From positions 1 through 33,079 of the IMG/VR virus record IMGVR_UViG_3300030450_001467: DNA of 33,079 nt. One strand, given 5' to 3'. This document shows, piece after piece, positions 1-33,079 of this stretch (within the stretch, counting starts at the first letter, position 1; each line of letters begins with the position of its first letter). The notes beneath the pieces were generated by a model. The model saw only the letters and a program-made list of their open reading frames with translations, was not told the DNA's origin and ran no database searches. The position numbers and the translations under genes are program-made. Source of the DNA: a virus.

Positions 1-101
1 TATATATAGAACCCCCCCTCCGGTACATCCACCCCTAGTGAACCGACTTCCCCTCCACGTTTGCTGGATCTTCCACCCCTCCTACTCCTGAACTGCTCAG
101 C

Positions 102-172
102 GATCCCCCCTCCACTGATCCGAACGCCCCACCGGGGCGTTCAAGAAGATCAGCGGAGCCTCTCGGGGGATC
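102..172. other. Nested three-level inverted repeat
   Basis: Three complementary arm pairs lie one inside another. The outer arms are 102-109 with 165-172 (GATCCCCC against GGGGGATC). The middle arms are 115-120 with 148-153 (CTGATC against GATCAG). The inner pair is a 9-bp stem, 122-130 with 134-142 (GAACGCCCC), closed by a 3-base loop. No U-tract follows on either strand, so a simple intrinsic terminator is unlikely. The symmetry would work either as RNA structure or as a DNA cruciform or protein-binding site. Confidence 0.6.
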
Positions 173-287
173 ACTTCACAGTTTCTGCCACATGCCTACG
201 GCATAGGCAAACAAACCCCGCCCCAAACCCCGCTTGCCTTCGGCAACCGCCGTCCTTCCGCAAGCCCCCCACACCTCACACGCCTGC

Positions 288-380
288 TGTTTTGTTTGTG
301 TTGTTGTGTGTGTTTGTTGGTGTGTTGTGTGTGTGGTTTGGGTTTGTGGGTCTTTGTGTGTGTGGGGCTTGTATGGGGTG
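288..380 (+). repeat. GT-rich low-complexity tract
   Basis: The plus strand is almost entirely G and T across roughly 90 bases, made of irregular TGTG, TTG and TTTG units with no fixed period. A second, similar tract lies at about 2391-2475, directly before the early promoter. Strand-asymmetric GT runs can melt easily or bind single-strand proteins, but no function is shown here. Confidence 0.5.
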
Positions 381-411
381 CCTGTGTTCCTGCCTTTCCG
401 CTCTTCGCCCT

Positions 412-442
412 AACGATTCCTCGCAGGTGTGCGGGAATCGTT
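412..442. other. Stem-loop, 13-bp stem
   Basis: The left arm 412-425 (AACGATTCC then CGCA, with one unpaired T) pairs with the right arm 430-442 (TGCG then GGAATCGTT), leaving a 4-base loop. There is no T-run after it. It is one of a row of hairpins in the gene-free left region. Confidence 0.55.
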
Positions 443-459
443 GGTCTCATCGCTGCTTT

Positions 460-493
460 GGGACGCTCCTTCCCCTCCACTCAGGAGCGTCCC
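460..493. other. Stem-loop, perfect 11-bp stem
   Basis: The arms 460-470 (GGGACGCTCCT) and 483-493 (AGGAGCGTCCC) are perfectly complementary around a 12-base pyrimidine-rich loop. It is followed almost at once by an 8-bp stem (503-510 with 515-522) and a 4-bp palindrome (523-526 with 531-534), making a compact hairpin cluster. No U-tract is present. Confidence 0.6.
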
Positions 494-760
494 AATCGGC
501 AGGTCGTCCCGCCGGGGGCGACGCGCTGGGGCGCTTTCGTTTCCATGTGTTCGGTGGGCACGAACTTCTGGATGTGCCATATGCCACGGCTGAGACAATC
601 ATCGCCGCCTGCGGCGTCTGTGATTCTCTAGGCCGTGCCATACCGCTTCGCTTGCCACACTACGAAGTCCTACCCACTCTCTCACATGGACTCGCCTTGG
701 CTCGGTGGCCGCAAGGGACCGGACAAACCGTGCGACCCGCTTGTCCTCTCATTCTGTTCG

Positions 761-815
761 GAAACTTCAGCCCGATCCGAAATGAAACCGAGAAGCGACG
801 GATCGGTGAAGTTTC
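761..815. other. Twin hairpin motif, copy 1
   Basis: The arms 761-779 and 799-815 form a 17-bp stem interrupted by a 2-base GC bulge on the left arm. The left arm reads GAAACTTCA-GC-CCGATCCG and the right arm CGGATCGG-TGAAGTTTC. A second hairpin at 890-924 has the same stem core and the same bulge in the same place. Where the two copies differ inside the stem, both arms change so that pairing is kept. That points to selection on the structure. There is no T-run, so this is not a typical terminator. Confidence 0.65.
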
Positions 816-889
816 GACATCTCTCGTGGCCTTCACGGTTCACTACGGTTTGCCTGCACCACCAACACACACAGTTACCGCCGCTACGT

Positions 890-924
890 CAAACTTTAGC
901 CCGATCAGAGATCGGTAAAGTTTG
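890..924. other. Twin hairpin motif, copy 2
   Basis: The left arm 890-906 (CAAACTTTA-GC-CCGATC) pairs with the right arm 910-924 (GATCGGTAAAGTTTG), again with an unpaired GC on the left arm. Compared with copy 1, the G-C closing pair has become C-G, and an inner C-G pair has become T-A. Pairing is therefore kept by compensatory change. The loop is only 3 bases here, against 19 in copy 1. Confidence 0.65.
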
Positions 925-952
925 CGGGCACTTCGTGTATCACATGCGTCAA

Positions 953-1015
953 GTCGATTCTAGTAGCGACTAACTCGCATGAGGACGCTCGTAAGTCTAC
1001 TACGGACGAATCGAC
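953..1015. other. Bipartite stem upstream of first gene
   Basis: Arms 953-960 and 1008-1015 (GTCGATTC against GAATCGAC) give 8 bp. Arms 961-966 and 997-1002 (TAGTAG against CTACTA) give 6 bp more, with a 5-base bulge at 1003-1007. The 30-base apical part can form weaker pairs. It lies just upstream of a TTGACA-like box and the first gene, so it may be a regulatory or RNA-processing structure. It does not fold as a tRNA. Confidence 0.5.
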
Positions 1016-1027
1016 CGGAGCCTTCGG

Positions 1028-1056
1028 TTGACACAGTGATAAACGAGCGGTAACTG
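1028..1056 (+). promoter_or_regulatory. Weak candidate promoter for first gene
   Basis: A perfect TTGACA box lies at 1028-1033. Seventeen bases further, at 1051-1056, is TAACTG, which matches a -10 box poorly. The distance to the start codon at 1095 leaves a leader of about 30 bases with a good ribosome site. The -35 element is convincing and the -10 is not. Confidence 0.3.
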
Positions 1057-1094
1057 AGTGTGGCAGAGCGCCGCCGAGCAGGGAGGAAGCGACA

Positions 1095-1301
1095 ATGAAA
1101 GCGATAACCGATTCCATACACGCCACGTTGTACAAGATGAAGTGGTTCAAGGTGTGGAGTGACCGGCGAGGTGTTCGACTGGCGAAGTGGATAGAAGAGA
1201 ACTTCCCAGAATACTACTGCGACTTCTGCGAGGATACCGGAACCGTGATCGCAGAACGTGGGGATGAGATGGATAACGCTGAATGCCCGAAGTGCAGTTG
1301 A
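1095..1301 (+). CDS. Small zinc-ribbon protein
   Basis: This 68-residue protein has a CDFC motif at residues 43-46 and a CPKC motif near the C-terminus (64-67). The first knuckle continues as CDFCEDTGTV, reminiscent of DnaJ-type zinc knuckles, so one zinc ion is probably held by the four cysteines. The N-terminal half is basic and rich in Trp and Lys, consistent with nucleic-acid binding. The start is supported by GGGAGGAAG eight bases upstream. It is the first gene after the stem-loop region and stands apart from the main early operon. No family assignment is possible; a role in early host takeover or regulation is only a guess. Confidence 0.7.
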   Translation: MKAITDSIHATLYKMKWFKVWSDRRGVRLAKWIEENFPEYYCDFCEDTGTVIAERGDEMDNAECPKCS

Positions 1302-1304
1302 GGT

Positions 1305-1333
1305 CTTAGTGAATGGGTTTATGATTCACTAGG
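1305..1333. promoter_or_regulatory. Intergenic inverted repeat
   Basis: Arms 1305-1314 (CTTAGTGAAT) and 1324-1333 (ATTCACTAGG) pair over 10 bp, including one G-T, around a 9-base loop. It sits just after the stop codon of the first gene and before the 258-residue gene. It has no T-run, so an operator or an RNA-stabilising hairpin is at least as likely as a terminator. Confidence 0.45.
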
Positions 1334-1385
1334 TAATAGTAAGAGTTAGTTTGATAATCACCAATATGAAAGAGAGAACAAAAAG

Positions 1386-2162
1386 ATGAGCAAGATCCGA
1401 GAGCGTTTCTCGCAGGCATGGTCCGCAGGGGCACAGGCTGTGCGAGAGTTGAACGTCGGGGAGTTGGCCGGGGGTTACTCCGAGCAATCCCCGCTGGAAG
1501 ACCACGTTGGCAAGTTCACCAACGTCTTCGACCTCCGCACGGTGGATGAAGCCGTCCAAGATTCGGCAGCACGGGATGATTCCCCGTTGTCATGGTACGA
1601 CCTCTACCAGTCCATGCTGGTCGTCCCCTTCCAGAAAACCACCAACCACCACCCCGAGTACGAGTGGGGCTTCAAGTGGGACATCGGTTCTCCAATACCG
1701 ATGGAGTCAGGGAACGCTGCGCTTTCCGAGCGGGAGAACCCGACATTCCGAGTCTACGGACAGGCTGCCAATGACCGTTCCGAGTTCATGCTGCCCAACG
1801 AAGTTCCCGGCCAGATCGTGTGGGAGTACCGTTCCACCGACAAATACGGCATCAACTCCCAGCCGCACTCATACTCCCTCGTCACGGGAGACACCGAGAC
1901 AGGCCCGAAGGTGGCGATCATGGCTAACTTCACCTTCACGCCCTCCGGTACCAACGACAGCATCCTCTTCTCCCGGTACACGGCGATCATGTACTGCGCT
2001 ATGGAGACTCGTGACTGGCTCAACGAGTACATGGTTCTGAGCCACCAGAAGCACTCCACCATCGAAGAATGGGACGAAGCCCGGGAGGAAGCACGGGACC
2101 AGAAGCGTCAGGCCCGAGAGGGTGCTGCCGCCAACCGCACCGCTGCCGCACGGCAGTTCTGA
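1386..2162 (+). CDS. Hypothetical protein, 258 residues
   Basis: I do not recognise this protein. It is soluble in appearance, with no signal peptide or membrane segment. The middle (about 70-225) alternates Trp/Tyr/Phe-rich strands, suggesting a compact mixed fold, and the last 35 residues are a charged, Arg/Ala/Gln-rich probable helix. Codons mostly end in C, as in the capsid gene and unlike the neighbouring early genes, which suggests high expression or a different origin. It is an isolated unit: a 10-bp inverted repeat precedes it and a strong intrinsic terminator follows directly. The ribosome site is a weak AAAGAGAG run. Confidence 0.8.
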   Translation: MSKIRERFSQAWSAGAQAVRELNVGELAGGYSEQSPLEDHVGKFTNVFDLRTVDEAVQDSAARDDSPLSWYDLYQSMLVVPFQKTTNHHPEYEWGFKWDIGSPIPMESGNAALSERENPTFRVYGQAANDRSEFMLPNEVPGQIVWEYRSTDKYGINSQPHSYSLVTGDTETGPKVAIMANFTFTPSGTNDSILFSRYTAIMYCAMETRDWLNEYMVLSHQKHSTIEEWDEAREEARDQKRQAREGAAANRTAAARQF

Positions 2163-2173
2163 CCTAACCGTTT

Positions 2174-2210
2174 GGGGGAGTCGGCCTTCGGGTCGGCTCC
2201 CCCCCTTTTT
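2174..2210 (+). terminator. Strong intrinsic terminator
   Basis: A 13-bp stem (2174-2186 with 2191-2203, including two G-T pairs) is capped by a TTCG tetraloop and followed by more C and then a run of T to about 2211. It lies 11 bases after the stop codon of the 258-residue gene. This is the clearest Rho-independent terminator in the window. Confidence 0.9.
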
Positions 2211-2251
2211 TGTGAGTGCCAGCATGTTCTTCGTGTTCTTCTTATGGGCGT

Positions 2252-2318
2252 GCCCCTCCTCGTTCCTCGTCGGGTCGGGCTCTCGTGAACCAAGCCCCTC
2301 CTCGTGCCTCGTCGGGTC
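2252..2318. repeat. 25-base direct repeat, two copies
   Basis: The copies 2252-2276 and 2294-2318 differ at one base (GCCCCTCCTCG, then T or G, then CCTCGTCGGGTC) and are 42 bases apart start to start. Direct repeats just upstream of an early promoter may be iterons or regulator sites, or a chance duplication. Confidence 0.55.
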
Positions 2319-2473
2319 TTGGCCCTTCGGGCTTCGATCCCTCACGCAAATGACAGGGCGACAGCGAAAAGGGTCACTTGGCTCTAAATGGTTGGTGATT
2401 GGAGGTGTGTGTTGTGTTGTGGACTAGGGTTGTTCAGGTTGTGTTGTTGAGTGGTGTGTTGTTTGGTTTGGTT

Positions 2474-2502
2474 TTGACAGTGAAAGTATTTGTTGATGAT
2501 AT
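2474..2502 (+). promoter_or_regulatory. Early promoter, sigma70-type
   Basis: TTGACA (2474-2479), a 17-base spacer and TGATAT (2497-2502) match the vegetative promoter consensus in 11 of 12 positions with ideal spacing. Transcription would begin near 2509, only about 6 bases before the first ATG of the operon at 2515, so the first message would be nearly leaderless. It is well placed to drive the plus-strand early genes from host RNA polymerase. Confidence 0.75.
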
Positions 2503-2514
2503 GAAAGAGGGTAG

Positions 2515-2802
2515 ATGATGATACGACTTGCTAACTACATGGTCAAAAGGCTTACCAAGTGGGCGCTTTACGCTGAACTCCACAAGGTGACACCCGAAAC
2601 TGCTTACGACTACTGGCAGTACATTCCAAAGAAGACTTATGGATTTGGTTGGTTCAATGGATGTTGTGACCCATTGGTTCTTGGTCTAACGAGAACAAGA
2701 GTTGGAGCATGGATACAAGTGATTCGTTACTACCGGGAAATAACTAAGGTAACAATTGTTTGGCGTTGTCGATGCCGTCCTTGGCGGTTCGAATCTAGTT
2801 AG
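2515..2802 (+). CDS. Hypothetical basic early protein
   Basis: This 95-residue protein is not recognised. It is basic and aromatic-rich, has two adjacent cysteines near residue 50, and ends in a basic Arg/Trp/Cys stretch. The first of two consecutive ATG codons (2515 and 2518) is used here. The upstream purine run is AAAGAGGG. It is the first gene after the early promoter, a common place for small host-takeover proteins, but nothing in the sequence shows its function. Confidence 0.6.
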   Translation: MMIRLANYMVKRLTKWALYAELHKVTPETAYDYWQYIPKKTYGFGWFNGCCDPLVLGLTRTRVGAWIQVIRYYREITKVTIVWRCRCRPWRFESS

Positions 2803-2817
2803 AAATAAGGGGATAAT

Positions 2818-3045
2818 ATGGATGATGATGAAGTCTTTGGAGATGTTCCTAATACTGCACCTGCTGATCTTCCTAGTCCACAATCATTTGATGCTTCGCT
2901 TGATGGGGAAGAAACGGTTGATTGGGAGGCGTTAGCGGAACTGATTGAAGACTTTCTGGTATATGCTGTTGTTGGTCCGTTAGGTAATTGTAATTGTGAA
3001 GTTGGTCGAAGTGAAATCAGTCATGGTACAAAGTTCTTCAAATAG
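2818..3045 (+). CDS. Hypothetical acidic early protein
   Basis: This 75-residue protein is not recognised. The first 50 residues are strongly acidic and Pro/Ser-rich, then comes a helical hydrophobic segment (about 42-57), and a CNC pair sits near residue 58-60. Small acidic early phage proteins sometimes mimic DNA or bind host enzymes, but there is no direct sign of that here. AAGGGG lies 7 bases before the ATG. The gene is 15 bases from its neighbours on both sides and shares their transcript. Confidence 0.6.
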   Translation: MDDDEVFGDVPNTAPADLPSPQSFDASLDGEETVDWEALAELIEDFLVYAVVGPLGNCNCEVGRSEISHGTKFFK

Positions 3046-3060
3046 AAAGGGTTGATATGT

Positions 3061-3297
3061 ATGAAAGATATCCTAAGGTTCGCGCACCGTACTGTTGGTA
3101 CACCGGTTACGTACCATCGTTCACGGCATGTAGATGCAGGGTTTACCGCTGATGTTCGTACTCCCTTTGGAATCCTTACGATTCTGAAGGTGGAAAATGG
3201 TGAGGCTGTGTTGACTAAGACACAACCTGATCCTCATCGTTCACATACGATGGTTAGTCCTCGCCCTATTGGGTTGAAGGCTAAGTATCGGAAGTAA
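3061..3297 (+). CDS. Hypothetical basic early protein
   Basis: This 78-residue protein has no recognised domain. It is rich in Arg, His and Lys, ends in a basic tail and has a central beta-like stretch. The ATG at 3061 is preferred because AAAGG lies 10 bases upstream. A TTG at 3052 is in frame but sits on top of that site. A second ATG at 3057, in another frame, opens a 31-codon frame (to 3152); I regard it as a shadow. The gene is followed by a chain of hairpins. Confidence 0.6.
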   Translation: MKDILRFAHRTVGTPVTYHRSRHVDAGFTADVRTPFGILTILKVENGEAVLTKTQPDPHRSHTMVSPRPIGLKAKYRK

Positions 3298-3342
3298 TCA
3301 GTCGTCGCAGCGACTCTAAAGAGTGCTCTTAGGCTGCGAGCG

Positions 3343-3384
3343 GCACCTCTCTCTCTTATCCTCCCCCTTGAGAGAGAGAGGTGC
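3343..3384 (+). other. Stem-loop, perfect 14-bp stem
   Basis: GCACCTCTCTCTCT (3343-3356) pairs perfectly with AGAGAGAGAGGTGC (3371-3384) around a 14-base loop. It is the strongest stem in the hairpin chain between the early genes. It lacks a T-run. Confidence 0.65.
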
Positions 3385-3388
3385 GTGA

Positions 3389-3416
3389 CCTTACCTTCCT
3401 CTCCTGTTAGGTAAGG
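3389..3416 (+). other. Stem-loop, 8-bp stem
   Basis: CCTTACCT (3389-3396) pairs with AGGTAAGG (3409-3416), leaving a 12-base loop. It follows the 14-bp stem after only four bases, which argues that they act as one folded unit. Confidence 0.5.
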
Positions 3417-3424
3417 AGGGAGTT

Positions 3425-3465
3425 GTCGGTCCCCTGAAACAGAAGATTGCTCCTCTGTAACCGAC
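3425..3465 (+). other. Stem-loop with internal loop
   Basis: GTCGGT (3425-3430) pairs with ACCGAC (3460-3465), and inside it ACAG (3439-3442) pairs with CTGT (3455-3458). This is the third of three adjacent hairpins in the gene-free gap. Confidence 0.5.
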
Positions 3466-3499
3466 CCATTCGCAAATGTAAATGAGAGAAGAGGATGAT

Positions 3500-3574
3500 A
3501 TGTATTGGTTGCTACGAATGAAGATGACTGTGCGTTATAACCAATTGGTTGGAAGGGATGGATGGCAATGGTAA
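3500..3574 (+). CDS. Possible 24-residue leader peptide
   Basis: A short frame begins with ATG at 3500 after an excellent ribosome site (AGAAGAGG, five bases away). It encodes 24 residues with four Trp and several Arg/Lys, and ends at 3574, overlapping the next gene's start by 13 bases. The spacing suggests translational coupling to the zinc-ribbon gene. It is too short for composition to prove coding. Confidence 0.4.
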   Translation: MYWLLRMKMTVRYNQLVGRDGWQW

Positions 3575-3840
3575 GTGAGGGTATGTGTCCCCGTTGCGGT
3601 GAACACACGATGATGACACCGCTTAGTATCAATGCGTTGAGTCGGTTGACTCGTGACCCTGATCAGGAGCCAGCATGGATATGTTCTGATTGTGGTAGGG
3701 ATGAGGCGTTCGAGGCGCTATGGTGTAAGCAGATAAGCCCTATGGAGTTGTGGCCTCTGCATTGTAGGACATTCCATAACATGATTGAGCAGCAGAATGT
3801 TGCGATTGCTCACTTGTATAACCAGCAGGAGGCAGGATGA
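3562..3840 (+). CDS. Zinc-ribbon protein, 92 residues
   Basis: Four cysteines in two knuckles, CPRC (residues 9-12) and CSDC (about 41-44), separated by roughly 28 residues, form a typical zinc ribbon. Family members often bind nucleic acids or act as small regulators. The rest is a probable helical tail rich in aromatic residues and His. GGAAGGG lies about five bases before the ATG at 3562; a second in-frame ATG follows at 3568. Its stop overlaps the next gene's ATG in an ATGA junction, so the two are probably translated in series. Confidence 0.75.
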   Translation: MAMVSEGMCPRCGEHTMMTPLSINALSRLTRDPDQEPAWICSDCGRDEAFEALWCKQISPMELWPLHCRTFHNMIEQQNVAIAHLYNQQEAG

Positions 3841-3995
3841 TTTCAGATAGGAACCAGCGTTTGTATCAGCAAATGCAGAATGCTAGGCGACAGCAGCGAG
3901 CAAATGATTTGATCAAGGCTCTTGAGATGGCAAATCCTAGTTGGTTGGATCGTTTGAAAAGACGATTGAAGACACCCATATTTCGAATCAAGTAA
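3837..3995 (+). CDS. Small basic helical protein, 52 residues
   Basis: This 52-residue frame starts at an ATG that overlaps the upstream stop by four bases, with AGGAGGCAGG just ahead. The protein is Gln/Arg-rich in its first half (a run like NARRQQRAND) and ends with a Lys/Arg-rich helix, so a strongly basic helical protein is predicted. RNA or DNA binding is plausible. I recognise no family. Overlap, ribosome site and tight fit between neighbours make it a real gene in my view. Confidence 0.65.
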   Translation: MISDRNQRLYQQMQNARRQQRANDLIKALEMANPSWLDRLKRRLKTPIFRIK

Positions 3996-4010
3996 ACATA
4001 AGGAGACATG

Positions 4011-4289
4011 ATGTCAAATAACATTGAATTGAGTTACACCATTCGTGGTGATATAGCAGGTGGTAGTTACCGAAATATTACTGATGTAACTGTAGATAAC
4101 TGTGACATAACTGTACTTGAAGGTTCGGTATCTCTGCGAAGGACTTCTTTCCTTACCCCTAATCGGTTGAACATGGTGTTTGGTTACCGCACTGAGGTAG
4201 GTATCTCGTTTGAGATGGCGAGGGATTTGCTTGATGAGTTGAGCAATATGAATCTAGATGACGAAACACCAGAGGATGAAGATGACTGA
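4011..4289 (+). CDS. Hypothetical protein, acidic C-terminus
   Basis: This protein of 92 residues is not recognised. The first 60 residues look like a beta-rich domain, and the last 15 are almost all Asp, Glu, Asn and Met. Two ATGs follow one another (4008 and 4011). The AAGGAG at 4000-4005 is spaced better for 4011. The stop codon lies 8 bases inside the next gene, a coupling pattern repeated throughout this operon. Confidence 0.65.
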   Translation: MSNNIELSYTIRGDIAGGSYRNITDVTVDNCDITVLEGSVSLRRTSFLTPNRLNMVFGYRTEVGISFEMARDLLDELSNMNLDDETPEDEDD

Positions 4290-4530
4290 GGCTCCCGATA
4301 TTAGTGAGGTCTACCGGTTCCCTGTCAAGGACATGTCATGGGGCACGATGGCTAAGATCATTGAGGATCTGTTGACTAGTAGTACCCGTGTTATTCATGA
4401 TGCTGTGTATCACAGCGACAACTTGAATGATGCTGAGGCTAAGGCACGTACCAATATCATGATGGCATACAACTACATAGAGCGTTGGGTTGATGCATAT
4501 AGGGACAAGTTGGAAGGTGAGCCGTTCTGA
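4282..4530 (+). CDS. Hypothetical helical protein, 82 residues
   Basis: No known domain is seen. The protein appears mostly helical and contains a stretch around residues 20-75 rich in Ala, Asn, His, Asp and Tyr. The ATG at 4282 is chosen because AGAGG lies six bases upstream; earlier in-frame ATGs at 4258 and 4276 have no site. It overlaps the previous gene by 8 bases and the next by one base (TGATG). Confidence 0.65.
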   Translation: MTEAPDISEVYRFPVKDMSWGTMAKIIEDLLTSSTRVIHDAVYHSDNLNDAEAKARTNIMMAYNYIERWVDAYRDKLEGEPF

Positions 4531-4703
4531 TGGGTGATCTGTGGGCTACTTATGATGCGTGGTTAGAAGGTCCAGCAACTGACGGGCATGATGAGCCATG
4601 CGAATACTGTGATGATGAGGGTTGTCATCGGTGTGACAATGAGTTGGCTGCTCTCGTTGCTGCTGATATACAGATGGATCGAATGAAAGATGAGGGTTGG
4701 TGA
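4530..4703 (+). CDS. Tiny CxxC zinc-finger protein, 57 residues
   Basis: The start overlaps the previous stop by one base and the stop overlaps the next start by one base. Four cysteines in the pattern C-x2-C-x4-C-x2-C (CEYC at residues 24-27 and CHRC at 32-35) probably bind one zinc ion. The rest is acidic. It is one of several very small zinc proteins in this operon. Function unknown. Confidence 0.65.
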   Translation: MGDLWATYDAWLEGPATDGHDEPCEYCDDEGCHRCDNELAALVAADIQMDRMKDEGW

Positions 4704-5008
4704 TGAATAACTTAAGTGAAAGACAACGACACTTTGATGGTGTCACATACCAGCCACGCCTTGACTATGAACGGTTGTCTAATCAGTTGGAGCGTGTGAA
4801 GGCTGCGACTTTGGATACTGGTTGGTGGACGTTGCCTGCATTGACGTTGAAAGTTGGGGGATCAGAGACTTCCGTGTCTGCACGGTTGAGAGATCTGCGT
4901 AAGCAGAAGTTCGGTGGCTATCATGTTGAGAGTCGTCGTGTAAAAGGTGGGGTGTGGCACTACAGAGTGTCGCAGCCCTTGGATGAAACTATGAAAGGTG
5001 ATGTGTAA
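4703..5008 (+). CDS. Winged-helix-like DNA-binding protein
   Basis: This 101-residue protein has a probable helix-turn-helix at about 55-75 (SVSARLRDLRKQKFGG) followed by a beta-hairpin wing with GGVWHYRV (about 82-90). Proteins of this size and pattern in actinophages are usually called winged-helix or MarR-like DNA-binding proteins. It sits directly before the single-strand DNA-binding protein gene, with a 1-base stop/start overlap, so it may regulate the replication genes or take part in DNA handling. The ATG at 4703 is chosen over in-frame TTG and GTG codons just upstream because of the ATGA-type junction. Confidence 0.65.
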   Translation: MNNLSERQRHFDGVTYQPRLDYERLSNQLERVKAATLDTGWWTLPALTLKVGGSETSVSARLRDLRKQKFGGYHVESRRVKGGVWHYRVSQPLDETMKGDV

Positions 5009-5412
5009 TGAGTAACGATTGGATTGGTTGGGGTAACCTGACTCGTGACCCTGAGTTGCGGTACTTTGAGAATGGTTCATCGGTGTGTAACACTGGTGTT
5101 GCTATCAATAAGCAATGGACTGATAAGAATGGTCAGAAGCAGGAGTCCGTTGAGTTCATCGATCTATCTATCTGGGATAAGATGGGTGAGAATGTAGCGG
5201 AGTCGTTGGGTAAGGGTGATCGTGTTGTTGTTGTTGGCACGTTGAAGATCCGGCGGGTTGAGCAGGAGGATGGAAGCAAGCGTCAGTTTGCTGAGATCAA
5301 TGTGAAAGAGATGGGTCCGACGATGCGTTGGGCTACTGTTTCTACTATCAAGAATGAGAAGGCTGCCTTTGATGGTGGAGGTAAGCCTGCTGCTCCTGAA
5401 CCTAACTTCTAA
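5008..5412 (+). CDS. ssb: Single-stranded DNA-binding protein
   Basis: The protein binds and protects single-stranded DNA during phage replication and recombination. The 134 residues begin with the classic OB-fold pattern: WIGWGNLTRDPELRY at 5-19, a middle VEFIDLSIWDKMGENVAESL (about 46-65) and GDRVVVVGTLKIRR (about 68-81). The C-terminus has a short Gly/Pro/Glu linker ending in PEPNF rather than the acidic DDIPF-type tip that recruits host partners. It may therefore bind different partners or act alone. AAAGGTGAT precedes the ATG. It is coupled to both neighbours by 1-base overlaps. Confidence 0.95.
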   Translation: MSNDWIGWGNLTRDPELRYFENGSSVCNTGVAINKQWTDKNGQKQESVEFIDLSIWDKMGENVAESLGKGDRVVVVGTLKIRRVEQEDGSKRQFAEINVKEMGPTMRWATVSTIKNEKAAFDGGGKPAAPEPNF

Positions 5413-5642
5413 TGGGTCGGTTCAAGCACGGTCTTCCTAATTCGTACAAAGATTTCAAATGTCGTTGTAAGGAATGTGAGAAGGCTTATCGTGCAGAGTT
5501 GAAGCGTCGCAATGATAAGCGGCGAGGCAAGCGGGATGAATCTAAACGATTGCCTTCTGTTACTAACTCGTTGGTGTATGACACGATGACACGAGAGGAG
5601 TTCATGAGGCTACGTGAGTACGAAACTGATAGCACCAAGTGA
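5412..5642 (+). CDS. Small CRCxxC protein common in actinophages
   Basis: This 76-residue protein carries HGLPNSYKDFKCRCKECEKA (residues 6-25), a pattern I associate with small actinophage proteins of the HGT-Y-KCRC-C-A type. It is followed by a Lys/Arg-rich helix. The Cys cluster may hold a metal, and nucleic-acid binding is plausible. The ATG overlaps the stop of ssb by one base (TAATG) with no ribosome site of its own, so it depends on ssb translation. Its 3' end overlaps the WhiB-like gene by 29 bases. Confidence 0.7.
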   Translation: MGRFKHGLPNSYKDFKCRCKECEKAYRAELKRRNDKRRGKRDESKRLPSVTNSLVYDTMTREEFMRLREYETDSTK

Positions 5643-5928
5643 ATTGAACCTAGATAGTTGGTGGCGAGATGCTAACTGTAAGGGATTACAGATCAAGCAG
5701 GTCACACCTAAAATATGTGCTGGTTGTACTGTAACGAAGGAATGTATTTGGACTGCGATGACTAGAGATGATCGTCATGATGAAGGAATGTTTATTCGTG
5801 GTGGTTTGACTGGGTATATGCGAGACAAGTTTTGGTATCTACCTAAGTATAGATCTAATAGGTTGAAGGCTTTTGATGCAGCATGTAGGGAGGCTGAGAG
5901 AGTGAGGGAAACCATTGTCAGTAAGTAA
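5614..5928 (+). CDS. whiB: WhiB-like iron-sulfur transcription regulator
   Basis: WhiB-family proteins are actinobacterial regulators that hold a [4Fe-4S] cluster and bind the main sigma factor. This 104-residue protein has the cluster ligands C22, C35, C38 and C44 in the family spacing (C...C-x2-C-x5-C). They follow WWRDANC and precede the turn motif near GGLT (63-66). In place of the usual G-V-W-G-G turn it reads GMFIRGGLT, with no Trp and extra residues. That could change sigma binding. The start is a GTG at 5614 with AGG five bases upstream, inside the previous gene. The presence of this gene strongly suggests an actinobacterial host. Confidence 0.85.
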   Translation: MSTKLIAPSELNLDSWWRDANCKGLQIKQVTPKICAGCTVTKECIWTAMTRDDRHDEGMFIRGGLTGYMRDKFWYLPKYRSNRLKAFDAACREAERVRETIVSK

Positions 5929-6196
5929 TAAGTTATCTGAGATTCAGAGGTTAGTGAATCAGTTTAGTAGTTCTATTAAACATAAACCATTTGGTAATGA
6001 GTTAGATAAAGCACGTACACTGGGGTTTATTACTGCGTTGCGTAACGTGTTGGCTGGCGCTCCGAGGGTGAAATTACCTGAGAAACCTGACGAATTGTTT
6101 GCTGCACCCCATACGCCATTTGAAGAACAAAGAGAAATTAACCGGAAGGGACTTGAGTCTCTTCGTGAATTTAGAAAAGGAAATAAAAATGATTAG
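5915..6196 (+). CDS. Hypothetical helical protein, 93 residues
   Basis: I do not recognise this protein. It appears mainly helical, with Lys/Arg/Glu-rich ends and a central AGAPRVKLPEKP loop. The start is probably TTG at 5915, overlapping the WhiB-like gene by 14 bases, with GAGGGA about five bases upstream; no ATG or GTG fits better. It overlaps the DUF932 gene by 8 bases. Confidence 0.6.
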   Translation: MSVSNKLSEIQRLVNQFSSSIKHKPFGNELDKARTLGFITALRNVLAGAPRVKLPEKPDELFAAPHTPFEEQREINRKGLESLREFRKGNKND

Positions 6197-7211
6197 TTAC
6201 ACTGAACCGTATACACATCCGATGCTCAACAAAAAGTCAGATGTCAATTCAGGTAATGCGTTGGATGTGATGGAGGAGGCTGGTGCGTTGTTTGATGTTC
6301 ACTATCCTGCTGCTAGATGGGGTTACACGGATCATCCAACAGTTCCATCAGGTAAGAATAAAGGTCTACCTCTTTACAAATGGGTAGTACGTACCGATAC
6401 CAATGAACCGTTGGGTCTGCATTCAGGTACGTTCGCTCAGTCTGGTAGTTACAGGCAGGTAGGCGAGATGGCTGAGAAGATGTTCCCCAACAGCACGACA
6501 TCATGCACCTTGTTCGGTAAGGGTGAGCGCATGGCGTTGACTCAGGAGATTGGCGAAGCGATTGATCTAGGTGATAATGATGTCATTCAACCATCGTTGA
6601 TGTGGATCAGTTCGTTTAATGCACAGTGGGCTACCGGGGTATTCGATCTGGTTGGCAGGTTGTTCTGTGCGAATCAGTTGGTTGGACAGACCCCGTTGTT
6701 CAGTGTGAAGCACACGATCAATCATGACATCTCGTTTGAGCAGCGTGTTCATGTGTTGAGTCGGGCGATTGAGCGTGCCGAACAGGTTGGGCGTATGGCT
6801 CATGTGTTGAAGGATCAGGAGTTCACTGACCATGAGTTCAATAACTTGATCAAGCGGGTTGTGCCTCGTCCTCCGTTCAGGAAGAACAAGGATGGTGAGT
6901 TGACTCAGGAGTTTCATGCGACTGCGGAGAAGCGAATGATTGCGAATCGTGGTGCGATGATAATTCATTGGCAGAAGGAATGTACTGAGTTTGGTAGTGT
7001 GCATGGTCCTGATCAGGAGCATCTGTCCTTCGATGGTACGAAGTGGCTGGCTTACAACGCTATTCAGGGTGCAGAGCAGCACAAGATCAACAGTCGGTTC
7101 CTGTCTACAGCGCAGGCTCGTGAGCGTTCGTTGACGAAGGCTGTGAATGGGAAGACACCGTATGCTGAAAGGGCTTTGGTGATGCTACGTGGCGACGAGG
7201 TTAACGCTTAA
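6189..7211 (+). CDS. DUF932 family phage/plasmid protein
   Basis: This 340-residue protein matches the DUF932 (phage/plasmid-like TIGR03299) type: a conserved N-terminal module with the target-like segment LYKWVVRTDTNEPLG, then a C-terminal WLAYNAIQGAEQHKINS (about 304-320) just before a Lys/Arg-rich tail. Members are common in phages and plasmids near replication and recombination genes, but their biochemical role is not settled. The ATG at 6189 has AAAGGAAAT upstream and overlaps the previous gene by 8 bases; the frame is open further upstream but without a ribosome site. Confidence 0.85.
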   Translation: MISYTEPYTHPMLNKKSDVNSGNALDVMEEAGALFDVHYPAARWGYTDHPTVPSGKNKGLPLYKWVVRTDTNEPLGLHSGTFAQSGSYRQVGEMAEKMFPNSTTSCTLFGKGERMALTQEIGEAIDLGDNDVIQPSLMWISSFNAQWATGVFDLVGRLFCANQLVGQTPLFSVKHTINHDISFEQRVHVLSRAIERAEQVGRMAHVLKDQEFTDHEFNNLIKRVVPRPPFRKNKDGELTQEFHATAEKRMIANRGAMIIHWQKECTEFGSVHGPDQEHLSFDGTKWLAYNAIQGAEQHKINSRFLSTAQARERSLTKAVNGKTPYAERALVMLRGDEVNA

Positions 7212-7455
7212 AGAAGTACATGATATTAGATCTAATAATGATCTGAGAATTAAAGAGAAGTACCCGTGGAATGAATGGTGTGATGGAAGTTGGTGGTTGA
7301 TTGAAAGAAACAAAGATTACTTTGTTGCTGATGTCACGTTTCAAAACACGGTATATAAAATGAAAGCACACTATGGACCTATCCAATTGAATACGGTTCG
7401 TGGTGTAGGTTTCCTACTCAAATGGAATGGATACGGAGATAAATATGAGTCATGA
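7189..7455 (+). CDS. Hypothetical protein, 88 residues
   Basis: No domain is recognised. The protein is rich in Trp, Tyr, Asn and Lys and looks like a small beta-rich domain. A GTG at 7189, with GGTGAT upstream at five bases, gives a 23-base overlap with DUF932. No ATG lies near the beginning of the frame. AT content is higher than in the surrounding genes. Confidence 0.55.
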   Translation: MATRLTLKEVHDIRSNNDLRIKEKYPWNEWCDGSWWLIERNKDYFVADVTFQNTVYKMKAHYGPIQLNTVRGVGFLLKWNGYGDKYES

Positions 7456-7861
7456 AATTGCAATAGGTGATGCTAGTGTTACCTTTGAACAGGTTGAAGT
7501 TGACTTAGATTATGCAGATATTCAAGAGAATCTGGACTTAAGCGATTACGTTGAAATTCATGATCTTGAATACCATATTGCACACAACCTTCCTGACATG
7601 GAAGAGGAATGCACTGATCAAGCAGGAGTATTGTTGCGTTCATTCATTAGTGCTGAATCGCCATGCAATCTTGGACATGATTTTATTAATGCTGTTCAAA
7701 AGGCAATGACTTGGCAGGGCGACAGGTTTGTCGAACCAGCATTCACTAATAGTGAAGCACGCACCGACCTGAAACATGAGGTGCGAGCCGTGCTTGCTGA
7801 TATGCTATTGGGAACACCGAATGTGAATGGAGAAACTACACATGAGATTGGCAACGACTGA
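7445..7861 (+). CDS. Hypothetical acidic protein, 138 residues
   Basis: This protein is not recognised. It is strongly acidic (Asp/Glu throughout), probably helical from residue 20 onwards, and has two cysteines (about 56 and 73). The ATG at 7445 follows CGGAGAT by six bases. It overlaps the gene before it by 11 bases and the Cas4-like nuclease gene by 20 bases. An acidic partner of the following nuclease is possible but not shown. Confidence 0.65.
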   Translation: MSHEIAIGDASVTFEQVEVDLDYADIQENLDLSDYVEIHDLEYHIAHNLPDMEEECTDQAGVLLRSFISAESPCNLGHDFINAVQKAMTWQGDRFVEPAFTNSEARTDLKHEVRAVLADMLLGTPNVNGETTHEIGND

Positions 7862-8678
7862 CACACGCCTGTTCGTACACCGCATAGCCGAGCATTGGGC
7901 TGGCGGGAACGAAGCACCCAGTACCCCTGATGACATGCGTTGGCGTGGCTCTCAGGCCGGTATGTGTGCCCGCAAGGTGGCGTATGAGACAGCAGGAGTA
8001 GAGAAGACGGACCCTCCGTCAACCGCTGACTATTGGCGTATGGGGTTAGGGTCTGTTGTTCATGAGTTGTTGAAGCCTGCCGTTGATGCTTGGTTGGCTG
8101 CTGATGACACTGTTACGATCGAAGAAGAGATCTCTGTACGGTTGGGTGAATACGGGTACGGGCATGTTGACTTGGTTCTTCGCACTGACGATGGCAAGAC
8201 TGTCGTGTTGGAGTTGAAGACGATCAACGGGTTTGGTTACAAGATGTGCGTAGAGAAGGGCGAAGGTCCGCGTCATTCTCACGTACTGCAAGGTGCATTG
8301 TACGCTAATGCTTTGGATGCTGACTTGTTGGTGATTGGTTACTTGTCAATGGAGAACATCAGTCCCCAACGTGCTGAGTCACAGGGGATTGATGACATCG
8401 GTAGGTTCGCATCGGAGTGGCACTTTACTCCCGATGAGTTTGGCCCGTTGGCTGAACAGGAGGCTGCACGGTTGGCAGGTATCACCGATCAAGTTCATGA
8501 GAGTGGTGAACCGGGTCTTATCCCTCGTCGCTTCTCTCATTCTGATCCTGACATTCCCTTCCCGGCAGAGATTGAAGACTCTCGTACCGGCAGGTGGATG
8601 ATGGAGAATCAGTACGGCAAGGTGTGGCAATGCAGGTATTGTGACTATCAGACTCGTTGTATAAACGATTCGGAGTAG
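7842..8678 (+). CDS. Cas4-like PD-(D/E)XK nuclease
   Basis: This looks like an iron-sulfur nuclease of the Cas4/RecB/AddB group, which processes DNA ends. It has 278 residues. The catalytic core reads GHVDLV (D110), then LELKT (E124 and K126), followed by a helix with HSHVLQGALYA, whose Gln is typical of the family. A cysteine at 42 (GMCARK) and three near the end (C264, C267, C273; C-x2-C-x5-C) would hold a 4Fe-4S cluster, as in Cas4. There is no CRISPR array nearby. With SSB, the RDF-like and HNH genes it forms a recombination block. The ATG at 7842 is preferred over 7827 because GGAG lies nine bases upstream. Confidence 0.88.
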   Translation: MRLATTDTRLFVHRIAEHWAGGNEAPSTPDDMRWRGSQAGMCARKVAYETAGVEKTDPPSTADYWRMGLGSVVHELLKPAVDAWLAADDTVTIEEEISVRLGEYGYGHVDLVLRTDDGKTVVLELKTINGFGYKMCVEKGEGPRHSHVLQGALYANALDADLLVIGYLSMENISPQRAESQGIDDIGRFASEWHFTPDEFGPLAEQEAARLAGITDQVHESGEPGLIPRRFSHSDPDIPFPAEIEDSRTGRWMMENQYGKVWQCRYCDYQTRCINDSE

Positions 8679-8681
8679 TAA

Positions 8682-8993
8682 GTGACAGATAAAAGCGGAT
8701 ACCTATGCATTGATTGGATCTTTGATCCTGATTCTGAAGAAGGGTATGAACCTATTGCTGGATTAAATTATTGGGAAGTGAACGCTGTTGTTGAAGCATT
8801 GAAGCCTTACTTGAAGCAGCGTCGCCAGAAGATCTCTTACTTTGAGGCTAAGGGTGAGGAGAATCGGGGGACTGAAGTGTTGCGTCAGGCTTATGATTCA
8901 GCAGAGTCGTCGTTGGATGTGTTTAATAATGCGTTGAACAAGATGCGTGATGCATATAAGGAGGATGATGAGGGAAGTTACACCACTACGTAA
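8682..8993 (+). CDS. Hypothetical protein, 103 residues
   Basis: No known family. The protein begins with a Trp/Asp-rich stretch (CIDWIFDPDSEEGYEP) and continues as a long charged helix (about 30-95) with coiled-coil character. GTG at 8682 is the start, six bases after CGGAG. It overlaps the RDF-like gene by 26 bases. Confidence 0.65.
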   Translation: MTDKSGYLCIDWIFDPDSEEGYEPIAGLNYWEVNAVVEALKPYLKQRRQKISYFEAKGEENRGTEVLRQAYDSAESSLDVFNNALNKMRDAYKEDDEGSYTTT

Positions 8994-9804
8994 CCTTGGT
9001 CGTGTCCCTGAACAGGGACGTATCAGGTTGGGAGTTAAAACTGAGCGTGCAATGAAAGCACTTGACACGTTCAGGTTTACTTCCGCTGACCATGATGCGA
9101 TCTGTCAGGTTGCTGACATCTATGGAGGAGAAGTAAATAAGTGGATGCCGCCTCGTAGTAAGCAGCAACAGTGGGAAGTGATCACTCGTGCCTCTGATAT
9201 CAGAGTGTTTCTGCCTCCGAACAGCATTGATGTTTGGTATGAGCAATGGTCTGGGGGAGGATGTCTTCGCCGTTGCGATGGAGTGACTGTCTCCATTCCC
9301 TTGAAGACTCCAGATGGCATGGACACAGACATTGAACCATGTTTATGTCAGAAAGAGCAGGGGCAGCAGAAGTGTTCTCCGTATACACGATTAAATGTGA
9401 TCCTTCCTGAGATCAAGTTCGGTGGGGTGTGGAGGTTGGAGTCTAAGGGATGGAACGCTGCGAATGAAATGCCTTCGATGGCGACCATGCTTCAGCAGAT
9501 GCAGACTATGGGGTTGATGGAGGGTCGCTTGATCCTTGAGCATCGGTCCCGTGTGTCGGGTGGTCAGACTAAGCATTTTGTTGTGCCTCGTCTGGCTATG
9601 GATACGAGTCCGATGGAGATTCTTTCTGGTGAGGCAAAGGTTGGTTCGTTGCAGCAGGCTGTTGCGGCTCCTGAACTTGAGGCAGCAGAGACTGTTATTG
9701 TTGATGCTGAGATAGTGCAGGATGTTGAGGGGTGGGATACGCCACCAGCAGGAGTATCGGTGAAGAAGAATCCAGATCCACCACCGAAATTTATTCCAGC
9801 CTAG
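8968..9804 (+). CDS. phiC31 gp3-like recombination directionality factor
   Basis: The protein resembles the gp3-like (RDF) family first described from phage phiC31, where gp3 turns the serine integrase from integration to excision. Seen here: RIRLGVKT near the start, YGGEVNKW, then the family signature WYEQWSGGGCLRRCDG (about 90-105), a CLC motif, TRLNVILPEI, and WRLESKGWNAANEM (about 145-160). The last 70 residues are a variable Ala/Glu/Pro-rich tail. The start at 8968 is preceded by AAGGAGG at three bases; 8965 and 8950 are alternatives. No integrase lies in the window, and homologues also occur in phages without one. Confidence 0.85.
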   Translation: MREVTPLRNLGRVPEQGRIRLGVKTERAMKALDTFRFTSADHDAICQVADIYGGEVNKWMPPRSKQQQWEVITRASDIRVFLPPNSIDVWYEQWSGGGCLRRCDGVTVSIPLKTPDGMDTDIEPCLCQKEQGQQKCSPYTRLNVILPEIKFGGVWRLESKGWNAANEMPSMATMLQQMQTMGLMEGRLILEHRSRVSGGQTKHFVVPRLAMDTSPMEILSGEAKVGSLQQAVAAPELEAAETVIVDAEIVQDVEGWDTPPAGVSVKKNPDPPPKFIPA

Positions 9805-10164
9805 ATGGCTAACATTTATGGGAAGGGTGATAAGGGTAAGGCAACACGTTTACATGCGTTGATTACCAGAGACTTTGGTAAGTGCATGAAGTGTGGTGCT
9901 ACTGAAGCGTTGCAATGCGCGCATATTATTAGTCGCAAGTATTCATGGACTCGTACTGATTTGGACAATGCGTTCTGTTTGTGTGCGTCATGTCATATGT
10001 ATTTCACTGACAATCCTGTTGAGTTCGGTCAGTTCACTATCGACCAGATAGGTGAAGCCAACTATGATCTGCTGTTAGTGAAGCGTAGATCGACGGCAAA
10101 GGTTGATTGGTCTGCCGAAGCAGCAAGGTTGCACGAGATTGCTAAGGAACGGGGTTTAATCTGA
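9805..10164 (+). CDS. HNH endonuclease
   Basis: A compact HNH nuclease of 119 residues that would cut or nick DNA with a metal ion. Ligand and active-site residues are visible: zinc knuckles C27/C30 (CMKC) and C60/C63 (CASC), the catalytic strand CAHIISRKYS with H40, N55 (DLDNAF) and H64 (CHMYF). The overall pattern is like NinG/recombination-type HNH proteins of phages. It starts on the base after the RDF-like stop with no clear ribosome site, so it depends on re-initiation. It joins the Cas4-like nuclease and SSB in a probable recombination module. Confidence 0.88.
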   Translation: MANIYGKGDKGKATRLHALITRDFGKCMKCGATEALQCAHIISRKYSWTRTDLDNAFCLCASCHMYFTDNPVEFGQFTIDQIGEANYDLLLVKRRSTAKVDWSAEAARLHEIAKERGLI

Positions 10165-10370
10165 TGGATGAAGAAATGAGTTTTGAGGATTGTGCGAATC
10201 TTATGCTTGATCCTGAGAGTAGGACTTGGAAGTTGGAGATAATAGGAACTGCTTCTTTCCTACTGCATTTCATGTTGGATACTGGTGAGAATGGATTAAC
10301 TAAGAAGTTGTGGGATGAAGCGAAGTTTGATCGTCTGATTACCTATGATCTAGGTGAGTTGAATGAGTAA
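10164..10370 (+). CDS. Hypothetical acidic protein, 68 residues
   Basis: A small, unrecognised, acidic protein (pattern FEDCANLML near the start, one hydrophobic helix about 27-40). It follows the HNH gene with a one-base overlap (TGATG) and overlaps the next zinc-finger gene by 8 bases. Function unknown. Confidence 0.6.
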   Translation: MDEEMSFEDCANLMLDPESRTWKLEIIGTASFLLHFMLDTGENGLTKKLWDEAKFDRLITYDLGELNE

Positions 10371-10500
10371 TGAACGTCGCCGTAGTTATGTGAAGTGTTG
10401 GAACTGTAACTGTCAGGTAGATATAAAGTTGTTGCATCCAGATAACTATGATGGCGAGTGCCCGATGTGTGAAGCGGAGGGTTTGAATGAAGAAACTTGA
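10363..10500 (+). CDS. Tiny zinc-ribbon protein, 45 residues
   Basis: This 45-residue protein has CWNC (residues 12-15) and CPMC (about 33-36), with an extra Cys at 17, so a single zinc ribbon makes up most of it. TAGGTGAG lies about five bases before the ATG. It overlaps both neighbours by 8-14 bases, a sign of translational coupling. Confidence 0.65.
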   Translation: MSNERRRSYVKCWNCNCQVDIKLLHPDNYDGECPMCEAEGLNEET

Positions 10501-10618
10501 GGATGTTGTGATGTGGATGGTTGATCAAATGAAACTTGCTATGCCTGTAGAGATTGAAGAAGAACTTACTCCACCAGAATACTTGTCTGCCAAAGAATCC
10601 CCTTCTCAGGAACATTGA
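10487..10618 (+). CDS. Small protein at convergent operon end
   Basis: A 43-residue frame with an excellent ribosome site (GGAGGG, five bases before ATG 10487) and 14 bases of overlap with the previous gene. It is Met- and acid-rich with a Glu-rich middle (EIEEELTPPEY). It is the last plus-strand gene. Its final 53 bases run over the end of the opposite metallophosphoesterase gene. The ribosome site and coupling support it, while its length is too small for certainty. Confidence 0.55.
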   Translation: MKKLEDVVMWMVDQMKLAMPVEIEEELTPPEYLSAKESPSQEH

Positions 10619-11618
10619 TCCATAGCGCCTGCTGAGGTGCTTCGAAAGCAAAGTTACCTATCGCAGCGTACTCGTCGTACCCCTTGAGGCTCCCGTTCAG
10701 TAGGAATCCAGACGACGGAGCCATGATCAACTGGTGGAAATGCCCCAACACCATGTAGTCGAAGTCTACGTTGTTGCGTTTACGTGCAACCAGACGCATG
10801 AGTGGAGGCCAGATGCCACCGATACCGCCACCGCCTCTGGCTTGATCACCGTGAGTAAGTAGATAGGTGGTGTCTTGTACGTCTACCATCAGGTCAGCGC
10901 CAGTGGCTATGTCGAACGTGACCTTCTTGTTGTCTCTAAATTGTTGCTCAAGGTTCTGAGATAGGAACCAATCAAAGTTATCTCGTACCCGTAACTTGTG
11001 TCTTGGCTTGCGTGTACGCCGACCATGATTACCTACGACACACGGTATGTGTACGTACTTGAAGTGTTCGGCTAGAAGGTTGATACCTGCTGCGATCTGT
11101 TCTGTCCAGAAGACAACTGATCCAAGCATCGTGTCTTCATTTGTTTCAGTTAGTTCTTCGTGGATGTCGCCAGAGAAGATGTCGCCACCAAGGAACAGTA
11201 CGCATCCTTCGTATCGCATACCTGTGATGTAGTCGTTTGTCAACAGGATGATCTTTTGGAAGTAGGTTTCCAGTCGTTCGACTGCGATCTCTCTGTTGTA
11301 TTCGTTGCGTCCCTGTATTTCTTCTGGCCGGACTACTTCATCGAAGTGGGTGTCGGAAAGGATTGTGCATACGACGCCGCTATCTTTCTTACCTTTCTTA
11401 GTGAGCCAGACCGGTGGTTTGTGTGTGGATTCTCTAAGACCTGTAAGTAGTTGGCCTCTCTTCTCAGCCTGTTCCAGTTCTGATTCAAGTTCTTTGATCT
11501 GCGCTTTGAGAACATCTCGTTCAGTACGAATCTTTCCCAGATTGCGGGAAAGACTGGTGATCTCTTGAATGGCTTCGCCTTCTATAACGAATTCGTTTAA
11601 TAACTTATCGTCGCTCAC
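10566..11618 (-). CDS. Metallophosphoesterase with coiled-coil N-terminus
   Basis: A calcineurin-like phosphoesterase of 350 residues. Metal-binding motifs in order are SDTH (D89, H91), LGGD (144-146), GNHG (196-199), THGD (255-258) and GHFH (292-295). Residues about 20-60 form a coiled coil (repeated Glu/Lys/Leu heptads) that could mediate oligomers. Such enzymes hydrolyse nucleic acid or other phosphate esters. In some mycobacteriophages with serine integrases, notably Bxb1, a phosphoesterase-fold protein acts as the RDF, and here an RDF-like gene lies in the same window. The 3' end overlaps the last early gene on the other strand by 53 bases, and no terminator is visible between them. Confidence 0.92.
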   Translation of the reverse strand: MSDDKLLNEFVIEGEAIQEITSLSRNLGKIRTERDVLKAQIKELESELEQAEKRGQLLTGLRESTHKPPVWLTKKGKKDSGVVCTILSDTHFDEVVRPEEIQGRNEYNREIAVERLETYFQKIILLTNDYITGMRYEGCVLFLGGDIFSGDIHEELTETNEDTMLGSVVFWTEQIAAGINLLAEHFKYVHIPCVVGNHGRRTRKPRHKLRVRDNFDWFLSQNLEQQFRDNKKVTFDIATGADLMVDVQDTTYLLTHGDQARGGGGIGGIWPPLMRLVARKRNNVDFDYMVLGHFHQLIMAPSSGFLLNGSLKGYDEYAAIGNFAFEAPQQALWINVPEKGILWQTSILVE

Positions 11619-11823
11619 GAGCCAACACCGTTTCTACTCTGCCACATGTCGCATCGGTATAGCCAATTGACTGCAACCAAAGGGCAACAGTTTGTTTTCC
11701 AATAGAACTATTCTGTCGCGCATCCCATACTTGGTTGAACACATCATCAGGCAAGTTGTCGATCCATGCCTTTGCCTGTTGAGGCCGGTCAGCGAAGTCC
11801 GCTAACGATATGTCAGAGGCCAC
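11605..11823 (-). CDS. Hypothetical small protein, 72 residues
   Basis: Not recognised. It has a helical SLADFADRPQQAKAWID start and a second helix with WLQSIGY; a DNA-binding-like character is possible but not proved. The start is probably GTG at 11823, with AGG six bases upstream and an 11-base overlap with the endolysin stop. An ATG at 11865 would give 86 residues and a 53-base overlap. The downstream end overlaps the metallophosphoesterase start by 14 bases. Confidence 0.55.
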   Translation of the reverse strand: MASDISLADFADRPQQAKAWIDNLPDDVFNQVWDARQNSSIGKQTVALWLQSIGYTDATCGRVETVLARERR

Positions 11824-12547
11824 GCGGTACCTGTGGGTTCCACATGGCGGTCCATACATGACCATCCACTATCCCGTTAGAAGGGAGAAGAGTTACCCTT
11901 TGTAGTTGCATCACAGCCCTTGTGGTTTTCCTACCAAAGATTCCGTCTGCTACTCCGCAGGGAAAGTCTAGCGCATTGAGTCGCTGTTGCACGACACGCA
12001 CTTCAGCCCCCTTGCTACCACGAGAGATCGGGTATTGTCCGATCTTGTTTCCAATCTCGCTGATGAAAGCAAGTAGTCCAGCCCAGTCCATCGGTTCTAT
12101 CGGAGCGTCATCGTCTGGGAATGAGGTGGAAGGGAACCATCCGTCCTCATCTCGTGGCTGAAAATGCCACCACTCCTTGATTGAACCATCCCTGTTCTTG
12201 ACAGTTGGTCTGAAACCGTAGCGTTTCGCAACGCTGGTTACTTCAGGTTTTGAGATACGACCGGTGATCCGTAGGTCTACTGCATACGAATAGCCGTCGG
12301 GTTGTTCCTGATGGAATGAACCATAGAAGAAACCGCCGGGTCGTTTCCAATCTGGATTGGCTGCAAGGTTGCCTCGTCCAGCACGGTACTTGTCGTACAG
12401 CCGTTTCTGATCAGCGTATGAACGGCAGCCTGATACGACCGCTACCTTTCCTGATACCCGTCCATCTCCGAAGAACAGTTCAAGCCGCTCTAGAAATTTG
12501 GGATGCAGCAAAGACAGATCGACACGTTTGCTGGTAATCGGAATCAT
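11813..12547 (-). CDS. Endolysin, M15 peptidase plus peptidoglycan-binding domain
   Basis: The lysis enzyme, 244 residues. The N-terminal domain is a VanY/D-Ala-D-Ala carboxypeptidase-type M15 peptidase: SGCRSYADQKRLYDKY (39-54), a probable zinc-ligand histidine H79 (GSFHQ), D91 in YSYAVD, and EWWHF (125-129; H128). It would cut peptide cross-links of the host wall. Residues about 165-225 form a peptidoglycan-binding domain (SKGAEVRVVQQRL, then ADGIFGRKTTRAVMQLQ). No signal peptide is seen, so a holin is needed for export. The gene lies 19 bases after a one-pass membrane protein. Confidence 0.92.
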   Translation of the reverse strand: MIPITSKRVDLSLLHPKFLERLELFFGDGRVSGKVAVVSGCRSYADQKRLYDKYRAGRGNLAANPDWKRPGGFFYGSFHQEQPDGYSYAVDLRITGRISKPEVTSVAKRYGFRPTVKNRDGSIKEWWHFQPRDEDGWFPSTSFPDDDAPIEPMDWAGLLAFISEIGNKIGQYPISRGSKGAEVRVVQQRLNALDFPCGVADGIFGRKTTRAVMQLQRVTLLPSNGIVDGHVWTAMWNPQVPRGL

Positions 12548-12566
12548 GACGTTCCTATCCTAACAC

Positions 12567-12752
12567 CTATCCCGTAGAGGGATGGTTCTTGATGAAGTCC
12601 TCGTACTCCTCTGGAGTAGACAAGATAATAGTCATCGAAGGTGTCGGTTGGTTTGGACTCTTGCCGATAGTCATGCTTATCGTTCCAACCAAGGTACCGA
12701 TTGCTAGAAGCAGCGCAGTAATACCACCAATTAGTTTAGTTAGATTGTTCAT
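12567..12752 (-). CDS. One-pass membrane protein beside endolysin
   Basis: This 61-residue protein has a single hydrophobic segment (about residues 7-29, IGGITALLLAIGTLVGTISM), a short basic-leaning start and an acidic C-terminal tail rich in Glu/Pro. Size, topology and position directly before the endolysin gene fit a holin or pinholin-like protein, or an accessory lysis protein. There is no family match I can name. A better holin candidate lies at 18559-18750, so this one may be an antiholin or something else. GGAGAG precedes the ATG. Confidence 0.65.
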   Translation of the reverse strand: MNNLTKLIGGITALLLAIGTLVGTISMTIGKSPNQPTPSMTIILSTPEEYEDFIKNHPSTG

Positions 12753-12763
12753 ATCTCTCCAAA

Positions 12764-14704
12764 CTAATCGCCTTGAACAGTAATAATCGTTACCGTTAAC
12801 ACGCCTTCCAACCAGCCATTGTCATCAGACCACTTGTTGATCGAACCAGCCTCATATGAAACACCTGACACATGCACCGTTCGGGACTCGTCACCCATCT
12901 CGAACGTAGCCAATGACCGATCCTCCAGCAGCGACCTGACGTACTGGTAGTCATCGTAGGTATCTTGGTAAACGTCACGGTTCGCATGTTGAGTCTGCGT
13001 AGTGAGGATGATAGGTAGTTGAATTATCTCCGCTACGAACGGCATAGGGACGGCTCTCACTGTCCACCGGTACATAGTTGGGGTACTTGTACCCGGTCCA
13101 GCCAGCGTCACGACAGGGGTGATGTATTCGCCTGTCACAGATGACACGGTGCTGACGTACTGTAGGTCTGCGGCAGTCAAGCCGTAGTCGGTTGGATCTT
13201 TCTGAGATGCAACCTGTACCGCTTTGATACCGGGCGTGTAGGAATCATCTAGTTCCGAAGTCGTGTAGTAAGAACCACCCGTGTCGTCAGTGATCTCAAT
13301 CTTGACAGACTGACTAGCAAGTAACTTGCTGTGCCTGACATCGACAGACACACCGGCCTTCAACTCTGTGGTACCCCACCTGAACCGGCCTTCATCTATC
13401 GATCCGGTAGTTTCATAGTCTGATGCGTGTTCCCTGTATACACCAGCCCCGCTGATGGAGAAGAGGCGTGTCGTCCCACTCAGGACCACGCCCTGTACCG
13501 CAGCAGTCTTACCTGTAACCATCAGATCGCTAGCATAGGCAGGAACCAGTGGGCCGGTTAGTTCCTTCAATGACAAACGCCCAAGGCCAGAGCGTGTAAT
13601 CGCATCGAATGGTGAGTCATAGTTCTCCCACCCAAACCAAATGAACTCACCTTGCGAATCGAATACCTCTACACCGTTGGTGATATCGATGCGTGGCCCA
13701 TACTGGATGAAACCTGTTGCCGATCCACCAAACGTATTGCTTGTAGCCAACGACATCTGCGCTAGACGTATACCCTTGGAGGTACCGAGGCAGAGCAGGC
13801 CACTGTATTCGGTCAAAGCGTTGATCGTTTCGCCTTGTGGTAGTTCCGCTGCGATAACTGGTGCACGTAGCGAACCTGTTGAATCGTTGATACCTATGTG
13901 GTAGATGCGGCCCCGGTTTCCACGGTTGCCTGCCGCATAGATACCAGTAGGGGTACCAATCACTGATGTCCATGTATCTATTTGTGAAAATGATTCTGAT
14001 GTTATATCTGCTCCCGTGCTGGGTGCTGAACCCACTGAAAGAACAGTGAGCCTGCTACCAACCGACGTTATTAGATATCCATTCGCTACCCATACACCAT
14101 CAGGTCCAACACCACCAGTATCGGTAACCGTCCACCAGTTCGTGTTCTCTGTAGACCCTGCGGTAGTTCCTGTTATCTGCTGCACCTTGTCACCAGCGGT
14201 ACTAGCCACATACACGCTCGTACCATCGCTGGCTATACCTACAATGGCACCACCGGCAGGGTTACTGACCTGAGTAGCGTTATCGAACAGATCCGAAGAG
14301 GCTTGAACATTAGAACCATCACATAGATAGACACGGGCCGTACCATTGTCGGCTGTGGCTAAATAAAGATTCGTATTAGTATCATTCCACCTAATTCTCG
14401 TGGTCTTATGGAGAGATAACTCGCCCTTCACCCACGGGTTGATACCCGTACTGGCATAGAACTTGCGTTGCTCCGACTCAAGCATGTCAGCCTCACGCTG
14501 ACCAGCCCCGAACTCCCAATCGGTACGAGTACGTTTCCACACCCCAGCCTGATTGAGCGTCTGCTCACCCGGCGTACCCTGAGTATCGAAGCCTTGCCGG
14601 ATTGGATCTACAGTGGCACGCGCAAACCGTGACAGATCTATATTATATTTACGATTCCCTAAACGAATCGGTAAAGAGTCACGAACTGACTGGTGCAGAG
14701 ACAT
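12764..14704 (-). CDS. Tail protein, beta-rich
   Basis: A 646-residue structural protein. It starts with a basic motif area (VRDSLPIRLGNRKYNIDLSR) and a segment GEQTLNQAGVWKRTRTDW plus FGAGQRE (about 45-70) that I have seen in actinophage tail or host-interaction proteins. The centre (100-420) is a series of short beta repeats (patterns such as LYLATADNG, VYVASTAGD, IYAAGNRG) that could form a propeller. The C-terminus is beta-rich. Position after capsid and adaptor suggests a tail hub, nozzle or spike component. Tail function is well supported; the exact part is not. Confidence 0.75.
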   Translation of the reverse strand: MSLHQSVRDSLPIRLGNRKYNIDLSRFARATVDPIRQGFDTQGTPGEQTLNQAGVWKRTRTDWEFGAGQREADMLESEQRKFYASTGINPWVKGELSLHKTTRIRWNDTNTNLYLATADNGTARVYLCDGSNVQASSDLFDNATQVSNPAGGAIVGIASDGTSVYVASTAGDKVQQITGTTAGSTENTNWWTVTDTGGVGPDGVWVANGYLITSVGSRLTVLSVGSAPSTGADITSESFSQIDTWTSVIGTPTGIYAAGNRGNRGRIYHIGINDSTGSLRAPVIAAELPQGETINALTEYSGLLCLGTSKGIRLAQMSLATSNTFGGSATGFIQYGPRIDITNGVEVFDSQGEFIWFGWENYDSPFDAITRSGLGRLSLKELTGPLVPAYASDLMVTGKTAAVQGVVLSGTTRLFSISGAGVYREHASDYETTGSIDEGRFRWGTTELKAGVSVDVRHSKLLASQSVKIEITDDTGGSYYTTSELDDSYTPGIKAVQVASQKDPTDYGLTAADLQYVSTVSSVTGEYITPVVTLAGPGTSTPTMYRWTVRAVPMPFVAEIIQLPIILTTQTQHANRDVYQDTYDDYQYVRSLLEDRSLATFEMGDESRTVHVSGVSYEAGSINKWSDDNGWLEGVLTVTIITVQGD

Positions 14705-14707
14705 TGA

Positions 14708-15649
14708 CTAACGACGAACACTGGTCGGAAAGCCAGACGAGATCACGCCATCCATCCTCACACCGTATTCGGCCATCAAACGACGAGCCTCTTGACTTAC
14801 CCGACGGTCATACTGCGACTGTAGTACCAATGAGTACCTTGCGCGATCACCGGGAGCGACGGCTGCGTCAATACGAGATGTCCCGGCAGCATGGGAATCA
14901 AGGCGAAGACTTTCTTCCCCCATTAGAAGATGTGCTGCTGCTCCTAATGACGGAATATCTTGCATCTGAGCATTCATTTTCACAGTGGATACAAGATCAG
15001 TATCCAAGTCTAGCGTTCCTGTTACAAGCGGATGGGCATACGTTATTTGGAGAGTGACTGCTTTCTCCAACGGTTCCTGTACCACGATGGCGTAACCGCT
15101 GGCGAAGTCTGTCGTGTTCGAATTCTTGTAGACCTTGACATTGGCACGGACCCACCTGTCCGTGTCATTGCGTGGCGTTCTGAGCGCCTGAATAATGTGA
15201 AGAAATCCTGTAGAAGAGAAGTCATAGTTAATTGAAAGATCTGAAGTGCTAGTTACTGATGGGCTGATAGTAGATACTCCATGCAGATTAGCAGGCAACC
15301 CACGAATAGAGTCACGTACTGCTTCAAGGATCTGATGCCCCGTAAACCGTGGCTCCACTTCGATATCTACACCAGCAGCGATGCTTGACAAAGCGGTGCT
15401 ACCGTCTATGCCCCTCTGTACAGTTGCATACTCGCCATTACGAGAATGAACGTACATGGTTTCATATCCAATAGTATTATTACCTACTGAAATATATGAA
15501 CCAGCACGGATACCATCAGTCTGATACTTCAAATGAAGCGTAGAAGTATCGGCGGCACTAATCACTGTACCGACAGCATCCAATTCGGTACGTGTATTGC
15601 TATTAAGCAACCGCTTTGTACGAGTTACAGCATCACCGACAGTAGGCAT
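14708..15649 (-). CDS. Head-tail adaptor protein
   Basis: A 313-residue virion protein just downstream of the capsid gene. It has a beta-rich N-terminus (residues 1-110) with VQRGIDGSTALSS, a helix GHQILEAVRDSIRGLP (about 104-120) and a mixed domain afterwards, a pattern I see in adaptor/connector proteins of short-tailed phages. It would fasten the portal to the tail. It is separated from the capsid gene by 67 bases that contain a GC-rich hairpin. AGGATC precedes the ATG. A minor structural role is an alternative. Confidence 0.6.
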   Translation of the reverse strand: MPTVGDAVTRTKRLLNSNTRTELDAVGTVISAADTSTLHLKYQTDGIRAGSYISVGNNTIGYETMYVHSRNGEYATVQRGIDGSTALSSIAAGVDIEVEPRFTGHQILEAVRDSIRGLPANLHGVSTISPSVTSTSDLSINYDFSSTGFLHIIQALRTPRNDTDRWVRANVKVYKNSNTTDFASGYAIVVQEPLEKAVTLQITYAHPLVTGTLDLDTDLVSTVKMNAQMQDIPSLGAAAHLLMGEESLRLDSHAAGTSRIDAAVAPGDRARYSLVLQSQYDRRVSQEARRLMAEYGVRMDGVISSGFPTSVRR

Positions 15650-15666
15650 ACGTTGATCCTAGCCAC

Positions 15667-15702
15667 TAGCGGAGGGCAAGGGAATACCCTCACCCCCCGC
15701 TA
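15667..15702 (-). terminator. GC-rich hairpin after capsid gene
   Basis: Outer arms 15667-15672 and 15697-15702 (TAGCGG against CCGCTA) flank an inner 4-bp stem (15679-15682 with 15687-15690). It lies between the major capsid gene and the adaptor gene. No T-run follows, so it may lower read-through or protect the capsid message from decay rather than end transcription fully. Confidence 0.45.
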
Positions 15703-15716
15703 ATCCGGCTTAGGGC

Positions 15717-16883
15717 TTAGTAGCCCGTCAGGGTGGTGAACTTAGCCATGTGCGATTCGCCCTTCACCTGAAGGCCTTCCTCACACACGATCTGCACCTT
15801 GTCTGCATCACCAGTCTTGGCGAGTGCCTCAACAACGAGGGGCTGAATAACCCGACGCGAGACATTCTCCTTCTTGATGACGAATGCAGTCTCCTTGTGG
15901 ACCCACCGGTTACGCACCAACTGTGTCTCACCAAACTCGTGGAACACAGAGGTAACCGGCACACGGCCACGACGAGGATCGTCAATGACGGTACGCACAC
16001 GGTCGCTGTCCGAGATGTCGTTCAGCGTTGCCATCGAAGCAGGGTTCGCCAGCAGCAGATCGGGAACACCGCCTGCGTTGTAGCAACTCTGCATCACTGA
16101 CTCAAGTGCAGCAATGGTAAGGGTCGTAGTGGTATCAACATTGCTGCTGATCCAGTAGTTCAACCCGCCAGTTGACCGCATCTTGTTCGTGGTGTCGTCA
16201 ACAGGCTGACCGTAAAGGAAAGCCTGCTCACGGGTGATGACGTTCTCAACCGAGCGGCCATAGACCTGCTTGGCGAACTCGTCGCTCACACCATAACGGA
16301 CAACCTGCTGCTCAGTACGGCTCATATGAATCGGCGTGGGGCCGAAAATCTGAGTGTAGTTTGAACGGATTGTCCGGTCAGCCGACCGTGCAGTACCGGG
16401 GTCGGAACCCTCAGCAAGCGCCGTACCGAGGCAGGTAACTACGTCACCTACAGCGATAGCGGTCTGTGCTGAATGGTTGGCCCAACCGGCAACCGTCAGG
16501 TCGCCCGTGCTGTTGTTGACAGCAGTAACCCGAAGGACTGCTGCGTGCTGGACTGCTCCTTCGTCCATGACGGTAACGAGGTCACCGACCTGAAACTTGT
16601 AGGAATCCGCTGCCGACACCGACACAACGACAACGCTTGTCCCTGTGTTGGAGTTAACAGCGTCTGCTGCTGCTGTGGGCAGCAACAGTTCTTCGTCCAT
16701 CCACTTGAAAGTGGTCTGATCAACAGGGGAAGAAGACAACAACTGCCGTCCATCTGTCCCGACACCGTTAATCATTGGGGAATCTACGGGCGAAATCATG
16801 TAAATGAGTTCGTCCATGTTGATCTTGACACCAACGTCAAGATCATAACTGGTGACCTTGCCACCATAGCCAACGATAGCCAT
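15717..16883 (-). CDS. Major capsid protein, SU10/DUF5309 type
   Basis: This 388-residue protein matches the HK97-fold capsid family known as SU10 major capsid protein (DUF5309). The visible pattern is an N-terminal MISPVDSPMINGVG, then FKWMDEEL, an inserted beta-rich domain (about 75-150, with VGDLVTVMDEG), and the family core NYTQIFGPTPIHMSRTEQQ followed by VSDEFAKQV. The C-terminus ends in a beta-strand region with MAKFTTLTGY. Codons mostly end in C, which fits high expression. TAGGAG lies nine bases before the ATG. The scaffold and an FmdB-type zinc ribbon precede it. Confidence 0.92.
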   Translation of the reverse strand: MAIVGYGGKVTSYDLDVGVKINMDELIYMISPVDSPMINGVGTDGRQLLSSSPVDQTTFKWMDEELLLPTAAADAVNSNTGTSVVVVSVSAADSYKFQVGDLVTVMDEGAVQHAAVLRVTAVNNSTGDLTVAGWANHSAQTAIAVGDVVTCLGTALAEGSDPGTARSADRTIRSNYTQIFGPTPIHMSRTEQQVVRYGVSDEFAKQVYGRSVENVITREQAFLYGQPVDDTTNKMRSTGGLNYWISSNVDTTTTLTIAALESVMQSCYNAGGVPDLLLANPASMATLNDISDSDRVRTVIDDPRRGRVPVTSVFHEFGETQLVRNRWVHKETAFVIKKENVSRRVIQPLVVEALAKTGDADKVQIVCEEGLQVKGESHMAKFTTLTGY

Positions 16884-16895
16884 GATTAAGTACTC

Positions 16896-17255
16896 CTAAG
16901 TAGTAGTGGGTTTAGAGTTTGCTCTGTCTCGCAGCAACCCCTCATACTTAGTGCGATTGTCGGCCCATTTCTTGACACCAATATGTTTACCCTTGGAGTC
17001 CAGATACGGAACGAACGAGCCGTCCCGCCTATGTTCTCCTTTGATGCCTCGTTCCCAAGCAGGATTTGCTTGACGCGGTGGCACCTTGTTCTTTATCGAT
17101 GGTGTAGCCGCAGCCGTAGTCGCTGGTGATTGAAGAATCCGCTTGATCGCTTCTTCTCCGCACTCCAAACAAACCGTGTCTGTGTCTTCACGCATACCTT
17201 GTACCCGTTCGTACTGAACAAGGCACTCAGAACAACGATAAACGTATGTAGGCAT
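16896..17255 (-). CDS. FmdB-family zinc-ribbon protein
   Basis: The first 35 residues match the FmdB/putative regulatory zinc-ribbon family: MPTYVYRCSEC (C8, C11), then CLEC (C29, C32). After it comes a basic, Pro-rich tail of about 80 residues that ends in Ser/Pro/Thr. It sits between scaffold and capsid genes with one-base and 12-base spacing, an unusual but repeated phage location. A role in capsid assembly, metal handling or regulation is unknown. Confidence 0.8.
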   Translation of the reverse strand: MPTYVYRCSECLVQYERVQGMREDTDTVCLECGEEAIKRILQSPATTAAATPSIKNKVPPRQANPAWERGIKGEHRRDGSFVPYLDSKGKHIGVKKWADNRTKYEGLLRDRANSKPTTT

Positions 17256-17734
17256 TATTGATTAGAATGTACCCGAGTATCAGGGTCAGCACCACCCGCC
17301 GCTTCCAACACAGTATGAACAAATCGTGCAGCCGAGTCTTCTTGCGAACGACCCGCCCCCACCATTTCCTGAAACTGTCGATGACCAGCGTCGTATGGAC
17401 TTTCCGTTTGATGCTCAGGTGCAATATGATCCGCAGCAAGATCCCGACGCTCCTGTGCAACACGCACATCAGCCTCAGAATTCTCTGGCTCAGGCGGTGG
17501 AGCAGCATCTTTAAGGATGCCTAGTTCCTCTGCCTCTACTCGAATGAGATCTGTTTCCAGATCCCCGTCGTAAGCCTTGAACAGCAGTTTGCCTGCCTTG
17601 CTATCAGTATCAACTCCGGCCTTCAGAAACGCCATCTCGCGTTTCATCTGATCAAGTTCCTGAGATGCCTTCTTGCCACGGTCAGCGGCTTCACGCAACT
17701 CCTTGATCCCACCGTATTCCTGATCTTCTGCCAT
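17255..17734 (-). CDS. Probable capsid scaffolding protein
   Basis: A 159-residue acidic, mostly helical protein with coiled-coil character at about 8-45 (KELREAADRGKKASQELDQM) and a Pro/Glu-rich linker near 80. Such composition and its place two genes before the capsid gene are typical of scaffolding proteins, which guide procapsid assembly and then leave. I start it at ATG 17734, where AGGAGAG is the ribosome site; the frame is open to 17800 but without one. A promoter about 180 bases upstream probably drives this gene and the capsid gene. Confidence 0.7.
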   Translation of the reverse strand: MAEDQEYGGIKELREAADRGKKASQELDQMKREMAFLKAGVDTDSKAGKLLFKAYDGDLETDLIRVEAEELGILKDAAPPPEPENSEADVRVAQERRDLAADHIAPEHQTESPYDAGHRQFQEMVGAGRSQEDSAARFVHTVLEAAGGADPDTRVHSNQ

Positions 17735-17914
17735 GATGTCTCTCCTGCCTAATCGCACACAGTCGGAGGAACCGTGCGGTAGATGACTAAATAAGAACAT
17801 CCCCGGTCGTCACACTCCGGTTCTGTCTCCACTTTCTACTCATCAAGGGCGTGGGCGTCCAAGATGGGATAAGCACTCACCGGCCCGAAAGAGCGCACAG
17901 CGGCCTACATACAA

Positions 17915-17944
17915 ATTGTAGCACGACTGTAATGCTATTGGCAA
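17915..17944 (-). promoter_or_regulatory. Internal late promoter for capsid genes
   Basis: On the minus strand TTGCCA (17944-17939) and TACAAT (17920-17915) are separated by 18 bases, each one or two mismatches from consensus. The -35 box overlaps the last codons of the 48-residue gene. About 180 bases of leader follow before the scaffold start. It would raise the level of scaffold, FmdB-like and capsid proteins above the upstream late genes. Confidence 0.6.
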
Positions 17945-18081
17945 GACTCGCAGACATCAGAATTTTCCAAGTCAACCAATGGGTTCAAAGGAGGGCGTTC
18001 TCCCAACATTTCTTCCCTGTCGTAATAGGGAACCCATTCGCCATCTACTAGAACAAGACCGGGCCAACCAACCCTAGTCAT
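17935..18081 (-). CDS. Small acidic protein, 48 residues
   Basis: A 48-residue frame whose ATG (18081) overlaps the upstream stop by 8 bases. It starts MTRVGWPGLVLVDGEWVPYY and ends with CESCQ, so a CxxC pair sits at the C-terminus. The first half looks like a short beta domain, the second is acidic. The overlap and composition support a real gene. Function unknown; its end contains the -35 box of the capsid promoter. Confidence 0.6.
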   Translation of the reverse strand: MTRVGWPGLVLVDGEWVPYYDREEMLGERPPLNPLVDLENSDVCESCQ

Positions 18082-18559
18082 CGTAGAACGTGTCGCACCA
18101 AGCCTTGGTACGACACGCTTCTTCGTTTAGATCGACACGATATTCTAGAGAATTAATACGCTGATAGATCTGATCAAACTCATCGATGCCGTTCTCCACA
18201 ATATCCAGAATCGATTCCATCTGGAATTTCATACTCTCCATATCACCGACAATGATCTCCACCATTGTGCTGGAAGCAAAATTCCTAGTGTCTTCCACAC
18301 GAGCAAGACGCATGTTCTCCAAAGCATCAGCATTAGTGCTGACCCCTTCTTCAATGGAGGCAAGGCGCGCAAGGACAGCACTATCGGTACCCGTGTTCTG
18401 TTCGATAACAGTCACGGTCCTCTCTAAGTCATCGATACGTCCCGCTACCTGAGCAGCATTCCACACGACGACACCACTGGTGACAGCCACCGACAAGATA
18501 AGACCAAGGGTAATCCTTGAAATCTTTACCTGTTTAAGATCAGTGACTACATCAGACAT
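18074..18559 (-). CDS. Membrane-anchored coiled-coil protein
   Basis: 161 residues: a short cytoplasmic start, one membrane helix (about 17-38, ITLGLILSVAVTSGVVVW), then a long helical region with several heptad stretches (40-140) outside the membrane, and two cysteines near the C-terminus (EACRTKAWC). It follows the holin gene with a one-base overlap (TAATG). The design resembles accessory lysis proteins or spanin-like anchors, but Gram-positive hosts usually do not need a spanin. It may help lysis timing or link the virion to the wall. Uncertain. Confidence 0.6.
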   Translation of the reverse strand: MSDVVTDLKQVKISRITLGLILSVAVTSGVVVWNAAQVAGRIDDLERTVTVIEQNTGTDSAVLARLASIEEGVSTNADALENMRLARVEDTRNFASSTMVEIIVGDMESMKFQMESILDIVENGIDEFDQIYQRINSLEYRVDLNEEACRTKAWCDTFYDD

Positions 18560-18750
18560 TACGACACCATTGAAGCCGACTTATCACCAAAGCGAGAAGC
18601 AGCCATGCCCTTGACAAGACTCAACGCAGCCGTAGCACCAGCCAACGCAGCAGCCTTAGCGTTACCGATGTCTCCACCGACAACAAAGATACCTAGAAAT
18701 GCCTGAATAAAGGTAGCAACTACCCGTTCGATAACGTCCTTAGTAACCAC
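18559..18750 (-). CDS. r1t-type holin
   Basis: This 63-residue protein has the hallmark of r1t-like holins seen in many actinophages: a start VVTKDVIERVVATFIQAF, a hydrophobic segment, a short turn with GD and a second hydrophobic segment ALAGATAALSLVKGMA followed by a basic/charged tail. It would make lesions in the membrane that release the endolysin. The frame is open further upstream to 18834, but GTG at 18750 has AAGG six bases before it. It overlaps the 34-residue peptide gene by 11 bases. Confidence 0.75.
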   Translation of the reverse strand: MVTKDVIERVVATFIQAFLGIFVVGGDIGNAKAAALAGATAALSLVKGMAASRFGDKSASMVS

Positions 18751-18844
18751 TTCTAACCTTCTTTCCTGTTTTCTTAGCGTGCTTCTTAGCAGCAGCCTTG
18801 CCCTTCTTCGTGTAAGCAAACTTCTTCTTACCAACCTTAGGCAT
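18740..18844 (-). CDS. Lysine-rich 34-residue peptide
   Basis: A very basic peptide (start MPKVGKKKFAYTKKGKAA, about 40 percent Lys). The ATG overlaps the upstream stop by 8 bases. Similar short basic peptides occur in marine and actinobacterial phages, often near structural genes, and may bind DNA or packaged nucleic acid. It is shorter than most gene finders report. The frame covers the spurious N-terminal extension of the holin in another frame. Confidence 0.6.
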   Translation of the reverse strand: MPKVGKKKFAYTKKGKAAAKKHAKKTGKKVRSGY

Positions 18845-20087
18845 TAACCGCTCCAAACCCTGTAGTAGAACCTGACATTAGCGCACCGCCAGCACCTTGA
18901 AACTCTGCTGCCCTCTGTTCACGACGACGACGAAGAAGATCAGCAGTATCTTGACTCAAACCGAACTGCGCTTCAACCCCTCCAGTTGCCAAATCAAGAT
19001 CAACGGTTTCTCCCAAACGCTCCGAAAACAAATCTTCCTGCTCTTTCAAAGCACCAAACTTAGACCAGATCTCTCGTTCACTAAGACCCAACTTGGATAT
19101 ACGTTCTGCACGCGAATGCGAAACCGGAGATTCCAAATCCAACAGCATCTTCGACCAGCCACCAACTTCGGCAGCAGCAACATCCCCTTTAAGGACAGTC
19201 CAGTTCTTCCAGTTGCCTCCAAAGATCGTGTCATCTGGATCAAGAAACGCTGCCATCAATGCAGCATTACTATGCGGTCCATACCATTCTCCGAAAGTAT
19301 CCTTGATTGCTTCCGGTGCCTGATAAATCATTTCAGAAGCAGCAGTCATACGTTCATCCAACTCGCCGGTACCAATCGTGTTGATAAACGATTCAGCCAC
19401 GACATTATCCAACTTCGCCTGCAACGGTGTCAGCCCGTACTCTTCAAACTTCTGAGTAATCCACTTCTCTCGTTGCAGATACTCTCCCGGCGTTGGGATA
19501 TCTCGCCTACCTACATCTTCCCGCATCGTGGTAATACCGGGAAAGCGACGCTTGAAGGCTTCTTGATCATAAATTTCAACCATTGCCTGTGCCGAAGTAA
19601 ACGCATCGTCAGCAACGAATCGTTCTTCAACCCAGTCCCACAATGAACCAATCGTGTTGGTATCAAGACCGATGCGAGTTAGTTCTCCAAGGAACCCGCT
19701 CTTCAAAGTCTTGAACTCTTCAGTTGTTTCAAAACTTGGAGTTTCATCAACACTGGGATCGAAAACTTGACGCTGCTGTGGTTTCCCCGGCCCTTCTTGC
19801 CAGCGATCATCTACACCATCGCCGTCAGTATCTACAACATCGGTGGTCCACGGTCCTTCTGTTCCAATACGTGAACCCCAATTTGGATTACGTGAACCCC
19901 AATCTGAATCTGGTTCTTCAACATCTGCACCCTCTAAGTTTGGGACATCACCATACGACTCATAAAACGCATCCAATGTTTCCGCTGAAGAAGTATCAAC
20001 AAACGTAGCGTCAGCAGGGTCACCACCTGCTGCAATAAAGGCATCGTATTGTTCACGATCAGTAGTGAACAAAGTTTGTTTAGCCAT
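18837..20087 (-). CDS. Virion-associated protein with calcium-binding loop
   Basis: A 416-residue late protein, mostly helical. Near residue 85-97 is DTDGDGVDDRW, a calcium-binding loop as in EF-hand or thrombospondin type-3 repeats. Just before it, WGSRNPN is repeated in tandem. The C-terminus (about 375-416) has an Arg-rich helix followed by a Gly/Ser-rich end. I recognise no family. Its position between the giant proteins and the capsid block suggests an internal or ejected virion protein. It starts one base into the upstream stop region. Confidence 0.6.
   Translation of the reverse strand: MAKQTLFTTDREQYDAFIAAGGDPADATFVDTSSAETLDAFYESYGDVPNLEGADVEEPDSDWGSRNPNWGSRIGTEGPWTTDVVDTDGDGVDDRWQEGPGKPQQRQVFDPSVDETPSFETTEEFKTLKSGFLGELTRIGLDTNTIGSLWDWVEERFVADDAFTSAQAMVEIYDQEAFKRRFPGITTMREDVGRRDIPTPGEYLQREKWITQKFEEYGLTPLQAKLDNVVAESFINTIGTGELDERMTAASEMIYQAPEAIKDTFGEWYGPHSNAALMAAFLDPDDTIFGGNWKNWTVLKGDVAAAEVGGWSKMLLDLESPVSHSRAERISKLGLSEREIWSKFGALKEQEDLFSERLGETVDLDLATGGVEAQFGLSQDTADLLRRRREQRAAEFQGAGGALMSGSTTGFGAVNA
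19869..19910 (-). repeat. 21-base tandem repeat coding WGSRNPN
   Basis: Two copies of a 21-base unit, 19869-19889 and 19890-19910, share ACGTGAACCCCAAT and encode the seven-residue repeat WGSRNPN in the 416-residue protein. This looks like recent slippage. Adjacent genes carry similar short tandem duplications. Confidence 0.6.
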
Positions 20088-21280
20088 TACCGCGCTCCAA
20101 ACAACTGAAGAATCGAACTACTCAAATTGCTCATACCTGACCTGTAATCAGAAGTTTCCTTGAACTGATCCTGTTTCCGCGCCCACTGTTTAACCTCAAG
20201 AGAATTCTTGAACCCCGAAATTTCACTTTCTCCATCTAACAATTTATAATCACTGGGCCTTCTCTTAACTAAACTATCAAAGTGATCTTTCAAATCAATC
20301 TCCGAAGTATCCAACTCCCACGTATTAGCCAACGTAGTCTTCAACGGAGACAAATGACTAGACAAAGACACATTAGGATTAGCCCTGATCTTCTCCATAA
20401 GTTTCGGATCAAGCCAACCATGCTGCACATCCGTCCAATCTAGAATCTGATCACGAGCCGCCGCCTCCGATAGTTCATCACGCTTGACACGGCCAACCAA
20501 ATCCCACAACTGCTCAGATTCAAACGTCGTAAAGTTATTATCAGCGTACCCCTTGTAAGTGTTATACAAGTCTTGAAGTGTGCCAGCACCAGCAGCAATA
20601 GCGCCTTCGGCTCCACCAGTGGTGCGCTTACCGATGACTGCTCGGTCAATCCAAGCATCTGACGCTTCCGTATCAAGAGTTATGACACCGCCGCTTACAC
20701 GACCGGCATCCAGAATCATTTCGGTAATGTCGGCATCCGTTAGAGAATGCTCAACACCCATCTGCATCGTATAGGTATCTATATACTTTCTGGTGTTATT
20801 AATGAGGCGTCGATAGTCGGCACCGGGTCCAGTACCATATTGTAGTTTGTTAAGTGCCTGCCAAACGCTGGTCTTGTCTGCCCACCACGTTTGGTTCTTT
20901 AAATCGTTTTGAAATTCATTAAGAAATGCGTCTTGAAAGAATGTCGGACCCTCGGAATCTAGCGAATCTTCAAATTTCTTAACCCATTTATTAATAAAGC
21001 CACGAACAGCGATGCCTTCTGGCGTACCGGGAAGCGTGTCTGCCCATCGTCCCAGCCACGACCACCCAAAAATACTTCCAGAAGTTTCTTCTGGGTCCCC
21101 AAAGGGATCACCGCTACCAAACCCGGGTGGTGCAGGATCGGGAGGGCGCAATTGATCACTCGGTCGCTGACCGGGAGGCGGTGGATCGGAGGGAGGGCGC
21201 AATTGATCACCCGGTCGCTGACCGGGAGGCGGGTTATGTCCTGCGTTGGGGTCACCCAATATGTCCATGAAGTGCGGCAT
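20087..21280 (-). CDS. Virion protein with duplicated Pro-rich head
   Basis: 397 residues. The first 55 residues are Pro/Gly/Asp-rich and contain two near-identical copies of PPPGQRPGDQLRPP, encoded by a 51-base tandem duplication. The rest is helical, with Trp-rich patches and LPGTPEG near residue 84. I recognise no domain. It overlaps its neighbour downstream by one base and follows the 1647-residue protein by 18 bases. A disordered Pro-rich head is common in proteins that pass through narrow channels, so an ejected protein is possible. Confidence 0.6.
   Translation of the reverse strand: MPHFMDILGDPNAGHNPPPGQRPGDQLRPPSDPPPPGQRPSDQLRPPDPAPPGFGSGDPFGDPEETSGSIFGWSWLGRWADTLPGTPEGIAVRGFINKWVKKFEDSLDSEGPTFFQDAFLNEFQNDLKNQTWWADKTSVWQALNKLQYGTGPGADYRRLINNTRKYIDTYTMQMGVEHSLTDADITEMILDAGRVSGGVITLDTEASDAWIDRAVIGKRTTGGAEGAIAAGAGTLQDLYNTYKGYADNNFTTFESEQLWDLVGRVKRDELSEAAARDQILDWTDVQHGWLDPKLMEKIRANPNVSLSSHLSPLKTTLANTWELDTSEIDLKDHFDSLVKRRPSDYKLLDGESEISGFKNSLEVKQWARKQDQFKETSDYRSGMSNLSSSILQLFGAR
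21140..21232 (-). repeat. 51-base-period tandem duplication
   Basis: Copies at 21140-21181 and 21191-21232 differ at a single base in the shared 42 bases. They encode the duplicated Pro-rich heads of the 397-residue protein. The near identity suggests recent duplication or gene conversion. Confidence 0.7.
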
Positions 21281-21298
21281 AATATTATCCTACTCTAC

Positions 21299-24200
21299 TC
21301 ATTCCGGTGTACCGGGTGGACCCTGCTGCCGTTGCTGGTAATGTCGAATTGTAGAATCTTCCCACCACTCATCCATTTCTCTTGCAATTTCACTTACAGA
21401 ATCTACCAACTCTCGTGGAATTGGACTGGTACCCCTCAAATCTGGGTCCATACTCGCAACAAGAAGATCCTCAAATGTTTCCGGTGGATACGTACCATCT
21501 GGGAAATGTCTCAAAAACCTTTCAATATTTGCTTTATCTATTTCATGTAGAGGAAGTGAACCTGTTCCTTCTGATGGAGGCAATCTTCCTTCATCACGCA
21601 ATTTTCGAAGAAGATTATATCTCTGCATAAATTCTTCTTGAGCAAAGTCATACAAAGAATCTTGCGTATTACGCATAACATCAAACAACTGCTGCCAAGA
21701 CATCCAACCCAACTCAGCCAATGAAGCCGTACCGTGTGGAGTTTCCTCCCAAAAACTTTCTGGATCTAAACGTATCTCATCAAGATATTCTTGCTGTCTT
21801 TTAGCCTTAAGTTCTTCGCTCCACCCGCCCTCTTCCGCATTTCTTAACCCAGCGTCATAATCTGGATTATCCATAATCCATTGGCTATATGTTTGTTCCG
21901 GCGTACCGGGTGGACCCTTTAGCCTGTCTATTTCCGTTTCTGCCCACTGTCTAATCTCTCTAAACGGTTCATAAGTGTTTGGATCGAAATCTGGCGAATT
22001 CTTTCTATCTGATATTTCATAAAAGAAATCGTCAAGACTCTGATCGCCTCCCGGGGTCCAAGGATCGCCTCCCGGGGTCCAGCCAGAAGCCTCGGCAAGA
22101 TTATAATAATACTCAAACGGGTCCATCGGTCCCGGCCCCGAACCTTCGTCCATTAAAGCATCTGTTATTGTTTGTGCCCTTCTTGCCAGCGATTCCGGTG
22201 TACCGGGTGGACCCTCCATCCATGACGGAACCTCTTCAGGTGGACCGTGTTCAACCTGCCATTCCGCTTCCCATAACGGCTTGCCTTCAATATCATACCC
22301 ACCCGGTTCGGGTATACCTAAAAACTCATCTGCCTCTTGTTGGGTAGGTGTACCGGGTGGACCCTCCAACTTGGAGATTTGGTCAGGATCAAATACAACC
22401 CAAGAAGCCTGCTCTGGTAAACCTTCCAAATAACGCATAGTGCCATCAGGCGCACGAGATGGACCCATAAATGCTTCTCGAATATGAAGACCGTCATATC
22501 CAAAACTCTTTAACCACTCTCTTGTTATCTCATCACCACGGGTACCAACACCGGACGGATTCCCGGCAACCTCACCACCAGTCAATTCTGAATACAGTTG
22601 ATGCTGTTCATCCGTCAAAAAATCAAGGTTTGGCGCAATAGATCCACTAATGTATTCATTTGAACGCGCATATTGCGGATAGTCACGCTCCATTATCCGA
22701 CGACGCTGTGCCCGGTTTACTTCAGATCTCCAATTTTCCAAAAAAGTTCGTTCATATATATCAGCCAGAAGTCGGCTTGCCGGATCAGCCGCATCCGAAA
22801 TAGGAGGCAATCCTTCTGCTACTCGGTAAGCCTGATAACTTTCTTCATACAAATCATCCAAACCTAATTCAGATATATAGGCACGAGTACGTAAATCTTT
22901 TGTATCACGAAGGTCAGGAACTTCAAGTGGATTCTCCAGTCGAAGACGCCGTTCCATAATATTCGGACCTATAAATTCAGCACTTTCTGAACTTGTTGAA
23001 AAATGAAATCCTAAACCAGAATCAGGATTAGGAGTATTACTGCCCCATGTGCCGGGATCTAATAGATCACCGCCATATTCAAAGTCTTCAAAGTCTGCTG
23101 ATGTGCCATGATAATAAGGCGTACCGGGTGGGCCTTCCTGCGCCCCACCTCCCGGTCCACGCGACGGAGGCTCCGGTGGAACAACACCCCCCGCACCGGG
23201 AGGCTCCTCACCGGGATTCCTACGATGCCAATCCGCTAACTCATCAGCATCAGGCAAATTCGTAGTCGCATCAACCCCGTAGACATCTGCCTTTTCTATC
23301 TGATGCGGAGTCAAATCATGGGCAACATCAATATCTCTTCGCCACTGTGTATGCGCTTCGTAAAATGCGTCATACGTAGGATAATCCTGCGGCTTAGGTT
23401 CAGGCCCCTTCTTGGGATGCCTTGGAAGATCTGCACCTCCAGCCATAAACCGACCAGTTTCGTTATCCCAATTCGGAAGCATGTCCTGAAGATTGTTTCG
23501 TTCGACATAAGCCTTTACCGCTTTGTCTGCCGACTCAAACAAAGTCTCTTGTTGTAATGCTACAAGACGTTCTATAACCCGTTCAATCTCGTCTTCCGGT
23601 ACGCCCGAATCGATAGCCTGTTGTCGAAAGTTCTCCACCGATTCTGTGGGATCAAACATCAATTCGATGGACTTTTCAACTAGATCATCATCCGACAAAC
23701 CTGCCATACGTTCTGGACCATCTTCACGTATTCGAGCCAATACTTCAGGCTCCCTCAATTCAATCCTTAAATACTCCTCAATAAAGTTTTTTTGTTCATC
23801 TGCATTTAAAGAGTTAGCAAACCAACTCCTCACCGCTTGTCTTTCTGTAAACGCGCCTTCGGCAGTCGGCCAGTCCCCGTAATGCGTTCCCCAACGCGGC
23901 TCATCACCCAAGATCCTGTTGATAATAGTTTCTTCCAACTCCCAAATCGCAGCATCTCTATCAGCAGCCTCATTTATCTGCTCCTGCAAACGCGTAGTAT
24001 CGATACCTTCGATAGTTGCCAACTCATCTAAATCGCTTTGAGACAACTGACCCAAGCGGGGAAATGGAAAAGTTTCCTCTCCCGTTTCAACAAATTCACG
24101 CCAAATCCTGACGGCTTCATCAAATCGTTCTCGTGTCCATCCTAGATCCTCTAGTAACATTTCTGCAAACTCATCCATATCTACATTAGGATTATCTATA

Positions 24201-26242
24201 GTAAATTGAAATGCGTCATCTAATTCACTTAGAATAAAGTAGCCGTCTTCAGTGAATAGCCAAGGATGGGTTTCTTCAAGTTCTATCATTCTTGAACTAA
24301 AGTCAGGTTCGGTAGGACGTACTTCAGGCGTACCGGGTGGACCCTCCAACCTGCGTGGAGGCGTACCAGTAACACCCAAATACTCTTCCACCTCCCTTAT
24401 AAGATTACGCCCCTCCGCATGTTCACCAAGAGATCGCCCAAGATCATCGGCAATCTTATGGATAGCATCCCGTACTTCTGGGTCCAGATCCGACCACTCC
24501 AACAACTCAACAGTAGGATCAGGATTCAAGGCTGCAAGTTCCATGTCTAGGCGTTCCGCTTCACGGGCGACCTGATCTTCAATACGTTGAGGATCATTAG
24601 CCCATGCGGCTTTTGCCTGATCGAACTGATCGTCAGTCCATCCCAACTCATCCTTGACCTTCTGAATATCGTGTCCTGCCGGATTCTCAAATGCTCCTGC
24701 GCCTTCATACTGCTTACGGCCACTCCTATCGGTGTAATACATCCAATCTTCAGGTGTACCGGGTGGACCCTCCTGACGCATACCGCTACCAGTAAACGTA
24801 GGAGACTCATCAACAATCGCACCAAGATAATCATCAACAGCAATATGCGTACCTAACGCCTCATTCAAATCTTCATAAGACATACCGGGAAATGCTTCGG
24901 TATCGACACCCTCCATATCAAATCTGACCGTCGCATCCGCATCTCCCAATTCACGACCCAACAACTCACTAATAGCCTTATTCTCTTCAGAACCAAACCG
25001 GTGCAAAGGAGTACCCTCTGCAAACTCTCCGTGCGTAAAACGATCTTTCCGATACCACGACGGACCCTGTGGTCCACCGAATCCATCAAACGGCAACCAC
25101 ACACCCTCCATCTGACTATTAGTGCCGGTGGATCGGTAGAAAGGTTGAAGTGAACCATCTGCTTTTTGGACTACGACAAAAGGACGTTGAAGCGGTAGTC
25201 CTTCACCCATTGTTCCCTGAGTGCCCGGTCCTGCTGCTCCACCTATTTCTGAAATCTTCACCCCCTCCCCGATGTCGCGTGTAGGGGCAAGACGTTGATC
25301 ACCTAAAAAAGTAGACGATTGGCGCGCACCGGTAGGCGTACCGGGTGGACCCCCCAAGCCAGCAGGTGGAGAATCTACGACAATAGGCCGCTGTGCACGT
25401 TGCTGCCATTCATCACGTATCGGCATCCTCGGTGTATGTGGAATACGATTACGCAGTTCTCTTCTTATCGTGTCACCTAATACCTTGTCCCCCACTTGAT
25501 TACGGCCCTGTGCATAGAATCCGCGTGCCAAAGCAATACGCAACGGCCTGACAACTGCTCCACCAGTACCCAACGTAGCAATGTCAAGCAGATCCAAAGA
25601 AAACCACAAAGCGTCCTGCCAATTGTGGACACCAAGAACACGGTTCATCTGATCCCCGTAGGGATTCGGCCCGTAACCTTCTAGACGACGATCCGACGCA
25701 TGAATCATCCAATCCTTTGCACTAGCAAGATATTCCTGCGCGTCATCGGTTCGACCAAGCATCGCTGATCCGGCAGCACTAAGAACCTTCCATGTCCCAA
25801 CAGCCAAATCGATTCCCTTTTCAACCGGGTTCCACGAACTAGCCATGTGCGCCGCGTCATACTGGTTGGTCATTGGACCAGCAAGACTCCAAGCCCAATC
25901 AATACCCGCCTGCCCGTCACTAAGGGTAAGTGTCTGAGTTAAATCGTCATAAGACATATTGGCGTTCTGCTGCAACCATTGATCAACATGCGGCTGCATG
26001 TGTTCCTGAGGAATATCAAAATGATTCTCGTATGAAGCCTGCTCCATCGCAGCCGACTTGCCGTACCTCACAGCAGTAGCAAGCATGTCAGTTAACATCT
26101 CTTGCCGCTTCTTCTTTAACTCCTCCTGCTCTTTTGTAAGAAGATGCAAACGACTTGGCGAACTGGTATTCTTCGCAGCCAACGCAGCGGCCTCCGCATA
26201 ACCGGGAGAAGTTACATCAGAAAGATTTGCTAAGTCCGTCAT
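21299..26242 (-). CDS. Giant modular virion protein, polyvalent type
   Basis: A 1647-residue late protein. The N-terminal block (1-297) is helical with a hydrophobic patch (SLDLLDIATLGTGG). Eight copies of GPPGTP lie at residues 298, 492, 634, 1037, 1294, 1344, 1443 and 1641; the last ends one residue before the stop. They divide the protein into blocks of very different size. The 1043-1293 block looks like an ADP-ribosyltransferase; others are acidic helical blocks I cannot name. Multi-domain phage effectors of this style are known as polyvalent proteins, which are delivered with phage DNA. A tandem WTPGGDP repeat occurs near 1390-1405. Membership in the virion is inferred from late position and composition. 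Confidence 0.85.
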   Translation of the reverse strand: MTDLANLSDVTSPGYAEAAALAAKNTSSPSRLHLLTKEQEELKKKRQEMLTDMLATAVRYGKSAAMEQASYENHFDIPQEHMQPHVDQWLQQNANMSYDDLTQTLTLSDGQAGIDWAWSLAGPMTNQYDAAHMASSWNPVEKGIDLAVGTWKVLSAAGSAMLGRTDDAQEYLASAKDWMIHASDRRLEGYGPNPYGDQMNRVLGVHNWQDALWFSLDLLDIATLGTGGAVVRPLRIALARGFYAQGRNQVGDKVLGDTIRRELRNRIPHTPRMPIRDEWQQRAQRPIVVDSPPAGLGGPPGTPTGARQSSTFLGDQRLAPTRDIGEGVKISEIGGAAGPGTQGTMGEGLPLQRPFVVVQKADGSLQPFYRSTGTNSQMEGVWLPFDGFGGPQGPSWYRKDRFTHGEFAEGTPLHRFGSEENKAISELLGRELGDADATVRFDMEGVDTEAFPGMSYEDLNEALGTHIAVDDYLGAIVDESPTFTGSGMRQEGPPGTPEDWMYYTDRSGRKQYEGAGAFENPAGHDIQKVKDELGWTDDQFDQAKAAWANDPQRIEDQVAREAERLDMELAALNPDPTVELLEWSDLDPEVRDAIHKIADDLGRSLGEHAEGRNLIREVEEYLGVTGTPPRRLEGPPGTPEVRPTEPDFSSRMIELEETHPWLFTEDGYFILSELDDAFQFTIDNPNVDMDEFAEMLLEDLGWTRERFDEAVRIWREFVETGEETFPFPRLGQLSQSDLDELATIEGIDTTRLQEQINEAADRDAAIWELEETIINRILGDEPRWGTHYGDWPTAEGAFTERQAVRSWFANSLNADEQKNFIEEYLRIELREPEVLARIREDGPERMAGLSDDDLVEKSIELMFDPTESVENFRQQAIDSGVPEDEIERVIERLVALQQETLFESADKAVKAYVERNNLQDMLPNWDNETGRFMAGGADLPRHPKKGPEPKPQDYPTYDAFYEAHTQWRRDIDVAHDLTPHQIEKADVYGVDATTNLPDADELADWHRRNPGEEPPGAGGVVPPEPPSRGPGGGAQEGPPGTPYYHGTSADFEDFEYGGDLLDPGTWGSNTPNPDSGLGFHFSTSSESAEFIGPNIMERRLRLENPLEVPDLRDTKDLRTRAYISELGLDDLYEESYQAYRVAEGLPPISDAADPASRLLADIYERTFLENWRSEVNRAQRRRIMERDYPQYARSNEYISGSIAPNLDFLTDEQHQLYSELTGGEVAGNPSGVGTRGDEITREWLKSFGYDGLHIREAFMGPSRAPDGTMRYLEGLPEQASWVVFDPDQISKLEGPPGTPTQQEADEFLGIPEPGGYDIEGKPLWEAEWQVEHGPPEEVPSWMEGPPGTPESLARRAQTITDALMDEGSGPGPMDPFEYYYNLAEASGWTPGGDPWTPGGDQSLDDFFYEISDRKNSPDFDPNTYEPFREIRQWAETEIDRLKGPPGTPEQTYSQWIMDNPDYDAGLRNAEEGGWSEELKAKRQQEYLDEIRLDPESFWEETPHGTASLAELGWMSWQQLFDVMRNTQDSLYDFAQEEFMQRYNLLRKLRDEGRLPPSEGTGSLPLHEIDKANIERFLRHFPDGTYPPETFEDLLVASMDPDLRGTSPIPRELVDSVSEIAREMDEWWEDSTIRHYQQRQQGPPGTPE
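22042..22081 (-). repeat. 21-base tandem repeat coding WTPGGDP
   Basis: GATCGCCTCCCGGGGTCCA occurs at 22042-22060 and 22063-22081, giving WTPGGDP then WTPGGDQ in the 1647-residue protein. It has the same 21-base period as the WGSRNPN repeat two genes downstream. Confidence 0.6.
22365..23117 (-). other. ADP-ribosyltransferase-like domain inside giant protein
   Basis: Residues 1043-1293 begin YYHGTSADFEDFEYGG (H1045), continue with GLGFHFSTSSESAEF (1076-1090) and end with GYDGLHI (1248-1254) and WVVFDPDQISK (1281-1291). This order (HGTS, G-x-G-F-x-F-S, YDG, then a V-V-F-x-P-x-Q-I end) is what I know from ART-PolyVal-type ADP-ribosyltransferases of phage and conjugative elements, which modify host proteins. 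The domain sits exactly between two GPPGTP copies. The catalytic set H-x-Q/E is inferred from pattern, not proved. Confidence 0.65.
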
Positions 26243-26559
26243 TCTGAAAGTTCTTCTTCAGAAGACTCCGCGAAACTACCCCTAACGACATCCCACAACT
26301 GACTAGCCACATCAAGACTGGGATCAATCTTCGTCGGCTTCAACGGCAAAACAATAAACGGAAGATCCTCATGCAAACTCTTCAAACCCTGCGTCGCCAA
26401 CCAACGAGGAATATCCTTCTCAGGCATCTTCGGAGGCTCAATCAACCTGATCTGTTCCGCAATATTAGGATCATTGACAACATTGGCATACACAGAATCA
26501 GGGCCATGCTTCCCAGCCAACCGCTTCAACGCCTGCCGGATCTGATCAGGATTAGACAT
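26239..26559 (-). CDS. Hypothetical protein, 106 residues
   Basis: Not recognised. An N-terminal helix (PDQIRQALKRLAGKHGPD) is followed by a Pro/Ile-rich middle and a Glu/Ser-rich acidic tail. It overlaps the 764-residue gene by 8 bases and the giant gene by 4, so it is translated with them. It may be a small partner or chaperone of the adjoining large proteins. Confidence 0.65.
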   Translation of the reverse strand: MSNPDQIRQALKRLAGKHGPDSVYANVVNDPNIAEQIRLIEPPKMPEKDIPRWLATQGLKSLHEDLPFIVLPLKPTKIDPSLDVASQLWDVVRGSFAESSEEELSE

Positions 26560-28846
26560 TACGTGTCCTCAAATAGCCGGGGCTAGACGCCACACGATTC
26601 AACTCGTTGACAATCTCCCGATAGTTATAACCCGCAATCCCGCCACCAATACCCGCCGAATCCACATAATCATCAGCAACCCGCTGCGCCGTGTTATCCG
26701 GCTGAAATATTGCTTGCTGAGTATTCGTCAACGCCCGCGACGACATCTCAATCAATTCACGTTGAGTAAAGTTACGGGTCATACCACGCGAAGAACCAAT
26801 AGTATGCGTATACACATTCAACGCATTCACAAGATCATTCACATCCATACCCATAATGTCCTGTGCGCTACCCTCGTCACTAAGAAACTTCAACAAAGCA
26901 GCAACAGCGACATCCTGCTGCGCCTCGTTCACATCACGATTCTGCAAACCGGGATCATAGTTACGGCGCTGCGAACCACCAGCCTCCAACAACCGACGCT
27001 CATCCTCGGAAACAGCACCAACCATTGATGCGTAATCATAAAACTTTTCGGTTCGACCATCACCAATCATCAGCATCGATCCCCAATCATCGACACCATA
27101 GAACTCTCGTAACATATTCTCAGCCAATAACCGTTCCCTACGAGAACCACCCTGACCAAACAATTCTTCGCTCTGGCTTGGACTCAACTTCCCAAGTTCA
27201 CGCGTCAAACCATGCTTCAACTGTTCTACCGCACCCGTTGGCAAATAACGACCAGTCGCAGTCAAATAGGTTTCAACACGCTTTTGAGCCTGACCGACAA
27301 CTTGATCCTTCAAAACCTTGTCATCTGTAGTTTTCGGTTGCGTGTATGCAGCCCGTTGAGCAATCACTGAATCTAGAACACGGTCAGCACGAGGCGTACC
27401 ATCCTTAGTAATTTCTATACCTTCTTTTTGAAGCACCGAACCCATATTGAATACTTCAACCTGCCATTGATGTGCCGCCGCCAAAGTAGGTGGCACACCG
27501 GTACTGTCATTGGTGAGTTGACCCCAAACTTCAGGGGGACGAGTCAGGTAACCCCACGAATACAATTCCTGCTGCCACATAACCAACTGTTCGGGCCGCG
27601 CATTTTCCAAAAATGGTAGAAGATTCAAATGCCCGATCTTTCCTCCAGAAGTCAGATCGTTCAAACTTTCGATAGTTCCATGTGCTGTCCCATCGAATGT
27701 CGTGATGATACCAATCGCGCTACCATCAGCATTATTGGGTAGCAACGCCATGTTGGGGCTTGTTGCTGCAATCTGATCGACGTAATCGTTGGCTGCGTCT
27801 TCTACTGATAGCCCGCCTCTACGTCCATGATCCGCAGCCACAGCATTTTTGATAGCGTCAACACTGTCAGCATTCTGAATAAAGTAATTTACTACAACTT
27901 CACGATGGTCTTCATTTCTCAAATCGTACAGTTTCATAGCACCAAGAACAGTTTCTTGTTCTTTCAAAGCATCATACAAAGATTGGCCGTTGGCAATCAA
28001 CCTGATACCTTTTTTGCCTACCCAGTTTGTCATCTTGTCAAACGCTGCTTGTTCACTAATATCCTTATAGATAATCTGTTTCAATATATTAGGATCACCT
28101 TCTACCGCCTCAAGCAATTGCTCACTTGGCATATCTGATGTATCAAGAATGCCTTGCTGTTCACGGTATGCATCTAGATTGGTGCTTTCTTCTGGAAGAT
28201 CTGGTGATTCATCAGAACCCAAATACTGTACTCCCTCGTAAGCACCTACAGCAGCAGCAGTAGCGCCCATTGCAGAAGTAGCAGGACCAAAGCGTAGACT
28301 TGCGGAAGCGTGGTCAGCGATCATTCCGGGAGTTTGGAATCCCGGTGCCGGTGTTCCTAGACCACTAGTAGTACGCCCAGAAGAAGGATTAGGTCTAAAC
28401 CGACCACGAGCATCCCTGAACGGAGGACCACCTCCCACCCCCGGTATTGGACGACCGGGGGCAGCCCGCGCTACATCTCCGACCTCATCCGCACTTCCTA
28501 TTAATCTGTCCAACCATTTGAATCCTTTTCCTACCAAGTTTTTTCCCCATTTAAGAGGATTTTTCGCCAAGCCAAATGCCGGAACAGGTATCCCCCAAAT
28601 TGTCAGAGGCATCATTGCTTCTACACCGATATCAAACGGATCAGATGACGGCACATTGCCTTTCGTCACCAAAGACACGTAATCTCTGTAACCAGTCTGA
28701 TGTACTGAAGGCAGATTCAAAAAGAATCCTTCCAGTTCCTCAGTAGACATCTCCGACATATCGATGGGAAAACCCTGCAACCTGAAATACTCTTCGGTAG
28801 CGTCCTCTACCGACTTCAGATACTCAATCTCTTCTTCTTCGGTCAT
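26552..28846 (-). CDS. Large late protein, probable internal virion protein
   Basis: A 764-residue protein. The first 60 residues are acidic. Residues about 75-95 are hydrophobic (PLTIWGIPVPAFGLA), then a Gly/Pro/Arg-rich flexible part (about 130-175) precedes a second hydrophobic stretch (SAMGATAAAVGAYEG). The long C-terminal region is helical and Gln/Asp-rich. Hydrophobic patches within a mostly soluble long protein resemble proteins that are ejected into the cell membrane during infection. No family is recognised. The start is ATG 28846, sharing one base with the upstream stop (TGATG); a GTG at 28849 is less likely. Confidence 0.65.
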   Translation of the reverse strand: MTEEEEIEYLKSVEDATEEYFRLQGFPIDMSEMSTEELEGFFLNLPSVHQTGYRDYVSLVTKGNVPSSDPFDIGVEAMMPLTIWGIPVPAFGLAKNPLKWGKNLVGKGFKWLDRLIGSADEVGDVARAAPGRPIPGVGGGPPFRDARGRFRPNPSSGRTTSGLGTPAPGFQTPGMIADHASASLRFGPATSAMGATAAAVGAYEGVQYLGSDESPDLPEESTNLDAYREQQGILDTSDMPSEQLLEAVEGDPNILKQIIYKDISEQAAFDKMTNWVGKKGIRLIANGQSLYDALKEQETVLGAMKLYDLRNEDHREVVVNYFIQNADSVDAIKNAVAADHGRRGGLSVEDAANDYVDQIAATSPNMALLPNNADGSAIGIITTFDGTAHGTIESLNDLTSGGKIGHLNLLPFLENARPEQLVMWQQELYSWGYLTRPPEVWGQLTNDSTGVPPTLAAAHQWQVEVFNMGSVLQKEGIEITKDGTPRADRVLDSVIAQRAAYTQPKTTDDKVLKDQVVGQAQKRVETYLTATGRYLPTGAVEQLKHGLTRELGKLSPSQSEELFGQGGSRRERLLAENMLREFYGVDDWGSMLMIGDGRTEKFYDYASMVGAVSEDERRLLEAGGSQRRNYDPGLQNRDVNEAQQDVAVAALLKFLSDEGSAQDIMGMDVNDLVNALNVYTHTIGSSRGMTRNFTQRELIEMSSRALTNTQQAIFQPDNTAQRVADDYVDSAGIGGGIAGYNYREIVNELNRVASSPGYLRTRNV

Positions 28847-31800
28847 CACGCCGCCCTCGTCAAAGCCGGTACATCAATCAACCCAGCCTCATACTTGGCG
28901 AGCCAACTGTCTGTAACCATAGGTAAGAAAACACTATAATACAATTCGTTCAACCACGGCTTCCCACGCACAAATTGTTGCAACAAACGCCAATACCGCT
29001 CCTTGATCTTATTGCGGTTACCCTGCACAGTCGAAGACTGCTGACCAGTCAAATTAGACAATTCGTCATCGAACGCGACAATAGCCGTCATCATCGCCAA
29101 CACATCTTCACCACGTTCACTATCAGGAATCAGATTAGGTACAGAAATAAGTTGCCGCATCTCCTTCAATGTTTCATCACGACGATCCTGAGAAGTACCA
29201 GTCGTAATACGATGAGCGAACACCGGATGCTGTCTCTGGAAATCATTAAACCAAGCCTTGTACTGGCGATCAATCATCGTCGTATCTAGATCAGCGGCAC
29301 GCATAGCATACTTTTCTGTTTGATAGGCAACCCGCGCCCTATGGTAAATAGGATAAGCGACGTTGTAATACAATATTTCCAAGAACTCTTCGCTGGTTCT
29401 TTCAGCAGACAACCCCATGTTCAACTGGCGTTGCTTCGCCTCTGCAACATATTCGTCATCTTCAACATCAAACTTGCGTGGCATGAAGAACGCTGAAGCC
29501 ATCGGGAAATTCTGAATAAACTCCTCGTTACCCGCAAGCCACACGTTTGCTTCCTGCGTAGATTCCAACACCGCATACGGAACCTTTGAAGTTCGACCGG
29601 CACGGAACGGCGAGAACTCCATCGGATTGAATTCGCCTTCACGAGTCTGAATGTTCTTCATCCAAATGCTGTAAGCCTCTTCATACGGAACACCCGCATC
29701 GATAAGAGACTGGAATTCCTCATTCCATTCCCAATTCTCATGCAACATTAAATCAGCCATACTGCCTGTCGCCGGTCCAAAGAACCACGACAAACCCTGA
29801 AGCACCTGATACTGCATAGCCATAGAGTTGACACGATCCAAGAACTGTTCCTCAAACAACGCTGGATTCGACGCACTCGCAATATCTTGCTCTGAAGGAA
29901 TCATGTCGTTCATAGCCATGAACCGCATCACATCCATCTTTGCCTTCGTTCGCGCAGCCCCACCATCAAAGCCAGCCAAACCGATAGGGCGAGCAATAAT
30001 CGCTGGCATGACTGAAGACCAAATCGTTTCAACCAACGAACCCATCTGATCTTGAGTATTCAGAATTCGGCCACCAATAAGATTAGGTTTAAACATCTGC
30101 CGCAGCCCAGCATCCCTACCTGCTGCCCAGTTCATCGGCACCGCCAATATCGGGCCAACACCCGGTCGGCCTATCTGTTCCAGATCGTAACCGGGAACAA
30201 CATTGATGTTCATAGCGATACCGCTGGCTGCCGGTCGTACAACCGTTTCTATCAACCCGCCAAAGATCTTGTTGACAATCGGGAAATCTTCAGCAATATC
30301 AAGAACGAACTGTGCGCCTACTTCAGTACCGGGAATAATGAGTTTCTTTTCTCCGAATTGATCTTCTTGAACAATTCCAGCATTGACGCCAGCGTTCATT
30401 GTCAAATGCAGATTACGAAGCATCAACGGATTGTGATTGAGGCTTCTCCCCAACCTTCGTAGAAACTGGTCTTCTGCAAACCAGAACGGAAGAGCAGTAC
30501 CAACTATTGCTTGGAACTGTGACCGGATACGATGATCGTCAATGTATGCGCTAGTCAACGTCATAGCGCGCTGTAGTGCTACCCGACGATGTGCTTCAAA
30601 CTTGTTCTTGGAACGAAGCGCCCAATCAAAGAACTCGTTGATAGCAGCCGGATTTTCTCTCCCAGCGATTCTTTCCAACGCAACCCACAGATTCTTTTGA
30701 TCGCCAGACAGATTTCCCTCGTTTAAAACTTCTCTTACAAAGTTCCGAAAAGTACCGGGATTGCGAGATTCGATAGCGAACCCAACCTTGGAAATGAATT
30801 CGTCAGGACTCGCATGTGCGTGCTGCCAATCCGATTCAATAAACCCGATCAGATCATCAAAGACAAGTTGACCATCATCGTATGTCGCACCCGGCAACTT
30901 ATCGATATTCTTGTACGCATCTGGCGCATGATCATAGATACGCCGCACTCCACGGGTCTGATCAACAGCAGTCAACAGATAGTGTTGGAACAACGGCTCT
31001 CTTACCATCGCTCCAATCATCGGGTTGACAACGCCATCGAACCAGTTGCGAAGAAGCGTGTTCCAACCAGAACTAATCTTTTCTCCAAGTTTGCCACCTT
31101 CTTCGGTGACTGGCAAAAAGGCAAGCAACCGGTCAGGTGCCTTATCCCACCATTGCCCCCTATTAGCATGTTCATGGATTAGTTCATTACTTATATCTTT
31201 GGTACGCATCCCAGTTCTGGTTCTGGTTGCGTCAGCCAAACGCACCTCCCTTATCCAAGGATGAAATATTTCAGTAGCCTGTCCTTCTCTTGTGCGGATA
31301 CCAGAAGTCAACAACTCGTCTATTTCAACAGCGTTGATGAGAGCAAGTTCTTCAGCAGCGTTATGCAGGTCATTGTGTAGAACAATCTGTTCATCAATTG
31401 TTACCCACTTCTCATCATCAAACCATGAATGAAAACGCTCGTCGCCGTCACGTAGAACAGCCGTTCGACCATCATCTTTATGGCGGTAAACCTTTACCCT
31501 GCGTGTCGTCGGTTCACCATTCAATATCCTGACCGGCATCAACCCGTCAGGTCGCGGCATGAGCATTTCGCCAGCCATACCAAACGAAGTTTCATACTTC
31601 AAACCATGCGGCAAATCTGTAGCATTCAAGACTCCACGATCACCCAAACCATAGAAGTTGTTGGCATAATCGAATGGCACAGTTGCAAGATCTTCATGGT
31701 TCGTAGTCGAAGAAACACCGGCCCTTACCTGAGTGATCGACGGGCCATTGAGTTTCGAACGACCGGCCTTTGCAGCACCCGGCTGATTGAATAAGAATTC

Positions 31801-33079
31801 GCTGTTCACATCGATAGCGCCGATTCGTCCCCGTTCAGAAAACGCAGCCAGCCCCTTTGGTTGCAGGAAGTCATGTACGGCTCTGGAAACGGCAGCAGCC
31901 ACACCATCATTTGTGCTGACAGACAACAACGGAAAGTCTGTACGTCCTGCATCCGACCAAGAAGCACCGAGTATCTGGTAGAAACTCGCTGTGCTGTGTG
32001 GGCTATCAGGTCGCAGACCCGGCTGTAGCAGCAACGCAACCTTGCGTGCATCATCTTCAGTTTTACCAATCGTTGCAAATTCTCGTGTTAGAACACGAAT
32101 GAAGTCTTCTGCGAATTGGCCGCGCCCACCAGAAAGCGTAGTCACAAGCGCATCTAGTTGCGACAATGAAATCATTGGAACGAACAATCGGGTTGCTCCC
32201 GGCGGCAAAGGCTCAGTAATACCACCTAAAGCATCAAACCCGACATTGGAACGATGCGTTGAACGAATCAACTGTTGACCCATCGGAGTCAACATTTCAT
32301 TGACGAACGCCTGCTTTGCCTGCTGTCTGACAAGCGCCCAGTTGTTACTCAATTTAGATATATCGATATCGTTGAAAAGGAACATGATGATATTCGGATT
32401 TTGTCCAACACCCGGTGAGGGTTCAAAGAATTTTCTAAACGCAGGTTGTAGTTCTTCTGGCGCACGTTCTATAAATTCTTCAATCACAGCGATCTTCATG
32501 GCTAGATCATCAGCCTGACTTTCAGTAGCGATCCGTGCCGCATTTGGAATATCCATAGCATCTTCCAGCCTCCTCATCACCCCCTCATACCGAGGCTTAC
32601 GTAGAAAGTTCAATACAACCGCAGAAGCAAATTCGTTATCGGCAACAGGCAAACCAAGTGCAGTAGCGAACTCTTGGAATACAATTTCCTGTTGAGGTGA
32701 CACGTAATGAACAACTTCATCCAAATATTTGATATGGGCTGGATTCTCAGCCATGTAACTCAAATGCTGAGTAACCGCGATACTCTTATCGCTCGCATAC
32801 ATATCGCTACCCGACTTGGTAGATACCCATTCTGGTACCGCTGCACCATAATTCATCGGAAGTTTCAAAGTTGGATTCGTAACAGCACCAAATCCTGACT
32901 GCTGCAATACCGAATCCACATTGTTCTTAGAGAAATTCAGATAGTTGTCAAACGTACCGAGAATATCTCTCATTTGAGAATCAAGAATCGTAGGATCAGT
33001 CAACGCCATTGCATAGACAGCAGCCCGCTCATCATGTCGGGTATCCCTCAAAACGGTTTTGCCAATCCATTTGGCAATA
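28846..33079 (-). CDS. Giant virion or ejection protein, cut by window edge
   Basis: The frame stays open to the right edge, so its beginning lies outside the window. At least 1410 residues are present. A TTG at 33051 is in frame but has no ribosome site and is followed by a continuous frame upstream of it, so I treat the gene as partial. The protein is mostly helical. A segment at about 29600-30500 contains FQAIVGTALPFWFAEDQF and Pro/Phe-rich turns reminiscent of helical domains (LPD type) in phage polyvalent proteins. I cannot assign a function. Size and order suggest an internal or ejected virion protein, possibly portal-linked. Confidence 0.7.
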   Translation of the reverse strand, partial: IAKWIGKTVLRDTRHDERAAVYAMALTDPTILDSQMRDILGTFDNYLNFSKNNVDSVLQQSGFGAVTNPTLKLPMNYGAAVPEWVSTKSGSDMYASDKSIAVTQHLSYMAENPAHIKYLDEVVHYVSPQQEIVFQEFATALGLPVADNEFASAVVLNFLRKPRYEGVMRRLEDAMDIPNAARIATESQADDLAMKIAVIEEFIERAPEELQPAFRKFFEPSPGVGQNPNIIMFLFNDIDISKLSNNWALVRQQAKQAFVNEMLTPMGQQLIRSTHRSNVGFDALGGITEPLPPGATRLFVPMISLSQLDALVTTLSGGRGQFAEDFIRVLTREFATIGKTEDDARKVALLLQPGLRPDSPHSTASFYQILGASWSDAGRTDFPLLSVSTNDGVAAAVSRAVHDFLQPKGLAAFSERGRIGAIDVNSEFLFNQPGAAKAGRSKLNGPSITQVRAGVSSTTNHEDLATVPFDYANNFYGLGDRGVLNATDLPHGLKYETSFGMAGEMLMPRPDGLMPVRILNGEPTTRRVKVYRHKDDGRTAVLRDGDERFHSWFDDEKWVTIDEQIVLHNDLHNAAEELALINAVEIDELLTSGIRTREGQATEIFHPWIREVRLADATRTRTGMRTKDISNELIHEHANRGQWWDKAPDRLLAFLPVTEEGGKLGEKISSGWNTLLRNWFDGVVNPMIGAMVREPLFQHYLLTAVDQTRGVRRIYDHAPDAYKNIDKLPGATYDDGQLVFDDLIGFIESDWQHAHASPDEFISKVGFAIESRNPGTFRNFVREVLNEGNLSGDQKNLWVALERIAGRENPAAINEFFDWALRSKNKFEAHRRVALQRAMTLTSAYIDDHRIRSQFQAIVGTALPFWFAEDQFLRRLGRSLNHNPLMLRNLHLTMNAGVNAGIVQEDQFGEKKLIIPGTEVGAQFVLDIAEDFPIVNKIFGGLIETVVRPAASGIAMNINVVPGYDLEQIGRPGVGPILAVPMNWAAGRDAGLRQMFKPNLIGGRILNTQDQMGSLVETIWSSVMPAIIARPIGLAGFDGGAARTKAKMDVMRFMAMNDMIPSEQDIASASNPALFEEQFLDRVNSMAMQYQVLQGLSWFFGPATGSMADLMLHENWEWNEEFQSLIDAGVPYEEAYSIWMKNIQTREGEFNPMEFSPFRAGRTSKVPYAVLESTQEANVWLAGNEEFIQNFPMASAFFMPRKFDVEDDEYVAEAKQRQLNMGLSAERTSEEFLEILYYNVAYPIYHRARVAYQTEKYAMRAADLDTTMIDRQYKAWFNDFQRQHPVFAHRITTGTSQDRRDETLKEMRQLISVPNLIPDSERGEDVLAMMTAIVAFDDELSNLTGQQSSTVQGNRNKIKERYWRLLQQFVRGKPWLNELYYSVFLPMVTDSWLAKYEAGLIDVPALTRAA

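Follow-up and report, generated by a model that had tools for sequence, protein, structure and literature searches.

Two similar hairpins, each with an unpaired GC on one arm, lie in a gene-free region of a viral genome, and the question is whether they are copies of one recurring element or parts of something larger. The window analyzed here is the whole 33,079-base IMG/VR virus record IMGVR_UViG_3300030450_001467. It carries a rightward early block (SSB, a Cas4-like nuclease and a recombination-directionality-factor-like protein) and a leftward structural block (major capsid, endolysin and very large virion-side proteins), and the GC skew changes sign between these divergent blocks, at the gene-free region. 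The protein encoded at 8947-9801 (+) matches the Pfam Gp3-like recombination directionality factor (E 2.6e-34); this points to a temperate relative of the serine-integrase type, and no integrase was identified among the genes of the 33,079-base fragment. A WhiB-like regulator encoded in the window hints at an actinobacterial host, and a search of GTDB genomes with the leader pattern and the capsid found nothing from which to assign one. One virion-side protein of 1647 aa (21299-26242, -) contains the peptide GPPGTPE in many spaced copies.

Isolate phages gave only distant matches, to the capsid (about 26-28% identical) and a phosphoesterase, and no DNA match to the gene-free region. Relatives were collected with SSB, the major capsid and conserved-DNA patterns as baits; the first genes were too divergent to find relatives. 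The closest relative, L064, has an SSB 95% identical to that of the window phage.

Both hairpins fold as the sequence-only reading had described them, sharing the unpaired GC and differing in loop length (19 and 3 nt). On the plus strand, hairpin 1 (761-815) reads GAAACTTCA-GC-CCGATCCG, a 19-nt loop and CGGATCGG-TGAAGTTTC, that is, 9 bp, the GC bulge and 8 bp, with an alternative CCG/CGG mini-stem possible inside the loop. Hairpin 2 (890-924) reads CAAACTTTA-GC-CCGATC, the loop AGA and GATCGG-TAAAGTTTG, with 9 bp, the bulge and 6 bp. On the minus strand, the probable RNA strand for both, the bulge falls on the 3' arm. The stems consist of 17 and 15 Watson-Crick pairs without a single wobble, and the hairpins fold at -21.8 and -14.2 kcal/mol. 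Against dinucleotide shuffles the z scores are -5.0 for hairpin 1 and -5.6 for hairpin 2, with none of 200 shuffles as good. A scan of all 33,079 bases for Watson-Crick stems that have a one-sided bulge of 2 nt and 8+6 or more pairs returned exactly these two, and none in 30 dinucleotide-shuffled genomes. The hairpins are not terminators, again as proposed: neither is followed by a T-run, and a scan of 1-1500 for intrinsic terminators (a G+C-rich stem, then a U run) was empty.

Hairpin 1 is a paralog of hairpin 2. Thirteen of the 15 shared pairs are identical, and the other two differ on both arms (G-C/C-G at pair 1, C-G/T-A at pair 8), with no one-sided difference. The two pairing-preserving differences that had first drawn attention to the locus are thus borne out; for paralogous copies in one genome they amount to only two independent double changes. 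This pattern of double changes, lacking any one-sided intermediate, is also what might be left by template switching during DNA replication, in which one arm is copied onto the other and perfect stems arise without selection for structure. Such a process tends to erase asymmetry, however, and the 2-nt bulge survives in both copies.

The proposal that the hairpins represent one recurring bulged element, such as a binding site, a replication hairpin or a packaging signal, found no support. A covariance model of both copies, the check proposed for finding more of them, recovered only the two starting hairpins (54 and 43 bits on the minus strand, weaker on the plus strand) and no third copy in 88 related sources (987,628 bases). 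An exact scan for the left-arm motif in 2.9 million viral contigs yielded 8 matches, none with the right arm present, and these were therefore rejected as chance. The motif is also absent from L064. Judged by the refutation that the sequence-only reading had itself named, the relatives are without the element. As far as these searches reach, the bulged hairpin motif is not a conserved element and occurs only in the window phage. Two hairpins downstream of a gene in L068 and L069 share the architecture, with a left-arm bulge of 2 nt (AA); they are located elsewhere in the genome and were not taken as homologs. Separately, an apical loop like GAAAGAGCGU recurs in hairpins in and near the gene-free regions of L068 (2344-2386, 2436-2480), L069 (2416-2449), L232, L235, L079 and L237, some of them with a 2-nt left bulge.

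These results bear on a DNA-level explanation, in which the locus is a replication origin, recombination site or packaging site and the palindromes act as double-stranded dyads or single-stranded hairpins. The location between divergent gene blocks, where the GC skew changes sign, would suit such a site, as would the about equal stability of the hairpins on both strands. Against it stands the lack of conservation of the hairpin sequence in relatives.

What the relatives do retain is the position, not the hairpin itself. Hairpin 2 forms one arm, P2, of a three-way junction at 866-1062 (197 nt) that is closed by the long-range helix P1; like the hairpins, its helices probably belong to the minus strand. 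The left arm of P1 (866-881) is CACACACAGTTACCGC, within which CACACACAGT is identical in five phages, and the right arm (1047-1062) is GCGGTAACTGAGTGTG, with 15 of 16 pairs formed. Inside it, a second helix, P3, pairs 933-951 (933-936, 938-943, 945-951; carrying TATCAC) with 1029-1046 (1029-1035, 1036-1041, 1043-1046; carrying GTGATA). There is also an inner helix and module at 953-1015, recognized from the sequence, in which 953-960 pairs with 1008-1015 and module M2 is formed by 961-971 with 994-1002. Hairpin 1 is found about 50 nt to the left of P1, where the structured region continues.

Unconstrained folding closed P1 in all five phages (the window, L102, L074, L069 and L068), and the junction domains have z scores of -6.7, -3.9, -6.7, -5.0 and -8.4, respectively. 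In L064, the counterpart region (z -8.9) has a shifted TGTGTGTC pairing. The sequence of P3 is TATCAC/GTGATA in the window and AGCACAT/ATGTGCT in L068. The slot taken by hairpin 2 holds unrelated hairpins in L074 and L069 and none in L102 and L068, so hairpin 2 is a replaceable side arm.

In a hand-assembled alignment of few and related sequences, P1 and P3 on the minus strand are paired in 95% of cells across the five phages, with double changes at three pairs, compared with at most 51% in slid controls. The earlier claim that base pairing is maintained is thereby supported, and more strongly than the letters of one genome allowed, since covariation between phages extends to the long-range helices that surround hairpin 2. 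Two covarying hairpins in one genome can point towards structure missed by sequence search alone. On the plus strand, 86% of the cells in P1 and P3 are paired; G-U pairs present on the minus strand only account for the difference, P1 having seven of them against none on the plus strand. From this asymmetry it follows that the RNA probably runs leftward.

Other comparisons of relatives add to the picture of the strand. Counting pairs that recur in three of four foldings, the 5' part of the L068/L069 region shows seven Watson-Crick double changes and two changes that are A-C on the plus strand and G-U on the minus strand. Between L207 and L218 there are six double changes, while five changes keep pairing on the minus strand only and one on the plus strand only. 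L074 and L102 differ by three double changes on the minus strand and four on the plus strand, and each strand gives two wobble changes. In a third group of relatives, a distinct hairpin folds with six G-U pairs on the minus strand and three on the plus strand. Over all long helices of 14 regions, wobbles show no strand bias (77:77 at helices of at least 8 pairs, a threshold at which the comparison is uninformative, and 12:23 at at least 10). Taken as a whole, the wobble evidence gives moderate support to a minus-strand RNA.

The asymmetry in P1 speaks against a pure DNA element, as a 7:0 ratio is not expected for DNA. Helices overall contain few wobbles, which would suit both a DNA element and template switching. 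Nevertheless, the three-way junction, with arms more than 100 nt apart, and the recurrent asymmetric internal loops look like RNA, and we regard a site acting at the DNA level as improbable. Template switching is less probable still, and we give it little credence, as the position and pairing of P1 and P3 are kept across distant phages, partly via G-U intermediates.

The asymmetric internal loops recur in several relatives, as modules M1 and M2. On the minus strand, M2 (window 961-1002) reads AGUaGACU/AGUCGCU, a helix containing a U-G pair and a bulged A, and it recurs in six other phages (L069, L074, L102, L075, L207 and L218), where its two strands come in either order and enclose different inner stems. 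The pair CGUAGCAAUC...GAUUGCACAG likewise recurs in L068, L069, L074 and L102. Reuse of the same internal loops in different helices would be typical of structured RNA. Searches of other phages with M1, M2 and M3 patterns with free spacers returned mostly chance matches, which were set aside.

The gene-free region as a whole (366-1090, about 725 nt) has a z score of -7.7 against shuffles, and its fold suggests that it marks the approximate extent of a non-coding RNA gene on the minus strand. In relatives the structured region spans 320-850 nt, with the lower value (about 320 nt) in L064. A sliding 200-nt scan gave strong z scores at 1-200 and 301-650 and unremarkable ones at 601-1100, because the junction needs its full 197 nt. 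That the region is free of genes, as read from the sequence at the outset, was confirmed: 14 relatives contain no homolog of any frame tested in 1-1090. The longest frame, a plus-strand ORF at 61-918, was rejected as a gene, having neither a Pfam family nor such a homolog. Rfam models matched neither the junction nor the gene-free region, in the window or in relatives. For a minus-strand transcript no clear promoter or terminator was found, the promoter scan performing at chance level.

In all five phages, P1 ends a few tens of nt short of the first rightward gene's start codon. This placement raises the alternative of plus-strand transcription, with the region serving the rightward early operon as a structured 5' leader. 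Its hairpins would then affect transcription or translation in cis, for instance by antitermination; hairpins of this kind are common in early phage leaders. The better pairing of P1 on the minus strand and its G-U pairs there argue against a leader, as does the length of 700-850 nt, which is long for one, and the scan upstream of the region turned up no plus-strand promoter. We therefore consider a leader unlikely, although somewhat less so than a DNA site.

Several other elements were noted around the region. A leftward promoter-like element at 1-33 (-), defined by pattern only (GATGTRCC, about 13-17 nt, TATATA), is conserved in about 14 phages and has a run of G or C in its spacer; in about 14 relatives GTGTCWGG comes after TATATA, outside the window. 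The gene-free region lies upstream of this element, from which the leftward gene block, to the left of the RNA, would be transcribed. Beside the leftward operon, left of the window start, an element of about 150 nt (GCGAACCCTTATCAGGTTC..GTTCGCCCGTCA..; e.g. L074 3520-3670, L102 3100-3230) is strongly conserved in about 15 phages. It folds better on the minus strand and is likely a second structured leader RNA.

Two further matches are to known RNA families. At window 3300-3379 (+) a candidate Pistol self-cleaving ribozyme scores 33 bits (gathering 34.5, E 0.0019) and contains a perfect stem of 14 bp; it is kept in L064 (4340-4416) at the same score, and the P2 pairing of the window copy looks weaker. 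L064 also has, at 4730-4824 (+), a tmRNA match of 56.8 bits, above gathering and only 95 nt long, which comprises a tRNA-like domain with both ends and has no room for the tag-coding part. This short tmRNA-like gene lies about 2.6 kb away, and the match was not found in the window.

Both hairpins, then, are real, and they most likely branch off a far larger folded, non-coding RNA that uncultured marine phages keep between two divergent gene blocks. In its full form, which we favor with modest confidence, this explanation makes them peripheral stem-loops of one large modular RNA of about 366-1090, probably leftward, that serves as a trans-acting scaffold. The RNA would be encoded in the divergent intergenic region and transcribed from the minus strand, divergent to the early operon and directly against its first rightward gene. 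P1 and P3 enclose the hairpin-2 slot in the junction, and the molecule would act in trans as a folded scaffold whose side arms, such as hairpins 1 and 2, may provide variable contacts to the RNA itself, to other copies or to protein. We hypothesize that the second hairpin copy came from a duplication inside the RNA, after which the arms drifted yet stayed complementary. The much shorter region of L064 counts against this explanation and leaves the idea of one RNA family of fixed size unsupported. The unremarkable 200-nt scores over 601-1100, the wobble count over all long helices and the failure to find a clear minus-strand promoter or terminator weigh on the same side.

Known phage RNAs offer points of comparison for both the hairpins and the larger fold. 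The put sites of phage HK022 are two bulged stem-loops in early leaders; as antitermination RNA within the nascent early transcript, they suppress termination. The window resembles them in having two similar bulged stem-loops beside an early operon, and differs in that its stems belong to a far larger fold and that wobbles favor the other strand. ROOL resembles the window fold in being large, structured and found in phages and prophages, but no Rfam covariance model for it matches here, and helices and host setting differ.

GOLLD forms a homo-oligomeric cage, a 14-mer; for both GOLLD and ROOL, whose structures were recently solved, we know of no function. GOLLD is typically (not obligatorily) near tRNA genes, whereas the window has no tRNA gene, and neither the window nor its relatives have an Rfam match at a permissive E-value or at the gathering score. 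Its conserved region is 3', whereas the conserved junction here would lie 5' on the minus strand. The likeness lies in other features. GOLLD is a phage-encoded large ornate RNA with covarying stems, poor sequence conservation and one domain more conserved than the rest (PMC12286853). Here too a multi-helix, non-coding fold of hundreds of nucleotides occurs in a virus record that includes genes for a major capsid protein and an endolysin, its sequence poorly conserved while its stems covary and one domain more conserved than the remainder. The structured region, about 725 nt here and 320-850 nt in relatives, may or may not correspond to the length of around 800 nt of GOLLD, depending on where a transcript would end. 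By analogy, the window RNA may be called GOLLD/ROOL-like in setting, and we do not claim membership. Tentatively, it could belong to an undescribed class of large modular RNAs of marine phages, lying divergently to the early operon and marked by a conserved three-way junction, recurrent bulged-A modules and freely exchanged side hairpins, perhaps forming RNA-only complexes as GOLLD and ROOL do. If true, this would add a further, seemingly unrelated large RNA that is small in some relatives, and hence a comparative handle on what such RNAs do.
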